Position numbers and translations under genes: made by a program. Of a stretch of 64,000 nt of DNA, positions 1 to 64,000 are shown piece after piece (the first letter of the stretch is position 1; the number at the start of each line of letters is the position of its first letter). Origin of the DNA: Candidatus Epulonipiscium sp. (GTDB taxonomy: Bacteria; Bacillota; Clostridia; Lachnospirales; Defluviitaleaceae); the NCBI GenBank assembly GCA_012518815.1, contig JAAYRK010000113.1, positions 1 through 64,000 of the forward strand, in the 5' to 3' direction. Below the pieces are notes generated by a model, which saw only the letters and a list, made by a program, of their open reading frames with translations, made no database searches and was not told the origin of the DNA.

Positions 1-86
1 TCTCTTTTTATAGAAGATATTTTTTTATAAAGGATAAAATTTAATTAATTTTATTAAAAAGATATTTCCTTTTTGAGGTGAATTTA

Positions 87-569
87 ATGGATGATTATCA
101 GGAAGAAGATTTTATAAAAGCCAAGGATGAGGCTTTTAGGTTCTTAGCTTATAGGATGAGAACGAAAAAAGAATTAAAAGATAAGTTGATTTCTAAAGGA
201 TATCACGAGGATACAATTAATTCTGTGATAAAATTATTGGAAAGCTATAAATATATTGATGATGAAGCCTTTGCATATGCTTTTGTCAGGGATTCAATTA
301 AGTTAAAATTTAGAGGTAAAAACAAATTAATATATGATTTAAGAACTAAGGGAATAAGCCAAGAAATTATCGATAAAATTATTAATAATGAAGATTTAAA
401 TGAAATTGAAAATATAAAAATACTTATAAATAAGAAAATCGGAGAAAAGAAAATAGTAAATTTGGACTATAAAGAAAAGGATAAATTATATAAATTTTTA
501 ATAAGAAGAGGCTTTTCCTATGAAATAATTCAAAAAGTATTAGCAAATAATGAGGATTTTATCGAATAA
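87..569 (+). CDS. recX: RecX family regulatory protein
   Basis: RecX binds RecA filaments and restrains RecA activity in recombination and the SOS response. The 160-residue, highly charged product shows the repeated three-helix units of the family, for example around 'RTKKELKDKL' (about residues 25-34), 'LRTKGIS' in the middle and 'LIRRGFSYEII' near the end. I use the ATG at 87 because a GAGGTG ribosome site ends six bases before it; the in-frame GTG at 78 lies inside that site. The usual partner recA would be off the left edge, and the first 86 bases show no convincing recA tail. A strong promoter follows, so rny is probably transcribed separately. Confidence 0.85.
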   Translation: MDDYQEEDFIKAKDEAFRFLAYRMRTKKELKDKLISKGYHEDTINSVIKLLESYKYIDDEAFAYAFVRDSIKLKFRGKNKLIYDLRTKGISQEIIDKIINNEDLNEIENIKILINKKIGEKKIVNLDYKEKDKLYKFLIRRGFSYEIIQKVLANNEDFIE

Positions 570-606
570 ATCATAATTATATGGATATAATGTTCATTAC
601 TAGTAC

Positions 607-635
607 TTGACATAATTTTTAAAAAGTAATACAAT
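607..635 (+). promoter_or_regulatory. Sigma-A promoter of rny
   Basis: TTGACA at 607-612 and TACAAT at 630-635 are separated by exactly 17 bases. This is a near-consensus vegetative promoter about 50 bases ahead of the rny ribosome site. It implies that rny is not simply read through from recX. Confidence 0.75.
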
Positions 636-693
636 CATTATGTTATACTTATACAATTTGAACTATGAAAACTGAATAAAGGAGGTGTTACCA

Positions 694-2247
694 ATTGATG
701 CATTTTTAATTGCAATACTTATAATAATTACTGCGATTATTGTTGGAGTTATTGCCTTTGCTATGGGTGTTTCTTATAGAAAACGTATTGCAGAAGCAAA
801 AATTGGTTCTGCCGAAGAAAGAGCTAGTAAAATTATTGATGACGCAATTACTGCTTCAGAAGCAAAGAAACGCGAGATTATGCTAGAAGCAAAAGAAGAA
901 ACGTTGAAGGCAAAAAACGAACTCGATCAGGAGATACGGGAGCGCCGAGGAGAGCTACAGCGTTTAGAAAGACGAATTATTCAAAAAGAAGAAGCAGTAG
1001 ATAGGAAAGCTGAAGCTATTGAGAAAAAAGAAGAAGCTCTCGTCGAAAAAGTGGAAGAATTAGATAAATTAAAAGAAAAAGTTGCTGCTCTCCAACAAAA
1101 AGAAATACAGGAATTAGAAAAAATTTCTGGACTCACCTCCGAAGAAGCAAAAGAATATTTATTAAAGACTATTGAAAGTGAAGTAAGGCTGGAATCAGCA
1201 ATGTTAATCAAAGACATTGAAAATAAAGCAAAAATGGAAGCTGATAAAAAGGCACGAGAAATTATTACAAATGCTATCCAAAAATGTGCTGCCGATCATG
1301 TTGCAGACACAACAGTATCTGTTGTACCTTTACCTAATGATGAGATGAAAGGGCGTATAATCGGACGTGAAGGAAGAAATATCAGGACATTAGAAACCCT
1401 TACAGGAATTGATTTAATTATTGACGATACTCCTGAAGCTGTTATATTATCAGCTTTTGATCCTATTCGAAGAGAAGTTGCAAGAATTGCTTTGGAAAAG
1501 TTAATTCTTGATGGTAGAATTCATCCTGCAAGGATTGAAGAAATGGTTGATAAAGCTAAAAAAGAAGTTGAAACAATGATTAGGGAAGAAGGAGAAGCTG
1601 CTACATTTGAAACAGGAGTGCACGGCCTTCATCCAGAACTTGTCCGCTTATTAGGTAAATTGAAATTTAGAACAAGCTATGGTCAAAATGTTTTAAAACA
1701 TTCTATAGAAGTAGCTCACTTATGCGGATTGATTGCAGGTGAATTAGGCTTAGATGTCCGCTTAGCAAAACGAGCAGGCTTATTACATGATATAGGAAAA
1801 GCAGCTGATAAAGAAATGGAAGGTTCACATATAAGCATTGGAGTAGAATTGTGTAAAAAATATCGTGAATCCAGTGTTATACTTAATGCTATTGAAGCTC
1901 ATCATGGTGATGTAGAGCCAGAAAGTCTGATTGCAGTTATTGTTCAAGCAGCAGACACAATTTCAGCAGCAAGACCGGGAGCGAGAAGAGAAACGTTGGA
2001 ATCCTACATTAAACGTTTGCAGAAATTAGAAGAAATTGCTGATGCCTTTGATGGAGTAGAAAAATCTTTTGCTATTCAAGCAGGTAGAGAATTAAGAATT
2101 ATGGTTATACCAGAAGAAACTGATGATGCACAAATGGTATTGTTATCTAGAGAAATTGCTAAGAGAATTGAAAATGAGTTGGAATATCCAGGTCAAATTA
2201 AAGTACATCTTATCAGGGAAACTAGAGCAATAGAATATGCCAAATAA
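694..2247 (+). CDS. rny: Ribonuclease Y
   Basis: RNase Y is the membrane-anchored endoribonuclease that starts mRNA decay in many Firmicutes. The roughly 517-residue product has an N-terminal membrane helix (about 3-27), a long charged coiled coil (about 30-190), a KH domain with '[11 protein letters not shown]' near 220, and an HD domain with 'LLHDIGKA' (HD near 365) and 'HHGD' near 402. The start is unusual. GGAGG at 681-685 is ideally spaced from an ATT codon at 694, while the only in-frame GTG (685) is part of the ribosome site and the next ATG would delete the membrane helix. I therefore favour an AUU start, with GTG 685 as the alternative. A hairpin terminator follows directly. Confidence 0.95.
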
Positions 2248-2277
2248 AAAGCGTAATGTAAATTACGCTTTTTTTTA
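2247..2277 (+). terminator. Rho-independent terminator after rny
   Basis: A perfect stem (GCGTAAT at 2251-2257 pairing with ATTACGC at 2262-2268, extended by flanking A/T pairs) with a GTAA tetraloop is followed by a run of eight or more T. It begins at the rny stop codon. Confidence 0.85.
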
Positions 2278-2358
2278 TACTAATTTTATATAAATATTTA
2301 ATAAAAATATGTTAAATTTATAATATATATCCAATTTTTTTAAAAAATATATTTTTAA

Positions 2359-2386
2359 GAAGGTATTTAAAAAAATAAGGAGAATA
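2359..2386 (+). promoter_or_regulatory. Possible sigma-H promoter of spoVS
   Basis: An AGGTATTT element at 2361 is followed by GAAT at 2382. The 21-base offset equals that of the classic sigma-H spoVG promoter as I recall it (AGGATTT ... GAAT). spoVS is sigma-H dependent in Bacillus subtilis, so this placement is sensible. The -35 is imperfect (AGGT for AGGA), so the call is tentative. No good sigma-A alternative was found close to the gene. Confidence 0.4.
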
Positions 2387-2428
2387 TATTAAAGTAGTTA
2401 ATTTTATCTTAAAAAGGGGGTCATAAAA

Positions 2429-2689
2429 ATGGAAATATTAAAAGTTGCTTCAAAATCGAATCCTAATGCTGTTGCTGGAGCTTTAGCCAATACTGTTCGC
2501 GAGAAAAGTGGGGCTGAGTTACAAGCAATAGGAGCGGGTGCTCTAAATCAAGCACTAAAAGCAGTGATTATTGCACGAGGATATGTAGCACCCTCAGGAA
2601 TTGATTTAATCTGTATTCCGGCATTTACGGATATAGAGATTAATGGTGAAGAAAGAACGGCAATTAAATTAATAATACAAGCCCGTTAA
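2429..2689 (+). CDS. spoVS: Stage V sporulation protein S
   Basis: SpoVS is a small Alba-like protein needed for the later stages of sporulation; its biochemical role is not settled. The 86-residue product is the full family length and matches throughout, with 'VASKSNPNAVAGALA' near the start, the 'AIGAGALNQALKA' core and 'GIDLICIPAF' towards the end. A GGGGG ribosome site precedes the ATG. It is a single-gene unit: the rny terminator lies upstream, a possible sigma-H promoter sits in the leader, and its own hairpin terminator follows. Confidence 0.96.
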   Translation: MEILKVASKSNPNAVAGALANTVREKSGAELQAIGAGALNQALKAVIIARGYVAPSGIDLICIPAFTDIEINGEERTAIKLIIQAR

Positions 2690-2713
2690 GGTTAGTATTA
2701 GTATTTATTATTT

Positions 2714-2740
2714 AAGCGTGCAAGAATGCACGCTTTTCTT
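2714..2740 (+). terminator. Terminator after spoVS
   Basis: A nine-pair stem (AAGCGTGCA at 2714-2722 with TGCACGCTT at 2727-2735) and AGAA loop precede a T-rich tail. The stem could also serve the convergent minus-strand DUF1540 gene, although the A-run on that side is short. Confidence 0.75.
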
Positions 2741-2743
2741 TGT

Positions 2744-2911
2744 TTATTGCATTTCTGGTTCAAAGCTCATACAATCTGTTTCGTGTTTTGTTTTAGCATT
2801 ACTAACATGTTCTCCTACTATAATACCTTCTAAAGTACAGTATTTTACTTTATCATTATACTTGCAAGATTTAACACTACATTGAATAATTTGTTGATTT
2901 GGGCGTGACAT
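2744..2911 (-). CDS. DUF1540 small cysteine-rich protein
   Basis: A 55-residue open frame starts with ATG (complement of 2909-2911), eight bases after an AAGGAG site. It carries four cysteines at about residues 11, 16, 25 and 47 in the pattern 'CSVKSCKYN' ... 'YCTLEGI' ... 'HETDCMSF', which is the DUF1540 signature. Members are common in Clostridia and the cysteine pattern suggests metal binding; function is unknown. It stands alone, convergent with spoVS and divergent from the dipeptidase gene. It is too short for many ORF callers, but the ribosome site and the domain pattern support it well. Confidence 0.85.
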   Translation of the reverse strand: MSRPNQQIIQCSVKSCKYNDKVKYCTLEGIIVGEHVSNAKTKHETDCMSFEPEMQ

Positions 2912-3004
2912 ATAATCAACTCCTTTATTATAATAAATATATTTGAAGCAATATCATTATTTGCAAAGTGAAAGTTTTTTATTCTAGCAATTTTGGAGGT
3001 CTAT

Positions 3005-3937
3005 ATGTTTATATTTGATGGACATTGCGATACAATTACAAGTTCGATGAATAAAAATGAAAATTTAAAAGAAAATAATTGTCAACTAGATTTAAAAAGA
3101 TTATCTCAGTTTTCTTCACCAGTTCAATTTTTTGCAATTTGTTTGCATCCTAAAAAAGCTTCTAATCCCCTTAATGATATATTAAATGCCATAAATTATT
3201 TTTATAAAGAAATTGATAAAAATAAGGAATTAATTAGTTGTGCCATTTCATATAAAGATATAGAGACTAATATGAAGCAAAATAAAACAAGTGGGATATT
3301 GACTTTGGAAGGGGCAGAAGTATTAGAAGAGGGCTTAGAAATCCTAGATACCTTATATAAGATGGGTATAAGAAGTATAGGATTAACATGGAATTATAAA
3401 AATGCCCTTGGATATGGTGCAATGGAAAAAGAAAAAAAAGGTCTGACCGATTATGGCAAAGCTGTTATTAAGGAAATGAATAATTTAGGGATTCTAGTAG
3501 ATGTATCTCATTTATCTTATACGGGATTTTGGGATGTAGAAAAAATTGTATCAAAGCCTTTTATAGCTAGTCATTCCAACGTAAAAAATATTTGTAATCA
3601 TCCAAGAAATTTATCAGACTCCCAAATTAAAGCTATAGCAAATTCAGGAGGAGTAGTTGGCATTAACAGTTATCCTTTATTTCTTAATGAATCAGGGAAA
3701 GCTACCATAGAAGATTTTTTATTACATATAGATTATGTTGTGAATTTAGTTGGAATTGATTATGTAGGTTTAGGATGTGACTTTGACGGTATAGATTTTT
3801 ATACTGAAGGCTTGGAAGATGTATCCGCCATTAAAAAACTCAATTCTTATTTAGAAAAGGAATATGGAGAGACAGGAGCTAAAAAGATACTGGGTTTGAA
3901 CTTTTTAAGAGTTGCTAAAGAAATCTTAAATAAATAA
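3005..3937 (+). CDS. Membrane dipeptidase family (peptidase M19)
   Basis: This is a zinc-dependent dipeptidase of the renal dipeptidase family, probably cytoplasmic because no signal peptide is visible. Family metal and active-site segments are present: 'DGHCDT' (about 5-10) supplies the HxD pair, 'TLEGAE' the bridging glutamate, and 'ASHSN', 'HPRNLSD' and 'GLGCDFDGID' follow in order. The 310-residue length is normal. GGAGG at 2995-2999 favours the ATG at 3005 over the TTG at 2993. No neighbour reveals the substrate; dipeptide salvage or trimming of cell-wall peptides are both possible. Confidence 0.9.
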   Translation: MFIFDGHCDTITSSMNKNENLKENNCQLDLKRLSQFSSPVQFFAICLHPKKASNPLNDILNAINYFYKEIDKNKELISCAISYKDIETNMKQNKTSGILTLEGAEVLEEGLEILDTLYKMGIRSIGLTWNYKNALGYGAMEKEKKGLTDYGKAVIKEMNNLGILVDVSHLSYTGFWDVEKIVSKPFIASHSNVKNICNHPRNLSDSQIKAIANSGGVVGINSYPLFLNESGKATIEDFLLHIDYVVNLVGIDYVGLGCDFDGIDFYTEGLEDVSAIKKLNSYLEKEYGETGAKKILGLNFLRVAKEILNK

Positions 3938-4023
3938 AAAAGAATATTATAAATTATTTTCTTGCAAATGTCTGAAAAATATATTACAATATTGAAGAAA
4001 TAAATATATGGATGGTGAAACAT

Positions 4024-5217
4024 ATGAATCTTTCAAATAAAGCAAAAAACATAAAACCTTCTTCAACTTTAGCCGTTACTGCTAAAGCTAAAAAAATGAA
4101 AGCCGAAGGAATAAATGTTGTAGGTTTTGGTGCTGGAGAACCAGACTTTGATACTCCAGATCACATTAAAGCAGCTGCAATTAAAGCTATTGAAGATGGC
4201 TTTACAAAATATACTCCTGCTTCTGGTACGGAGGAACTTAAAAAAGCAATATGTGATAAATTCAAAAATGAAAATGGTTTAGACTATTTGCCAAATCAAA
4301 TTGTAATTTCTAATGGTGCAAAACATTCATTAACCAATGTTTTTGTGGCTATTTTAAACTCAGGAGATGAAGTGATTATTCCTGGTCCTTTTTGGCTTAG
4401 CTATCCTGAAATGGTTAGGCTTGCTGATGGAATTCCTGTAATAGTAAATGCAAAAAAAGAAAGCAATTATAAAATTACTGTTAATGAATTAGAAGGAGCT
4501 TTGACAAACAAGACCAAAGCTATTATAATTAATAGCCCAAGCAATCCAACAGGAGTAATATATTCTAAAGATGAGTTAAAAGAAATAGCTGATTTTGCAG
4601 TAAAACATGATTTATATGTTATTTCTGATGAAATATACGAAAAATTAATTTATGATGGTAACAAACATATAAGCATAGCTTCACTTAATGATGAAATATA
4701 TAAAAATACTATAATTATCAATGGGGTTTCAAAAAGTTTTGCAATGACAGGATGGAGAATAGGTTATCTAGCTGCACCGCCAGAAATTGCAAAAGCAATT
4801 TCAAACATACAAAGTCATGCTACTTCAAATCCTAACTCTATTGCTCAAAAGGCAACTTTGGCAGCACTAACAGGACCTCAGGATTGTGTAGAACTTATGC
4901 GTAAAGAGTTTGAAAAAAGAAGAAATTACATGATGGAAAGATTAAATAAGATGCCTTCTTTTTCAATTGTTAAACCTCAAGGAGCTTTTTATGTTTTTGT
5001 TGATATCTCTCAAGTTATTGGGAAACAATTTGAAGGGAAAATCATAGAAAATGCAGATGACTTTTCAGATATTTTATTAGAAAATGAAAAGGTTGCTGTA
5101 GTTTCATGTACGGATTTTGGATATCCTCATTGTATGAGACTATCCTATGCAATTTCCTTAGAAAATATTGAAACAGGTTTAGATAGAATTGAAAATTTTA
5201 TAAGCAAATTAAGCTAG
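4024..5217 (+). CDS. Pyridoxal-phosphate aminotransferase, aspartate aminotransferase type
   Basis: A class I/II fold-type I aminotransferase, most like AspB-type enzymes that interconvert aspartate and glutamate with their 2-oxoacids. Markers are 'GAGEPDFDTPDHI' near the N-terminus, 'NSPSNPTGV', 'SDEIYEKLIYDG', the PLP lysine in 'GVSKSFAMTGWRIGY' (K near 237), and the C-terminal 'MRLSYA' arginine. GGTGA just upstream favours ATG 4024 over ATG 4012. It is the last gene before a bidirectional terminator facing the SPFH gene. Exact amino-acid specificity cannot be read from the sequence. Confidence 0.9.
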   Translation: MNLSNKAKNIKPSSTLAVTAKAKKMKAEGINVVGFGAGEPDFDTPDHIKAAAIKAIEDGFTKYTPASGTEELKKAICDKFKNENGLDYLPNQIVISNGAKHSLTNVFVAILNSGDEVIIPGPFWLSYPEMVRLADGIPVIVNAKKESNYKITVNELEGALTNKTKAIIINSPSNPTGVIYSKDELKEIADFAVKHDLYVISDEIYEKLIYDGNKHISIASLNDEIYKNTIIINGVSKSFAMTGWRIGYLAAPPEIAKAISNIQSHATSNPNSIAQKATLAALTGPQDCVELMRKEFEKRRNYMMERLNKMPSFSIVKPQGAFYVFVDISQVIGKQFEGKIIENADDFSDILLENEKVAVVSCTDFGYPHCMRLSYAISLENIETGLDRIENFISKLS

Positions 5218-5264
5218 TTTATCTATAATTAGAATATTTATAACAAATTAAACGAAATGAAATA

Positions 5265-5326
5265 AAAAACCTCTTGTAAATGAATTAACTTTTATAAAAG
5301 ATTCATAACTACAAGAGGTTTTTATT
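5265..5326. terminator. Bidirectional terminator between aminotransferase and SPFH genes
   Basis: Arms at about 5266-5278 and 5310-5324 (AACCTCTTGTA / TACAAGAGGTT) are fully complementary and enclose about 30 bases. A T-run follows on the plus strand and an A-run precedes on the other side, so it can end both converging transcripts. Confidence 0.75.
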
Positions 5327-5339
5327 ATTATATTATTTC

Positions 5340-6284
5340 TTATTCTTCACCAGCATCTGTTAGAACTTCTTTAATTCCTTTAACTGAAGCCAGCATATTC
5401 ACTGCCTCGGAAGGAAGAATTAACTTACTAGATTTTCCTTGAGCGATTTTTTCAAGAGCTTCCATAGAGCGGATAGCAAGCACAGATTCATCTGGCTGAC
5501 TTTCTTTCATAGCAAGGAGCATTCTTTTCATTCCTTCTGCTTTTGCAGTTTGGATACTAAGTATAGCTCGTGCTTGACCTTCAGCCCTTAAAATTTGAGA
5601 TTGTTTATCCCCTTCAGCCCGGCGGATATTGGCTTCCTTTTCTGCTTCAGCTTTTAATATAGCAGCTTCCTTTTGTCCTTCAGCACGGAGAATTGCAGCA
5701 CCTTTTTCACCTTCAGCTCGAAGAATAGATTCTCTTCTTTCACGTTCTGCACGCATCTGTTTTTCCATGGCATCTTGAATATCTCTTGGTGGGTTAATAT
5801 TTTTTAATTCTACACGGTTAACCTTAATACCCCATTTATCTGTTGCTTCATCTAATATGATACGAAGCTTTGAGTTTATTAAATCTCTTGAAGTAAGAGT
5901 TTCGTCTAAATCTAATTCACCAATAATATTACGTAGAGTTGTAGCAGTAAGATATTCAATAGCAGCAATAGGATTAGCTATTTCATAAACATAGAAAATT
6001 GGGTCTGTAACCTTAAAGTATACTATTGTATCAATTTGCATAGTAACATTATCTTTGGTGATTACTGGTTGTGGTGGAAAGTCAATTACTCTTTCTCTTA
6101 AATCAACAATAGCTTTCATTTTATCAATAAAGGGAACTAAAATATTTACTCCCGTTTCTGCTTTTTTATGAAAACTACCTAGACGTTCAACAATTCCTAC
6201 AGTGGATTGTCTGATAATTCTTATGCTTGAAAAAGCGATAGTAATGATAAAGGAAAATAATAACACAAAAGCAAATATTGCCAT
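5340..6284 (-). CDS. SPFH/band 7 (stomatin-like) membrane protein
   Basis: A stomatin/paraslipin-type protein, 314 residues, with one N-terminal membrane helix (about 3-25) followed by the SPFH domain. Typical segments are 'IRQSTVGIVERLGSF', 'VIDFPPQPVITKDNV', 'YEIANPIAAIEYL' and 'GIKVNRVELKNI'. From about 190 to 245 there is a repeated 'AEGEKEAAILRAEG'-like coiled coil, typical of this family. These proteins assemble into membrane rings or rafts. The gene follows an NfeD gene, the conserved partner of SPFH proteins. A GGAGGA ribosome site precedes the ATG. Confidence 0.9.
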   Translation of the reverse strand: MAIFAFVLLFSFIITIAFSSIRIIRQSTVGIVERLGSFHKKAETGVNILVPFIDKMKAIVDLRERVIDFPPQPVITKDNVTMQIDTIVYFKVTDPIFYVYEIANPIAAIEYLTATTLRNIIGELDLDETLTSRDLINSKLRIILDEATDKWGIKVNRVELKNINPPRDIQDAMEKQMRAERERRESILRAEGEKGAAILRAEGQKEAAILKAEAEKEANIRRAEGDKQSQILRAEGQARAILSIQTAKAEGMKRMLLAMKESQPDESVLAIRSMEALEKIAQGKSSKLILPSEAVNMLASVKGIKEVLTDAGEE

Positions 6285-6316
6285 ATTTAAATCCTCCTTA
6301 TTAATTTTTTATAAGA

Positions 6317-6763
6317 TTATTCAAGGGTGACATCTTTTTCTACAAGCACTTTCACACCTTGAACATTTATTACAATTACTTTAGAATCTACAGGAATAAT
6401 TGTATTGCTTTCAGATAGTGCTGACCAAAATTCCCCATTTACATAAATTTGGCCAGTTCCTTTTGAATTATTAATTTCTTCCGTAACAATTCCTTGGGAA
6501 TTAATAAGCTTATCTACATTAGTTTTGTATTTTGGTTTATTATGGATAAATTTTCCTGTGATTTTCCTGGTAGAAAAAAGTAAAATGCACGATATCACTA
6601 AGAAAATTAAGAATTGCAAAGCTATGTTTGGTATAATTAGAGATATTAGCATTGCAGCTAAAGCACCCACAGAAAACCAAATTATGAAGAAGCTACTATT
6701 TGTTAGTTCAATTATTGCAAAAATAATGGCAGCAACAAGCCAAATAATCCAAAAATGATCCAT
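6317..6763 (-). CDS. NfeD family membrane protein
   Basis: A short (148-residue) NfeD protein without the ClpP-like protease domain found in long versions. Membrane segments lie at about 5-30, 30-50 and 50-72, with 'FFIIWFSVGALAAMLI' characteristic. The C-terminal half is a small OB-fold-like soluble domain ('GIVTEEINNSKGTGQIYVNGEFW'-like region). NfeD works with the adjacent SPFH protein in membrane organisation. The gene is first in a two-gene operon with a consensus promoter upstream and GGGGGTGA before its ATG. Confidence 0.88.
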   Translation of the reverse strand: MDHFWIIWLVAAIIFAIIELTNSSFFIIWFSVGALAAMLISLIIPNIALQFLIFLVISCILLFSTRKITGKFIHNKPKYKTNVDKLINSQGIVTEEINNSKGTGQIYVNGEFWSALSESNTIIPVDSKVIVINVQGVKVLVEKDVTLE

Positions 6764-6811
6764 AGATTCACCCCCTTAACTTGTGTAGCATAGAGCAACA
6801 CTCTATAATTA

Positions 6812-6840
6812 ATTATAGTTTATACTGAGTTTTTTGTCAA
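6812..6840 (-). promoter_or_regulatory. Consensus sigma-A promoter of nfeD-SPFH operon
   Basis: On the minus strand TTGACA (complement of 6835-6840) and TATAAT (complement of 6812-6817) are separated by 17 bases. Both hexamers are perfect consensus, suggesting strong constitutive transcription of the operon. Confidence 0.85.
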
Positions 6841-6913
6841 TGTAATATTATTATTTTTTATGATATAATATTTTGAGGATTACATATTAACTTTATTATT
6901 GAGGAGGTTATTA

Positions 6914-7714
6914 ATGAATAAAATAGGATTTATAGGTGTAGGTAATATGGGTTATGCCATGATAAAAGGTTTACTCTCATATAAAAACAAAGAAGAAATA
7001 CTCTTTAATGATAAGTCGGAAGAAAGAGTTAAATGGCTTAATAACAATTTAGATATAAAAGCAATTAATAGTAATAAAGAATTGGTAAATAGTACAAAAT
7101 ATATAGTGCTAGCAATTAAACCTCAAGACTATTTTTTAGTACTAAAAGATATTAAAGATGTTATTAGTAATGAACATATTTTAATTAGTATTGCACCAGG
7201 GATTAGTATTGCAAATATAAAAAATATCATAGGAGAAGATACAAGGATTATTCGAGCAATGCCAAATACACCAGCATTAGTTGGAGAAGGCATGAGTGTA
7301 ATTAGCTTTTCCAATGATTCATTTACAAGAATTGAGAGAGATGAAATATTTAAGATATTTTATTCTTTTGGGGAAGTAGAAGAAATAGAAGAAAGACTTA
7401 TGAATTCGGTAGTGCCTATTTCTGGCAGTTCACCAGCATATGTATTTATGATGATAGAAGCTATGGCAGATAGTGGGGTTTTAGCAGGTCTGCCAAGAAA
7501 ACTTTCATATAAATTAGCTGCCCAAGCTGTACTAGGATCAGCAAAAATGATATTAGAAACCCAAGATCATCCTGCAAAATTAAAGGATGCGGTATGTTCT
7601 CCTGGAGGAACAACTATAGAAGCTGTTGCTGTTTTAGAAAAATTGGCTTTTAGAAGTAGTATCATTGAAGCAATGAAGGCATGTTTGGATAAAACTAATC
7701 AAATGAACCAATAA
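6914..7714 (+). CDS. proC: Pyrroline-5-carboxylate reductase
   Basis: ProC reduces pyrroline-5-carboxylate to proline with NAD(P)H, the last step of proline synthesis. The 266-residue product starts with the Rossmann motif 'IGFIGVGNMGYAMIKGLL', continues with 'AIKPQDY' and 'IRAMPNTPALVGEGM', and has the C-terminal family signature 'SGSSPAYVFMMIEAMADSGV' followed by 'CSPGGTTIEAV'. GAGGAGG favours the ATG at 6914 rather than an upstream frame start. rnhA follows after 11 bases, so the two are probably co-transcribed. Confidence 0.95.
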   Translation: MNKIGFIGVGNMGYAMIKGLLSYKNKEEILFNDKSEERVKWLNNNLDIKAINSNKELVNSTKYIVLAIKPQDYFLVLKDIKDVISNEHILISIAPGISIANIKNIIGEDTRIIRAMPNTPALVGEGMSVISFSNDSFTRIERDEIFKIFYSFGEVEEIEERLMNSVVPISGSSPAYVFMMIEAMADSGVLAGLPRKLSYKLAAQAVLGSAKMILETQDHPAKLKDAVCSPGGTTIEAVAVLEKLAFRSSIIEAMKACLDKTNQMNQ

Positions 7715-7725
7715 GGAGAATTTAT

Positions 7726-8310
7726 ATGGAAATATTTGAAATATATACTGATGGTGCTTGTAGCAATAATCAAAGCGAGGGACTGCAAGCTGGAGGTTGG
7801 GCTGCTGTTTTTGTTAACGGCAAGGCTATATCTGGTGGTGACAGGGCAACTACAAACAATAGGATGGAAATGAAAGCAGTGATTGAAGCATTAAAGAATA
7901 CGCCGCCAGGTTCTTATGTTAAAATTTATTCTGATTCAGCTTATATTATTAATTGTTTTAACCAAAAATGGATTGATAAATGGGAGAAAAACGGATGGCT
8001 TACATCAAATAAAAAGCCTGTAGAAAATAAAGACTATTGGGTAGAAATCCGCCAATTAGAAAAAGAAAGAAAGGTAGAATGGATAAAGGTAAAAGGCCAT
8101 TCTGGCAATCCATGGAATGAAAAAGCTGATAAATTAGCCGTAGCTTCTATTCCTATGGTCGATAAAAAAAATGATAATGATGAAGTTAGCAGGAAAACAA
8201 AAATATATTTGTCAGAGGATGAAAAAAAAGATTTAATTAATTTTTTGGAAGAAAACAAAAGTTTTATTTCTAAATCTCTTAATGATTTATTATTAAGGCT
8301 AAAAGAATAA
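7726..8310 (+). CDS. rnhA: Ribonuclease HI with C-terminal extension
   Basis: RNase HI removes the RNA strand of RNA-DNA hybrids. All four catalytic acids are visible: D9 in 'IYTDGACSNN', E48 in 'NNRMEMKAV', D70 in 'IYSDSAYI' and D135 in 'WNEKADKLA', with the conserved H125 in 'KGHSGN'. The catalytic domain ends near 145, which is the usual full length. About 50 further residues, lysine-rich and probably helical ('KKDLINFLEENKSFISKSL'), form an extension I cannot assign. The gene follows proC closely. Confidence 0.92.
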   Translation: MEIFEIYTDGACSNNQSEGLQAGGWAAVFVNGKAISGGDRATTNNRMEMKAVIEALKNTPPGSYVKIYSDSAYIINCFNQKWIDKWEKNGWLTSNKKPVENKDYWVEIRQLEKERKVEWIKVKGHSGNPWNEKADKLAVASIPMVDKKNDNDEVSRKTKIYLSEDEKKDLINFLEENKSFISKSLNDLLLRLKE

Positions 8311-8356
8311 CAGATCATGGAGTTTTTTAAAAAATACTTATTAACGGGGAGTATAT

Positions 8357-9418
8357 ATGATTCACATAAAGGAAGGTTTAGTGGTTAAAATTTTAAAAAA
8401 TCATGATAATGCAGTAGAAGTCCTTGTTAATATCAATGAAAAAAACTATAAGGCCATTGCATATCCTCTTATTACAGGGAAAGTATCTTTGGGGGACAGT
8501 GTAATATTAAATACTACAGCAGTTGATTTAAATTTGGGAACTGGGGGATATCATTTTGTTATTTTTAATAAATCCTATAATACAATTAGTCCTTACACTA
8601 ATGGACATATTATGAAATTAAAATATACTCCTATGCAAATAAAAAATTTAACAGTGGAAGAACAGTATCCAGAAATTATTGATTCTTTTGAGTCATTAAA
8701 TGGGATGCCTATAATAACCGGAACTATCCACAGTATGCTTCCAGCAGTAGCAGCAGTAATTAAGAGCATAATGAATAATTGCAAAATCGCTTATATAATG
8801 ACCGATGGAGGAGCCTTACCTATAGGATTTAGTCATACAGTTAGAGATCTTAAGAAAAAAGCTATTATTGATTGTACTATAACTTGTGGTAATGCCTTTG
8901 GAGGAGATTTCGAGACCTTAAACTTATATACGGCTTTAATTGCTGCAAAAAAAATTGCAAAAGCCGATGCAATTATTATAATAATGGGACCAGGTCATGC
9001 AGGAACTGGCACAAAATATGGCTTTACAGGAATGGAAATTGCTAATAATGCCCATGTTATATCTTCGTTAGGGGGAGTCCCTATATGCATTCCTAGAGTC
9101 AGTTTTGCAGATAAAAGAAAGCGACATTATGGTATAAGCCACCATTATTTGACAGCTATAGCATTTCATTGTCTGGTTTCTTGTGAAATAGCTTTTCCTC
9201 TTTTTTCGGAAAGCAAAAAAAATTATATTATGAATCAATATAAGAAAGTAAATCTTGATAAAAAACATAGAATTCATTTTTTAGAAGAAGATACGTTGTC
9301 AATTATGAAGAAAAATCAATTATATATAAAAACTATGGGCAGAACAATGGATGAAGACCCTTATTTTTTTAAAACAGCAGGAGCCTGTGCTGTTTTGTTA
9401 ACAAAATTACTTTCTTAA
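8357..9418 (+). CDS. DUF3866 family protein
   Basis: A 353-residue conserved protein of unknown function that I match to DUF3866 by its N-terminal beta-rich part ('LGDSVILNTTAVDLNLGTGGYHFVIFN', split here as adjacent segments) and a second half with glycine-rich loops: 'TDGGALPIGFSHTVRDL', 'TCGNAFGGDFETLNL' and 'MGPGHAGTGTKYGF'. These loops suggest an enzyme with a nucleotide or phosphate ligand, but this is inference. No membrane segment is apparent. It sits between rnhA and nudF-spoIIM-xerD. Its 3' end overlaps a small convergent gene by 12 bases. Confidence 0.8.
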   Translation: MIHIKEGLVVKILKNHDNAVEVLVNINEKNYKAIAYPLITGKVSLGDSVILNTTAVDLNLGTGGYHFVIFNKSYNTISPYTNGHIMKLKYTPMQIKNLTVEEQYPEIIDSFESLNGMPIITGTIHSMLPAVAAVIKSIMNNCKIAYIMTDGGALPIGFSHTVRDLKKKAIIDCTITCGNAFGGDFETLNLYTALIAAKKIAKADAIIIIMGPGHAGTGTKYGFTGMEIANNAHVISSLGGVPICIPRVSFADKRKRHYGISHHYLTAIAFHCLVSCEIAFPLFSESKKNYIMNQYKKVNLDKKHRIHFLEEDTLSIMKKNQLYIKTMGRTMDEDPYFFKTAGACAVLLTKLLS

Positions 9419-9547
9419 TATTTTTTGTTTATCCTCAATATATTCCTTTATCGTATTGTAGTGGTTTTGGAGTTCTGTCAAAAAGATTATTATATCATTA
9501 ATTTTTCCTATACAAGTTAATTGATTGCCTATAATAATTGTTTTCAT
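9407..9547 (-). CDS. Small protein of unknown function (46 aa)
   Basis: An internal ATG (complement of 9545-9547) is preceded by an AAGGTGG ribosome site, giving a 46-residue product beginning 'MKTIIIGNQLTCIGKIND' and ending in a charged helix with 'IKEYIEDKQ'. The longer frame upstream has no ribosome site. The pattern of a short beta-strand segment followed by helices resembles small conserved clostridial proteins, but I cannot name the family. It converges on and overlaps the DUF3866 gene by 12 bases. Confidence 0.55.
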   Translation of the reverse strand: MKTIIIGNQLTCIGKINDIIIFLTELQNHYNTIKEYIEDKQKILRK

Positions 9548-9672
9548 TTTAATACCACCTTTTAATATAGTTTTAAAATATATATATAGTTTATTCTTAA
9601 TAGATATAATTAATTCATTAAAAAATTTTATTAAAAGCAAAATATAATTGAAAATAAGTCTGGAGGTTTAAA

Positions 9673-10212
9673 ATGGGTTTAGAATATCGAACGATTTCAA
9701 GAGAAGAAATATTTAAAGGAAAGATTCTTACTTTAGTAAAAGATAAAGTTTTATTGCCCAATAATAATGAAGCTGAAAGGGAAATAATTCTTCACAAGGG
9801 GGCTGCCGCAATTGTTCCAGTAGATGATGAAGGTAGGATAATATTTGTGCGTCAATACCGTCATCCAATAGGAGAAGAATTATTAGAAATACCAGCAGGT
9901 TTATTGGAAGAAGGCGAAGAACCGTTGGAATCAGCAAAACGTGAATTAGAAGAAGAAACAGGTTATAAGTCTTCAAAAATACGCTTTATTTGTAAAATGA
10001 TTAGCTCTGCAGGCTTTTGTAATGAAATAGTACATATTTATTTAGCGACTGAACTAAAAAAGGGAAAACAAAATCTAGATGAAGATGAATTTATTAGTCT
10101 TGAAAGATATACATTTGAAGAAGCAGTAGAAATGATATTTGATGGAAGGATAAAAGATAGTAAAACTATAGCAGGAATACTAGGAGCTAAACAGCTTTTA
10201 GAAAGCCATTAA
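9673..10212 (+). CDS. nudF: Nudix hydrolase, ADP-ribose pyrophosphatase type
   Basis: The 179-residue product has a complete Nudix box beginning with 'GLLEEGEEPLESAKRELEEE' and continuing TGY (about residues 77-99), preceded by 'VRQYRHPIGEELLEIPAG', which is characteristic of ADP-ribose pyrophosphatases. These hydrolyse ADP-ribose to AMP and ribose 5-phosphate. A GGAGG ribosome site precedes the ATG. It is closely followed by spoIIM, so the two are probably in one transcript, an order seen in other Clostridia. Confidence 0.9.
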   Translation: MGLEYRTISREEIFKGKILTLVKDKVLLPNNNEAEREIILHKGAAAIVPVDDEGRIIFVRQYRHPIGEELLEIPAGLLEEGEEPLESAKRELEEETGYKSSKIRFICKMISSAGFCNEIVHIYLATELKKGKQNLDEDEFISLERYTFEEAVEMIFDGRIKDSKTIAGILGAKQLLESH

Positions 10213-10291
10213 TATAATATTGTACAAGCAGTTCTATTATTTTATTAGTTTTCATATATTATTAGAGACTATTACTGAAAGGAAGAGAAGT

Positions 10292-10906
10292 GTGAAAACT
10301 AATAAAAGAACTGTTTCAAAAAAAGAAAGCTTATATGGTATAAGTATTTTTTCATTTTTGCTTGGAATAATTATAGGAACTATATTTGCTAATTATATCG
10401 GTAACATTCAAAATGATGAGTTAATACAATATTTGAATCATTTTTTTATTAGTTTTAATACAAAAGCTATTTCTCATCCAACTTTATTAAAGCACTCTCT
10501 TTTTAGTCACGGTAAAAACTTTATTCTTATATGGGTATTGGGATTTGGTATATTAGGTATTCCTTTTATTCTTATAAATATTTTTTTAAAAGGTTTTTCC
10601 TATGGTTTCACTTCTGCATTTTTGTTTATTCATTATGGTTGGAATGGCTTATTATTTAGCTTTTTGTCTTTTTTGCCTCAAAGCTTGATATTGGTACCAG
10701 GAATAATTATGATTTCAGCTGCCAGTATGAATTTTGCATTTTCAAATTACAAAAATAAGAGTTATTTTAAAGAAAAAAAAGAAAAATGGATGGAGTATAC
10801 TTTGGTCTTATTAGTTGGGTTAGTAATTGTTATAAGCATAAGTGTTGTTGAGACATTTATCTCTCCTTTTTTGATAAATATTATTATTAAGAATATGACT
10901 AGTTAA
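10292..10906 (+). CDS. spoIIM: Stage II sporulation protein M
   Basis: SpoIIM forms, with SpoIID and SpoIIP, the engulfment machine of sporulation. About 204 residues with five predicted membrane segments (near 14-34, 85-105, 107-127, 132-155 and 175-198). Family features include the short extracytoplasmic loop after the first helix and 'LGFGILGIPFILINIFLKGFSYGF'-type central helices. An earlier in-frame TTG at 10220 has no ribosome site; GTG 10292 follows AAGGAAGAG, so I start there. It lies between nudF and xerD, as in many clostridial genomes. Confidence 0.85.
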   Translation: MKTNKRTVSKKESLYGISIFSFLLGIIIGTIFANYIGNIQNDELIQYLNHFFISFNTKAISHPTLLKHSLFSHGKNFILIWVLGFGILGIPFILINIFLKGFSYGFTSAFLFIHYGWNGLLFSFLSFLPQSLILVPGIIMISAASMNFAFSNYKNKSYFKEKKEKWMEYTLVLLVGLVIVISISVVETFISPFLINIIIKNMTS

Positions 10907-10956
10907 AGTGTTTAATTATATATGGACATATTTGTACAGGTTTTTTTGAAAAATTA

Positions 10957-10985
10957 TCGACTTTTTATGCGAAATATTTTATAAT
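10957..10985 (+). promoter_or_regulatory. Possible promoter of xerD
   Basis: TATAAT at 10980-10985 is perfect; a partial -35 (TCGACT at 10957-10962) lies 17 bases upstream. The start of transcription would leave a leader of about 105 bases before xerD, in which I see no clear structure. Confidence 0.4.
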
Positions 10986-11097
10986 TGAATTGTGCCTTAA
11001 GATGCTAAAGAATTTTTTTTGGATTTTTACTTTTTTCTATTAACTTATATTTTACTTATAATTGATGTTTAAATAGAAATACAAAGGAGAACGTAAA

Positions 11098-11985
11098 ATG
11101 GAAGAGTTCGTTGAAAAATATGCGAAGTATTTAAGTGATATAAAAGGCGCATCAGAAAATACGATTCTTTCCTATCAAAGAGATTTAAAGCAATTTATTT
11201 CATTTCTCAATAAGGTAGGAATAAAAGAGATTAAAAAGGTGAACAGAACGAATATTGTCGCATATTTGTTGGAGTTGCAGAAAAAAGGAAGGGCACCATC
11301 AACTATTTCGCGAAACATTGCTTCCATTCGTTCGTTTTTTCAGTTTTTACTAAAAATACATATTATTGACGAAGATCCTACTATAAACATAGATTCTCCC
11401 AAGCAAGAAAAAAAGCTCCCTGAAGTATTGACAATAGAAGAGGTTGACCTTTTGCTCAGTCAGCCCAATGAAAGAGATCTTAAAGGTATCAGGGATAAGG
11501 CAATGCTTGAGCTCTTATATGCTACAGGTATTAGGGTTTCCGAATTAATAACATTACAAAAAAGTGATGTTAATTTGACTTTAGAATATATAAAATGCAC
11601 TGATCAAGATTTAAAAGAAAGAATTATTCCCTTAGGAGCATCAGCTCTTAAATCTTTAAGAAATTACATTGATAAAGCACGATTTGCAATGATAAGAGAT
11701 TCCAATGAAAAAGCACTATTTGTAAATTGTAGTGGGACTCCTATGACAAGGCAGGGTTTTTGGAAACTTATTAAAGTATATGCTAAAAAAGCAAAAATAA
11801 ATAAAACAATTACCCCACATATGTTAAGGCATTCTTTTGCAGCTCATATGGTAGCCAATGGAGCTGATTTACAATCTGTTCAAGAAATGCTTGGTCATTC
11901 GGATATTTCAACGACGCAAGTTTATGCACAATTAAATAAAAATAAGCTTAAAGAAGTTTATTTGAGAACGCACCCAAGGGCTTAA
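11098..11985 (+). CDS. xerD: Tyrosine recombinase XerD
   Basis: XerD is a site-specific tyrosine recombinase that resolves chromosome dimers at dif. The 295-residue product has the N-terminal SAM-like core-binding domain ('YLSDIKGASENTILSYQRDL') and the catalytic domain with R146 in 'ATGIRVSEL', H241 and R244 in 'HMLRHSFAAHM', H267 in 'LGHSD' and the nucleophile Y276 in 'VYAQL'. Full length and complete catalytic set indicate a housekeeping enzyme rather than a mobile-element integrase; the spoIIM-xerD-deoB context agrees. Confidence 0.93.
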   Translation: MEEFVEKYAKYLSDIKGASENTILSYQRDLKQFISFLNKVGIKEIKKVNRTNIVAYLLELQKKGRAPSTISRNIASIRSFFQFLLKIHIIDEDPTINIDSPKQEKKLPEVLTIEEVDLLLSQPNERDLKGIRDKAMLELLYATGIRVSELITLQKSDVNLTLEYIKCTDQDLKERIIPLGASALKSLRNYIDKARFAMIRDSNEKALFVNCSGTPMTRQGFWKLIKVYAKKAKINKTITPHMLRHSFAAHMVANGADLQSVQEMLGHSDISTTQVYAQLNKNKLKEVYLRTHPRA

Positions 11986-11999
11986 AATGCCCTTTTTTC
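11976..11999 (+). terminator. Terminator overlapping the xerD stop
   Basis: AAGGGC at 11976-11981 pairs with GCCCTT at 11989-11994 and a run of T follows. The xerD stop codon sits in the loop. Confidence 0.7.
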
Positions 12000-12132
12000 T
12001 ATTTATTTAAATGCAAATATGTATTAAATGAAATATAATAATTATTTTTTAATCAAATAAATGAGTATTAATTATCAATTGTTTGTATAATAGTTATAGA
12101 TTTATTATTTATATAGAAAAGGTGATAAATAT

Positions 12133-13308
12133 ATGATAAAAAGAGTTATTTGGATTATATTAGATAGTGTAGGCATGGGTGCAATGCCTGATGCAGATAA
12201 ATATGGAGATGCAGGTAGTAATACAATTGCTAATGTTTACAAAAAAGTTGGAGGACTTCATATTCCCAACTTAATTAATTTAGGTTTGGGAAATATCGAA
12301 GGAATGAAAGAAGTAGCTAAAATTGATAATCCTGTAGGCTGTTATGCAAGACTGGCTGAGAAATCTAATGGAAAAGATACCATAACAGGTCACTGGGAAA
12401 TGGGAGGGATTATTACAGAAAATCCTTTTCCGACTTATCCAAATGGCTTCCCCGAAGAAGTAATAGAGGCTTTTGAAAAGAAAACAGGACTTAAAGCTAT
12501 GGGAAATAAAGTAGCTTCTGGAACTGAAATAATAGATGAATTAGGTGAGGAGCATATAAAAACAGGAAATCCTATAGTTTATACATCTGCAGATAGTGTG
12601 TTCCAAATTGCAGCCCATGAAGAAATAATTCCAATTGAAAGACTATATGAAATATGTTCCATATCAAGAAAGATTCTTTCAGGAGAACACAAAGTTGCAA
12701 GAGTGATAGCAAGACCCTTTATTGGAGATAAAAAAGGTTCTTTTACAAGGACTTCTAATAGGAGAGATTATGCAGTAAAGCCTCCACATGATACTATATT
12801 GGATAAAGTTAAAGAAAAAAACTTAGATGTTATTGCCATTGGAAAAATTAGCGATATCTTTTGTGGACAAGGAGTTACAGAAGCACTTCATACAAAAGAT
12901 AATATGGATGGCATTAATAAAACCATAGAATTTATAAAAAGAGATAATAAAGGATTAATATTTACAAATTTAGTAGACTTTGATGCAAAATGGGGTCATA
13001 GAAATAACTATGAAGCTTATGGTAAAGGCTTGGAAGACTTTGATAGAAGACTTATAGATATTATAAATGCCATGAATGAAGAAGATGTATTAATTATCAA
13101 TGCAGACCATGGATGCGATCCGACTTTTCCTGGTACTGACCATACAAGAGAATATGTACCTTTTTTAGCATATGGTGAAAAGTTGAAGAAAAATGTAGAT
13201 TTAAAAACTAGGGAATCTTTTGCAGATATTGGTCAAACAATAGGAGAATTGCTGGGAACTGAAAAAATTAAAAATGGCAAAAGCTTTGCAAAAGATATTA
13301 TCTTATAA
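12133..13308 (+). CDS. deoB: Phosphopentomutase
   Basis: DeoB interconverts ribose or deoxyribose 1-phosphate and 5-phosphate during nucleoside salvage. The 391-residue product belongs to the alkaline-phosphatase fold and shows the metal-binding segments 'ILDSVGMGAMPDADKYGD' at the N-terminus, 'GKDTITGHWEMGG', and the C-terminal 'NADHGCDPTFPGTDHTREYVP' split over adjacent residues. A GGTGATA ribosome site precedes the ATG. The pdp gene follows 82 bases later; together they release and isomerise the sugar phosphate. Confidence 0.96.
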   Translation: MIKRVIWIILDSVGMGAMPDADKYGDAGSNTIANVYKKVGGLHIPNLINLGLGNIEGMKEVAKIDNPVGCYARLAEKSNGKDTITGHWEMGGIITENPFPTYPNGFPEEVIEAFEKKTGLKAMGNKVASGTEIIDELGEEHIKTGNPIVYTSADSVFQIAAHEEIIPIERLYEICSISRKILSGEHKVARVIARPFIGDKKGSFTRTSNRRDYAVKPPHDTILDKVKEKNLDVIAIGKISDIFCGQGVTEALHTKDNMDGINKTIEFIKRDNKGLIFTNLVDFDAKWGHRNNYEAYGKGLEDFDRRLIDIINAMNEEDVLIINADHGCDPTFPGTDHTREYVPFLAYGEKLKKNVDLKTRESFADIGQTIGELLGTEKIKNGKSFAKDIIL

Positions 13309-13390
13309 AAAATAAATAATAATAATGATTTACTTTAGTATAATAATATCTATATGAAATAATTATTATGGATAAAAAGAAGGTGTAATA

Positions 13391-14692
13391 ATGAGAATGT
13401 ACGATTTAATTATGAAAAAAAGAAATTGCGGCATCTTGAGCAAAGAAGAAATAAATTTTATAGTCAAAGGTTATGTGGAAGGTATTATTCCAGATTATCA
13501 AGTCTCTGCATTTTTAATGGCCGTATATTTTAAAGGAATGAATAAAGAAGAGACATCAAATCTTACTGGGGCTTTTATTAATTCAGGTGACATAATTGAT
13601 TTATCTCCTATTAAAGGAATTAAAGTAGATAAACATTCTACAGGAGGAGTAGGAGATAAAATCAGTCTAATCGTCATTCCTCTTGTTGCATCTTTAGGGA
13701 TCCCTATTGCAAAAATGAGCGGTAGAGGTTTGGGACATACAGGGGGAACTATTGATAAATTGGAATCTATAAAGGGTTTTAAGACTCAAATGGATATAAA
13801 TGAATTTATAAACAATGTCAATACTTATAAGATGGCTATTGTAGGACAAACAGCTAATTTAACTCCAGCAGACAAGAAAATTTATGCCCTAAGAGATGTT
13901 ACAGCTACTGTTGATAGTATACCTCTTATAGCTAGTTCCATTATGAGTAAAAAAATTGCTTCAGGTTCTGATGCCATAGTATTAGATGTAAAAGTAGGCT
14001 CGGGAGCTTTTATGAAAAACTTAGATGAGGCGAAAGAATTAGCACAAACTATGGTAGACATTGGTAAGACGTTAAAACGTAAGGTGGTTGCTGTTATTAC
14101 AAATATGGATCAACCCTTAGGCCATGAAGTAGGAAATGCTAATGAAGTAAAAGAAGCCATAGAAGTATTAAAAAACAATGGAGCTGAAGATGAGAGAGTT
14201 GTAGCCTTAACAATTGCTTCCTATATGGCTGTTTTAGGCGGTGCTTATAAAGATTTTGATGAAGCTTTTGTTAATTTAGAAAGAAAAATTGAAAGTGGTG
14301 AAGCAATAGATAAGTTGAAAGAATTTATTAGAATCCAAGGTGGAGATGAAGAAATTGTAGACAATCCAGATAAACTTCCACAAGCTAAATATCATATAGA
14401 AATAAAAGCTCAATCTTCTGGTTATGTTAATGAAATCAATGCAGAAAAAATAGGAAATGCTGCTATGCTTTTAGGAGCAGGTAGAAAGACTAAAGAAGAT
14501 CTTATAGACTATGGTGCAGGTATAAGTTTGGTTAAAAAAATTGGAGACAGTATAAAAACAGGAGATGTAATTGCTATTCTTCATACAGATAAAAAAGAAA
14601 ACCAAGTTGCTAAGATATTAGTCGATGACGCTTACAAAATTTCAAAGAATCAGCCGACAAAATTAAAATATGTTTATGATGTGATTATGTAA
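13391..14692 (+). CDS. pdp: Pyrimidine-nucleoside phosphorylase
   Basis: This enzyme phosphorolyses uridine, thymidine and deoxyuridine to base and sugar 1-phosphate, which the upstream DeoB then handles. The 433-residue product carries the family signature 'SGRGLGHTGGTIDKLE' (about 117-132), 'KHSTGGVGDK' for phosphate binding, and the C-terminal 'GSGAFMK' and 'HEVGNANEVKEA' segments. An AAGGTG site precedes the ATG. Following dacF is a common clostridial arrangement. Confidence 0.93.
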   Translation: MRMYDLIMKKRNCGILSKEEINFIVKGYVEGIIPDYQVSAFLMAVYFKGMNKEETSNLTGAFINSGDIIDLSPIKGIKVDKHSTGGVGDKISLIVIPLVASLGIPIAKMSGRGLGHTGGTIDKLESIKGFKTQMDINEFINNVNTYKMAIVGQTANLTPADKKIYALRDVTATVDSIPLIASSIMSKKIASGSDAIVLDVKVGSGAFMKNLDEAKELAQTMVDIGKTLKRKVVAVITNMDQPLGHEVGNANEVKEAIEVLKNNGAEDERVVALTIASYMAVLGGAYKDFDEAFVNLERKIESGEAIDKLKEFIRIQGGDEEIVDNPDKLPQAKYHIEIKAQSSGYVNEINAEKIGNAAMLLGAGRKTKEDLIDYGAGISLVKKIGDSIKTGDVIAILHTDKKENQVAKILVDDAYKISKNQPTKLKYVYDVIM

Positions 14693-14789
14693 AATCGGAA
14701 AGTATTGCATATATTGCTTTCAAGTGCATATTTTATCAAAAATGGTCTAATATAATATTAGACAAAAAATTGCACTAGGAGGCATATCT

Positions 14790-15968
14790 ATGTGGAAAAA
14801 GAGACTATCAATAATTATAGTTTTCATATTATGTTTAAATATTATTTCTTATGACTTTATTAAAGGAGAAGAAGTAACTAAGGAAATAGCTTTAGATATA
14901 GAATCTCCTTCAGCAGTTCTTATGGAAGCAAAATCTGGGAAAGTATTATTTGAAAAAAATATGAATGAAAAACGCTTTCCTGCCAGTACTACAAAGATAA
15001 TGACCCTTCTTTTAATTTATGAAGCTGTTGAAAAAGGGCAAATCTCTTGGGAAGATAAGGTGGTTGTTAGTGAACACGCTGCTGGTATGGGCGGCTCTCA
15101 AGTTTTTTTGGAACAAAATGAAGAACAGACAGTATTAACCATGACAAAATGTATTGCTGTTGCCTCTGCTAATGATGCTTCTGTTGCTATGGCTGAGCAT
15201 ATTGCAGGTAGCGAAGAAGAATTTGTTAAAATGATGAATGAAAAAGCAAAACAATTAGGCATGAAAAATACAAACTTCGTAAATTCAAGTGGCTTACATG
15301 ACGATGCCCATGTTACTTCAGCATATGATATTGCACTGATGTCTAGGGAGCTTATAACTAGGTACCCTGAAGTTCATAAATTAACAACCATCTGGCAAGA
15401 TAATATTATTCATAAAACAAGAAGAGGGGAAGAAGAATTTGGCCTTACCAATACTAATAATTTATTTAAATGGTATCAGGGGGCTAATGGCCTTAAGACA
15501 GGATTTACTCCAGAGTCTATGTATTGTTTGTCAGGAACAGCCGAAAGAGATGGGCTAAGTTTGATATCAGTCGTTATGGGATCAAAAAGCAAACAAACAA
15601 GAAATTCAGAAGTAGCAAAAATGTTAAATTACGGCTTTGCTAATTTTACAATTATTAAGGGAGATCCTGCAGGAAAAGTTGTAGGGACTGTTGAAGTAGC
15701 CAAAGGAAATCCTAAAACCGTAGATTGCATTATCAAAAAAGATATTCAACTCTTAGTAAGTAAAAAACTTGCCAATGAAAAAATAGAGTCAAAAATAGAA
15801 CTCCCCGAATATATTCAAGCTCCAATTACAAAAGATATGAAACTAGGAGAAATAATATATTTCTTTAAAGGTAAAGAAGTTGGTCGTTCTGATATAGTTG
15901 CAGCTGACAATGTTAAGAAGGCAAGCTTTAAGGAAATGTTAAATTCTTTATTAAAACGTTGGTATTAA
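14790..15968 (+). CDS. dacF: D-alanyl-D-alanine carboxypeptidase (DacF/PBP5 type)
   Basis: A serine carboxypeptidase that trims terminal D-Ala from peptidoglycan stem peptides, acting outside the membrane. It has a signal peptide (about 1-26), then the S11 active-site motifs: S66-T-T-K69, 'SAND' near 126 and K236-T-G. A C-terminal beta-rich domain and a final amphipathic helix ('FKEMLNSLLKRWY') would anchor it to the membrane. The 392-residue length is normal. Position after deoB-pdp matches the sporulation-related dacF of other Firmicutes. Confidence 0.9.
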   Translation: MWKKRLSIIIVFILCLNIISYDFIKGEEVTKEIALDIESPSAVLMEAKSGKVLFEKNMNEKRFPASTTKIMTLLLIYEAVEKGQISWEDKVVVSEHAAGMGGSQVFLEQNEEQTVLTMTKCIAVASANDASVAMAEHIAGSEEEFVKMMNEKAKQLGMKNTNFVNSSGLHDDAHVTSAYDIALMSRELITRYPEVHKLTTIWQDNIIHKTRRGEEEFGLTNTNNLFKWYQGANGLKTGFTPESMYCLSGTAERDGLSLISVVMGSKSKQTRNSEVAKMLNYGFANFTIIKGDPAGKVVGTVEVAKGNPKTVDCIIKKDIQLLVSKKLANEKIESKIELPEYIQAPITKDMKLGEIIYFFKGKEVGRSDIVAADNVKKASFKEMLNSLLKRWY

Positions 15969-15976
15969 TAATAACT

Positions 15977-16037
15977 AAGCACCTAAGAAAGATATGTCTT
16001 TGTCAATTAGACGGACAGATATCTAAATTAGGTGCTT
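15977..16037. repeat. Imperfect inverted repeat / structured element
   Basis: Arms at 15977-15986 and 16028-16037 (AAGCACCTAA / TTAGGTGCTT) are perfectly complementary. Inside them AGATAT and ATATCT form a second arm pair around an A/T-rich loop. Only a weak T-rich tail follows, so it may be a poor terminator for dacF or another structured element. Confidence 0.5.
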
Positions 16038-16162
16038 AAATTCTATTGAACTTTTAATTTTTTATGTTTACAATGTAAATAGATTTTTTATCCTTTATAG
16101 ATATGTGATGATAAATGATAATATACTAATATTTAAAATTAAGATTTTGAGGAGGATAAAAT

Positions 16163-16789
16163 GTGGAAAATCCGCTAATATCATTATTAATAAAAGTCCC
16201 TGGAATAGTTTTGGGGATTACTTTTCATGAATTTGCCCATGGTGCAGTTGCTTATTTATTAGGTGATAGTACCCCAAAAAAAGAAGGGAGATTAACCCTC
16301 AATCCACTTTCTCATGTTGATATTGTAGGGCTCATAATGCTTTTTTTCATGAATTTTGGTTGGGCTAAACCTGTACATACTAATCCTTCAAACTTTAAAA
16401 ATAGAAAGCTTGCAACAACTTTAGTAGCTTTAGCAGGTTCTGTTGCAAATATTCTTATAGCAGTTTTTTTAACTGCTTTACTTAGAATCTTGTTTCTTGT
16501 AAATCTTGATTTAAATAGCTATTATTTAGTTTATGATATTATTCATTATGGTGTAATGATTAATATTGTATTAGGAATTTTTAACTTATTGCCCATACCT
16601 CCTTTGGATGGTTCAAAAATATTATTTAATTTCATTCCTCCAAGAAGCTATTTTAAGATAATAAGATATGAATACATATTGCAAATAGTATTATTGCTAT
16701 TATTATTTACAGGAATAATACCTAGCCTTATTAATCCTTTGGTAGATTATTCTATGAAGTTTTTATATAGTTTATTTCAATTGATATGA
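16163..16789 (+). CDS. Site-2 protease family (M50) metalloprotease
   Basis: A 208-residue intramembrane zinc protease of the short YwhC/RseP-like group. The zinc motif H22-E23-F-A-H26 lies in the first membrane segment ('GITFHEFAHGAVAYLLGD') and the third ligand in 'NLLPIPPLDGSKIL' (about 140-155). Four or five membrane helices are predicted. The start is GTG 16163; an overlapping ATG at 16161 opens a frame that stops after five codons. GAGGAGG lies about 9-12 bases upstream. It precedes scpA-scpB, a widespread clostridial order. Confidence 0.88.
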   Translation: MENPLISLLIKVPGIVLGITFHEFAHGAVAYLLGDSTPKKEGRLTLNPLSHVDIVGLIMLFFMNFGWAKPVHTNPSNFKNRKLATTLVALAGSVANILIAVFLTALLRILFLVNLDLNSYYLVYDIIHYGVMINIVLGIFNLLPIPPLDGSKILFNFIPPRSYFKIIRYEYILQIVLLLLLFTGIIPSLINPLVDYSMKFLYSLFQLI

Positions 16790-16836
16790 GGGTTCTTTTA
16801 AAATATCAATACTAAATACGAAATGAGGTAGTTTTT

Positions 16837-17619
16837 TTGAGCATAACAGTAAAGTTAGAAGTTTTTGAAGGACCTTTTGAATTACTATTTCATCTTATTG
16901 AAAAAAATAAAATTAATATTTATGATATACCTATATCTTTGATAACTAATCAATATTTTGAATATATTAACTCAGTAGAATATAGAGATATGGAAAATAT
17001 GAGTGAGTTTTTGGTTATGGCAGCTACCTTATTAGAAATAAAATCTAAGATGCTGCTTCCTTCTCCTAAACAAGGAGATGAAGAAGAAACAGACCCAAGA
17101 CAAGAACTAGTAACTAAACTTTTAGAATATAAAAAGATGAAGCATTTTTCACGAGAATTAAAAGAAAGGCAGGAGGAAGCACGAAGGGTATTTTTTAAAG
17201 AATCAAATTTACCAGAGCAAATTAGAAATTCTTTGCTTGAAAATGAAGAATTTGATATAAGTGAAGTTTTGGATGGGATTAGCCTTCAGCAAATTTTTTC
17301 TGTTTTCCAAGACTTATTAAAAAGAAAAGAAAGTAAAACAGATACTATAAGAAGTGGTTTTAAATCTGTTCAAAGAGATATCTATAATGTGGAAGATAAA
17401 ATTACCTATATACAAGACTTATTAGTTTTATATCCTGTTATTTCTTTTAAAGAATTGTTTTATGATAATAGCAGTAGGATGGAAATAGTAGTAACTTTCT
17501 TAGCTATACTAGAATTAATACGACATAAAAAAATTAAGATTAAACAGGAATGCCCGTTTGAAGATATCCTGATTACAAGTTATGATAGGGTGGATGTTGA
17601 TGAAACTGGAGCAAAATGA
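16837..17619 (+). CDS. scpA: Segregation and condensation protein A
   Basis: ScpA is the kleisin that closes the SMC ring and so compacts and segregates the chromosome. The 260-residue product begins 'VKLEVFEGPFELLFHLIEKN', the family hallmark that binds the SMC neck, and continues with 'YDIPISLITNQYFEYI' and the acidic linker near 90-100. A C-terminal winged helix binds the cap of SMC ('VVTFLAILELIRHKKIKIKQ'). The start is TTG with a GAGG site somewhat distant. It overlaps scpB by 20 bases. Confidence 0.93.
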   Translation: MSITVKLEVFEGPFELLFHLIEKNKINIYDIPISLITNQYFEYINSVEYRDMENMSEFLVMAATLLEIKSKMLLPSPKQGDEEETDPRQELVTKLLEYKKMKHFSRELKERQEEARRVFFKESNLPEQIRNSLLENEEFDISEVLDGISLQQIFSVFQDLLKRKESKTDTIRSGFKSVQRDIYNVEDKITYIQDLLVLYPVISFKELFYDNSSRMEIVVTFLAILELIRHKKIKIKQECPFEDILITSYDRVDVDETGAK

Positions 17620-18184
17620 AGCAGTGATAGAAGCAATTTTATTTATATCAGGGGAAGCTATTAGTATAAACAAGCTTGCTGGTATAATCGAGGAAGATGT
17701 TAAAAAAACAAAAGAAATAGTTGAATTTCTAATGAGAAAATATGAAGAGGAATCAAGGGGAATTCGCATCATTGAAATAAATGATGCATATCAAATGTGT
17801 ACAAGCCCTGAACTTTTTGACTATATAAAAGAATTTTATAAGAATCCAAAGAAATTTAGTATGACGCAGGCAGCTTTAGAAACATTGGCCATTATTGCAT
17901 ACAGGCAGCCTGTAACAAGAGCTCATATTGAAGAAATAAGAGGAGTAAATAGTGATCATATCATCAATAAATTAATCGAATATAATTTGGTTTGTGAGCT
18001 AGGAAGAATGGATGCTCCTGGGAAACCCATATTATTTGGGACAACAGAGGATTTTTTGAGATATTTCGGTTTTAAGAGTATAGAAGAGCTTCCTCAGCTT
18101 GAAGAAGAGCTTTTAAAACAAATGGAAAATGAAGTGCATGATGAAGTAACGCAAATTGGACTTTTTGATGACCAAGAGAAATGA
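17600..18184 (+). CDS. scpB: Segregation and condensation protein B
   Basis: ScpB dimers bind ScpA and regulate the SMC condensin ring. About 194 residues with two winged-helix domains; diagnostic stretches are 'VIEAILFISGEAISINKLA' near the N-terminus, 'ALETLAIIAYRQPVTRAHIE' and 'GRMDAPGKPILFGTTEDFLRYFG'. The preferred start is ATG 17600, six bases after GGGTGG inside scpA; ATG 17582 and 17594 are in frame but less well placed. Co-translation with scpA through the overlap is likely. Confidence 0.93.
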   Translation: MKLEQNEAVIEAILFISGEAISINKLAGIIEEDVKKTKEIVEFLMRKYEEESRGIRIIEINDAYQMCTSPELFDYIKEFYKNPKKFSMTQAALETLAIIAYRQPVTRAHIEEIRGVNSDHIINKLIEYNLVCELGRMDAPGKPILFGTTEDFLRYFGFKSIEELPQLEEELLKQMENEVHDEVTQIGLFDDQEK

Positions 18185-18206
18185 AATTCTCTTGGTCATT
18201 TTTTTG
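18169..18206 (+). terminator. Terminator at the end of scpB
   Basis: A perfect 12-pair stem (18169-18180 with 18187-18198) has the scpB stop codon in its loop and is followed by seven T. It closes the M50-scpA-scpB operon. Confidence 0.88.
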
Positions 18207-18307
18207 AATTATTTTTTATCGATAAGGAGAAAATATAAGAATAAAAGATTTTATAGAATTGATATTAAAAAAGATATTTATAAAAGATTTTACAAGCAGG
18301 TGAAGTC

Positions 18308-18814
18308 TTGAAGCTTATACTCTATTATGATAATAAGGCTGAAAAACATAGTCTTTATTTAACTGCATATTTGTTAAATCATTTTAAAATATTAAAGTTA
18401 GATTTGATAGACTTTTTTTATCAATTATTAGAAAAAGCTTTAGTGGAAGATGATAACAATGCGATTATTACAAAATCATACATAAACTACAGTAAAGCAG
18501 CAAAAATTATATGGTGTATATTAAAAAAATCAAAAAAGCATATCCATATTTCTTTCATAGATATAAAAGTTGAACTAGCTAATGAAGATCCAGCTTTAAC
18601 TGCTATATTATTTGGGATATTAAACGTTTTAATTTCAATTTTAATTATCCTTATGGATGAAAAAATTAATATAGATAATTATAAGATTACCATAGTGCCA
18701 AATTTTAATTATAAAAAAACAAATATAAGTTTATTAAGCACAATAAAGATAAATTCTATTTTTTTTATCTTAAGCTATATTCGTATAAAGAGGAGGCTAA
18801 AATATGATGACTAA
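18308..18814 (+). CDS. DUF2953-like membrane protein, apparently lacking its N-terminus
   Basis: A 168-residue product directly upstream of ytfJ, where DUF2953 (YtfI) proteins are normally found. It shares the family's tail: a membrane helix near 98-120 ('ALTAILFGILNVLISILIIL'), then an 'IVPNF' segment and a basic end. The typical N-terminal membrane helix is missing; the frame is closed by a stop at 18281 and the best start is TTG 18308 after AGGTGAAG. It overlaps ytfJ by 11 bases. The family call rests largely on context. Confidence 0.55.
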   Translation: MKLILYYDNKAEKHSLYLTAYLLNHFKILKLDLIDFFYQLLEKALVEDDNNAIITKSYINYSKAAKIIWCILKKSKKHIHISFIDIKVELANEDPALTAILFGILNVLISILIILMDEKINIDNYKITIVPNFNYKKTNISLLSTIKINSIFFILSYIRIKRRLKYDD

Positions 18815-19304
18815 TTCTAATCAACATCCCATTGAATCTTTACTGAGAGCAGCAATGGAAAATATAAAAGAAATGATATCTGTTAATACTGTTGTCGGAA
18901 ATCCTGTTGAAAATTCAGAAGGAACAATTATTATGCCTATTACTAAAGCTAGTTTTGGATTTGCAGCAGGAGGAGCTGAGTATGGAAAAATTAATAAAGG
19001 AAGCAGCTTGGATGATAATAGTAAGGACAATTCAAAAAGATATCCTTTTGGTGGAGGAAGTGGGGCTGGTATAAGTATTCAGCCTGTTGCTTTTATGGTA
19101 ATGGAAAAAAATAGCGTTCAAATAATGCATATACATCATAATTTTGGTACAATTTCTAAGATTTTAGAGGAAGGGCCTAGTTTTTTAACTAAGCTTGAAA
19201 GTTGTTTAAACTTAAGAACTAAGAAAAAAACTAAATCAGAAGAAGGATCTAAAGAAAAAAGTGGGAAAGTTACTACTAAGCTTATAGAAATTGAAGAAAG
19301 TTAA
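18804..19304 (+). CDS. ytfJ: GerW family sporulation protein YtfJ
   Basis: YtfJ/GerW proteins are made during sporulation and affect germination. The 166-residue product has 'HPIESLLRAAMENIKEMI' at the start, 'TVVGNPVE', the glycine-rich 'SFGFAAGGAEYG' and 'FGGGSGAGISIQPVAFMV', all standard for the family. The last 40 residues are lysine/glutamate-rich and unstructured. GAGGAGG precedes the first of two tandem ATGs. The second dacF-like gene follows within 50 bases and is probably in the same operon. Confidence 0.93.
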   Translation: MMTNSNQHPIESLLRAAMENIKEMISVNTVVGNPVENSEGTIIMPITKASFGFAAGGAEYGKINKGSSLDDNSKDNSKRYPFGGGSGAGISIQPVAFMVMEKNSVQIMHIHHNFGTISKILEEGPSFLTKLESCLNLRTKKKTKSEEGSKEKSGKVTTKLIEIEES

Positions 19305-19353
19305 AACTTTATCAAGATTTATCAAAAGACTATTTTTTGAAAAGGAGATTGAG

Positions 19354-20517
19354 ATGAAGAAAAAACATCTTTTAATAATAGTCATAATGAGTTTAATCTT
19401 TAACATATATCCTTTTGAGGTATATGGAAATATCAACAAAGAGCCTAATGTTGAGGCTAAATCTGCAATTTTAATGGATGCTAGTACAGGCAGAGTTTTA
19501 TGGGAGAAAAATGCCCATGAGCCTTTAGCAATGGCAAGTACTACTAAAATTATGACTTGTATTTTAGCCTTAGAAAAGGGAAATCTTATGGATGAAGTTA
19601 TAGTAAGTAAAAGAGCAGCAAGTGCTCCTAGGGTTAAATTATATTTAAAAGAAGGAGAAAAACAATGTTTAGGTGATCTACTATATGCCCTAATGCTTCA
19701 ATCTTCTAATGATGTGGCTGTAGCTATTGCAGAACATATAAGTGGTTCAGTTGAGACTTTTTGTGAGGAAATGACTAAAAAAGCCAAGGAATTAGGAGCA
19801 AAAAACACAGTTTTTAAAACACCTAATGGATTAGATGCCCAAGGTCATCAGTCAACAGCTTACGATTTAGCTGTGATTACAAGATATGCTATGAAAAATC
19901 CTAAGTTTGTAAAAATTATTAATACAAAACACATTACAATTCCTCAAAAAGGCAATTATAAGTCTTATGATTTAAAAAATACAAACCGTTTTTTATACGA
20001 ATTTCCTGGAGCTAACGGAGTAAAAACAGGTTATACAGGAAAGGCAGGATATTGCTTTGTAGGAGCAGTTAAGCAAGAAGACATGCAGCTTATTTCGGTA
20101 GTGTTGGCTAGTGGTTGGGGGCCTAGGGGAAAAGAGCAAAAATGGGTTGATACCAAAAGGATAATGAAATACGGCTTTGATAATTATAAGCTAGAGACTC
20201 TTTTAGAAAAGAATAAATTATTAAAAACAATTCCTGTAGAAAAAGCAAAAGAAACAGAAGTTTCTTTGTATACTGATAAAAGTATTATATATGCCATAAA
20301 GGAGGAAGAAAAATCTAAAATAAGAATAGAACTAAAAGTTCCTAATTTAGTAGAAGCACCTATAGAAAAAGGTGAAAAATTAGGTGAAGCTAAAGTTTTT
20401 GTTGGAGATGAATTATCTGGCTCTGTAAATTTGCTTGCTGATAGAAGCATTGAGCGTCATGATTTTCCTAGTTGTTTTAAAAAAGTATTAAATAATTGGT
20501 TGAAAGTCATTAATTAA
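19354..20517 (+). CDS. D-alanyl-D-alanine carboxypeptidase (second DacF/DacB-like)
   Basis: A second S11-family carboxypeptidase, 387 residues, with a signal peptide (about 1-25), S62-T-T-K65, 'SSND' near 123 and K224-T-G in 'VKTGYTGKAGYC'. A C-terminal beta domain and amphipathic tail ('FKKVLNNWLKVI') would attach it to the membrane. AAGGAG favours ATG 19354 over the upstream in-frame start. Placement after ytfJ suggests a role in the spore cortex, possibly the DacB function; this is inferred from context only. Confidence 0.9.
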   Translation: MKKKHLLIIVIMSLIFNIYPFEVYGNINKEPNVEAKSAILMDASTGRVLWEKNAHEPLAMASTTKIMTCILALEKGNLMDEVIVSKRAASAPRVKLYLKEGEKQCLGDLLYALMLQSSNDVAVAIAEHISGSVETFCEEMTKKAKELGAKNTVFKTPNGLDAQGHQSTAYDLAVITRYAMKNPKFVKIINTKHITIPQKGNYKSYDLKNTNRFLYEFPGANGVKTGYTGKAGYCFVGAVKQEDMQLISVVLASGWGPRGKEQKWVDTKRIMKYGFDNYKLETLLEKNKLLKTIPVEKAKETEVSLYTDKSIIYAIKEEEKSKIRIELKVPNLVEAPIEKGEKLGEAKVFVGDELSGSVNLLADRSIERHDFPSCFKKVLNNWLKVIN

Positions 20518-20525
20518 GGTATAAT

Positions 20526-20573
20526 AATTCATAATAAAGATGAAAGGATATCCTTTCATCTTTATTATGAATT
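20526..20573. terminator. Perfect 48-bp palindrome, probably a terminator
   Basis: The two 24-base arms (20526-20549 and 20550-20573) are exactly complementary with no spacer. In RNA it would form a long, AU-rich hairpin with a minimal loop at GGAUAUCC. A weak T-rich tract follows at about 20578-20583. It lies between the dac gene stop and rluB. Confidence 0.65.
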
Positions 20574-20679
20574 GCAAATTTTTATTATACAATATAGATT
20601 ATAAAAAATAATATCTTGCTGTATAATTATAGTTAAGATTCTTAAGAACTAGGAATTTGATTTTTAAGAGGGAGATTTT

Positions 20680-21393
20680 ATGGAAATGCGTCTTCAAAAA
20701 TTTTTAGCAAAGGCAGGCATAGCTTCAAGAAGAAAAGCTGAAGAATACATATTGGATGGAAAAATAAAAGTAAATGGTCAGCTTATTACCGAATTAGGAA
20801 CTAAAATTAATCTAGATAAAGATTTGGTTTATTATAATGATAAAATAGTAGAGCTAATACCTGAAAAAGTTTATATTTTATTAAATAAACCAGAAAAATA
20901 TGTTACAACTGTTAAGGATCAGTTTAACAGACCTACAGTAATGGACTTATTGCCCCCTTCCTTAAAGGGTGTACATCCAGTGGGAAGACTTGATTATAAT
21001 ACTTCAGGACTACTTCTTCTTACCAATGATGGGGATTTTACTTATAAGATTACTCATCCTAAGCACAGTATTAAAAAGATTTATATAGCTAAAGTAAGAG
21101 GAATTCCAAAAGAAACTTCTTTAGAAAAATTAAGAAAAGGATTAGTTATAGACAATTATAAAACGGCTCCTGCTAAAGCTAAAATTTTAAGGAAGTTAAA
21201 AAATGATGCAGTTATTGAAATAACAATTTATGAGGGCAGAAACAGACAGGTAAGAAAAATGTGTGAAGCCATAGGACATCCTGTTATTTCTCTAAAAAGA
21301 ATAGCTATAGGAAATATTTTTTTAGCTAATTTGCCTCTTGGAAAATATAGAAATTTAACAAAAGAAGAAGTCGATTATTTTATGAAACTTTAA
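20680..21393 (+). CDS. rluB: 23S rRNA pseudouridine synthase, RluB/RsuA family
   Basis: A 237-residue pseudouridine synthase with an N-terminal S4 RNA-binding domain ('RLQKFLAKAGIASRRKAEEYI', given here in part) and a catalytic domain with the family aspartate in 'GRLDYNTSGLLLLTNDG' (D near 107). 'YEGRNRQVRKMCEAIGHPV' is the second signature. RluB modifies the 2605 region of 23S rRNA in Escherichia coli; exact target here is inferred. Downstream of scpB and dac genes, as is common in Clostridia. Confidence 0.9.
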   Translation: MEMRLQKFLAKAGIASRRKAEEYILDGKIKVNGQLITELGTKINLDKDLVYYNDKIVELIPEKVYILLNKPEKYVTTVKDQFNRPTVMDLLPPSLKGVHPVGRLDYNTSGLLLLTNDGDFTYKITHPKHSIKKIYIAKVRGIPKETSLEKLRKGLVIDNYKTAPAKAKILRKLKNDAVIEITIYEGRNRQVRKMCEAIGHPVISLKRIAIGNIFLANLPLGKYRNLTKEEVDYFMKL

Positions 21394-21458
21394 TGTTAAA
21401 AGGTTAATTGTAGCTGTAAAATTCTTAGCAAGATTTTTATTTTTAAGTAGGTGATAGC

Positions 21459-22022
21459 TTGTTTATAAAATTAAAATTAACAGATATGGTTCATGAGATA
21501 CTAAAGACAAAAATTAAAGAAGGAGATATAGTAGTTGATGCTACTGTAGGAAATGGCTATGACACCGTATTTTTAGCTAAAGTTGTTGGAAAAACTGGAA
21601 GAGTTATTGGATTTGATATTCAAGAAAAGGCTCTTAATAATACTAAAGATAAACTAATTAGAGAGAATTTGGAGGGAAGAGTAATTTTAATTCATGATTC
21701 TCACAGTAATATTGACAAATATATAAAAGAACCTATTAACGGAGCTATGTTTAATTTAGGTTATTTACCCCAAGGGGATGAAAAGATAATTACCAAAGCT
21801 GAGACTAGTTTAGAAGCTTTAAGAAAAACATCTTCCTTATTATTACCAGGAGGATTTATTACCATAATAAGCTATTGGGGACATGAAGGAGGTATTGAAG
21901 AAAAAGAATCTGTTGAAGAGTTTTTATCCAATTTAGATACAAAAAAGTTTATAACTGCTAAGTATAATTATCTTAATAGGGAGGGTTGTCCACCAATTGT
22001 TTATTTTCTGCAAAGAATGTAA
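21459..22022 (+). CDS. Class I SAM-dependent methyltransferase, YtqB-like (rRNA methylase)
   Basis: A 187-residue Rossmann-fold methyltransferase. The SAM site is 'VVDATVGNGYDTVFLAKVVG' (about 25-44), followed by 'VIGFDIQEKAL' and 'AMFNLGYLPQGDE', and it ends with 'REGCPPIVYFLQR', a pattern I associate with the YtqB group, annotated as putative rRNA methylases. The start is TTG after TAGGTGAT. It is about 65 bases after rluB; both may act on rRNA, but the YtqB substrate is not certain. Confidence 0.82.
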   Translation: MFIKLKLTDMVHEILKTKIKEGDIVVDATVGNGYDTVFLAKVVGKTGRVIGFDIQEKALNNTKDKLIRENLEGRVILIHDSHSNIDKYIKEPINGAMFNLGYLPQGDEKIITKAETSLEALRKTSSLLLPGGFITIISYWGHEGGIEEKESVEEFLSNLDTKKFITAKYNYLNREGCPPIVYFLQRM

Positions 22023-22064
22023 ATTCTCTATTTTTTTATATTATATTTATTTATTATAAATCAC

Positions 22065-22093
22065 TTGCACCGTCTATTAGAATAATGTAGAAT
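22065..22093 (+). promoter_or_regulatory. Sigma-A promoter of the decarboxylase operon
   Basis: TTGCAC at 22065-22070 and TAGAAT at 22088-22093 are 17 bases apart. The leader to the first gene is about 60 bases and shows no obvious riboswitch. Confidence 0.7.
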
Positions 22094-22160
22094 GAATCTT
22101 GGTGATTGTTGAGTTTTTGACAGAGTCTATAGTTTATTATTAATAAATGGAGGGTTATAA

Positions 22161-23705
22161 ATGAGTACATTATCAAAAGTAAATGAACTCAATGCACTTC
22201 GCTCAACTATAGTTAAGGGCGGAGGAGAAGCTGAAATAAAAAAGCTTCATGACGAAGGCAGATTATTTGCAAGAGAACGCATTGAAAAATTTCTTGATGA
22301 AAATAGTTTCGTAGAAATGGGTTTGTTTGTCAAACACCGAAACACAGATTTTAACATGAGCCAAAAAGAAACCCCGGCAGATGGAGTGGTTACCGGTTAT
22401 GGTACCGTAGAAGGACGTTTAGTCTATGTATATAGTCAGGATTCAACAGTCCTTGGTGGTTCTGTAGGAGAAATGCACGCACAAAAAATTATTAATCTTT
22501 ATCAGCAGGCATTAAAAATGGGTGCTCCTATCATTGCCTTTTTAGATTCCTCAGGCCTTAGACTTCAAGAAAGTGTCGACGCTTTAAATGGTTATGGCGG
22601 CTTATTTGTAAAACAATCTATGGCTTCTGGAGTTATTCCTCAAATTTCTGTAGTAATGGGCGATTGTATTGGAGGAGCAGCTTTTAATACTGGTCTTTCA
22701 GATTTTACTTTTATGGTTTCAAAAAAGGCAAGATTATTTGTAAATAGTCCCAATACAATAGAAGGGCTAGAAAGTAAAAATGCAAGCTTTGAAACAATTG
22801 GAAGTGCAAAGATACATAGTGAAAAAAGCGGAGTAGTGCATTTCCAATATGATGACGAAGAAGAATGTATAAAAAATGTAAGAAAACTACTTACTTATCT
22901 TCCTTCAAATAATTTAGAAGAATCCCCTTTCAATAATGTAACAGATGACTTAAATCGTGTAGATTCTGTATTAAATTCTATTGTTCCTGATGATTTAAAC
23001 ACTCCTTTTGATATTAAAACAATTATTTGTTCCTTAGCGGACGAAAGAGAATTCATGGAAGTTAAAGCTGAATATGCTAAAAGTCTTGTTACAGGATTTG
23101 TACGTCTTAATGGTACAACTGTTGGAATATTAGCCAACCAATCCTTGGAAAATGACGGCTTATTGGATATAGATTCAAGTAAAAAGGGTGCAGAGTTTAT
23201 TAACTTCTGTGATGCTTTTAATATTCCTATAGTATCAATAACCGACGTTGGTGGATTTAGGGCTTCTGTAGAAGAAGAACAAAAAGGAATAGTAAAAGAT
23301 GCAAGCAAATTGATTTATGCCTTTGCTAATGCAACAGTTCCTAAAATTAATATCATTGTAAGAAAAGCTTTTGGAACTGCATATATAGCAATGAATAGCA
23401 AGCATATAGGAGCAGATATTGTTTTTGCATGGCCTACTGCTCAAATATCAGTAATGAATCCTGAAGGGGCTGTTAATATTATGTATGCTGAAGAGTTAAA
23501 GACTTCTTCAGACCCTGCAGCTTTAAGAGCAGAAAAAATTAAGGAGTTTTCGTCTATGCAATCAAGTCCTTATACTATTGCATCAAGAGGATATATCGAT
23601 GATATTATAGAGCCAGCTGCTACAAGAAAACGTGTAATTGCTACATTAGAAATGCTTTACACAAAAAGAGAAGAAAGACCTGTTAAAAAGCACGGTACAG
23701 TATAG
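22161..23705 (+). CDS. Acyl-CoA carboxyltransferase subunit (MmdA/PccB-like)
   Basis: A 514-residue carboxyltransferase of the crotonase-like fold that moves CO2 between an acyl-CoA and biotin, like methylmalonyl-CoA decarboxylase alpha or the 12S transcarboxylase subunit. Recognisable parts are 'LFARERIEKFLDENSF', 'PADGVVTGYGTVEGRLVYVYSQD', 'GASMASGVIPQ'-like oxyanion loop regions and 'AWPTAQISVMNPEGAVNI' (parts quoted). The usual 'DTPGF' loop reads 'DVGGF' here and 'GGAR' is replaced by 'SGLRL', so the acyl-CoA is uncertain. It heads an operon with biotin carrier and pump subunits. Confidence 0.85.
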   Translation: MSTLSKVNELNALRSTIVKGGGEAEIKKLHDEGRLFARERIEKFLDENSFVEMGLFVKHRNTDFNMSQKETPADGVVTGYGTVEGRLVYVYSQDSTVLGGSVGEMHAQKIINLYQQALKMGAPIIAFLDSSGLRLQESVDALNGYGGLFVKQSMASGVIPQISVVMGDCIGGAAFNTGLSDFTFMVSKKARLFVNSPNTIEGLESKNASFETIGSAKIHSEKSGVVHFQYDDEEECIKNVRKLLTYLPSNNLEESPFNNVTDDLNRVDSVLNSIVPDDLNTPFDIKTIICSLADEREFMEVKAEYAKSLVTGFVRLNGTTVGILANQSLENDGLLDIDSSKKGAEFINFCDAFNIPIVSITDVGGFRASVEEEQKGIVKDASKLIYAFANATVPKINIIVRKAFGTAYIAMNSKHIGADIVFAWPTAQISVMNPEGAVNIMYAEELKTSSDPAALRAEKIKEFSSMQSSPYTIASRGYIDDIIEPAATRKRVIATLEMLYTKREERPVKKHGTV

Positions 23706-23745
23706 AGTAAAGTTAGCTGACTTTAATGGGTGAATGGAGGTTAAT

Positions 23746-24084
23746 ATGGGAGAAATTATTCATGGATTGATAGTAACAGTCATTGGCATGGGTATAACAT
23801 TTCTTGTTTTGATAATTTTATCATATGTTTTAGATTTATTTCGTATTCTTGCAGAAGGCCCTTCAAAAAAAGAAGATGATTTGGCCGAGCATGTAGAAGA
23901 AATAAATCCAATAATAGAAGATTCTAATGTAGAAGATACAAGTTCTGGAGATGATTTGGAATTAGTTGCAGCTATAACTGCGGCAATAGCTGCAAGTATG
24001 GATACTACAGCTGACAGATTAGTGGTTCGTTCTTTTAGAAGAATAGGAACTAAAACATCTAAATGGAATAATTTACTTTATTAA
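23746..24084 (+). CDS. oadG: OadG family subunit of sodium-pumping decarboxylase
   Basis: A 112-residue membrane subunit that holds Na+-translocating decarboxylase complexes together. It has one N-terminal membrane helix ('HGLIVTVIGMGITFLVLIIL', about 5-24), an acidic middle, then the short conserved tail 'ELVAAITAAIAASM' and 'FRRIGTKTSKWN'. The start is ATG 23746 after GGAGG; an in-frame ATG at 23734 overlaps the ribosome site. The gene lies between carboxyltransferase and biotin carrier genes. Confidence 0.88.
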   Translation: MGEIIHGLIVTVIGMGITFLVLIILSYVLDLFRILAEGPSKKEDDLAEHVEEINPIIEDSNVEDTSSGDDLELVAAITAAIAASMDTTADRLVVRSFRRIGTKTSKWNNLLY

Positions 24085-24108
24085 TGAATAATAGAGGAGG
24101 AAATAAAA

Positions 24109-24507
24109 ATGAGAAGATTTCAAGTTACTGTAAATGGTAATATATATGAAGTAGAAGTAGAAGAATTGCAAGGAGGACAAGCAGCTGCATCAGTTGCTTC
24201 AACACCAGTTGCAGCTCCTGCGCCAGCAGCTCCTGCACCAAAAGCTGAAACAGCAAAGCCTGCTCCACAACAAGTTACTGGAGGAGCCCAAGGAGAACAC
24301 AAAGTTAATTCTCCTATGCCTGGGACTATTTTAGATATTGTAGTTAATATTGGAGATAGCGTTAAAGAAGGAGATCCTATTGCAATTTTAGAAGCTATGA
24401 AAATGGAAAACGAAATAGTAGCAACAGCTAGTGGTAAAATTGCTTCAATTAATGTTTCCAAAGGTGCTTCAGTAAATACAGGAGATTTAATAGCAACAAT
24501 AAGCTAG
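24109..24507 (+). CDS. Biotin carboxyl carrier protein of decarboxylase
   Basis: A 132-residue biotinylated carrier that shuttles CO2 between the carboxyltransferases and the OadB pump. It has a short N-terminal segment ('RRFQVTVNGNIYEVEVEE'), an Ala/Pro-rich flexible linker (about 25-60) and a biotinyl domain with 'EAMKMENEI', biotin on K98. This matches gamma subunits of methylmalonyl-CoA and glutaconyl-CoA decarboxylases and the 1.3S transcarboxylase subunit. GAGGAGG precedes the ATG. Confidence 0.93.
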   Translation: MRRFQVTVNGNIYEVEVEELQGGQAAASVASTPVAAPAPAAPAPKAETAKPAPQQVTGGAQGEHKVNSPMPGTILDIVVNIGDSVKEGDPIAILEAMKMENEIVATASGKIASINVSKGASVNTGDLIATIS

Positions 24508-24545
24508 AATCCTGACCATCATTTGAAAAGGAGGGAGTAAGGCAA

Positions 24546-25718
24546 ATGAGTTTTATAAATATATTGATGGAAACCCTGAAAGATTTAATGGTAACCAGTG
24601 GTTTTGCAGGGTTAACCTTTAGTCATGTGCTTATGATTGGTATTTCACTGATACTTATGTATCTTGCAATAGAAAAGGAATATGAACCTTTATTGCTTTT
24701 ACCTATTTCTTTTGGAATGCTCCTTACAAATCTTCCCTTAGCAGGATTAATGGCAGAACCTGCCAATGGTGAAGTGGGAGGGATTCTTTATTACTTATAT
24801 CAAGGTGTAAAATTAGGTATTTTCCCACCACTTATTTTCTTAGGAGTGGGAGCTATGACGGACTTTGGTCCTTTAATTGCTAACCCTAGAAGTATATTAT
24901 TAGGTGCAGCAGCTCAATTTGGTATATTTTTTGCATTTCTAGGGGCATTAGGATTAAAATATATTGTTCCCTTTATTAACTTTACCGGTGCTGAAGCTGC
25001 AAGTATTGGAATAATTGGAGGGGCTGACGGTCCTACAGCAATTTACTTAACATCTAAACTTGCACCTCATTTATTAGGACCTATTGCAGTAGCGGCTTAT
25101 TCTTATATGGCCTTAGTTCCAATTATTCAGCCTCCTATTATGAGGGCTCTTACAACTAAGGAAGAAAGAATGGTAAAGATGGAACAGTTAAGACCTGTTT
25201 CAAAAACTGAAAAAATATTATTCCCAATTATTGTAACAATTTTAGTTTCATTAATATTACCATCAGCAGCACCTCTTGTAGGAATGCTTATGCTTGGTAA
25301 TTTGTTTAGAGAAAGTGGTGTTGTAGGTAAATTAGTTGATACAGCTTCCAATGCCTTAATGTATATTATTACAATTTTCTTAGGGACAACTGTTGGAGCA
25401 ACAGCTAGTGCAGAAAACTTTTTAAATCCTAAGACTTTAGGTATTATTGCTCTAGGTCTTGTAGCCTTTTCTATAGGTACAGCAGCAGGAGTATTATTTG
25501 GAAAAATAATGTATAAGACTTCTGGTGGAAAGGTTAATCCTCTAATTGGTTCTGCAGGTGTGTCAGCAGTACCAATGGCTGCAAGGGTTTCACAAAAAGT
25601 AGGTAAAGAAGAAAATCCTACGAATTTCTTACTAATGCATGCTATGGGACCTAATGTGGCAGGGGTTATAGGTTCTGCTGTTGCAGCAGGTGTACTATTA
25701 TCAATTTTTGGTTCATAA
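24546..25718 (+). CDS. oadB: Sodium-ion-translocating decarboxylase, beta subunit
   Basis: The integral membrane subunit that decarboxylates carboxybiotin and pumps Na+ outward. 390 residues, about ten membrane segments. Diagnostic motifs are '[17 protein letters not shown]' (about 104-120), '[21 protein letters not shown]', and the C-terminal '[16 protein letters not shown]'-type region with '[20 protein letters not shown]'. The Asp in 'GGADGPT' is the expected Na+/proton site in the family. It is the defining pump component of this operon. Confidence 0.95.
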
Positions 25719-25763
25719 TCCGTATTATATAATATGTACTTTTACGAAATAGGAGGTAGAAGA

Positions 25764-27179
25764 ATGGAGGAAAAAATAAAAGCTCGGCCAGTAAAGATTA
25801 CTGATACTACTTTTCGTGATGCTCACCAATCTTTGATAGCAACAAGAATGACAACAGAAGATATGCTTCCTATAGCTGAAAAAATGGATAAAGTAGGATT
25901 TTATTCTATGGAAGTATGGGGAGGAGCAACTTTTGATTCTTGTTTACGTTTCTTAAAAGAAGATCCCTGGGAGCGTCTTAGAAAATTAAGAGCAACAATT
26001 AAAAATACAAAACTTCAAATGTTACTAAGAGGGCAAAACTTACTAGGATATCGTCATTATGCCGATGATGTTGTAGAATATTTTGTTCAAAAAAGTATAG
26101 CTAATGGTATAGATATTATTAGAATATTTGATGCTTTAAATGATACAAGAAATTTAGAAACTGCAATAAAAGCAGCAAATAAAGAAAAAGGTCATGTTCA
26201 AGTTGCAATTTCTTATACATTAAGTGAAGTTCATACTTTAGAATACTACGTAAAATTAGCAAAACAATTAGAAAATATGGGTGCACATTCATTTTGTATT
26301 AAGGATATGGCAGGTTTATTAGTACCTTATGCTGCTTATGAATTAGTTTCTGCTTTAAAGAATGCTATAAGTATTCCAATTCAACTTCATGGTCACTATA
26401 CTAGTGGAGTTGTGGCAATGTCATATTTAAAAGGCGTTGAAGCAGGGGCTGATGTTATTGATACAGCTATGTCTCCTTTTGCAATGGGAACTGCTCAACC
26501 AGCTACTGAAGTTATGGTAGAGACCTTTAGAGGAACTCCTTATGACAGTGGTTTAGATCAAGAATTATTAGCTGAGATAGCAGATTATTTCAGACCTCTT
26601 CGTGAAAAGGCAATGGAAGAAGGTTTGTTAAATCCTAAAGTTTTAGGTGTAGATATAAAAACTCTTTTATATCAAGTGCCTGGCGGAATGTTGTCTAATT
26701 TAGTATCTCAGTTAAAAAGCCAAAATGCTGAAGAACGTTTCTACGAAGTTCTTCAGGAAATACCAAGGGTTAGGGCAGATTTTGGATATCCTCCTTTGGT
26801 AACTCCATCTAGTCAGATTGTAGGAACTCAAGCTGTTTTAAATGTATTAATGAATGAACGCTACAAAATGATTACTAAAGAATCTAAAGCTCTTGTTAGA
26901 GGTGAATACGGAAGAACTCCTGTTCCGATTTCAGAGGAAATTATAAAGAAGGTTATAGGAGACGAAAAACCAATTACTTGTAGGCCAGCAGATTTATTAG
27001 AGCCTGAATTGGATAAAATTGAAGCTGAAATGAAACAATATAAAGAACAAGATGAAGACGTATTATCTTATGCACTATTCCCTCAAGTTGCTGAAGAATT
27101 CTTTAAATACCGTCAAGCTCAAAAGACAAAGGTTGACGTTAGTTTAGCAGATACAAAAAATAAAGTTTATCCAGTATAA
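25764..27179 (+). CDS. Oxaloacetate decarboxylase alpha / 5S transcarboxylase subunit without biotin domain
   Basis: A 471-residue biotin-dependent carboxyltransferase of the pyruvate/oxaloacetate class. The TIM-barrel start 'DTTFRDAHQSLIATRM', 'EVWGGATFD', 'RIFDALND', the catalytic 'CIKDMAGLL' lysine, and the metal-binding 'QLHGHYTSG' are present. It ends without the biotinyl domain of full OadA proteins, so the separate carrier upstream must serve it, as in the 5S transcarboxylase subunit. AGGAGG favours ATG 25764. A terminator ends the operon. Confidence 0.92.
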   Translation: MEEKIKARPVKITDTTFRDAHQSLIATRMTTEDMLPIAEKMDKVGFYSMEVWGGATFDSCLRFLKEDPWERLRKLRATIKNTKLQMLLRGQNLLGYRHYADDVVEYFVQKSIANGIDIIRIFDALNDTRNLETAIKAANKEKGHVQVAISYTLSEVHTLEYYVKLAKQLENMGAHSFCIKDMAGLLVPYAAYELVSALKNAISIPIQLHGHYTSGVVAMSYLKGVEAGADVIDTAMSPFAMGTAQPATEVMVETFRGTPYDSGLDQELLAEIADYFRPLREKAMEEGLLNPKVLGVDIKTLLYQVPGGMLSNLVSQLKSQNAEERFYEVLQEIPRVRADFGYPPLVTPSSQIVGTQAVLNVLMNERYKMITKESKALVRGEYGRTPVPISEEIIKKVIGDEKPITCRPADLLEPELDKIEAEMKQYKEQDEDVLSYALFPQVAEEFFKYRQAQKTKVDVSLADTKNKVYPV

Positions 27180-27226
27180 ATTTCAATAATGTATTTAGCT
27201 AAAAATTGAATTTAACTAATTTTTGT

Positions 27227-27256
27227 AAAGTGTGCATTTTTGCACACTTTTTTTTA
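27227..27256 (+). terminator. Terminator of the decarboxylase operon
   Basis: Perfect ten-pair stem (27227-27236 with 27241-27250, AAAGTGTGCA / TGCACACTTT) followed by a long T-run. Almost the same hairpin sequence ends the LysM-GH18 gene at 44234. Confidence 0.9.
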
Positions 27257-27262
27257 ATATTG

Positions 27263-27291
27263 TTTGTAAAAAAGCAATTTTTATATATAAT
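27263..27291 (+). promoter_or_regulatory. Possible promoter of the RpiR regulator gene
   Basis: TTTGTA at 27263-27268 and a perfect TATAAT at 27286-27291 are spaced by 17 bases, just past the upstream terminator. Confidence 0.5.
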
Positions 27292-27358
27292 AATGATATG
27301 ATGTAAGCTTTAAGGCTGAATTCAATAGGATGAAAATTTAGAAATGTGAGGGACTAAT

Positions 27359-28270
27359 ATGTATAATACAAATGATTTAATTCAACGGATTCACAAGAGC
27401 TTACCCAAGTTAAGCAAAGGGCAAAAGCTTATTGCAAATTATATTTTAAATCACTATGAAAAAGCAGTTTTTTTAACTGCAGCAAAATTAGGTTCTGTTG
27501 TAGGAGTAAGTGAATCTACAGTTGTACGTTTTGCAAATGAGTTAGGCTATGATGGTTATCCTAAACTTCAAAGAGCTTTGGAAGAATTAGTAAAAAATAG
27601 GCTCACTTCAGTACAGAGAATGGAAGTAGCATATGACCGTTTAGATCAAAAAAGTGTTTTAAAATATGTTTTACAATCTGATGCTGACAAGATAAAGCAT
27701 ACCTTAGAAGAAATTGATGAAGTTTCCTTTGATAATTCAGTCAATGCAATTTTAAATGCTCGGAAGATATATATTTTAGGAGTTAGAAGCTCAGCTGCCC
27801 TTGCAAGCTTTCTTGGCTTTTATTTTAATCTTTTATTTGACAATGTAAAATTAATACATACAAATAGTGTAAGTGAAATGTTTGAACAAATTCATAAAAT
27901 GAATTCAGAAGACGTGGTAATTGGCATTAGTTTTCCCAGGTATTCGAAAAGAACTATAAAAGCAATGGAATTTGCTAAATCTCAAAAAGCTACGGTAATA
28001 GCTATTACTGACAGTCCTTTATCCCCTTTGATTCGTTATGCTGATTATAGCCTTCTTGCTAGAAGTGATATGGCATCTTTTGTAGATTCTTTAGTAGCAC
28101 CTATGAGTGTTCTTAATGCATTAATCGTTGCAATAAGTTTAAAGAAAAAGGATGAAATATCAGAGTCCTTAAGTAATTTAGAAAAAATTTGGACCGAATA
28201 TCAAGTATATGATAATGAAGACGGCGATTTAAATTTAAGCTATTCATTAAATAAAAAACAAGGTGGTTAG
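27359..28270 (+). CDS. MurR/RpiR family transcriptional regulator
   Basis: A 303-residue regulator with an N-terminal RpiR helix-turn-helix (about 1-80; 'SEASTVVRFANELGYDGYP'-like, here 'SESTVVRFANELGYDGYP') and a C-terminal SIS sugar-phosphate isomerase fold (about 125-260; 'IYILGVRSSAALASF', 'ISFPRYSKRTIKAM', 'AITDSPLSPL'). Such proteins sense phosphorylated sugars or amino sugars. Neighbours do not reveal the ligand. It overlaps nothing but ends one base before the next start, so it is co-transcribed with the phosphatase gene. Confidence 0.9.
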   Translation: MYNTNDLIQRIHKSLPKLSKGQKLIANYILNHYEKAVFLTAAKLGSVVGVSESTVVRFANELGYDGYPKLQRALEELVKNRLTSVQRMEVAYDRLDQKSVLKYVLQSDADKIKHTLEEIDEVSFDNSVNAILNARKIYILGVRSSAALASFLGFYFNLLFDNVKLIHTNSVSEMFEQIHKMNSEDVVIGISFPRYSKRTIKAMEFAKSQKATVIAITDSPLSPLIRYADYSLLARSDMASFVDSLVAPMSVLNALIVAISLKKKDEISESLSNLEKIWTEYQVYDNEDGDLNLSYSLNKKQGG

Positions 28271-28271
28271 T

Positions 28272-28898
28272 ATGCTTAAATTATATTTAGTAAGACATGG
28301 GGAGACAGCATGGAATATAGATAATAAATATCAGGGTATCACAGATATCCCTTTAAATGAAATAGGAATTAAGCAAGCTCAAGCTATTGCAAGAAGGATG
28401 AAAGCTTTTAAAATAGATAAGATTTACTCATCAGATTTATCAAGAGCTTATGAGACAGGAAAATTAATATCAAGAGAGAAAAATATTAATATAGAAAAAA
28501 TGCCTGGATTAAGAGAAATCAGCTTTGGTGAATGGGAAGGCTATACAATCTCTGAATTAGAGGAACTCTATGGAGAAAACTATAAAAGATTCTTTTTAGA
28601 GCCTCATAAGTATAATTTTCCTGGAGAAGGCAGTATGGAGGCAGTTCAAAAAAGGATAAGAAAAGCTATCGGGGAAATAGAAAAAAAACATCCTAAGGGA
28701 GATATAGTTATAGTATCTCATGGAGGAGTTTTAAAGATATTAATTATGACATTATTAGAAATTGATTTATCTTTTTTTAAAAGTTTTTGGTTGGGCAATA
28801 CTTCCTTATCTATTATTGAGAAAAAAGATAATGGAAAATGGATATTGAGTCTACTTAATGACAGAAGTCATCTAGAAGAAGTATATTTTAAACAATAG
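28272..28898 (+). CDS. Histidine phosphatase family protein
   Basis: A 208-residue phosphoglycerate-mutase-like phosphatase. The catalytic histidine is in 'LVRHGETAWN' (about 5-14), with 'YSSDLSRAYET', 'EISFGEWEG' and the second histidine in 'VSHGGVLKIL'. The 'GEWEG' pattern suits the CobC/GpmB phosphatase branch rather than glycolytic mutase. AAGGTGG leads to ATG 28272, one base after the RpiR gene ends. Substrate is unknown. Confidence 0.88.
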   Translation: MLKLYLVRHGETAWNIDNKYQGITDIPLNEIGIKQAQAIARRMKAFKIDKIYSSDLSRAYETGKLISREKNINIEKMPGLREISFGEWEGYTISELEELYGENYKRFFLEPHKYNFPGEGSMEAVQKRIRKAIGEIEKKHPKGDIVIVSHGGVLKILIMTLLEIDLSFFKSFWLGNTSLSIIEKKDNGKWILSLLNDRSHLEEVYFKQ

Positions 28899-28933
28899 TA
28901 ATAATTAATAATAAATAACTAGGAGTAATTATT

Positions 28934-29296
28934 ATGGCTATATGTGCAATTAGAGGTGCAATTACAATCGACAAAAATACAAAAGAAGATATTCTTGAAA
29001 ATACAAGCATTTTATTAAAAGAAATAATAAGTAAAAATAATATTAATATTGATGATATTATTTCTATAACCTTTACTGCAACTGAAGATATAGATGCGGC
29101 ATATCCGGCTGTAGCTGCTAGAAGTTTAAATATTACAAAAGCTGCCTTATTATGTTTTCAAGAAATGAAAGTGGTTGGTAGCTTAAAAATGTGTATTAGA
29201 GTCATGCTTTTGGTTGAAACTAATAAGACTCAGGAGCAAATGAATCATGTATATTTAAAAGATGCAGTTGTATTAAGACCGGATTTATTAAATTAA
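28934..29296 (+). CDS. aroH: Chorismate mutase, AroH type
   Basis: A monofunctional trimeric chorismate mutase converting chorismate to prephenate for phenylalanine and tyrosine. The 120-residue length is typical. Conserved parts are 'AIRGAITIDKNTKEDI' near the start, 'SITFTATEDIDAAYPAVAAR', the 'LLCFQEM' strand with the catalytic-region cysteine, 'CIRVMLLVET' with the active-site arginine, and 'HVYLKDAVVLRPDL' at the end. It lies just upstream of cmk in an apparent operon. Confidence 0.93.
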   Translation: MAICAIRGAITIDKNTKEDILENTSILLKEIISKNNINIDDIISITFTATEDIDAAYPAVAARSLNITKAALLCFQEMKVVGSLKMCIRVMLLVETNKTQEQMNHVYLKDAVVLRPDLLN

Positions 29297-29313
29297 CATT
29301 TTAGGAGGTTGTT

Positions 29314-29970
29314 ATGGGACATTTTGCTATTGCTATTGATGGGCCAGCAGGAGCTGGTAAAAGTACTATTGCAAAATTGGTTGCTAAAAAATTAAATATT
29401 ATATATGTTGATACTGGTGCTATGTATAGAGCTGTTGCTTTATATTGTATCGAAAATTCTATTGATTATAATAGTAAAGAAGAAGTTAAAAAAGTTTTAG
29501 ACAATATTGATATTAAGATAACCCATAAAGATAACAACCAGAGGATTATATTAAATAACAAAGATGTAACAGATTTAATCAGAAGTACAGAAGTATCTAA
29601 AGGTTCTTCAGCAGTTGCAACAATCTATGCTGTACGCATAAAAATGGTCGAAATACAAAGAAATATAGCAAAAAATAATTCTGTTGTAATGGATGGCAGA
29701 GACATTGGAACTTATGTATTACCTAATGCAAAGATTAAAGTTTTTTTGACTGCAAGTGTAGATGAGCGGGCAAAAAGAAGACATAAGGAATTAATAGAAA
29801 AAGGAATAAAATGCGACTTTGAGCAAATAAAAAAGGATATTGAAGAAAGAGACAAAAATGATTCTACAAGAGAGTTCGCTCCCTTAAAAAAAGCTGATGA
29901 TGCTGTTGAAATTGACACTACAAAACTTAATATAGAAGAAGTTGTGGAGAAGATTATTGAATTATTATGA
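29314..29970 (+). CDS. cmk: Cytidylate kinase
   Basis: Cmk phosphorylates CMP and dCMP. The 218-residue product opens with the P-loop 'IDGPAGAGKSTIAK' (about 6-19), followed by 'VDTGAMYRAVALYC', 'VMDGRDIGTYVLP' and the lid arginines in 'DERAKRRHKEL' and 'ERDKNDSTREFAPLK'. GGAGG precedes the ATG. It is followed by the S1-domain protein gene, a typical bacterial cmk-rpsA order. Confidence 0.95.
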   Translation: MGHFAIAIDGPAGAGKSTIAKLVAKKLNIIYVDTGAMYRAVALYCIENSIDYNSKEEVKKVLDNIDIKITHKDNNQRIILNNKDVTDLIRSTEVSKGSSAVATIYAVRIKMVEIQRNIAKNNSVVMDGRDIGTYVLPNAKIKVFLTASVDERAKRRHKELIEKGIKCDFEQIKKDIEERDKNDSTREFAPLKKADDAVEIDTTKLNIEEVVEKIIELL

Positions 29971-30088
29971 ATTTATATGACGGATAATAGATTATTTAGA
30001 GTTGAATAATTTATTGTCTAATGATAAAATTGGTATAGTCGTAGAAGCATAGCTTCTGCTTGTAAATAATAAGGAGGTTATTATTACA

Positions 30089-31186
30089 ATGAACGATTTA
30101 GAAAATCATAATAATGAAAGTTTTGAGGATTTACTTAATGAATCTTTTGTTACATTAAGAAGTGGTGAAATTGTTAAGGGTACTGTAATTAATGTAACTG
30201 ATACAGAGGTAATGGTTAATCTTGGATATAAATCCGATGGTATTATTTCTAAAGCCGAATTTTCTAATGATCCTAATATAAGTTTAAAGGATGCAGTTAA
30301 GATTGGTGAAGAAATAGAAGTATATATAATAAGAGTTAATGACAACGAAGGTATTATTGAATTATCCAAGAAAAAAGTGGACCTTCAAAATGGATGGGAT
30401 GTTATCCAAAAGGCATATGAAGAAGAAAAAGTAATAACAGGAAAAGTAATAGAAGCTGTAAAAGGTGGTATTATTGCTATTAATAATGAAGTTAGGATAT
30501 TTATACCTGCGTCTTTATTAGGTTCTCGTTATATTCAAGATTTAAACCAATTCTTAGGAAAAAACATTGATTTTAAAATAGTTGAATTTGATAAGAGAAG
30601 AAGAAAGGTTATTGGAGATCGTAAACAAGTTGTTGTAGAGGAACGTAAGAACAAACGTGAGGAAATATTTAGCAATTTAGAAATAGGAGATACAGTTACT
30701 GGCAAAGTAAGTAATATAACTGGTTTTGGAGCTTTTATAGATTTAGGTGGTGTAGATGGCTTAGTTCACAGTTCTGAATTATCATGGAAAAGAATTAATA
30801 AGCCTTCTGACATTCTTAAGATTGGTCAGGAAGTTGAAGCCAGAGTAATTCAAATTGACAAAGAAAATGAAAAAATTTCTCTTTCAATGAAGAGAGAAGA
30901 AGATAATCCTTGGAAAAACATTGAAGAAAAATATCCTATTGGCTCAATTGTAAAAGGGAAAGTTGTAAGAATGGTTCCTTTTGGAGCTTTTGTTGAGCTT
31001 GAAGAAGGCTTAGATGCTTTGATTCATATTTCTCAGATTGCTAATAAACATGTAGCTAATGCTGAAGATGAACTTAAACTTGGAGAGATTGTTGAAGCTA
31101 AGGTAATAGAAATAGATGAAAATCAAAAGAAAATAAGTTTAAGTATTAAACAAATTGATAAAGAAAATGAGCTTCCTAAAGAATAA
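30089..31186 (+). CDS. rpsA: S1 RNA-binding domain protein (ribosomal protein S1 homologue)
   Basis: A 365-residue protein with four S1 domains at about 20-90, 105-170, 190-260 and 275-345; the third and fourth are strongest ('GFGAFIDLGGVDGLVHSSEL' and 'PFGAFVELEEGLDALIHISQ'). In many Clostridia this protein is fused to IspH; here it stands alone. Firmicute S1-like proteins differ from the six-domain Escherichia coli S1, so ribosomal function is probable but not certain. AAGGAGG precedes the ATG, and a small AGAAGC/GCTTCT hairpin lies in the leader. Confidence 0.88.
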   Translation: MNDLENHNNESFEDLLNESFVTLRSGEIVKGTVINVTDTEVMVNLGYKSDGIISKAEFSNDPNISLKDAVKIGEEIEVYIIRVNDNEGIIELSKKKVDLQNGWDVIQKAYEEEKVITGKVIEAVKGGIIAINNEVRIFIPASLLGSRYIQDLNQFLGKNIDFKIVEFDKRRRKVIGDRKQVVVEERKNKREEIFSNLEIGDTVTGKVSNITGFGAFIDLGGVDGLVHSSELSWKRINKPSDILKIGQEVEARVIQIDKENEKISLSMKREEDNPWKNIEEKYPIGSIVKGKVVRMVPFGAFVELEEGLDALIHISQIANKHVANAEDELKLGEIVEAKVIEIDENQKKISLSIKQIDKENELPKE

Positions 31187-31210
31187 ATGCGGCTGTAGCC
31201 GCATTTATTA
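31185..31210 (+). terminator. Hairpin after the S1 gene
   Basis: Nine-pair stem (31185-31193 with 31198-31206, AAATGCGGC / GCCGCATTT) with a TGTA loop. The T-tract is short (TTTATTA), so termination may be partial. Confidence 0.65.
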
Positions 31211-31238
31211 GCTTATCATAATTTGAGGGAGGTATAAG

Positions 31239-32021
31239 ATGGTTATTACATATGAAGACTTTAAAAAAGAAATATATAGTTTGTCGGGAATTGACCTTAA
31301 CTCTTATAAGGAACGGCAAATGAAAAGACGCATAGATGCATTAATTAAAAAGAATAATTTTAATGATTATCATTCATATGTTATAGCTTTAAAAACTAAT
31401 AATGATTTGTATAATGAATTTATTAATTACCTTACCATCAATGTATCTCAGTTTTTTAGGAATCCTTCACAATGGGAAGTCTTAGAAAAAGAAATAATTC
31501 CATATTTATTAAAATCCACTTCTAATTTAAAAGTATGGAGTGCTGCATGCTCCACTGGTGATGAACCTTATTCTTTAGTTATGTTATTATCAAAATTTAT
31601 CCCCCTTTCAAAAATAAAAATTATAGCTACAGATATTGATAAAGAAGCTATTGAAAAAGCAAAAATGGGTATTTATAGTGAAAAAAGTTTAGAAGGAATG
31701 CCACAGGAATTTTTTACGAAATATTTCAAAGCCGTAGGGAATTCTTATCAAATTTCCGAAGAGATAAAAAATTGCGTCATATTTCAACATCATAACTTAT
31801 TAAAAGATGCTTATCCTCAAAATTGTGATTTAATCGTATGCAGAAATGTATTAATTTATTTTACAGAAGAAGCAAAAACCAATATATATAAAAAGTTTAA
31901 TGCATCATTAAAAACAGATGGAGTTTTATTTGTAGGAAGTACTGAACAAATTATTATGGCTCATAAGTATGCTTTTACTCCTATTAGATCATTTTTTTAT
32001 AAAAAAGTATCAAACATATAA
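31239..32021 (+). CDS. cheR: Chemoreceptor glutamate methyltransferase CheR
   Basis: CheR methylates glutamates on chemoreceptors using SAM. The 260-residue product has the N-terminal CheR_N helical domain ('GIDLNSYKERQMKRRIDALI'), 'LTINVSQFFRNP', and the SAM site 'VWSAACSTGDEPYSLVMLL' (about 98-116), then 'ATDIDKEAIEKAK' and 'CRNVLIYFTEEA'. No other chemotaxis gene is in the window. GAGGGAGG precedes the ATG. Confidence 0.93.
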   Translation: MVITYEDFKKEIYSLSGIDLNSYKERQMKRRIDALIKKNNFNDYHSYVIALKTNNDLYNEFINYLTINVSQFFRNPSQWEVLEKEIIPYLLKSTSNLKVWSAACSTGDEPYSLVMLLSKFIPLSKIKIIATDIDKEAIEKAKMGIYSEKSLEGMPQEFFTKYFKAVGNSYQISEEIKNCVIFQHHNLLKDAYPQNCDLIVCRNVLIYFTEEAKTNIYKKFNASLKTDGVLFVGSTEQIIMAHKYAFTPIRSFFYKKVSNI

Positions 32022-32063
32022 TTGTAGAAGCTTTTATATTTTCTAATAAGTTGGAGTGAGATA

Positions 32064-32920
32064 ATGACTTTTATTATTATTTCAATGATTATTTGGGGAA
32101 GCATTGGTATATTTGTTAGATTACTTGAGCTTCCTTCAGTTGAAATTGCATTTTTAAGGGCACTAATTGCCTCTTTTTTTCTTTTGTCTTATTCATTTAT
32201 TTTTAAAGTAGTTGATATTAAAAGAATTAAAAAAAATATAATTTTATTAGTTATTGCTGGTATTGCTGTTGGTCTTAATTGGATTATGCTTTTTCAATCT
32301 TACAGGTATACCAGTATTGCTAATGCTACAATTAGTTATTACTTTGCCCCTATAATTGTATTATTTCTTTCTCCGATTATATTAAAGGAAAAGATGACCT
32401 TATTAAAGTTTTTTTCTATTCTAACATCTATGACAGGTTTGTTTGTTATTATGTATTATTCTGCTGACAATATGGAAAGAGCTTCTAATAATTTTTTAGG
32501 TATATTATTTGGCCTTTTTTCTGCAGTATTGTATGCATTAATTATACTAGTTACAAAAAAATGAAGGATATATCAGCATTAGAAATATGCTTAGTAGAAA
32601 TGATTGTTGCGACTTTGGTTTTATTACCTTTTGTTATACATAATAATCAACTCCATATAAAAAATATTCAAACAGGAATAATTATATTAATATTAGGGAT
32701 TGTACATACAGGACTTGCTTACATATTATATTTTACGGGGATAAGAAAAGTTAAGGCACAAAACGCAGCCTTACTTAGTTATATAGATCCTCTTTGTGCA
32801 ATCCTATTTAGCATGATAATACTCGGAGAAATTCCTAATAAAGCACAAAAGATAGGAGCATTATTAATCTTTTCTTCTTCTTTAATAACTGAAATCAAAA
32901 ATAAAAAAGTCCCAAACTAA
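32064..32920 (+). pseudogene. EamA/DMT family transporter split by a frameshift
   Basis: Two consecutive frames make one drug/metabolite transporter. The first (32064-32564, 166 residues) carries an N-terminal EamA half ('IIWGSIGIFVRLLELPSVEIAFLRA', quoted in part) and ends 'ILVTKK'. The second (32561-32920, 119 residues) begins 'MKDISALEICLVE' and carries the remaining helices. The junction is a run of seven A (32555-32561) followed by TGA; a -1 shift or one extra A restores an uninterrupted ten-helix protein with no missing residues. It is a real frameshift, a sequencing error in a homopolymer, or expressed by slippage. Substrate unknown. Confidence 0.85.
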
Positions 32921-32946
32921 GGTTATAACCTTAGTTTGGGACTTTT
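32905..32946. terminator. Perfect 42-bp palindromic bidirectional terminator
   Basis: Arms 32905-32925 and 32926-32946 are exactly complementary with no spacer, A-rich on the left and T-rich on the right. The transporter stop codon lies inside it and the minus-strand gene ends one base beyond, so it can terminate both converging transcripts. Confidence 0.85.
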
Positions 32947-32947
32947 A

Positions 32948-34393
32948 TTAATGATCTTTGTGGTCATGATTACAACTACAAGCTTTATCAAAGAATCCAT
33001 AGTAATCCATTATTTTTCCTATATTATCTAAAATAAGAGCTTTGTTTTTATCAGAAGAAGTCATTTCAACGGCATTTATTAAGTAATTCATAAATTCTCC
33101 TTTATCCATTGCAAGAGGGATAACTCCTAAAAAGTTTTGCATCCGTGCTTTTCTTAATTGATTATTCATAGTTTTAAGTTCATTATCTATATAATTAACT
33201 AGTTTTCTTATTTGGCTTTTAATATTATCAGTTGCAGCTAAATCATTCTTAGTTCTATTATAGTAACTAATTACATAATCTAAATTACTATTAAGACAAG
33301 CTAATACAATTTGATAGTTTTCTAATCTATTAACGATTATTTCGTTATTGTCAAAGTTTGCATCTTCTTCTTCATATATTTTAATTATTTCATTATTTAT
33401 TTTTACCAATTTATTTTGAAGGATTTCAATGTGTTTATCTATTAAATCTGGTAAAGTCTCTATAAGAAGTTCTTTTTCTTGAGATTCTATTTCTTCACTA
33501 AAAATTGAAGATATTGAAAGGTAAAAATCTTTATATGCTACATGGCTATTAAAAAGACTCTCTAGACTAACATTTTTTTGCATTAAAAGTACGGCTGTAT
33601 AATTAAAGATATCATACAATGAAAATAGTAAATTACCAATATTTAATAAGTTATCGTTTACAGATTCAATTTCTTTCCAAAGGCTTTTTATTTCATCTAT
33701 GCTAAGTTTTTGCAGGGCCTTATTTTTACTATTTTCGATAGTGGTTGAAATATCTGGCAAAAAGTCATCATAGCCCTTTGTATTATTTCCAATAAATTGT
33801 TCTTTTAATAAATCAAAGAGTGCTTTTAAAGATTCATCAGATTCATCAATTTTAATTTGAGAAATACTTTTTTCTATATATTCGTAGTATTTATTTCTTG
33901 TTATTCTAATGGGAATATTCCTTAATAATTGATGAATAACATTTTCAAAGTCATTTTTATCAATATAATCGGATATAAATAAAAAGCATTCTTCAAAAAA
34001 GAGGTCGTAATCTAAGGAATCAACATCTTTATCATCTAAAGATAGCTCATTATATTTATCATTAATAATATGGCTTGCTATATAGAGTTCGGTATTATAG
34101 GAAGATAAAACCCTATACATTTCTTCTAATTTCATTTTGTAATTAATTATTGTTTCTACTTTATGAAGTTTTTCTTCAGTATTTTCATCTAGTATATCTT
34201 CAAGATTAACAAGCAGATTTATTGCAAAGTTGGACATCTCATATAAATCTATATTAATGTCATCAATAAAAGTTAAGGATTCATTATCATATATTTTTAT
34301 GAAGCTATTAAGAAATTTTAGAAAGGCAAGAGGAACAGTTTCCTTAAAAGAATTATTTAAAATAACTTCTAAACTATCTTTGTTGTTTATCAA
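32948..34393 (-). CDS. Uncharacterised 481-residue helical protein with Cys/His tail
   Basis: I do not recognise this protein. It is acidic and almost wholly alpha-helical by composition, with repeated Leu/Ile/Glu/Lys heptad-like stretches and no signal peptide or membrane segment. The tail ends 'CSCNHDHKDH', a cluster of two cysteines and three histidines (about 472-481) suited to metal binding. The start is TTG after AAGGAG. It is monocistronic, converging on the EamA gene and diverging from a response-regulator gene 140 bases away. Codon use and base composition look like the rest of the window. Confidence 0.75.
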   Translation of the reverse strand: MINNKDSLEVILNNSFKETVPLAFLKFLNSFIKIYDNESLTFIDDINIDLYEMSNFAINLLVNLEDILDENTEEKLHKVETIINYKMKLEEMYRVLSSYNTELYIASHIINDKYNELSLDDKDVDSLDYDLFFEECFLFISDYIDKNDFENVIHQLLRNIPIRITRNKYYEYIEKSISQIKIDESDESLKALFDLLKEQFIGNNTKGYDDFLPDISTTIENSKNKALQKLSIDEIKSLWKEIESVNDNLLNIGNLLFSLYDIFNYTAVLLMQKNVSLESLFNSHVAYKDFYLSISSIFSEEIESQEKELLIETLPDLIDKHIEILQNKLVKINNEIIKIYEEEDANFDNNEIIVNRLENYQIVLACLNSNLDYVISYYNRTKNDLAATDNIKSQIRKLVNYIDNELKTMNNQLRKARMQNFLGVIPLAMDKGEFMNYLINAVEMTSSDKNKALILDNIGKIMDYYGFFDKACSCNHDHKDH

Positions 34394-34533
34394 TTAAATT
34401 CTCCTTTCATCTTTTGTCATACAATTATAACATAAAATATTCTATTAAATGATGGTGAATTTTTTAAAAATATATCCGATATATATATTAGAGTAAAAAA
34501 TGGAAGCTTGTAGCAAGACAGTGGAGGTAGGAA

Positions 34534-36132
34534 ATGTATAAGGTATTATGTATTGATGAAGAAAAAAGTCATTCTAACAAAATAGTTAAAATGATAGTTG
34601 ATTCAGATCTTGGCTTTATGGTTTTAAAGAGTGTAAAATCCAGAAAGGAAGCATTGGAGTTTTTAGAAAATGAGCAAGTAGATTTAATTATTTCTGATAT
34701 AAAGCTGCCTGATTATAATGGTTATAAATTATTTAAGGATCTAAAAGAAAGTCATCCTGAAATTAAGATGATTCTTTATACATCTTATAATGAATATGAG
34801 TATGTTCAAAAGGCTTTAGAAGAAGGCCTGATAGATTATATTTTTAAACCTGTAAGAGAACAGGAACTAAGGAGAAGTTTAATAAGAGCTAAGAAGTTAT
34901 TGGACGATATTTCTAAAAGATATGAAGAACAAAGCAGGATATTAGCTAAGTTCGATAAATCTCTTCCTATTTTACAAGACAGGTTTTTAACTAATTTAAT
35001 TCATGGATACCCAGAAAAGGAAAGTGATATACATAGTACTTTTGAATATTTTAATTTAATGATTGCTCCTGGTTACACAGTGATGGTTTTAAAAATTGAT
35101 TATTACGATAAGCTTTCTCTTATAATGGAAGAAAAGGATAAGCACATGCTTATATTTTCAGTATTGTATAAAGTTGAATCCATTTTGGAAGAATATAAAA
35201 ATGGTGTTGCTTTTATCAACAGACATGATGAAATAGTAATAATTTTAGGTGCAAAACTCACTATTAATGAATCTATAGAAATAGGGGAAAAAATAAGAGG
35301 ATCTATAGAGTATGATTTAAAAATTACTTGTACAGTTGGTATTGGCAAGATGTACAATGAAGCTAGAAAGATAAATATTTCCTATAAACAAGCTAAAGCT
35401 GCCATAAGATATAATCATTATTTAGGATTAAATTCAGTAATACATATTAACTATGTAGAGCCAAATAATATCATTACCTATGAATATCCTTTAAAAAAAG
35501 AAGAGTATCTTGTATATGAGACTGTTATTGGTAATGAAAAAAGAGTTTTAGAATTATTAAAGGATTTGTTTAAGGTATTAAATGAATGTCAACCTTTGCC
35601 TGACAAGCTATTGCCAAAAATTATTTTAGATATAATTGTATCTATAAACCGTTATGCCAGTGAGCAAGGAATAAATATAGATAGCTTTTTTAATAAAAAT
35701 TTTACTATGAAAGAAGTTTTACAAAACAAGGGCAACGATGATGCCTTTAACTATCTCTCGAACTTATTACCGTCAATTTGTAAATATATTAAGGAAAAGA
35801 GAAAGAAAAATGAAGAACTAATTCTTTCTAAAGCAAAAAAGTATGTTGAAGAAAACTTTCACAGTAATATTTCTCTTAACCAAACAGCTATACATGTACA
35901 AACTACACCAGAAAATTTAAGTGTTCTTCTTGCAGAAAAAGGATTTCGTTCTTTTTATGAATATTGCACTAAAATTAGAATAGAAAAAGCAAAAAAGCTA
36001 ATGAATGAAAGCAATTTAACTGATGAAGCAATTGCTTTAAGGATTGGCTATGAAGATAAAAATTACTTTAGAAAAATATTTGAAAGATTTGAAGGAATGA
36101 CAACAGAAGAATATAGATTAATAAAAAAATAA
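34534..36132 (+). CDS. Response regulator with AraC-type DNA-binding domain
   Basis: A 532-residue YesN-like regulator. The REC domain (about 1-120) has the phosphoacceptor D55 in 'IISDIKLPDYNG', 'YTSYNEYEYV' and K105 in 'FKPV'; the acidic pocket reads 'IDEE'. A middle domain (about 150-310) resembles the degenerate GGDEF-like module of this class ('CTVGIGKMYNEARKINISYKQA', in part). The C-terminal AraC double helix-turn-helix spans about 430-532 ('ISLNQTAIHVQTTPENLSVLL', 'IALRIGYEDKNYFRKIFERF'). No sensor kinase is adjacent. GGAGG precedes the ATG. Confidence 0.9.
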   Translation: MYKVLCIDEEKSHSNKIVKMIVDSDLGFMVLKSVKSRKEALEFLENEQVDLIISDIKLPDYNGYKLFKDLKESHPEIKMILYTSYNEYEYVQKALEEGLIDYIFKPVREQELRRSLIRAKKLLDDISKRYEEQSRILAKFDKSLPILQDRFLTNLIHGYPEKESDIHSTFEYFNLMIAPGYTVMVLKIDYYDKLSLIMEEKDKHMLIFSVLYKVESILEEYKNGVAFINRHDEIVIILGAKLTINESIEIGEKIRGSIEYDLKITCTVGIGKMYNEARKINISYKQAKAAIRYNHYLGLNSVIHINYVEPNNIITYEYPLKKEEYLVYETVIGNEKRVLELLKDLFKVLNECQPLPDKLLPKIILDIIVSINRYASEQGINIDSFFNKNFTMKEVLQNKGNDDAFNYLSNLLPSICKYIKEKRKKNEELILSKAKKYVEENFHSNISLNQTAIHVQTTPENLSVLLAEKGFRSFYEYCTKIRIEKAKKLMNESNLTDEAIALRIGYEDKNYFRKIFERFEGMTTEEYRLIKK

Positions 36133-36161
36133 ACCGGGAATACTCGGTTTATTGGTTTTTA
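36128..36161 (+). terminator. Terminator after the response regulator gene
   Basis: AATAAACCG at 36128-36136 pairs with CGGTTTATT at 36145-36153, with an eight-base loop and a short T-run. The gene's stop codon overlaps the left arm. Confidence 0.7.
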
Positions 36162-36198
36162 TATCATTATTTATCAATGAAAAGTCCTATGGACTTTA

Positions 36199-36227
36199 TT
36201 GTTTATTATTATAAAGCATGATAAAAT
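36199..36227 (+). promoter_or_regulatory. Possible promoter of glgB
   Basis: TTGTTT at 36199-36204 and TAAAAT at 36222-36227 with 17 bases between. Just upstream, AAAGTCC/GGACTTT (36181-36197) forms a small hairpin. Confidence 0.45.
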
Positions 36228-36304
36228 AAACAAGATGTCATGAAGATTTAAAATAGTATGAGACGTGTGTATTATCTAAATTATTAAGTGTAATGGAGGG
36301 TAAT

Positions 36305-38518
36305 ATGAAAACAACTGCTAATAAAATAGAAATGTATGAAATTATTAATTCTGAACATAGAAATCCCCACAATATTTTAGGAATTCATGAGATAATAATT
36401 GATGGGGAAAAGGCTGTTGCTATTAGAGCATTTATCCCTCAAGCCTCTAGTATAAAGGTTATTGAAGAAAAAAATACAAGCTTAAAGTATGATATGGAAA
36501 AAATTCATGAGGCAGGTTTTTTTGAAATTGTATTTTTAAATAAAAAAGAAAAATTTAAATACAAACTAGAAATTACAGCTTATAATAATAACCAATGGAT
36601 AACATATGACCCTTATTCATTTAATCCAATTATATCTGATTTTGATAAATATCTTTTTAACCAAGGAACACACTATAGTATTTATGAAAAATTAGGTTCT
36701 CATCCTATGACAATTGAAGGCGTAAAGGGGACTTTATTTGCAGTATGGGCTCCTAATGCAAAAAGAGTCAGTGTTATTGGAAATTTCAATGACTGGGACG
36801 GAAGAAGACATCAAATGAGATGTTTAGGGGATAGTGGCATTTGGGAATTGTTTATTCCTGGTATAATCGAAGGAGATTTATATAAATACGAAATAAAAAC
36901 AAAAGAAAATTATATCTTAAAGAAAACAGACCCTTACGGATACTATATGGAACTTAGGCCTAACACTGCCTCCATCGTATATGATATTGGAAAATATAAA
37001 TGGAATGATGAAAAGTGGATGGAAGAAAGGGCAAAAAAGGATACCTTAAATCAGCCTATTTCAATATATGAAGTCCATCTTGGTTCATGGATGAGAGTAG
37101 TTGAGGAAAACAATAGATTTCTTAGTTATAAAGAAGCAGCTCACAAATTAGTAAACTATGTTAAAGACATGGGTTATACCCATATTCAATTAATGCCTAT
37201 TGAAGAACACCCCTTTGATGGCTCGTGGGGATATCAAGTGACTGGTTATTATGCACCAACAAGTCGCTACGGCACCCCTGAAGATTTTATGTATTTTGTT
37301 GATTATTGCCATGTGAATGGAATAGGTGTAATTCTTGATTGGGTTCCAGGGCATTTCCCTAAGGATGCTTATGGTTTAGCACGCTTTGACGGAACAGCTT
37401 TATATGAGCATGAAGACTCAAGACAAGGTGAACATCCAGATTGGGGAACTCTAATATTTAATTATGGACGTTATGAAGTAAAGCTATTTTTAATAGCTAA
37501 TGCTCTATATTGGTTTGAAAAATATCATATAGATGGCTTAAGGGTTGATGCTGTAGCTTCCATGCTTTATTTAGACTATGGAAGAAAAGATGGAGAGTGG
37601 ATTCCTAATCCATATGGAGGACGCGAGAATTTAGAAGCAGTTGAATTTTTAAGACATTTAAACTCAATTGTATATAAATATCATCCTGGAATCATGATGA
37701 TTGCAGAAGAATCTACAGCATGGCCCAATGTATCAAGGCCTACAGATATAGGAGGCTTAGGTTTTGGTTTTAAGTGGAATATGGGTTGGATGAATGATTT
37801 TTTAAGATATATTGCAAAGGATCCTATCCATAGAAAATACCATCATAATGATTTAACTTTTGGACTTATTTATGCTTTTACTGAAAATTTTATTTTAGTT
37901 TTATCTCATGATGAAGTGGTTCATGGAAAAGGCTCTATGATCAACAAAATGCCTGGAGATTACTGGCAAAAATTTGCTAATTTAAGAGTTGCATATGGTT
38001 TTATGTATGGTCATCCAGGTAAGAAATTATTATTTATGGGGGGAGAATTTGCTCAATTTGATGAATGGAGCGAAGCAAAAAGCCTTGACTGGCACTTGTT
38101 AGAATTTGATAAACATAGGGAAATCAAAGAATATGTAAAGGACTTAAATAAACTTTATTTAAAAGAAACTGCTTTTTGGGAATATGATTTTTCATGGGAA
38201 GGTTTTGAATGGATTAATGGCTTTGATGCTGATAGTAGCACTATTTCTTTTATAAGAAAAGGAAAAAAACCTGATAATTATTTAATCTTTATTTGTAATT
38301 TTACGCCTGTTCCACGCTATACCCATAGGATAGGAGTTCCCCAGAAAGGCAAATATAAAGAGATATTAAATAGTGATTCTTATAAATACGGTGGTAGTAA
38401 TGTAATTAATGATGGAGAAATCCTATCCGAAGCCATAGAATGGGATGGCAGACAAAATAGCATAGAATTAAAAATTCCACCTTTAGGAATGGTAATAATC
38501 AAGAAGATTAATGATTAA
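36305..38518 (+). CDS. glgB: 1,4-alpha-glucan branching enzyme
   Basis: GlgB introduces alpha-1,6 branches into glycogen. About 737 residues: an N-terminal carbohydrate-binding region (about 1-110), a CBM48 domain with '[20 protein letters not shown]' (about 140-160), and a GH13 barrel with nucleophile D415 in '[10 protein letters not shown]', acid E468 in 'IAEESTAWP' and D536 in '[13 protein letters not shown]'. GGAGGG favours ATG 36305 over the in-frame ATG at 36293. No other glycogen gene is adjacent, so it is a stand-alone locus. Confidence 0.96.
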
Positions 38519-38612
38519 TTTTATAATGAGGCATCTAGTGTTTTTATAGAAGTTTCAATAATATTAATTTGCTAGAAAAGTGTTTTGCATAATTATATAG
38601 GGGGAACTAAAA

Positions 38613-39332
38613 ATGCTTAATGGACTTTGGGGAACTGAAATTAGAGAAGAAGTTGGCATCAATATTAAAAATGAAAGTTCTCTCCATAATCAAATAAAAA
38701 GCTGGTATGGCAAAGAAGATGATAGGTTTGAAGTTAGAGTGGGAGACTATATTATTGATATAGTAAGAGACAATCAATTAATAGAGATTCAAACAGCTAA
38801 TTTTTCTGCTATTAAAAACAAAATTAAAGTCTTGCTTAAAGATTATCCTGTTCGTCTTGTTTATCCTGTTTGTAAAGAAAAAACCATTATTACAGTAGAA
38901 AAAAATGGAGAAATAGTTAGTAAGAGAAAGTCTCCCAAAAAAGATAGTTTTCTTAGTCTTTTTGATGAATTAGTATATTGTCCTGAATTAATAAATGAAG
39001 AAAATTTTTCTGTAGAAGTGCTTCTTATTAAGGCTGAAGAAATCAGATGCAAAGATGGCAAAGGCAGCTGGAGAAGAAATGGAGTTAGTATTGTAGACAG
39101 ATATTTATTGGATGTGTTCCAATCAAAAGTATTTAATAATAAAGAAGACTTTATTTCTTTTCTTCCAAAAGGTTTAGAGATTCCTTTTACTAATAAAATT
39201 CTTTCAGAAGTTCTTTCTATAAGTGTTTATAAAGCAAGAAAAATAAGCTATTGTCTTAAAAAAATGAATTGTATTGAAGCCGTAGGAAAGCAGGGAAATG
39301 CAATTCTTTATACTGTTAAACCCTCTAATTAA
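38613..39332 (+). CDS. Conserved protein with possible nuclease-like N-terminus
   Basis: A 239-residue protein of a conserved but functionally unassigned family (I believe DUF8091-like, uncertain). The N-terminal half has E21 in a helix, then D49 and 'LIEIQT' with E58 and Q60 ('VGDYIIDIVRDNQLIEIQT', about 43-61), a spacing reminiscent of PD-(D/E)XK nucleases but with Q in place of K. The middle has 'KRKSPKKDSFLSLFDELVYCP' and 'GKGSWRRNGVSIVDR' (parts); the C-terminus looks like a winged helix ('ILSEVLSISVYKARKISYCL'). No visible partner genes. Ends at a terminator. Confidence 0.6.
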   Translation: MLNGLWGTEIREEVGINIKNESSLHNQIKSWYGKEDDRFEVRVGDYIIDIVRDNQLIEIQTANFSAIKNKIKVLLKDYPVRLVYPVCKEKTIITVEKNGEIVSKRKSPKKDSFLSLFDELVYCPELINEENFSVEVLLIKAEEIRCKDGKGSWRRNGVSIVDRYLLDVFQSKVFNNKEDFISFLPKGLEIPFTNKILSEVLSISVYKARKISYCLKKMNCIEAVGKQGNAILYTVKPSN

Positions 39333-39345
39333 TAGAGGGTTTTTG
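39318..39345 (+). terminator. Terminator before argJ
   Basis: AAACCCTCTA at 39318-39327 pairs with TAGAGGGTTT at 39333-39342, followed by TTT. The stop codon of the upstream gene is in the loop. Confidence 0.8.
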
Positions 39346-39373
39346 TTTATTAATTGTAGAACTTAAAAAATAC

Positions 39374-39402
39374 TTGCATAAAATTTCATTAGTATGTATA
39401 AT
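39374..39402 (+). promoter_or_regulatory. Sigma-A promoter of argJ-argB
   Basis: TTGCAT at 39374-39379 and TATAAT at 39397-39402, 17 bases apart. The argD promoter has identical -35 and -10 hexamers and the same spacing. Confidence 0.75.
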
Positions 39403-39415
39403 TATTAATAATTAT
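39398..39415. promoter_or_regulatory. Possible ArgR operator over the argJ -10 box
   Basis: An 18-base perfect AT-only palindrome (ATAATTATTAATAATTAT) overlaps the -10 hexamer. ARG boxes are AT-rich 18-bp imperfect palindromes, and a similar sequence overlaps the argD promoter. In DNA this AT-rich such palindromes can also arise by chance. Confidence 0.35.
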
Positions 39416-39468
39416 TTTAAGATAAATTAAATAAATGCAAATTTTAGTTCTTTATGGGAGAGATGCGT

Positions 39469-40689
39469 ATGAAAAAAATTGATGGCGGTGTTACTAGTCC
39501 TAAAGGCTTTATGGCAAATGGAAACTATATAGGAATTAAAAAAAAGAAAAAAGATTTATCAGTGATTTATAGTGAAAGTCCTGCAAAAGGAGCTGCCGCC
39601 TTTACAACAAATATTGTTAAAGCAGCCCCGGTATTATGGAATCAAAAAATTATTGATGCAAAAACTAATATTCAAGCTATTGTCATAAATAGTGGTAATG
39701 CCAATGCCTGTACAGGAGAGCAAGGAATGCAGGATGCAATCTTAATGGCTCAAACTACGGCAGAAGCATTAAACTTAAAAAAGGAAGAAGTATTAGTAGC
39801 TTCAACGGGGGTCATAGGGGTTTTATTGCCCATGGATATAATATGTCCTGGCATTAAAAAAACAATAGCTGCTTTAAGTGCATCAAGGGAAGCTGCTAAG
39901 ATGGCTGCCGAAGCAATTATGACAACAGACACTTATTCAAAAGAGATAGCTGTTAGTTTTACCATTCAAGGGAAAACAGTTACTATAGGCGGAATGGCTA
40001 AGGGGTCAGGTATGATTCATCCTAATATGGCAACTATGCTGTCCTTTATTACTACAGATTTAAATATTGCTCAAGATTTATTGGATAAAGCATTAAAAGA
40101 AAGTATTGTGGATTCATATAATATGATTTCTGTAGATGGTGATACCAGTACCAATGATATGGTAATAGTTCTTGCTAATGGTGCTGCGGCTAATGAAATA
40201 ATAGATAAGGAAGATCAAGATTACGAAATATTTAAAGAAGCCCTTCATTATGTGAACAGCTATTTAGCAAAGGAAATCGTTAGAGATGGAGAAGGAGCAG
40301 GAAAATTTATAGAAGTTAATGTTAAAGGCACAAAGACAAAAGAAGATGCAAGAATAATTTCCAAGTCAATTATTAGATCAAATTTAGTAAAGACAGCCTT
40401 TTTTGGTGAAGACGCCAATTGGGGAAGGGTTATTTGTGCCATGGGTTATTCAGGTGTAAAATTTGATGTTAATAAAGTAACTATTGAATTTTCATCAAAA
40501 GCAGGAAAGATAAGCTTAATGGAAAAAGGACTTCCTATTAAATTTGATGAAGATATTGCCTTAAAGATTTTGAAGGAGAAAGATGTAACTGTTACTGCAA
40601 CTCTTAAAGAAGGTATTGAAGAAGCCACAGCCTGGGGTTGTGATTTAAGCTATGAATATGTACGTATTAATGGAGATTACAGAACATAG
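39469..40689 (+). CDS. argJ: Bifunctional glutamate N-acetyltransferase / amino-acid N-acetyltransferase
   Basis: ArgJ recycles the acetyl group between acetylornithine and glutamate in arginine synthesis. The precursor self-cleaves before T189 in 'HPNMATMLSF', and 'AKGSGMIHPNM' precedes it. Other conserved parts are 'INSGNANACTGEQG', 'STGVIG' and 'FFGEDANWGRVICAMGYSG'. About 406 residues from ATG 39469, which follows GGGAG at good distance; ATGs at 39454 and 39463 are in frame. argB follows after 12 bases. Confidence 0.95.
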   Translation: MKKIDGGVTSPKGFMANGNYIGIKKKKKDLSVIYSESPAKGAAAFTTNIVKAAPVLWNQKIIDAKTNIQAIVINSGNANACTGEQGMQDAILMAQTTAEALNLKKEEVLVASTGVIGVLLPMDIICPGIKKTIAALSASREAAKMAAEAIMTTDTYSKEIAVSFTIQGKTVTIGGMAKGSGMIHPNMATMLSFITTDLNIAQDLLDKALKESIVDSYNMISVDGDTSTNDMVIVLANGAAANEIIDKEDQDYEIFKEALHYVNSYLAKEIVRDGEGAGKFIEVNVKGTKTKEDARIISKSIIRSNLVKTAFFGEDANWGRVICAMGYSGVKFDVNKVTIEFSSKAGKISLMEKGLPIKFDEDIALKILKEKDVTVTATLKEGIEEATAWGCDLSYEYVRINGDYRT

Positions 40690-40701
40690 AAAGGTGATAA
40701 A

Positions 40702-41562
40702 ATGGAAAAATTAATTGAAAAAGCAAAAGTCTTAGTTGAAGCATTGCCTTACATAAAGGAATTTTATGGGAAGACGGTAGTAATAAAATATGGCGGCAGT
40801 GCTATGATTGATGAAAGGATCAAAGAAACGGTTATTCAAGATATTGTTTTAATGAAATTGGTTGGCATTAACCCTGTTATTGTTCATGGAGGAGGCCCTG
40901 AAATCAATAAGGTTTTAGAGCAAATGAATAAAGAGTCACGATTTATTAATGGATTAAGAGTTACAGACAAAGAGACCATGGAAGTAGTCGAAATGGTTCT
41001 ATCTGGGAAGGTAAATAAAGATATAGTAAGTGAAATTCAAAATCAAGGTATTAGTTCCGTAGGAATTAGCGGAAAGGACGGAGGAAGTCTTTTAGTAGAT
41101 AAAAAAATGGTCAACGGTTATGATTTAGGTTATGTAGGAGAAATAAAAGCAGTTAATCCTAAATTAATTTTAACTCTAATTCAAACGGATTTTATACCTG
41201 TAATAGCACCTATTGGTATAGACAAAAAGGGGAATTCATATAATATCAATGGCGATTATGCTGCTGTTGCTGTAGCAGGAGCCCTAAAGGCTGAAAAATT
41301 AGTATTCTTAACTGATGTTGAAGGAGTATTAATGGATGTATATGATAGTTCTTCAGTTATTTCCAGACTTTCTGTAAAAGATGTGGATAGTTATATTGAA
41401 AAAGGAATTATTTCTGGAGGAATGATTCCAAAAGTTCAATGTTGTGTAGAAGGAGTAAAGATGGGAGTAAGAACTGTACATATTTTAGACGGCCGTATAG
41501 AACATTCCTTGCTGCTTGAAATATTTACCCATAAAGGAGTAGGAACGATGATAATGAAATAA
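40702..41562 (+). CDS. argB: Acetylglutamate kinase
   Basis: ArgB phosphorylates N-acetylglutamate, the second step of the acetylated ornithine route. The 286-residue amino-acid-kinase fold protein has 'VIKYGGSAMIDE' (about 27-38), 'VIVHGGGPEINKVLE', 'YNINGDYAAVAVAGALKAE' and 'SGGMIPKV'. An N-terminal helix ('LIEKAKVLVEALPYIKEFYG') is of the kind linked to arginine feedback inhibition in hexameric enzymes. AGGTGATA precedes the ATG. Followed by a CDF transporter gene after 11 bases. Confidence 0.96.
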   Translation: MEKLIEKAKVLVEALPYIKEFYGKTVVIKYGGSAMIDERIKETVIQDIVLMKLVGINPVIVHGGGPEINKVLEQMNKESRFINGLRVTDKETMEVVEMVLSGKVNKDIVSEIQNQGISSVGISGKDGGSLLVDKKMVNGYDLGYVGEIKAVNPKLILTLIQTDFIPVIAPIGIDKKGNSYNINGDYAAVAVAGALKAEKLVFLTDVEGVLMDVYDSSSVISRLSVKDVDSYIEKGIISGGMIPKVQCCVEGVKMGVRTVHILDGRIEHSLLLEIFTHKGVGTMIMK

Positions 41563-41573
41563 AGGAGAATACA

Positions 41574-42527
41574 ATGGATAAAAGAGAAAAGAAAATTACT
41601 AGGGCTTCATGGGTTGGAATAATTGGCAACGGCATACTGGCTGTATTAAAAGTATCTTTTGGACTTATTTCTGGAAGTTTGGCTTTAGTTGGTGATGGAA
41701 TAGATTCCTTTACTGATATAGTAACAGGTTTTATAATATTATTTGCTGCAAAAATCATGTCAAAACCGCCTGATAGAGAGCATCCTTATGGTCATCACAG
41801 GGCAGAAACAATCGCTACAGTATTATTAGCATTTATTATATTTTTTGCAGGAGCACAACTTATTATTAATACGGTGTCTGCTTTATTAAGTACAGAATCA
41901 GTAGCCTTGCCTTCTGCAATATCTATATATATAGTTATTATCTCAATACTCGGCAAGATATTTTTAGCTTTTTATCAATATAGAATTGGCCAAGATACTC
42001 AAAGTTCTATGCTAATTGCAAATAGTAAAAATATGAGAAATGATATTTTAATATCTTTTGGAGTGTTACTGGGTTTAATTTTTACCTATTTATTCAATCT
42101 TCGCATATTTGATTCTATAGCAGCTTTAATTATTGCTTTATGGATCATAAAAGAAGCTTATGATATAGTTATGGAGACAAATATAGAACTAATGGATGGA
42201 GTGGAAGATACAAAAATCTATCAAGAAGTTTTTGATGCTATTGATAAGGTAGAAGGTGTATACAACCCTCACCGTACAAGAATAAGGAAAATGTCAAATC
42301 TATTTATAATAGATACAGATATTGAAGTAGATAAAAATCTTACTGTATGTGAAGCCCATAATATTGCTATGGAAGTAGAAAAATCTATAAAAGAAAATAT
42401 AAAAGATGTTTATGATGTAATTATCCATGTAGAACCTTTAGGAAATATAGAGCATGATGAAAGTTTTGGCTTATGTGAAGAAATGCTAGATAGAAAACAA
42501 GACTCCTCGAAGGAGTCTAAACCCTAA
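41574..42527 (+). CDS. Cation diffusion facilitator (CDF) transporter
   Basis: A 317-residue divalent-metal/proton antiporter. Six membrane segments are predicted; metal-site residues appear in 'VGDGIDSFTDIV' (about 37-48) and in the helix 5 region, with the histidine-rich 'DREHPYGHHRAET' (about 66-78) between helices 2 and 3. A C-terminal cytoplasmic dimerisation domain follows ('DKVEGVYNPHRTRIRKM', 'VIIHVEPLGNIEHDE'). Metal specificity (Zn, Mn, Fe) cannot be read. It is close enough to argB to be co-transcribed, with no obvious functional link. Confidence 0.9.
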   Translation: MDKREKKITRASWVGIIGNGILAVLKVSFGLISGSLALVGDGIDSFTDIVTGFIILFAAKIMSKPPDREHPYGHHRAETIATVLLAFIIFFAGAQLIINTVSALLSTESVALPSAISIYIVIISILGKIFLAFYQYRIGQDTQSSMLIANSKNMRNDILISFGVLLGLIFTYLFNLRIFDSIAALIIALWIIKEAYDIVMETNIELMDGVEDTKIYQEVFDAIDKVEGVYNPHRTRIRKMSNLFIIDTDIEVDKNLTVCEAHNIAMEVEKSIKENIKDVYDVIIHVEPLGNIEHDESFGLCEEMLDRKQDSSKESKP

Positions 42528-42547
42528 AAAATATTATCAAATGTTTG

Positions 42548-42580
42548 AAAATACCTATGAATAGTGTAGGTATTTTTTTA
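42548..42580 (+). terminator. Terminator after the CDF gene
   Basis: AAAATACCTA at 42548-42557 pairs with TAGGTATTTT at 42567-42576 and more T follow. It ends the argJ-argB-CDF transcript. Confidence 0.8.
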
Positions 42581-42688
42581 TTTATTTATTCTTAATTAAA
42601 AATAATAAATTTGTATTTACATTTAAACACTAATAACAAGTAACTGGAATATAATACCACTAGAATGATATGACCAGGAGTGATATAA

Positions 42689-44215
42689 ATGTGGAGATTT
42701 CCTAATGTAATATATATAGTTAGACCTGGAGATTCTCTTTATAAAATTGCTAGTCAATATGGAGTCAGTATTGAGGAAATAGTCAATATAAATGGAATTG
42801 TTGGTACTACAATTTATCCTGGACAAAGACTTATTATCCCAGTTGCTTTTTATACTGTCCGCCAGGGAGATAGCCTCTATAGGCTGGCACAAAAATTTAA
42901 TACGACAGTTGAAAGTATTATGGTCTTGAATAATTTAGCTAGTCCTGCATTAAGAATTGGACAAAGGCTTCAAATTCCTCAATATTCAGAAGCTGTGGTA
43001 AATGTTGAAAGGGCAAATATACGCAGGGGACCAGGAATAAACTTCCCCATAGAAGCAGTTATGGTAAGAGGAGCTAAACTTCCTATTGTTAACACCAGTA
43101 ATAATTGGTATGAAGTTGCATTATTTAATGGGAGTCGCGGTTGGATTTCAAAAAATATTGTTGATTTTAATGTTTATGGTGTTAGTTTACCTCTTGCAAA
43201 CATTTTAGGATTTTATACTTTAGAAGAAGGACCGGCTCTTCCTAGTTCCTATGAATCTTTTGTAAATAATAAAGGAGAAATATCTCAACTTGCTTTGTTT
43301 ATGTTTAGAATTGATGCAGATAATCCAACAGAGATAGAAAAGTTTGGTGGAGATTTTACTAATGAATATGTAGAAGACTTGATAAGAATTGCTCATGAAA
43401 ATAATATTAGAATAGTTCCTGTAATACACAATTTGCTTTATGAAAAAGGAGATGTAACTGTTGCTAAAAATACTGTAAAGACTATGCTTGCAACTGCACA
43501 GTCTAGAGCAGCTTTTATACAAAATATTATAGAATTAATTGAAGGCTATGGTTTTGACGGAGTAAATATTGATATAGAAGATGTGTATTTAGAGGATAGT
43601 GTAAGATTATCAGCTTTTTATAGGGAGCTTGGCCGTGCCCTAGATGAAAGAGGTTATTTTTTGTCTGCTTCTGTTCCTTCAAGAATAAGTGATGAACCCT
43701 TTAATCCTTTTTCTGATCCCTTTCAATATGCTCCTATTGGGGCAGCTGTAGATGAATTTGTAGTAATGCTCTATAACGAACACGGCTGGCCTGGAAGCGG
43801 ACCTGGGCCTGTAGTTTCTATAGGTTGGATGGATCGGGTTTTAAGATATACTATGACAAAAATGCCTAGAGATAAAATTATTGCTGCCGTATCTGTTTTT
43901 GGCTTTGATTTTAATTTAGACACAGGAAGAAATACCTATGTTACTTATCAAATGGCAATAGACAGGGCACAACAATACAATGCACAGATAATTTTTGATG
44001 AAGAAACACAGACTCCTATGTATTCATATGTTGATGAACAAGGTCAAAGACATGAAGTTTGGTTTGAAGATTCAAGAAGTATTCAAGCTAAAGTTCAAAA
44101 GGCATGGGATTTAGGTATTAAAGGGATTGCACTTTGGAGACTTGGTATGGAAGATCCGGCAATATGGACTATGTTAAGAGATGAAGTTGTTGTCAGAAAA
44201 GACAGAGATAATTAA
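42689..44215 (+). CDS. LysM-SH3-GH18 spore cell-wall hydrolase (SleL/YaaH-like)
   Basis: A 508-residue protein with two N-terminal LysM peptidoglycan-binding repeats (about 8-52 and 55-99; 'YIVRPGDSLYKIASQYGVS' and 'YTVRQGDSLYRLAQKFNTT'), an SH3-type segment (about 105-160; 'ANIRRGPG', 'SRGWISKNIV') and a GH18 barrel with the catalytic motif D290-GVNI-D-I-E297. No signal peptide, as expected for a spore-deposited enzyme. Related SleL/YaaH enzymes cleave cortical fragments during germination. It ends in a terminator. Confidence 0.9.
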   Translation: MWRFPNVIYIVRPGDSLYKIASQYGVSIEEIVNINGIVGTTIYPGQRLIIPVAFYTVRQGDSLYRLAQKFNTTVESIMVLNNLASPALRIGQRLQIPQYSEAVVNVERANIRRGPGINFPIEAVMVRGAKLPIVNTSNNWYEVALFNGSRGWISKNIVDFNVYGVSLPLANILGFYTLEEGPALPSSYESFVNNKGEISQLALFMFRIDADNPTEIEKFGGDFTNEYVEDLIRIAHENNIRIVPVIHNLLYEKGDVTVAKNTVKTMLATAQSRAAFIQNIIELIEGYGFDGVNIDIEDVYLEDSVRLSAFYRELGRALDERGYFLSASVPSRISDEPFNPFSDPFQYAPIGAAVDEFVVMLYNEHGWPGSGPGPVVSIGWMDRVLRYTMTKMPRDKIIAAVSVFGFDFNLDTGRNTYVTYQMAIDRAQQYNAQIIFDEETQTPMYSYVDEQGQRHEVWFEDSRSIQAKVQKAWDLGIKGIALWRLGMEDPAIWTMLRDEVVVRKDRDN

Positions 44216-44233
44216 AGATTAGATTTTAAAGGG

Positions 44234-44262
44234 AAAGTGTGCTTTTTTGCACACTTTTTTAA
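44234..44262 (+). terminator. Terminator after the LysM-GH18 gene
   Basis: AAAGTGTGC at 44234-44242 pairs with GCACACTTT at 44249-44257, with T6 loop and T-run tail. Its stem is the same as that ending the decarboxylase operon at 27227. Confidence 0.9.
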
Positions 44263-44269
44263 ATTGGAT

Positions 44270-45118
44270 TTAATTATTAAGCCACTCAATTAATGAGTCA
44301 TAAAGATTTTGGATATCATTATAGCCTTGTTCATACAAAGCAGAGAGTTTTTTGGGATTTTTTTCAACTCTTTTTACTTTTATTGGTTTTGAAGGATAAA
44401 CAACAAAAACTTTTCCTTCTTTTTCTAATTGCTCAATATAATCTAAAGTTGAATTATACATTAGGTGGCGGTTAGCCATGGCCTCTATCAAATTTGGATA
44501 TTCAGCATAAATTTTTTTTGCAAGCTTTGTGGTTTTAGAAGGCTTTTTCCTATATCCTTTATGTCTTGTTAATATAAGAACATTTTTTTCATTTCCATCT
44601 TCAATAGATTTTTTTATAGGGATTGCATCACTAATGCCTCCATCTAATAAATAGTTATCCCTAAATTCAACAATATTACTTATAAAGGGAAGACTCATGG
44701 AGGCTTTGACTGCTTCAAAAAAATCTTTTGAATTGTCTTTGTAAAAATACATAGGCTTTCCAGTAACACAATTTGTTGTACATACTACGAAGGTTTCTTT
44801 TGCATTATAAAAGTTATTGTAATCAAAGGGACATAGCCTATTGGGAATATCGTCAAAAAGAAATTTAGTTCCAAATAATTCTTTATCCCTAATAAGATTT
44901 GAAAAACTTATGTACCTTTTGTCTGTAATGTAATTAATATTAATCTCTTTATTTCTTCCACGTTGCCTAGAAATATATGAGATAGCATTACATGCACCGG
45001 CGGAAACACCAATCACATAGGGAAAAAATAAGTTTTTGTCAATAAAAAAGTCCAGTATTGCTGACGTATATACCCCCCTTAGTCCTCCGCCTTCTAATAC
45101 TAGTCCTACTTTTTTCAA
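44270..45118 (-). CDS. Patatin-like phospholipase family protein
   Basis: A 282-residue serine acyl hydrolase with the patatin catalytic dyad: oxyanion loop 'LEGGGLRGVYTS' (about 8-19), nucleophile S39 in 'GVSAGACN', and D159 in 'LLDGGISDAIP'. Such enzymes hydrolyse lipid acyl esters; cytoplasmic without a signal peptide. The start is TTG after AAGGAGG. It has its own promoter and is monocistronic, diverging from the HD-domain gene. Confidence 0.9.
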   Translation of the reverse strand: MKKVGLVLEGGGLRGVYTSAILDFFIDKNLFFPYVIGVSAGACNAISYISRQRGRNKEININYITDKRYISFSNLIRDKELFGTKFLFDDIPNRLCPFDYNNFYNAKETFVVCTTNCVTGKPMYFYKDNSKDFFEAVKASMSLPFISNIVEFRDNYLLDGGISDAIPIKKSIEDGNEKNVLILTRHKGYRKKPSKTTKLAKKIYAEYPNLIEAMANRHLMYNSTLDYIEQLEKEGKVFVVYPSKPIKVKRVEKNPKKLSALYEQGYNDIQNLYDSLIEWLNN

Positions 45119-45150
45119 AGTGTTTCCTCCTTTCTATGGTAATAATTGTA

Positions 45151-45179
45151 ATGATAATCCTTTGAGATAAAAATGTCAA
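45151..45179 (-). promoter_or_regulatory. Sigma-A promoter of the patatin gene
   Basis: On the minus strand TTGACA (complement of 45174-45179) and TATCAT (complement of 45151-45156) with 17 bases between. Confidence 0.7.
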
Positions 45180-45200
45180 GATTTCTACAAAAGATAGTAT

Positions 45201-45229
45201 TTGACAGTTAATAATAAACAAAGTAAATT
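45201..45229 (+). promoter_or_regulatory. Promoter of the HD-domain gene
   Basis: TTGACA at 45201-45206 and TAAATT at 45224-45229 are 17 bases apart, back to back with the patatin promoter. Confidence 0.55.
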
Positions 45230-45268
45230 AATAGGTAAGAAAATAATGGCAATAGGGAGGTAACTCAT

Positions 45269-45835
45269 GTGTTTACAAGAGAAGAGACCTATAATTTATT
45301 AAAAAAATATACGAAATCTCAAAGTCTTATTAAACATGCTTTAGCGGTAGAAGCTGCTATGAGGGGATATGCTAAAAAGTTTAATGAAGATGTGGAGTTT
45401 TGGGGAATAACAGGCTTAATTCACGATGTGGATTATGAATTATATCCTGAAAAGCATCCCTATGAAGGAGTAAAAATATTAAAAGAAAGTGGATATCCTG
45501 AAGAATTAATTGATGCGGTAAAAGGACATGCAGATTTAACTAATACACCAAGGCAGACACTTTTGGCAAAGACTCTTTATGCAGTAGATGAGTTATCTAG
45601 TTTTATCATTGCATATATATTAGTTAGGCCAAATAAAAGTTTTGAAGGTATCAAGTTAAAATCTATTAAGAAAAAACTTAAAGATAAAGCTTTTGCCAGA
45701 GCTGTAGATAGAGATTTAATTAATAGGGCTGCTGAAGAATTAGGGGTAGAATTGGATGAACATATTATGACAGTTGTAGAAGCCCTTGTAGAAAGAGAAA
45801 AAGAATTGAATCAAATAGCTGAAAGTTTAGTATAA
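45269..45835 (+). CDS. HD domain-containing protein
   Basis: A 188-residue HD-superfamily phosphohydrolase-like protein. 'KHALAVEAAMRGYA', 'GLIHDVDYELYPEKHP' (HD near 51-52), and 'VKGHADLTNTPR' supply the metal-binding His/Asp set. Members with this layout, including 'AVDELSSFIIAYILVRPNKS', are common as stand-alone proteins of unknown substrate, probably a nucleotide. The start is GTG after GGGAGG. It lies between the patatin gene and argD. Confidence 0.85.
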   Translation: MFTREETYNLLKKYTKSQSLIKHALAVEAAMRGYAKKFNEDVEFWGITGLIHDVDYELYPEKHPYEGVKILKESGYPEELIDAVKGHADLTNTPRQTLLAKTLYAVDELSSFIIAYILVRPNKSFEGIKLKSIKKKLKDKAFARAVDRDLINRAAEELGVELDEHIMTVVEALVEREKELNQIAESLV

Positions 45836-45880
45836 ATATACATTAAGTTGTTTAAATATCACGAATATTTAAAGTTGTTA

Positions 45881-45909
45881 TTGCATAAAAACACAAACGG
45901 GTGTATAAT
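45881..45909 (+). promoter_or_regulatory. Sigma-A promoter of argD-argF
   Basis: TTGCAT at 45881-45886 and TATAAT at 45904-45909 with a 17-base spacer, the same hexamers as upstream of argJ. An imperfect AT-rich palindrome (about 45904-45923) overlaps the -10 and may be an ArgR site. Confidence 0.75.
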
Positions 45910-45943
45910 TATAAAATAATTAACTGAACTTAGGAGAGATATT

Positions 45944-47134
45944 ATGAGTAATATGGAATGGATTAGTCGTGGAAAAAAGGTAATCATGAATACTTATAAC
46001 AGATTTCCCCTAACCTTGACAGAAGGTAAAGGAGTTTATGTTAAGGATGCAGAAGGGAAAAAATATTTAGATTTTGCTTCAGGGATAGCCGTAAACGCAT
46101 TAGGATATGGCAATAAAGCTCTTGTAGAAGCTTTGGAAGAACAAATTAATAAAATTATGCATTGTTCTAATTTATATTGGAACACGGCTGCTATAGAAAC
46201 TGCAGAAATAATGATTAATCATAGTATTTTTGATAAAGTATTTTTTTGTAATAGTGGGGCTGAAGCTATAGAAAGTGCCTTAAAGCTAGCAAGAAAATTC
46301 GGTAAGAAAAAACATGGTGAAAATTGTTATGAAATAATTACTATGAAGAATTCTTTCCACGGAAGAACGCTTGGGGCTATTACAGCTACAGGACAAGAAA
46401 AATATCAAAAAGATTTAAATCCCCTACTGGATGGAATCTTATATGCAGATTTTAATGATTTTGAATCTGTTAAAAAATTAGTATCCGAAAAGACTTGTGC
46501 CATACTTGTTGAACCTATTCAGGGTGAAGGTGGCATAAGACCGGCCAAAAAAGATTTTTTACAAAAATTAAGAGACTTATGTAACGAAAAAGATATTTTA
46601 CTTATGTATGACGAGGTTCAATGTGGAATCGGCCGTACTGGCTACTTATTTGCTTATGAGGCTTATGGTGTGGCTCCTGATGTTATTTCTCTTGCAAAAG
46701 GCTTAGGTGGAGGTTTCCCTATAGGGGCTATGATGCTTGTTGAAAAATATTCTGATATTTTTGAGCCTGGAGATCATGCTTCAACTTTTGGAGGAAATCC
46801 AGCTGCATGTACTGCAGCTAAGGTTGTATTAAATTCCTTAATGAAGGCTAGTATTTTAGAAAATGTAAAAAAACAAGGTGACTATCTTAAAGAAAAGCTT
46901 AATAAACTAAAAGAAAGATATGAAATAATTATAGATGTGCGAGGAATGGGCTTAATGCAGGGAATTGAGTTAAGCCTTCCAGTAGCTGATATTATTAATC
47001 AATGTATTAAAAGTGGTTTACTTCTTGTTGGAGCAGGCTCACAAGTTATAAGATTTGTTCCTCCTTTGATTGTAGATAAAAATGAAATAGACGAAGCAAT
47101 AAATATACTTGAAAATGTATTAAAAGAGGTTTAA
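45944..47134 (+). CDS. argD: Acetylornithine aminotransferase
   Basis: ArgD converts N-acetylglutamate semialdehyde to acetylornithine. The 396-residue class III PLP enzyme shows 'YLDFASGIAVNALGYGNKA', 'FFCNSGAEAIESALKLARKFG', 'SFHGRTLGAITATGQ', 'MYDEVQCGIGRTG' and the PLP lysine in 'SLAKGLGGGFPIGAM'. GGAGAG precedes the ATG. argF is 73 bases downstream in the same orientation, so they form an operon, separated from argJ-argB by four unrelated genes. Confidence 0.95.
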   Translation: MSNMEWISRGKKVIMNTYNRFPLTLTEGKGVYVKDAEGKKYLDFASGIAVNALGYGNKALVEALEEQINKIMHCSNLYWNTAAIETAEIMINHSIFDKVFFCNSGAEAIESALKLARKFGKKKHGENCYEIITMKNSFHGRTLGAITATGQEKYQKDLNPLLDGILYADFNDFESVKKLVSEKTCAILVEPIQGEGGIRPAKKDFLQKLRDLCNEKDILLMYDEVQCGIGRTGYLFAYEAYGVAPDVISLAKGLGGGFPIGAMMLVEKYSDIFEPGDHASTFGGNPAACTAAKVVLNSLMKASILENVKKQGDYLKEKLNKLKERYEIIIDVRGMGLMQGIELSLPVADIINQCIKSGLLLVGAGSQVIRFVPPLIVDKNEIDEAINILENVLKEV

Positions 47135-47207
47135 GCTAAAGTTAGCATTATTCTTTAACAATTGATAATTTTTAAAACTATAATTTGATTACTGAGGGGG
47201 TAACTTT

Positions 47208-48149
47208 ATGGGAATAAACTTAAGAGGGAGAAGTTTATTAACTTTAAAAGATTTTACTGCATTTGAAATAAATTATTTATTAGAATTAGCAGAAGACTTA
47301 AAAAGAAAAAAGAAAATGGGTATTAAAGGGGAACTTTTAAAAGGAAAGAATATTGCTCTTCTTTTCGAGAAACCTTCAACAAGGACCAGATGTGCTTTTA
47401 CAGTAGCTTGTATTGATGAAGGGGCTCATCCTGAATATCTAGGAAAAGATGATATTCAATTAGGAAATAAAGAATCCGTAGAAGATACGGCAAGGGTATT
47501 AGGAAGGCTATTTGATGGAATTCAATTTAGAGGTTTTAAGCAAGAGACAGTAGAAAAGTTAGCAAAGTACAGTGGAGTTCCTGTTTGGAATGGTTTAACT
47601 GACTTGTATCATCCTACACAGGTTCTTGCTGATTTTTTAACAATAAAAGAAAAGTTTGGACGCCTAAAAGGGATTCGTTTTGTATATTTAGGAGATGGAC
47701 GAAACAATATGGCAAACAGCTTGATGATTGGTGCTTCTAAAATGGGAATGGATTTTGTTATTGCTGCTCCTAAAAGCCTTTGGCCTGAAGAAGCTTTAAT
47801 CGAGGAGTGCAAATTATTTGCAAAAGAATCAAAAGGCAGTGTTACAATTACGGAAAATATTGAGGAAGCTACGGCAGGAGCTGATGTCATTTATACAGAT
47901 GTATGGTGTTCTATGGGTGAAGAAGATAAAGCTGAAGAAAGAATTAGACTATTAAAACCTTACCAAGTGAATTCTTCTTTAATGAAAAAAACAGGAAAAG
48001 ATGAGACTATTTTTATGCATTGTCTTCCAGCTGTAAAAGGCAATGAAGTGACTGAAGAAGTTTTTGAAAGTCCTCAATCAGTAGTGTTTGACGAGGCGGA
48101 AAATAGAATGCATACAATTAAAGCGGTAATGGTTTCAACCTTATCATAA
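47208..48149 (+). CDS. argF: Ornithine carbamoyltransferase
   Basis: ArgF condenses ornithine with carbamoyl phosphate to citrulline. The 313-residue product carries the carbamoyl-phosphate signature '[12 protein letters not shown]' (about 50-61), '[14 protein letters not shown]', 'DVWCSMGEE' and the catalytic 'HCLPA'. A GAGGGGG site precedes the ATG. argC, argG and argH are not present in this window. Confidence 0.96.
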
Positions 48150-48186
48150 AATCTTTCAGATTAATTTAATAAATATAATAAATTCA

Positions 48187-48215
48187 TTGACGAAATATTT
48201 ATTTTTAGCTATAAT
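48187..48215 (+). promoter_or_regulatory. Sigma-A promoter of serC-serA
   Basis: TTGACG at 48187-48192 and TATAAT at 48210-48215 with exactly 17 bases between. An open frame starting at 48187 merely reads through this promoter. Confidence 0.8.
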
Positions 48216-48279
48216 TTTTACAAACATTGTTAGTAAAATATCAATTAATATTGTAAGACTTTATTTTAGGAGGAGTAAA

Positions 48280-49362
48280 ATGGATAGAGTATATAATTTT
48301 TCAGCGGGACCTTCAATGCTTCCTTTAGAAGTTTTAGAAAAGGCACAAAAAGAGTTAGTTGCTTTTGGTGATTCTGGAATGAGTGTTATGGAAATGAGTC
48401 ACCGTTCTAAAGTTTACGATGAAATTATAAAAGGAGCAGAAGCAGTTTTAAGGGATATAATGAATATTCCAGAAAATTACAAGGTGCTTTTCTTACAAGG
48501 TGGAGCTTCAACTCAGTTTGCTATGGTACCTTTAAATCTTTTTAGAAATAGTAAAAAAGCTGATTATGTTAATACGGGACAATGGTCCAAAAAAGCTATA
48601 TCAGAAGCAAAAAGATATGGAACAATAAATGTAGTAGCTTCTTCAGAAGATACTACATTTAACTACATACCTGAGTTAGATAAAAGTACTTTTTCATCAG
48701 ATGCAGATTATTTCCATATTACATCTAATAATACTATTTACGGAACTAGATATATTGAATTACCTGATACAGGAGATGTTCCTTTAGTGTCAGATATGTC
48801 TTCTTGTATTTTATCTGAAGTTTGTGATGTAAGTAAGTTTGGATTAATATATGCAGGAGCACAAAAAAACATGGGTCCTGCTGGTCTTACCGTTGTTATT
48901 ATTCGTGAAGATTTAATAGGCCATGCAATGGATATAGCTCCTACGATGTTAAATTATAAAACTCATGCAGATAATGATTCTTTATATAATACACCGCCTA
49001 CTTATAGTATTTATATTGCAAAATTAGTTTTTGAGTGGGTTAAATCAAAGGGCGGTTTAGCTGAAATGGAAAAAATCAATAAAGAAAAAGCTAGTATTTT
49101 ATATGATTTCTTAGATAATTCTGGATTTTATAAAGGAACAGTAGTTCCAAAATATCGTTCTCTAATGAACATACCTTTTGTTACTCCTTCTAAAGAGTTA
49201 GATGAAAAGTTTGTAAAAGAAGCAACAGCAAAAGGATTAGTAAACTTAAAAGGCCATAGGACTGTAGGAGGCATGCGTGCAAGTATTTATAATGCAATGC
49301 CAGTAGAAGGAGTTAAAGCCTTAGTTGACTTCATGAAAAAATTCGAGATGGAAAATCGTTAG
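48280..49362 (+). CDS. serC: Phosphoserine aminotransferase
   Basis: SerC makes phosphoserine from 3-phosphohydroxypyruvate and glutamate. The 360-residue product begins '[18 protein letters not shown]', has '[14 protein letters not shown]' and the PLP lysine in '[16 protein letters not shown]'. The true start is ATG 48280 after AGGAGGAG; an upstream in-frame extension to 48187 covers the promoter and is not coding. serA follows after 10 bases, so both serine-synthesis enzymes are made together. Confidence 0.96.
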
Positions 49363-49372
49363 GGGGATTATT

Positions 49373-50536
49373 ATGTATAAAATAAAGACATTAAATAAGA
49401 TTTCAGAGGAAGGACTAAAATACTTTGATAGTAATAAGTATGAAATATCTGATGATTGTCTCAATCCGGATGGAATAATAGTTAGAAGTGCAAAAATGCA
49501 TGATATGGAGTTTCCTCCTTCATTAAAGGCTATAGCAAGGGCAGGAGCAGGGGTAAATAACATTCCTGTTGATTTGTGTTCTGAAAAAGGTATTGTTGTT
49601 TTTAATACTCCTGGTGCTAATGCTAATGGTGTAAAAGAATTAGTTTTAACTGGATTATTATTATCTTCAAGAAAAGTTGTTGATGGAATAAACTGGGCTA
49701 AGACTTTAAAAGGAAAAGGCAGTGAAGTAGCTAAACTAGTTGAAAAAGGAAAATCACAATTTGCAGGCCCAGAATTAAAAGGTAAAAAATTAGGAATAAT
49801 AGGTTTAGGAGCTATTGGCGTATTGGTGGCTAATACAGCTAAATCCCTTGGAATGGAAGTTTATGGTTACGACCCATATATATCTATAGATGCAGCTTGG
49901 GGCTTGTCAAGGGCAGTTCATAGAGCTGTTAGTATGGAAGAAATTATTTCCGATTCAGATTATATTACAATTCATGTACCTCTTCTTGAGGAAACCAAAA
50001 ATATGATTAATAAAGAAAAATTTTCATTGATGAAAAAAGGAGTAAGACTTCTTAATTTCTCAAGGGGCGAGTTGGTTAATAATGCTGACTTACTTGAGGC
50101 TATTAAAGAAGGAATTGTTGCTTCATATGTTACCGATTTCCCTACAGATGAATTATTAGATGTAGAAAATGTTATTGCAATTCCTCATTTAGGAGCTTCA
50201 ACCCCTGAATCTGAAGATAATTGTGCAGTAATGGCAGTACAACAGATTATGGATTATCTTGAAAATGGTAATATTAAAAATTCAGTTAATTTCCCTGATT
50301 GTGAAATGACTAGAACAACTAATTATCGTACAGTTGTTGCACATAAAAATATTCCTGGTATGGTAGGTAAAATAACTACTACTATAGCTAATGATGGCGT
50401 AAATATAATGGATATGATGAATAAGAGTAAAAAAGATTGGGCATATACAATCATTGATTCTGATAAAAAAGTATCTGATGAAGTAGTAGAAAAGTTAACC
50501 AATGCTGAAGGAATACTTACTGTAAGAACAATATAA
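49373..50536 (+). CDS. serA: D-3-phosphoglycerate dehydrogenase
   Basis: SerA oxidises 3-phosphoglycerate, starting serine synthesis. The 387-residue product has the NAD site 'KLGIIGLGAIGVLVANTAKS' (about 138-157), 'HVPLLEETKNMI', and the catalytic histidine in 'IPHLGASTPESEDN'. A single ACT domain (about 315-387; 'NIPGMVGKITTTIANDGVNI') ends the protein, a likely serine-feedback or dimer site. AGGGGG precedes the ATG. It forms an operon with serC. Confidence 0.95.
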   Translation: MYKIKTLNKISEEGLKYFDSNKYEISDDCLNPDGIIVRSAKMHDMEFPPSLKAIARAGAGVNNIPVDLCSEKGIVVFNTPGANANGVKELVLTGLLLSSRKVVDGINWAKTLKGKGSEVAKLVEKGKSQFAGPELKGKKLGIIGLGAIGVLVANTAKSLGMEVYGYDPYISIDAAWGLSRAVHRAVSMEEIISDSDYITIHVPLLEETKNMINKEKFSLMKKGVRLLNFSRGELVNNADLLEAIKEGIVASYVTDFPTDELLDVENVIAIPHLGASTPESEDNCAVMAVQQIMDYLENGNIKNSVNFPDCEMTRTTNYRTVVAHKNIPGMVGKITTTIANDGVNIMDMMNKSKKDWAYTIIDSDKKVSDEVVEKLTNAEGILTVRTI

Positions 50537-50559
50537 TTTACTTTTATAATAAGTTTTTG

Positions 50560-50600
50560 ACAACAGATTTTTAACTAAGTATAAAATCTGTTGTTTTTTT
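50560..50600 (+). terminator. Terminator after serA
   Basis: A 12-pair stem (ACAACAGATTTT at 50560-50571 with AAAATCTGTTGT at 50583-50594) is followed by T6. Confidence 0.88.
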
Positions 50601-50662
50601 AAAAGAAAATGAAATTTTTGTATATATTATAATTTTTTATTAAGTGAGGTGCTCATATATAT

Positions 50663-51487
50663 ATGAATAATGAAAAAATAAGTTTTTTTACCAAATTAAA
50701 CAAGTCTATATTTGATTTAAATTATTATCCAAAGTTAATTAGAGAATCAACAGGAAGGGCAATAGCTTTTTTAGTTTTATTTTCATTAATTTTAGGAATA
50801 CTTGGTGCCTTTGTTTCAAGTTTTAAGTTCTTAGTTGCCGGGAGATTAACAGGGTTTGTAGAAGAGATGGCCTATTTTGAATATAAAAATGGTATTTTAT
50901 CAGTTGATTCGGATGAACCTATTGTTGATAATAATCTTACTACATTAGTAGTTATTGATACTAATGATCAAATAGATATGGAAATTATGGATGATTATAA
51001 AGAAACAGTTATTATGCTAAGTGATAGAATAATTTTTAAACAAGTAACAGACGTTCAGGTAATAGATTACAAGGAGTTTTTTTCCACATTTGGATTTGAC
51101 AGCAATTTTAGCTTTAACAAAAATGATGTAATGAGAATTTCTAATAAAATTGATATAGTTATTGTTTTTCTGATATTTGCTTTTGCATTATTTGGAACAA
51201 TTATCTCTAAACTTATTGGTTCTTTATTTATTAGTATTATTGGATTAGTAGTTAATGCTGTAAAAGAGACTAAATTACCTTATGCTGATATATATAAAAT
51301 AGGAATATATTCCATGGTATTAGCTTCAGTTATTGATTTTTTATATTCAGCATCACTTTTTTGGGTTCCTTTTTTGAGTATATTATTTTTCTTTGTTTAT
51401 TATGCTATTGTAATTACTTATATTTCATTAGCTATGACAAAAATAAAAAGAATCCAAGATTTACAATATCAACAATATAATCAGTAA
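50663..51487 (+). CDS. DUF1189 family membrane protein
   Basis: A 274-residue integral membrane protein of unknown function. It opens with 'FFTKLNKSIFDLNYYPKLIRE', the usual DUF1189 beginning, followed by a first membrane helix (about 33-55), an extracytoplasmic domain of about 110 residues, and four helices between about 165 and 265. Members are thought to act in the cell envelope, but no role is established. GAGGTG precedes the ATG. It is a single-gene unit ending in a long hairpin. Confidence 0.82.
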   Translation: MNNEKISFFTKLNKSIFDLNYYPKLIRESTGRAIAFLVLFSLILGILGAFVSSFKFLVAGRLTGFVEEMAYFEYKNGILSVDSDEPIVDNNLTTLVVIDTNDQIDMEIMDDYKETVIMLSDRIIFKQVTDVQVIDYKEFFSTFGFDSNFSFNKNDVMRISNKIDIVIVFLIFAFALFGTIISKLIGSLFISIIGLVVNAVKETKLPYADIYKIGIYSMVLASVIDFLYSASLFWVPFLSILFFFVYYAIVITYISLAMTKIKRIQDLQYQQYNQ

Positions 51488-51527
51488 TATATGGAGAATT
51501 AAATAAAATAATAAAATTGTCTTAAAT

Positions 51528-51593
51528 AAAAATACTTCCAAGTTGAAGCTCTAATTTAGTAAAATTAGGCTCTTAATTTGGAAGTATTTTATT
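51528..51593. terminator. Long branched hairpin after the DUF1189 gene
   Basis: Outer arms at 51528-51540 and 51578-51590 (AAAATACTTCCAA / TTGGAAGTATTTT) are perfectly complementary; CTAATTT/AAATTAG at about 51551-51567 form an inner hairpin. A-rich and T-rich flanks suit bidirectional termination for the convergent DUF1189 and pdxR genes. Confidence 0.6.
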
Positions 51594-51668
51594 GAAAAAT
51601 TAGGATTACTAGAAGACAAGCTTGAAGATTACATAAAGAATATTGAAACTATTGATATTTTAATTTTA

Positions 51669-53117
51669 CTAAAGTATTGGTTGAATGGAAGAACTAGATG
51701 ATTTTAATGAATCAATTGCCTTTTTAAGGATTAAGATTCCTTTTTGAATTTGTTTCTCGTTTACAGCAGCAAAGCTAAGCCGTATATAATTACTAGATTC
51801 TTTTGAAAGAAAAAACAAGGAGCCTGGTGCAATAATTACATTTCTTGATAAAAGCAAATCAGACAGTTTATCTAGGGGGATAGAATTATTTAATTTAATC
51901 CATATACTTAATCCTCCATTAGGAGCTATATAGCTTATTTCATCTTTTAAATGCTCATCAAGTAAGCTAGTCAGACATAGATATCTATTTTTATATATTT
52001 TGCAAATGTCTTTAATATGATTTTTCCAAAGTCCTTTTCTAAGATATAAATCAAAGGCCCTTTGTATAAATCCTGATGTAGTAATATCTGTCGTTTGTTT
52101 TGCTGATAAAATACTAGGCATTAGATTCTTAGGGACAACTAAAAAAGCTAAGCGGAGTCCAGGCATTAATATTTTTGAAAAACTTTTAATGAAAACAACT
52201 CTATTTCTATGATCCAAGGCCTTTAAGGGCACATTTTTTTCATCAGAATAATTTAAATCACTTAAATAGTCATCTTCAATAATATAGGTGTTATATTTTT
52301 CAGCTAAGTCCAATATTGCTCTTTTCTTTTTTAAAGAATAAGAATAACCAGTGGGATTTTGATAATAGGGCATAAGATATATAAATTTTGGATGATAAAT
52401 CTTTAGATAGTTTTCAAGAACTTCCAGGTCCATACCATCAAATTCTAATGTTAGTTCTATGATTCGAGCTCCTCGGCTTTGAAATGCTGCTATTGCACCA
52501 TGATAAGTAGGTTTTTCAACAAATAAAGTATCCCCATATTGCAATAGGGCTTTAGAAAGTATATCTATACCTTGCTGAGCTCCAGATATTACTTGAATTT
52601 TATCTTCTGTAGTAAAAATACCATATGATTTAAGGCAATCCGCAATAGATTCTCGCAGCTTTTCATATCCTTGACTTTCTTGATAGCTAAAAGCATTGCC
52701 CTTATCCCTTTCAAGAATTTCATTTACAATGCTTTTAAAACTTTCTACAGGAAATAAATCAGTACTTGGAGATATACTTGCAAAATTAATGGTATCTTTG
52801 GTCATGGTGATTTGCTTTATTTCTTTTTTTTCTTCGAAAGGAATGGGAGAGGGAGTATTTTCTATAGGAATAGGAGATACATAGGTACCGCTTCCTACTT
52901 GTGCATAAACAACTCCCTTTTTTTCAAGATATTTATATGCATTAACAACAGTTACATTATTAACTTTTAATTTTTTGGCCAGACTACGAATTGTAGGTAG
53001 TTTTGTATTAGCTTTTAAGATATCTTTTTCAATTAAATCATACAAAGAATCTCCTAATTGCTGATAAAGAGGAGTTTTGCTATTTTTATCCAACTGTATC
53101 GATACAAAGTAATCCAT
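51669..53117 (-). CDS. pdxR: MocR/PdxR-type GntR regulator with aminotransferase domain
   Basis: A 482-residue regulator with an N-terminal GntR winged helix (about 1-75; 'TPLYQQLGDSLYDLIEKDIL', 'IRSLAKKLKVNNVTVVNAY') and a C-terminal fold-type I aminotransferase-like domain with 'ISGAQQGIDILSKALLQYGD', 'MPYYQNPTGYSYSL' and the PLP lysine in 'SFSKILMPGLRLAFLV'. PdxR proteins activate pyridoxal-phosphate synthesis genes and sense PLP. It diverges from pdxS, supporting the call. GGAGGA precedes the ATG. A palindrome lies inside its first codons. Confidence 0.88.
   Translation of the reverse strand: MDYFVSIQLDKNSKTPLYQQLGDSLYDLIEKDILKANTKLPTIRSLAKKLKVNNVTVVNAYKYLEKKGVVYAQVGSGTYVSPIPIENTPSPIPFEEKKEIKQITMTKDTINFASISPSTDLFPVESFKSIVNEILERDKGNAFSYQESQGYEKLRESIADCLKSYGIFTTEDKIQVISGAQQGIDILSKALLQYGDTLFVEKPTYHGAIAAFQSRGARIIELTLEFDGMDLEVLENYLKIYHPKFIYLMPYYQNPTGYSYSLKKKRAILDLAEKYNTYIIEDDYLSDLNYSDEKNVPLKALDHRNRVVFIKSFSKILMPGLRLAFLVVPKNLMPSILSAKQTTDITTSGFIQRAFDLYLRKGLWKNHIKDICKIYKNRYLCLTSLLDEHLKDEISYIAPNGGLSIWIKLNNSIPLDKLSDLLLSRNVIIAPGSLFFLSKESSNYIRLSFAAVNEKQIQKGILILKKAIDSLKSSSSSIQPIL
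53095..53106. promoter_or_regulatory. Candidate PdxR operator inside the pdxR coding start
   Basis: The 12-base palindrome TGTATCGATACA lies over about the fifth to eighth codons of pdxR. Its core is identical to that of the longer palindrome at 53206 between pdxR and pdxS. Confidence 0.5.
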
Positions 53118-53205
53118 TCAAAAAAATCCTCCTTTTTTATTGAAGCAAGCTAGTATATAAGTATAATAATGATTATATAAAAATGCATTTTTAATTTATC
53201 CTTAT

Positions 53206-53225
53206 ATATTGTATCGATACAATAT
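53206..53225. promoter_or_regulatory. Candidate PdxR operator between pdxR and pdxS
   Basis: A perfect 20-base palindrome with core TTGTATCGATACAA sits in the divergent intergenic region, 78 bases before pdxS. Together with the copy at 53095 it frames the pdxR promoter region, fitting self-regulation and pdxS activation by PdxR. Confidence 0.6.
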
Positions 53226-53303
53226 TTTATCATACTAATTTTTACATGTCTATTAATTAAGTTGAAGTTTTATTTAAATTTTAAATTATCAAGGAGGCTT
53301 AAA

Positions 53304-54143
53304 ATGAGCAAACAATATAATTTAGATAAAAATTTAGCAGAAAGTTTAAAAGGCGGAGTAATAATGGATGTAACTAATGCAAAAGAAGCAAAGATTGCAC
53401 AAGAGGCAGGAGCAGTAGCGGTAATGGCCTTGGAGAGAGTCCCTGCAGATATAAGGAAAGAAGGGGGAGTGGCAAGAATGTCAGATCCCAAACTGATAAA
53501 AGAAATAAAAGATGCAGTTACTATTCCTGTAATGGCAAAATGCAGAATAGGCCACTTTGTGGAAGCACAAATACTAGAGGCTTTAGAAATTGACTATATT
53601 GATGAAAGTGAAGTTCTAACTCCTGCAGATGATAACTATCATATAGATAAAAAACTTTTTAAGACTCCTTTTGTATGCGGAGCCAGGGATTTAGGAGAAG
53701 CCCTTAGAAGGATAGGAGAAGGAGCTTCTATGATACGGACAAAAGGAGAAGCAGGAACAGGAGACATAGTTCAAGCAGTTAGGCATATGAGGACTATGAT
53801 GGCACAAATTAGGCAATTAAAAAGCATGGCAAAGGAAGAAAGAATGTTCTTTGCAAAGGAAATAGGTGCCCCTTTTCATTTACTCGAAAAAGTAGCTCAG
53901 CTAGGAAAACTTCCTGTAGCCAATTTTGCAGCTGGTGGAATAGCAACACCTGCTGATGCAGCTCTTATGATGCAGTTAGGCAGCGACGGGGTTTTCGTAG
54001 GCTCAGGAATATTTAAATCAGGAAATCCTATAAAAAGAGCAAAGGCAATTGTTGAGGCAGTTAAACATTATGAAAATCCTAAAAAATTAGCAGAGATAGC
54101 TGAGGATTTGGGAGAGGAAATGAAGGGGGAAGCTAGAGCATAG
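53304..54143 (+). CDS. pdxS: Pyridoxal 5'-phosphate synthase, lyase subunit PdxS
   Basis: PdxS builds PLP from ribose 5-phosphate, glyceraldehyde 3-phosphate and ammonia supplied by the PdxT glutaminase. About 279 residues of highly conserved TIM barrel: '[20 protein letters not shown]', '[10 protein letters not shown]', the catalytic lysine in '[12 protein letters not shown]' and '[15 protein letters not shown]'-like '[14 protein letters not shown]'. AGGAGG favours ATG 53304. No pdxT follows; the next gene is an unrelated ATPase 218 bases away. Confidence 0.96.
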
Positions 54144-54203
54144 AGGATGTGCTAAGAAGTAGGAAGGCAGAGGTTGAAATTGAGAATGATATAAATGATT
54201 GAT

Positions 54204-54236
54204 TAGCCAGTAGAATATCTACTGGTTATTTTTTAT
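54204..54236 (+). terminator. Terminator after pdxS
   Basis: CCAGTAGA at 54207-54214 pairs with TCTACTGG at 54218-54225, extended by flanking A/T pairs and followed by T6. Confidence 0.8.
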
Positions 54237-54361
54237 GACATTGATTTATTTTTAAATAGGTGTAAAATTCATTGTAGATAATATCATTAACTAAGTATAT
54301 AAGATGATTATTTAAACTTTTTTATAAGTATCTAAAACATATTATAGGAGGAGTGGAACTA

Positions 54362-54904
54362 ATGAAAGAGTTGTCTTTACACATTTTGGATATAGCTGAA
54401 AATAGTATTAGGGCAAATGCGACAGAAATATATATAGAAGTAGATGAAGATATTGATAATAATATTTTTTCTTTTGAAATAAAAGATAATGGTAAAGGAA
54501 TGGATAAAGAATTTGTAGAATCTGTAAAGGATCCTTTTAAAACTTCCAGGACAACAAGAAGAGTTGGTTTGGGAATACCTCTTTTAGAAGCAGCATGTAA
54601 AAGGTGTAATGGAGATGTAAAAATTACTAGTAGTCTTAACAAAGGAACACAGATTAAGGCATGGATGGATTATGACCATATAGATAGAGCGCCTTTGGGG
54701 GATATTGTAAGTACTATAACAAATCTGATATTAGCTAATCCTGATATTGATTTTATTTATTGTCATAAATATAATGACAAGTCTTTTGAATTAGATACTA
54801 AGGAAATTAAAAATGTACTTGATGGAGTACCTATTAATGATTTAGGAATTATAAACTGGATTAAAAATTATATAAAAGATGAATTGACAGAAATTAAACA
54901 ATGA
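54362..54904 (+). CDS. HATPase domain (GHKL) ATP-binding protein
   Basis: A 180-residue protein that is mostly a GHKL ATP-binding domain: N box 'DIAENSIRANATEI' (about 9-22), G1 'DNGKGMDKEFV' (about 41-51), F/G2 region 'FKTSRTTRRVGLGIPLL' and 'NKGTQIKAWM'. There is no dimerisation/phosphoacceptor histidine box, so it is not a complete sensor kinase; an anti-sigma-like or ATP-sensing role is possible. GGAGGAG favours ATG 54362. It precedes the rnf operon by 243 bases; in Clostridia such proteins often accompany redox-enzyme genes. Confidence 0.8.
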   Translation: MKELSLHILDIAENSIRANATEIYIEVDEDIDNNIFSFEIKDNGKGMDKEFVESVKDPFKTSRTTRRVGLGIPLLEAACKRCNGDVKITSSLNKGTQIKAWMDYDHIDRAPLGDIVSTITNLILANPDIDFIYCHKYNDKSFELDTKEIKNVLDGVPINDLGIINWIKNYIKDELTEIKQ

Positions 54905-55055
54905 TAATTATAAAAGCAGTAAAATACTTCTTATAATATTTAGTTTTTTTAAACAAAAAGCAGCACATTGTATACAGGATACGCATATTTCAGTAAAAAA
55001 TATAAGATTTTAATGGTAGTTAATCCTAAGTTTATTGTGCATTTTTTATCATTTC

Positions 55056-55084
55056 TTGATGAATTAAGGGCTTTGTATTATGAT
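55056..55084 (+). promoter_or_regulatory. Possible promoter of rnfCDGEAB
   Basis: TTGATG at 55056-55061 and TATGAT at 55079-55084, 17 bases apart, about 64 bases before rnfC. The rest of the 243-base gap (54905-55147) shows no gene or clear structure. Confidence 0.45.
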
Positions 55085-55147
55085 ATATAGTATATTAGCT
55101 TAATAAGATTAAATTTTTATTATACAGAATAATAAAGGGGGATTTAT

Positions 55148-56470
55148 ATGCAGTTGCTAACATTTAAAAGAGGCATTCACCCTCCTGATGGAAAACATTT
55201 AACGGAAAATAAACCGATAGAATATCTTCTTCCTAAAGGAGATTTGGTATATCCTATGGTTCAACACATAGGAGCACCATGTGAGCCTACAGTTAAAAAA
55301 GGAGACAGGGTCTTAGTTGGTCAAAAGATTGGAGAAGCTAAGGCTTATGTTTCAGCTCCTGTTCACGCTACTGTATCTGGCACAGTAAAAAATATTGCAC
55401 CAATGCTCCATCCTAATGGAGATAAAATTTTGTCAGTAATAGTTGAAAATGATGGTTTATATGAAGAACACGAATCTATTGGACCAAAAGGTGATTATAA
55501 AAATCTTTCCAGAGAGCAGATTATTGAAATTATTAAAGAGGCAGGTATTGTAGGTATGGGAGGAGCGGGATTCCCTACTTTTATAAAATTATCACCTCCT
55601 CCTGAGAAAAAAATTGATTCTATAATTGTTAATGGGGCAGAATGTGAACCTTATTTAACTTCTGATTACAGAGTAATGTTGGAAGAAACTGACAGAGTAG
55701 TAACAGGTTTAAAGATTATTCTGAAGTTATTTCCCGAAGCAAAAGGATACATTGCTGTGGAAGATAATAAGATGGAAGCAGTAAAAGCTCTTTTGGAAGA
55801 GACTAAAAATATTGATAATATTGAAGTTAAACTTGTAAAAACAAAATATCCTCAAGGGGCAGAAAAACAATTAATTTATGCAGTTACAAAAAGAGAAGTG
55901 CCTTCTGGCGGACTTCCTGCAGATGTAGCTTGTATTGTTCAAAATATTGATACAGTTGTAGCTATTCATAGGGCTATTGTAAGAGGAAGACCTTTAATGA
56001 GAAGAATTGTAACAGTTAGTGGTGGAGCTGTTAAAGATCCAAAGAATTTTAAAGTAAAAATAGGGACTTCATATAGAGAACTTGTAGAAGCAGCAGGAGG
56101 ACTTGTTTCTGAACCTGTAAAGATAATATCTGGAGGACCTATGATGGGAATGGCTCTTACTAGCTTGGATGTACCAGTATGTAAGGGAACTTCTGCAATT
56201 TTATGTCTAACTAAAGAAGAAGCTGAATTACCCGAAGAACAAAACTGTATCCGTTGTGGCAGATGTATTGCTGCATGTCCTATGAATTTAATGCCTTTAC
56301 AACTTAATCAATATGCAATTCATAAAGAAATAGATAAATTCGAAGCGATACACGGCATGGATTGTATGGAATGTGGCTGTTGTTCTTTTGTATGTCCTGC
56401 TAAAAGACATATAGTTCAATCCGTTAGAACAGCTAAAAAGCTAGTACGAAGTAATAAGAAAAATGCATAA
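55148..56470 (+). CDS. rnfC: Rnf complex subunit C
   Basis: RnfC is the peripheral NADH-binding subunit of the ferredoxin:NAD+ oxidoreductase ion pump. The 440-residue product has 'GIHPPDGKHLTENKPIEY' at its start, the flavin/NADH-binding 'GIVGMGGAGFPTFIKL' and 'VNGAECEPYLTSDYR', and two 4Fe-4S motifs: 'CIRCGRCIAACP' (about 367-378) and 'CMECGCCSFVCP' (about 406-417). It heads the operon in the clostridial order C-D-G-E-A-B. A GGGGG site precedes the ATG. Confidence 0.95.
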   Translation: MQLLTFKRGIHPPDGKHLTENKPIEYLLPKGDLVYPMVQHIGAPCEPTVKKGDRVLVGQKIGEAKAYVSAPVHATVSGTVKNIAPMLHPNGDKILSVIVENDGLYEEHESIGPKGDYKNLSREQIIEIIKEAGIVGMGGAGFPTFIKLSPPPEKKIDSIIVNGAECEPYLTSDYRVMLEETDRVVTGLKIILKLFPEAKGYIAVEDNKMEAVKALLEETKNIDNIEVKLVKTKYPQGAEKQLIYAVTKREVPSGGLPADVACIVQNIDTVVAIHRAIVRGRPLMRRIVTVSGGAVKDPKNFKVKIGTSYRELVEAAGGLVSEPVKIISGGPMMGMALTSLDVPVCKGTSAILCLTKEEAELPEEQNCIRCGRCIAACPMNLMPLQLNQYAIHKEIDKFEAIHGMDCMECGCCSFVCPAKRHIVQSVRTAKKLVRSNKKNA

Positions 56471-56482
56471 GGGGGAAGCTTA

Positions 56483-57418
56483 ATGTCTGTCAATAAGTAT
56501 ACAGTATCCTCATCACCTCATATACGTTCAAAGGATACGGTACAAGGAATTATGGGAGATGTTTTTATTGCACTACTGCCTGCAGCAATAGCAGGAGTAT
56601 GGTTTTTTAGATTTTCTGCTTTGTTTATTATTCTAATATCTATAGCTTCTTGTGTTGGAGCAGAAGCGATATGGCAAAAATTAACTAAACAAAAAGTTAC
56701 TATAAATGATTTTAGTGCAGCAGTAACAGGTTTACTTCTTGCACTTAACCTTCCTCCAACGGTTCCTTTTTGGATTCCCATTGTGGGGGGAGTATTTGCT
56801 ATTATAGTTGCTAAGCAGTTTTTTGGAGGGTTAGGTCAAAATTTTATTAACCCTGCTTTGGCTGCAAGAGTGTTTTTACTTACCTCCTGGACTCCTCAAA
56901 TGACTAGTTGGACCCTTGACGGAGTTACAACTGCTACGCCTTTGGCATTATTAAAAGAAGGAGCTTTACAACTACCTTCTTTTACTGATGTGTTTTTAGG
57001 AAATATTGGTGGCTGTATAGGAGAAACCTCTGCTATTGCTTTATTAATTGGAGCGGCATATTTACTTTATAGAAGGGTTATATCAATAAGAATTCCTGCA
57101 ACTTTTATAGGAACTGTATTTATTCTTACATGGCTTATTGGAAGAGATGGAATGTTTTATTCTAACGCCATATATGAAATTTTTACAGGGGGACTTATTT
57201 TAGGAGCATTTTTTATGGCTACTGATTATTCTTCTTCTCCTGTTACGGAAAAAGGACAATATATTATGGGATTAGGTTGTGGGATTATAACTGTTGTAAT
57301 CCGTTTATTTGGTGGTTTACCTGAGGGTGTATCTTATGCCATACTCATTATGAATTTAGCTGTACCTCTTATCGAAAGATATACAATGCCCAAACGTTTT
57401 GGGGAGGTGAAACAATGA
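56483..57418 (+). CDS. rnfD: Rnf complex subunit D
   Basis: RnfD is a membrane subunit with a covalently bound FMN. The 311-residue product has about nine membrane helices. The flavinylation threonine is T152 in 'DGVTTATPLA', the usual site. 'SSPHIRSKDTVQGIMGDVFI' near the start and 'FGGLPEGVSYAILIMNLAVP' near the end are family signatures. It overlaps rnfG by four bases (ATGA). Confidence 0.95.
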   Translation: MSVNKYTVSSSPHIRSKDTVQGIMGDVFIALLPAAIAGVWFFRFSALFIILISIASCVGAEAIWQKLTKQKVTINDFSAAVTGLLLALNLPPTVPFWIPIVGGVFAIIVAKQFFGGLGQNFINPALAARVFLLTSWTPQMTSWTLDGVTTATPLALLKEGALQLPSFTDVFLGNIGGCIGETSAIALLIGAAYLLYRRVISIRIPATFIGTVFILTWLIGRDGMFYSNAIYEIFTGGLILGAFFMATDYSSSPVTEKGQYIMGLGCGIITVVIRLFGGLPEGVSYAILIMNLAVPLIERYTMPKRFGEVKQ

Positions 57419-57972
57419 AAGAAATTATAAAACTTGGACTTATTTTGTTTGTTATTACGGCTATCTCAGCAGGTATATTAGGTTTTGCATATGATATTAC
57501 TAAAGAGCCAATAGAAAAACAGGTTAGGTTAGCCAATCAAGAAGCAATGACTAAGGCTCTTCCCCAAAGTGAAAAATTTGAAAAAGTCGAAGTAGACATA
57601 CCAGAAGCTTCTAATATTATAGAAGTTAATGCTGGATATAAAGGTGATTTATTAGATGGTTATGTAATAAAAGTTGTTTCAAAAGGTTTTGGTGGTCCTA
57701 TTGAAATGATGGTTGGACTATCAAAAGAGGGTGAAATTCAAGGAGTAAGTATATTAAGTCATGCTGAAACTCCTGGATTAGGTGCTAAGGCCCAAGAAGA
57801 TTCTTATTTATCACAGTATAAAGAGAAGTCTGGTATTCTTTCAGTTGTAAAGGCTAAAGCCAGCAAAGAAGATGAAATAGAAAGTATTTCAGGAGCAACG
57901 ATTACGTCAAAGGCTGTAACTGATGGAATAAATGAAGCAGTTGATTTCTTACAAAAAAATCTTAATAGATAA
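57415..57972 (+). CDS. rnfG: Rnf complex subunit G
   Basis: RnfG carries a second covalent FMN outside the membrane helix. The 185-residue product has one N-terminal membrane segment (about 5-27) and an FMN-binding domain with the flavinylation motif 'SGATITSKAV', threonine T162. 'GFGGPIEMMVGLSKEG' and 'HAETPGLGAKAQE' are also conserved. Its start overlaps the end of rnfD, implying coupled translation. Confidence 0.95.
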   Translation: MKEIIKLGLILFVITAISAGILGFAYDITKEPIEKQVRLANQEAMTKALPQSEKFEKVEVDIPEASNIIEVNAGYKGDLLDGYVIKVVSKGFGGPIEMMVGLSKEGEIQGVSILSHAETPGLGAKAQEDSYLSQYKEKSGILSVVKAKASKEDEIESISGATITSKAVTDGINEAVDFLQKNLNR

Positions 57973-57993
57973 TTTAAATAAAGGAGGATAACA

Positions 57994-58599
57994 TTGAAGG
58001 TATTAGCAGAAAGGATTAAAAACGGGATTATATTAGAAAATCCCACGTTTGTTCAAGTAATAGGAATGTGTCCTACCTTGGCTGTTACTACAGGAGCAAA
58101 AAACGGTATAGGAATGGGCTTGGCAACCACTGCTGTATTGGTTGGTTCTAATGTATTTATATCTCTTTTAAGAAAATTCATTCCCTCAAAAATACGTATT
58201 CCTGCATATGTAGTTATTATTGCAAGTTTTGTAACTCTTATTGAATTTTTGATGCAAGGATTCGTACCAGCTTTATATAAACAATTAGGATTATTTATAC
58301 CTTTAATTGTTGTTAATTGTATTATTTTAGCAAGAGCTGAAGCTTATGCTTCAAAAAATAATATATTAAGTTCTCTTTTTGATGGTTTAGGGATGGGCTT
58401 AGGTTTTACTTTGGCATTGACTATTATAGGTTCTATTAGGGAAATATTAGGTGCAGGCCAATTATTTGGATTTCAAATTATGCCTTCATCTTACCAACCA
58501 GCTATTATTATGATTTTAGCTCCCGGTGCATTTTTCACCTTAGGCATTCTTATGGCAATTTTAAATCATTTTAGAAGTAAAAATACGAAAAAAGCATAG
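57994..58599 (+). CDS. rnfE: Rnf complex subunit E
   Basis: RnfE is one of the two related membrane subunits (with RnfA) thought to carry the ion path. The 201-residue product has six helices and the conserved '[19 protein letters not shown]' start with a cysteine, plus '[14 protein letters not shown]' holding the second. The two cysteines match the buried Fe-S site reported for the RnfA/RnfE pair. The start is TTG after AGGAGG. Confidence 0.95.
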
Positions 58600-58607
58600 G
58601 GGGAATC

Positions 58608-59183
58608 ATGATGGAGTTATTTATCATATTTTTGAGTGCTATTTTAGTTAATAATTTTGTTTTATCTAGGTTTTTAGGGATTTGTCCTTTTCTTGGAGTA
58701 TCCAAAAAGGTAGAAACAGCCTTAGGAATGGGTGTAGCAGTAACTTTTGTAATGACTTTAGCATCTATAATTTCTTATATGGTCTATAATTGGATGTTGG
58801 TACCTCTTAAAATAACTTATTTGTATACCATTGCTTTTATATTAGTTATTGCAGCTTTAGTACAATTTGTAGAAATGGTTATCCAAAAAACAAGCCCTAC
58901 TCTTTATCAGGCATTGGGAGTATACCTTCCTTTAATTACAACAAACTGTGCTGTATTAGGGGTTGCTGTAATTAATATGAATGAAGGCTATAATTTAATT
59001 AAGAGTGTAGTTAATGGTTTTGGTGCTGCTTTAGGCTTTACGTTAGCTATTGTTTTATTTGCAGGGATTAGAGAAAGAATTGAAAATAATAATATATTAA
59101 ATGCATTTAAGGGTTTTCCTATTGCATTAATCACTGCAGGATTGATGTCTATAGCATTCTTAGGATTTCAGGGATTACTTTAG
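58608..59183 (+). CDS. rnfA: Rnf complex subunit A
   Basis: RnfA pairs with RnfE in the membrane. The 191-residue product has six predicted helices and the conserved segments '[20 protein letters not shown]' (first cysteine) and '[17 protein letters not shown]' (second cysteine). It begins nine bases after rnfE ends, with GGGGGAA before the start. Both subunits are full length. Confidence 0.95.
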
Positions 59184-59198
59184 GAAGGAGGGAAAACT

Positions 59199-60014
59199 GT
59201 GGACATAACTAGTATTGTTTATCCCATTGTAAGTATAGGTGGCTTAGGTATATTATTTGGAGCAGGTCTAGGATATGCATCAAAGAAATTTGCTGTAGAA
59301 GTAGATGAAAGAATTCCAAAGGTTAGAGATTTACTTCCTGGTGCTAATTGTGGAGGTTGTGGCTTTGCAGGCTGCGATGCTTTTGCTACGGCAGTAGTGG
59401 AGGAAGGAGTTGACATTTGTTCTTGTCCAGTAAATAGCGATGAATCTGCAGGAAAGATCGCTGCTTTATTGGGAGTGGATCCTTCATGCAGCATAAAAAG
59501 AGTTGCCTTGGTAAAATGTAAAGGCACTTGCAGTAATAGTCAAAACAAATATGATTATTACGGTATTATGGATTGTAATGATGCTGCAGCTATTCCCGGC
59601 GGTGGTGCAAAAGCTTGTAGTTATGGTTGCTTAGGACTTGGAAGCTGTAAAAAGGTTTGTCCTTTTGATGCCATAAGGATAGAAGATGGTATTGCAGTAA
59701 TTGATGAAGATAAATGTACGGCTTGTGGGAATTGTGTTGATGCCTGCCCAAAAGCTGTAATAGAATTGGTTCCGAAACAAAACAAAGTAAGAGTTTTATG
59801 TAATTCCAATGATAAAGGTAAAGAGGTAAAAGAAGCTTGCTCAGTGGGCTGTATTGGTTGCAAACTTTGTGTAAAATCTTGTGAATATGATGCCATAGAT
59901 TTTGAAGATAATCTTGCCCATATAAACTATGAGAAATGTAGTCATTGTATGGCTTGTGTTGAAAAGTGCCCGACTAAGATTATTGAAGGGCAACATGTGT
60001 TAACTGAAGCTTAA
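59199..60014 (+). CDS. rnfB: Rnf complex subunit B
   Basis: RnfB is the ferredoxin-interacting iron-sulfur subunit. The 271-residue product has an N-terminal membrane anchor (about 5-25), a 4Fe-4S domain ('CGGCGFAGC', about 51-59), and further clusters in 'CSYGCLGLGSCKKVCPFDAI', 'CTACGNCVDACP', 'CIGCKLCVKSC' and 'CSHCMACVEKCP'. The start is GTG after AGGAGGG. It is the last gene of the operon, followed by a strong terminator. Confidence 0.95.
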   Translation: MDITSIVYPIVSIGGLGILFGAGLGYASKKFAVEVDERIPKVRDLLPGANCGGCGFAGCDAFATAVVEEGVDICSCPVNSDESAGKIAALLGVDPSCSIKRVALVKCKGTCSNSQNKYDYYGIMDCNDAAAIPGGGAKACSYGCLGLGSCKKVCPFDAIRIEDGIAVIDEDKCTACGNCVDACPKAVIELVPKQNKVRVLCNSNDKGKEVKEACSVGCIGCKLCVKSCEYDAIDFEDNLAHINYEKCSHCMACVEKCPTKIIEGQHVLTEA

Positions 60015-60034
60015 TATTTTCTAAAAGTGACTAT

Positions 60035-60075
60035 GCGGTGCTTTGTTTTATAATAAAACAGCACCGCTTTTAATA
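60035..60075 (+). terminator. Terminator of the rnf operon
   Basis: GCGGTGC at 60035-60041 pairs with GCACCGC at 60061-60067, and TGTTTTA/TAAAACA extend it on the inside. A T-rich tail follows. Confidence 0.88.
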
Positions 60076-60134
60076 TTTTAATTCATCCTTGCCTGTGCTA
60101 AAATATAATAAATATTTATTAGGAGTGATAAATC

Positions 60135-60395
60135 TTGAATATTAAAAAAGGAAAGAACAATTGGGTGCTTTTTATTTTTATTTTAATGGGGATTGTTATT
60201 GGTGGATTTATTGGTCATTATTTGGGCCAAGCTCCTTATTTTGAATGGATTAACTTCGGGAAGGAATTTGGATTTGATGCTCCAGCGGCATTAGATTTAC
60301 AAATAATATACATAGAAATAGCTTTCAAAATAGAAATTACTATTGCAAGTATATTAGGTGTTATAGCGGCTATACTTATATATAGAAAAATATAA
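60135..60395 (+). CDS. DUF4321 family small membrane protein
   Basis: An 86-residue protein with two membrane helices: about 10-30 ('VLFIFILMGIVIGGFIGHYL') and 60-82. The loop between holds 'PYFEWINFGKEFGFDAPAALDLQII', quoted only in part, which I recognise as DUF4321. Family members stand next to maf-radC-mreB in Clostridia, as here; function is unknown. The start is TTG after AGGAGTGATA. Confidence 0.85.
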   Translation: MNIKKGKNNWVLFIFILMGIVIGGFIGHYLGQAPYFEWINFGKEFGFDAPAALDLQIIYIEIAFKIEITIASILGVIAAILIYRKI

Positions 60396-60432
60396 CAATT
60401 TTTTATTCTATCTAGCAGGTGGTGTAGTAATC

Positions 60433-61038
60433 ATGGATAAAATAATTTTAGCTTCTGCTTCTCCTAGAAGAAAGATGCTATTAAAACAAATAGGGATTCC
60501 TTTTGATGTTGTTGTTAGTGATGTTGAGGAAGAAGTTAAATTAGCTCTTACTCCAGAGGAACTGGTAATAGAATTATCTAAGCAAAAGGCGATAAATGTA
60601 GCAAATAGTTTAGGAGAAGGTTTTTTAGTAATTGGTGCTGATACAATTGTAGTCTTTGAAGGGAAAATTCTTGGAAAGCCTAAGGATAAAGAAGATGCTT
60701 ATAAAATGCTTTCTATGCTCCAAGGTAATTGTCATGAAGTTTATACGGGAGTTACTATTATACGGACAAAAGACAAGCAAATAGAATCGGATTATGAAAA
60801 AACGAAAGTTTATATGAGAAAACTTTCACAATCTATAATAAATAAATATATAGACACAAAGGAACCTTTAGATAAAGCTGGAGCATATGGCATTCAAGAA
60901 AAAGGTGGCCTTTTTATTGATAAGATAGATGGTGATTATAATAATGTTGTAGGTCTTCCTTTAAAATTGATTTTAAGATTAACAGAAAAAATGGACATTA
61001 ATTTATTTAATAATTATATATTTAATACTAGGAGTTGA
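60433..61038 (+). CDS. maf: Maf-like nucleotide pyrophosphatase
   Basis: Maf proteins hydrolyse non-canonical or excess nucleoside triphosphates, acting as a septum or house-cleaning protein. The 201-residue product has 'LASASPRRKMLLKQIG' (about 5-20), 'VIGADTIVVFEGKILGKPKD' and 'DKAGAYGIQEKGGLFI'. GGTGGTG precedes the ATG. Its end is close to the radC start region in the conserved order maf-radC-mreBCD. Confidence 0.93.
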   Translation: MDKIILASASPRRKMLLKQIGIPFDVVVSDVEEEVKLALTPEELVIELSKQKAINVANSLGEGFLVIGADTIVVFEGKILGKPKDKEDAYKMLSMLQGNCHEVYTGVTIIRTKDKQIESDYEKTKVYMRKLSQSIINKYIDTKEPLDKAGAYGIQEKGGLFIDKIDGDYNNVVGLPLKLILRLTEKMDINLFNNYIFNTRS

Positions 61039-61067
61039 GAATATTGACTTTTCCTAAAGAGGCACAT

Positions 61068-61748
61068 ATGTCAATGAAAGATTTACCAAAGCTTGAAAGG
61101 CCTTATGAAAAGTTAGAGCATTTTGGCCCACAGGCCTTGTCCGAAGCAGAATTATTGGCAATTATATTTAGGACTGGTTCACGAAATATAAGGGCAGTTG
61201 AATTGGCACAAAGATTATTAGCTTTAGAAAAGGATGAGGGCATATACGGCTTGTATCAATATAGCTTGGATGAATTAATGAATATAAAAGGTATTGGTAG
61301 GGTAAAAGCAATTCAAATAAAGGCTGTATTAGAATTATCAAAAAGAATATCAAGACATCAAGCTGCAGTAAAATACAGAATTAATTCTCCAGCTAGTATT
61401 GCATCTATTTATATGGAAGAAATGCGTTACTTAAAACAAGAACATTTTAAAATCGTATTATTAGATACAAAAAATCAAATCATTGGCAGTCAAGATATTA
61501 CTAAAGGAAGTATTAACTCTTCGATAGTTCATCCAAGAGAAGTATTTAAATATGCCATAAAGAAAAGTGCAGTAGGCATTATAATGCTCCACAACCATCC
61601 TAGTGGAGATCCATCTCCTAGCAAAGAAGATATTGCTGTCACAAAAAGAATGAAGGAAGTAGGAGAATTAGTAGGAATTAATTTATTAGATCACATTATT
61701 ATAGGAGACGGGCTTTATATTAGCCTAAAAGAAAGAGAAGTAATATAG
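61068..61748 (+). CDS. radC: RadC family protein with JAB/MPN domain
   Basis: RadC is a putative metalloprotease-like JAMM protein; its DNA-repair role has been questioned. About 226 residues: an N-terminal helix-hairpin-helix ('LMNIKGIGRVKAIQIKAVLE') and the JAMM motif in 'MLHNHPSGDPSPSKEDI'. I start at ATG 61068 after AAAGAGG; TTG 61044 (after AGGAG) and TTG 61035 are in-frame alternatives that would overlap or abut maf. Confidence 0.92.
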   Translation: MSMKDLPKLERPYEKLEHFGPQALSEAELLAIIFRTGSRNIRAVELAQRLLALEKDEGIYGLYQYSLDELMNIKGIGRVKAIQIKAVLELSKRISRHQAAVKYRINSPASIASIYMEEMRYLKQEHFKIVLLDTKNQIIGSQDITKGSINSSIVHPREVFKYAIKKSAVGIIMLHNHPSGDPSPSKEDIAVTKRMKEVGELVGINLLDHIIIGDGLYISLKEREVI

Positions 61749-61820
61749 TTAAAGAATTAAATTTAAATTGAGGACCTAAGCAAATAAGTTGCCTCCTTTT
61801 TATGTTTTCTATATTTTTTG

Positions 61821-61849
61821 TTGAAAAAAATAATAAAAAAGGTTATGAT
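61821..61849 (+). promoter_or_regulatory. Possible promoter of mreBCD
   Basis: TTGAAA at 61821-61826 and TATGAT at 61844-61849 with a 17-base spacer, leaving a leader of about 140 bases. The rest of the 248-base gap (61749-61996) shows only a weak GAGG/CCTC hairpin with T5 near 61774-61801. Confidence 0.5.
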
Positions 61850-61996
61850 GTTACTAGCATAGGGAAAGATTATCTATAATAAATAATAACTTAATTTTTA
61901 ATTAGTATATAAATGTTGGCTATACAAATAATATAGTATTAATAATGTTTTTTTATTATTTTGGCCTTATTTGATTGATGACTAGGAGGAAGAATT

Positions 61997-63016
61997 ATGT
62001 TTTTTTCAAAGGATTTAGGTATAGATTTAGGAACTGCAAATACATTAGTATTTGTAAAAGGGAAAGGCATTATTGTTAGTGAGCCTTCAGTAGTTGCTGA
62101 AAATAAAAAGACTAAGGAAGTATTAGCAGTTGGTGATGAAGCAAAACAGATGATTGGTAGAACACCAGGAAATATTGTTGCAACAAGACCTTTAAAAGAT
62201 GGTGTTATTGCAGATTTTGCTACTACTGAAGCTATGTTAAAATATTTCATTGACAAGTCACATAAAAAAGGTCTTTTTACTGGTAAGCCCAGGGTAATTG
62301 TATGTGTTCCTTCAGGAGTCACTGCAGTAGAAATGCGGGCTGTTTATGATGCTGCAAGAAATGCAGGTGCTAAAGAAGCCCATCTTATTGAAGAGCCTAT
62401 GGCAGCTGCAATTGGAGCAGGCCTTCCAGTTGAAGAACCTACAGGAAGCATGGTAGTAGATATTGGTGGTGGTACTAGCGAAGTAGCAATTATTTCGCTA
62501 GGTGGTATAGTAACAAGTAAATCTTTGAGAGTAGCAGGAGATGAAATAGACGAATATATTGTCAGTTATATAAAGAAAGAGTACAATCTTATGATTGGGG
62601 AGCGTACAGCAGAAGATATTAAAGTAACAATAGGTTCAGCATTTCCAAAAGACAAAGAACAAAGTAAAGAAATAAGAGGTAGGGATTTAGTTACAGGACT
62701 TCCTAAAACGATGAAAATTACGTCTACGGAAATAATGGAAGCTATAAAGGATCCAATTAATGCTATTGTTGATGCGATAAAAATTACTTTAGAAAAGACT
62801 CCTCCTGAATTGGCAGCAGATATCATGGAGTCTGGGATTATGTTAACTGGAGGAGGAGCACTTCTTTCAGGATTTGATAAAAAGATTTTCCAAGAAACCG
62901 GTATGCCTGTTCGAATTGCCGAAGAGCCTTTAAATTGTGTAGCTTTAGGAACAGGGCTTGCATTAGAAAACATAGAGACCTTAAGAAACATACTGATATC
63001 TCCTAAGAAAATTTAG
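61997..63016 (+). CDS. mreB: Rod-shape actin homologue MreB
   Basis: MreB polymers under the membrane direct sidewall synthesis. The 339-residue actin-fold ATPase has '[19 protein letters not shown]' (about 5-23, phosphate 1), '[14 protein letters not shown]', '[17 protein letters not shown]' (phosphate 2) and the adenosine motif '[16 protein letters not shown]'. AGGAGGA precedes the ATG. It starts the mreB-mreC-mreD cluster. Confidence 0.96.
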
Positions 63017-63043
63017 TTAATTTTAATTGATAGGAGAGGTTTT

Positions 63044-63901
63044 GTGAGACGTTCGTTTAAAATTAAAGAAAAGTATGTGATATTACTTGTTTCAATTATT
63101 TTAATAATTACAATATTCTCAACTGCTGGTAAAAGGTATAATATTACTTTTATTGAAAAGGGTTTAGGCTATATTGTTATGCCTATCCAAAAAATTATTA
63201 GCGGTATAGGAGAATGGGCTGGCGACCAAATAAACTTTATTAAAAATATAAAAAATCTTGAAAAGCAAAATGCTGAATTATCAAAAAAGGTAGATGAATT
63301 ATCTTATGAAAATAAGATTTTACAACAATACAAAGATGAAAATACTCGCTTAAGAAAATTATTAGATTTAGATAAAAAATATGCAGATTATCCCAAAATA
63401 GGAGCCGAGATTATTGGTAAGGATCCTGGAAATTGGTATAATGTATTTTTGATTGATAAGGGTAGTAATGACGGATTAGAAGTTGATATGGTAGTACTTT
63501 CAGGGAATGGTTTGGTTGGACATATAATTGAGGTTGCCCCTAATTATTCTAAGGTACTGGCAATTATTGATGATAGAAATGCTGTAAGTTCAAAAGTTCT
63601 AAGGACAGGAGACTTAGGAATAGTTAAAGGAGATTTGTCTTTGTTAAACCAAGGTTTATGTAGAATGGAATATGTAGATGCTGAGGCAGATATAATAGTA
63701 GGGGATGAGATAGTGACATCAAATTTAAGTGATATTTATCCCCCAGGTATAATGATAGGTACAGTAAAAGAAATTGAAACTGAAAGTCATGGCCTTACAA
63801 AGTATGCACTTATTGAACCTGTGGTAGACTTTAAGCACCTAGAAGAAGTCTTGGTTATTAATATGAAATGGAATAAAAAAGATGATGCAACAAAGGAGTA
63901 A
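63044..63901 (+). CDS. mreC: Rod shape-determining protein MreC
   Basis: MreC links MreB to the external wall-synthesis enzymes. The 285-residue product has a cytoplasmic basic N-terminus, one membrane helix (about 11-27), a coiled coil (about 65-105; 'KNLEKQNAELSKKVDELSYE') and a beta-rich extracytoplasmic domain with 'AEIIGKDPGNWYNVFLIDKG' and 'VLSGNGLVGHIIEV'. The start is GTG after AGGAGAGG. Confidence 0.94.
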   Translation: MRRSFKIKEKYVILLVSIILIITIFSTAGKRYNITFIEKGLGYIVMPIQKIISGIGEWAGDQINFIKNIKNLEKQNAELSKKVDELSYENKILQQYKDENTRLRKLLDLDKKYADYPKIGAEIIGKDPGNWYNVFLIDKGSNDGLEVDMVVLSGNGLVGHIIEVAPNYSKVLAIIDDRNAVSSKVLRTGDLGIVKGDLSLLNQGLCRMEYVDAEADIIVGDEIVTSNLSDIYPPGIMIGTVKEIETESHGLTKYALIEPVVDFKHLEEVLVINMKWNKKDDATKE

Positions 63902-63906
63902 TTTAA

Positions 63907-64000
63907 TTGCGAAGGATTCTAGCAATAAGTTTAATTTTGTTATTTACTAATATTTTGCAAGGAACATATTTTCAAGGCTTTGAAATTAGGGGCGTTATTC
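63907..64000 (+). CDS. mreD: Rod shape-determining protein MreD (5' part only)
   Basis: Only the first 31 codons are in the window. TTG 63907 follows AAGGAG of the mreC end; the translation begins 'MRRILAISLILLFTNILQGT', a basic start and hydrophobic helix typical of MreD, the multi-spanning partner of MreC. The gene continues past the right edge. Confidence 0.7.
   Translation, partial: MRRILAISLILLFTNILQGTYFQGFEIRGVI

Follow-up and report, generated by a model that had tools for sequence, protein, structure and literature searches.

Introduction

Why should a palindrome of the operator type lie among the first codons of a regulatory gene, with an exact second copy in the intergenic region between that gene and its divergent neighbour? 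The question is raised by the pdxR–pdxS locus of Candidatus Epulonipiscium sp. (assembly GCA_012518815.1, contig JAAYRK010000113.1), which was analysed as part of a stretch of 64,000 nucleotides, referred to below as the window. The palindrome in the gene is designated U and the intergenic palindrome D. In a first-pass annotation the pair had been read as a unit serving looping or roadblock autoregulation of pdxR.

According to the excerpts of PMC5320631 and PMC11619246, low PLP leads PdxR proteins to switch on the target and to repress pdxR; in the latter excerpt the repression of pdxR is described as modest and B6-independent, and in the former Listeria PdxR is reported to bind inverted repeats.

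Gene assignment

The genes pdxR (51669–53117, minus strand) and pdxS (53304–54143, plus strand) are divergent. The product of pdxR was assigned by its match to the NCBIfam PdxR equivalog NF052282 (383 bits; cut-off 320), which was also matched by the proteins of the relatives G564, G014 and G032 (378, 373 and 363 bits). Both domains of a MocR-type regulator, a GntR domain (Pfam GntR, 48 bits) and a class I aminotransferase domain (Aminotran_1_2, 109 bits), were present. The motif SFSK-ILMPG of PdxR aligns with TFSK-ILAPG of solved aminotransferases, and its SFSK lysine may be the one that holds PLP in the aminotransferase fold. The product of pdxS, the lyase subunit of pyridoxal 5′-phosphate synthase, matched NCBIfam PdxS with 488 bits (cut-off 395). 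The regulator is linked to a PLP synthesis gene, divergent from it and sharing palindromes that recur in relatives.

For pdxT, no match to PF01174 was obtained in this genome (92% complete) or in G001, G003, G014 and G035; weak matches in G004–G007 presumably represent other amidotransferases. Eight genomes with PdxS only are listed in the excerpt of PMC9997740, according to which one subunit may suffice. An apparent loss series was observed, from pdxS-pdxT (G002) through pdxS alone (G000, G001) and pdxS in two frames (G003) to genomes with no pdxS match (G004–G007). The gene pdxR was found throughout this series (G000–G007; loci L018, L015, L016, L017, L020 and L022), and at L020 and L022 it is directly adjoined by the ATPase gene that lies 3′ of pdxS in the window.

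Sequence and rarity of the palindromes

U is the palindrome TGTATCGATACA at 53095–53106 and occupies codons 4–8 of pdxR. D, at 53206–53225 in the pdxR/pdxS intergenic region, is a perfect palindrome of 20 bases, the core of which (53210–53221) is an exact copy of the same 12 bases; neither feature carries a strand assignment. The duplication and the location of one copy within pdxR, both claimed in the first-pass annotation, were thus confirmed, and its separation of 111 bases was corrected to 115 bp from start to start, with 103 bp between the copies. With one palindrome per site, U and D resemble the MocR motifs of two inverted boxes listed for 150 regulons (excerpt of PMC5320631, Table 2). 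They differ from the sites of B. clausii PdxR, which reportedly uses direct and inverted boxes (same excerpt), in being single palindromes beside which no direct-repeat box was noticed by eye.

Across the whole assembly (2,192,165 bases; about 92% complete), TGTATCGATACA has no exact copy other than U and the core of D. With at most one mismatch the sequence was found at 8 places, as against 1 for the reversed control. With at most two mismatches there were 4 matches in the window (shuffle mean 2.07), and since 17 of 100 shuffles reached this number, matches as loose as these are uninformative. The six one-mismatch places outside the locus (L003–L008) were inspected along with their ORFs. Five of them fall within an ORF and one (L003) falls upstream of an ORF that appears by eye to be glycerol-kinase-like; no evident B6 gene was seen at any of them. 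In G000, TTGTATNNATACAA with at most one mismatch occurs at 40 places, compared with 20 for the control; given this excess, additional members of the regulon are possible.

A role at the RNA level was considered and rejected. The predicted pdxR leader is complementary to the in-gene copy and could pair with it, but the fold is ordinary (z −1.04) and, on inspection by eye, such pairing is not conserved in G014, G032, G147 and G082.

Recurrence in related genomes

The pair was sought in relatives, a check that the first-pass annotation had itself proposed, and both sites were found to recur at pdxR in several families. The exact pair was present in 4 of 57 genomes, namely this one, G001 of the same genus and two others from the family. 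In degenerate form, TGTAYNNRTACA-N80..110-TGTAYNNRTACA, the pair was present in 10 of the order's 392 genomes, the reversed pattern in none of the 392. Eight of the ten pairs lie at pdxR or pdxS: five at pdxR/pdxS, one at pdxR/pdxK (G008), one at pdxR (G082) and one upstream of a pdxST unlinked to pdxR (G032). At the G082 locus (L086:1665-3097) a choline-kinase-like gene is divergent from pdxR and is followed by a gene for an ECF transporter S component; the two are perhaps an unusual B6 salvage pair. The other two degenerate pairs (G245 and G350; L089 and L090, family f6) enclose repeat-like sequence.

Thirty PdxR-like loci, including that of the window, were compared. A site at the gene start (at most 3 mismatches) was found at 13 of them, nine of which were used for the geometry counts below; the remaining four, all from genus g4 (G004–G007), were excluded, no D being found there and no target promoter being seen by eye. 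Also outside these counts are three loci with D only (L021, L028, L029) and one with a single palindrome at −55 (L044); at the other 13 loci no palindrome was accepted as a site. A further two loci of f2 (L091, L093) came from another search. A recognisable pair was absent from 4 of 9 f2 PdxR relatives of 42–47% identity; two of the f2 loci lacking it (L094, L095) carry, by eye, a D-like TTGTATCGTAACAA.

The family PF08543, which includes pdxK and thiD types, was matched in 16 genomes. Among the 30 PF08543 loci examined, TGTAYNNRTACA was found at pdxK of G013, G032 and G115, with a single occurrence in L122 (G088), and at none of the loci from G000 or g4. G013 also has a perfect palindrome (L068) inside a reading frame that is not evidently a B6 gene. 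The scan of genome contigs yielded one near relative (L009) and one distant match. To judge from this recurrence with PdxR and with B6 genes, U and D are very probably PdxR sites.

Coding constraint on the in-gene copy

A palindrome within a reading frame might be a by-product of a conserved peptide and have no regulatory role. The peptide FVSIQ is indeed present in 9 of the 10 listed PdxR proteins of f1 and f8 (FVSIH in G035), but the V-S-I codons that the palindrome requires have a joint probability of 0.0034 under the codon usage of the window. The serine codon of U, TCG, accounts for 2.0% of serine codons in the window, and it recurs in G000–G003 and G014, whose PdxR proteins are 60–82% identical to the query. 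G564 belongs to a different order of the class; its peptide has VPIQ in place of VSIQ, yet the palindrome (TTGTACCGATACAA) is intact. The by-product reading can therefore hardly be credited; judged by codon choice and by the G564 replacement, U is constrained as DNA, beyond the peptide.

Geometry of U and the target promoter

The best sigma-70-like promoter was sought between the palindromes, reading toward the target gene. For pdxS this is TTGAAG-16-TATAAT (53140–53167, plus strand; start near 53174), the elements TTGAnn and TATAAT of which are present in 6 of 6 aligned relatives; the centre of U falls at about −74 relative to the predicted start. The scores of the target promoters are mostly ordinary for AT-rich DNA (in this region of the window, a promoter scan found 5 promoters, with 4.0 expected), and the constant feature is position. 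The distance from the centre of U to the start of the predicted −35 element was 39–41 bp in 12 of 12 sequences (four from f1, two from f8, five from f2, and the unlinked pdxST of G032). At pdxS of G013, which is on a contig other than that of pdxR, it was 40 bp; at pdxK of the same genome it was 30 bp, one helical turn nearer. At sites located independently of this distance there is thus a constant, phased spacing to the predicted promoter, as expected of an upstream activator site: 39–41 bp in 13 of 14 and 30 bp in one. In shuffled sequences (1000 per sequence) the best promoter fell at 39–41 bp in 2.6–4.3% of cases; the sequences compared are related, and a product of these frequencies would overstate the case. 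Several lineages for the geometry of U are supplied by the unlinked loci together with the three families.

The same data bear on autorepression from within the gene, whereby PdxR bound to U would stop RNA polymerase about 117 bp into pdxR. U does lie downstream of the predicted pdxR start, and in g4, where no pdxS was found, the in-gene site persists with one mismatch; this persistence may reflect no more than the conserved peptide FVSIQ. Against such a roadblock, the offset from the pdxR ATG to U is 8, 11 or 14 bases while that from U to the −35 element is constant, which ties U to the target promoter and not to the pdxR start. Moreover, in G013, whose pdxS is not next to pdxR and has a separate U, pdxR shows no U but keeps D. 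A roadblock is accordingly highly unlikely as the function of U.

In several f2 target promoters (e.g. at L034, L038 and L093) the predicted −10 element is followed by AATACAA, which by eye resembles a palindrome half.

Geometry of D and the pdxR promoter

The promoter predicted for pdxR in the window, TAGACA-17-TAAAAT (53224–53252, minus strand; start near 53217), carries TG ahead of its −10 element, and its score was equalled by only 2 of 1000 shuffles. With predicted starts at 53174 (rightward) and 53217 (leftward), the promoters of pdxS and pdxR face each other. The centre of D is at about +2 of the predicted pdxR start. D lies 0–3 bp after the best pdxR −10 element in 12 of 14 sequences (8–13% of shuffles), and also in G564; in the two exceptions, G147 and G115, it lies 15 bp after the best-scoring −10 element. 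An overlap of D with the −10 element of pdxS, entertained as a candidate, was dropped after comparison of the promoter geometries.

PdxR might instead repress both genes from U and D, with PLP as co-repressor. This would suit the consensus −10 element of pdxS in f1 and f8 and the location of D at about +41 to +44 of the predicted pdxS start in 5 of 6 sequences (+75 in G035). However, the characterised PdxR proteins activate their targets (excerpts of PMC5320631 and PMC11619246), and the f2 target promoters have weak −10 boxes, as expected for activated promoters. Repression of both genes is thus quite improbable.

Spacing of the two sites

The spacing between U and D varies from 99 to 150 bp. 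In G035 it is 32 bases longer than in its sister G014, with the distances from U to its promoter (40) and from D to its promoter (2) unchanged. This bears on looping, in which PdxR dimers on U and D would join and the resulting loop of 10–11 turns would enclose the pdxS promoter and repress or switch both genes; PdxR bridging the two sites would then form a PLP-sensitive switch, choosing which of two opposing polymerases fires, with U in the first codons of pdxR. Most spacings are 104–106 or 115–118 bp, near 10 or 11 turns (Rayleigh p about 0.004 for 13 spacings), but the 13 are not independent, and when thinned to 7 lineages they give p about 0.14; the spacings of 99 and 150 bp are out of phase. 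At the unlinked pdxST of G032 both sites are present, the D-like one 106 bp downstream of U and at about +30 of the predicted start, and the promoter scan found no strong opposing promoter there that would explain it. On the other hand, U occurs with no second palindrome nearby at pdxS of G013, and D occurs without U at pdxR of G013, G058 and G088. We regard a looping switch of this kind as doubtful.

GalR loops DNA between operators at the E. coli gal operon, one upstream and one in the gene, about 11 helical turns apart and with a promoter between them, an arrangement that U and D resemble. GalR belongs to a different protein family, and in the present system the spacing is unconserved, and U and D are locked to separate promoters. 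On this geometry neither roadblock nor looping is necessary. The reading of the pair as a unit of pdxR autoregulation, as first annotated, found no support: U is fixed to the predicted promoter of the divergent target and not to the pdxR start or to D, and it was not seen in pdxR of G013. Looping is possible as an addition, since the unlinked pdxST also has both sites.

Signature search

Within the order, 7 of 385 genomes contained the pattern of U plus promoter, against none for the reversed control; the match is at pdxS or pdxK in six and elsewhere in one (G070). In the class sample it was found in 2 of 291 genomes (reversed control 1): in G564 at a pdxR/pdxS divergon that carries both palindromes (its pdxS was recognised by eye), and in G532 before a gene for an ECF transporter S component. 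The pattern demands a 14-base palindrome and a fixed form of the −35 and −10 elements and misses several of the geometry loci, that of the window included. Because the distance is built into the pattern that yielded G564 and G532, the identities of their genes are independent support and their distances are not.

Proposed mechanism

The joint best explanation, to which we assign a probability of about 0.62, is that PdxR activates pdxS from U, within pdxR, and represses its own gene from D. Under PLP shortage both sites would be occupied by apo-PdxR, so that pdxS would be activated and pdxR held in check; PLP would free the regulator from both. U would act from upstream, on a constant face of the helix relative to the divergent pdxS promoter, and D, spanning the predicted pdxR transcription start, would mediate autorepression. 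The geometry fits the known roles of PdxR, a position about 74 bp upstream of the pdxS start being suitable for activation and one over the pdxR start for repression. U would lie in coding sequence because the compact divergon puts the activating position of pdxS there. Each transcript would run through the opposing promoter, and shut-off of pdxR at D would also clear the path for pdxS. The sequences, their conservation and their geometry relative to predicted promoters are observed; the promoters themselves, PdxR binding, the sign of control and the effect of PLP are inferred. Three findings sit less easily with activation from U: the consensus −10 element of pdxS, with no obvious need of an activator, the D-like site at pdxST of G032, and the in-gene site kept in g4 with no pdxS match.

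In the PdxR divergons of Listeria, Streptococcus, C. glutamicum and B. clausii a MocR-type regulator likewise stands beside a pdxST or pdxKU operon, with target activation and pdxR repression reported (PMC5320631). In the excerpts their sites are put in the common intergenic region, and none is described with a site in pdxR, face-to-face promoters or this palindrome. The sequence TTGTATCGATACAA was not found in the partially covered literature searched. An in-gene PdxR site was not described in the titles and abstract openings from PdxR or MocR searches (looping, inverted repeats, DNA recognition), a result that is no proof of unpublished status. On sequence grounds the locus would be a variant of the known PdxR divergon, with an activation site in pdxR and facing promoters, both absent from the literature searched.

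Conclusions

The pairing of sites is seen again beside pdxS, beside pdxK and at a pdxST unlinked to pdxR, and it extends to a second order. A palindrome followed by a −35 element about 40 bp on would give a searchable signature of PdxR-activated promoters in Clostridia. The locus offers a clean test of how a MocR protein contacts RNA polymerase, the geometry suggesting dependence on the helical face. The first codons of pdxR would have to serve both the protein and the promoter of its neighbour, hence an operator in coding sequence.
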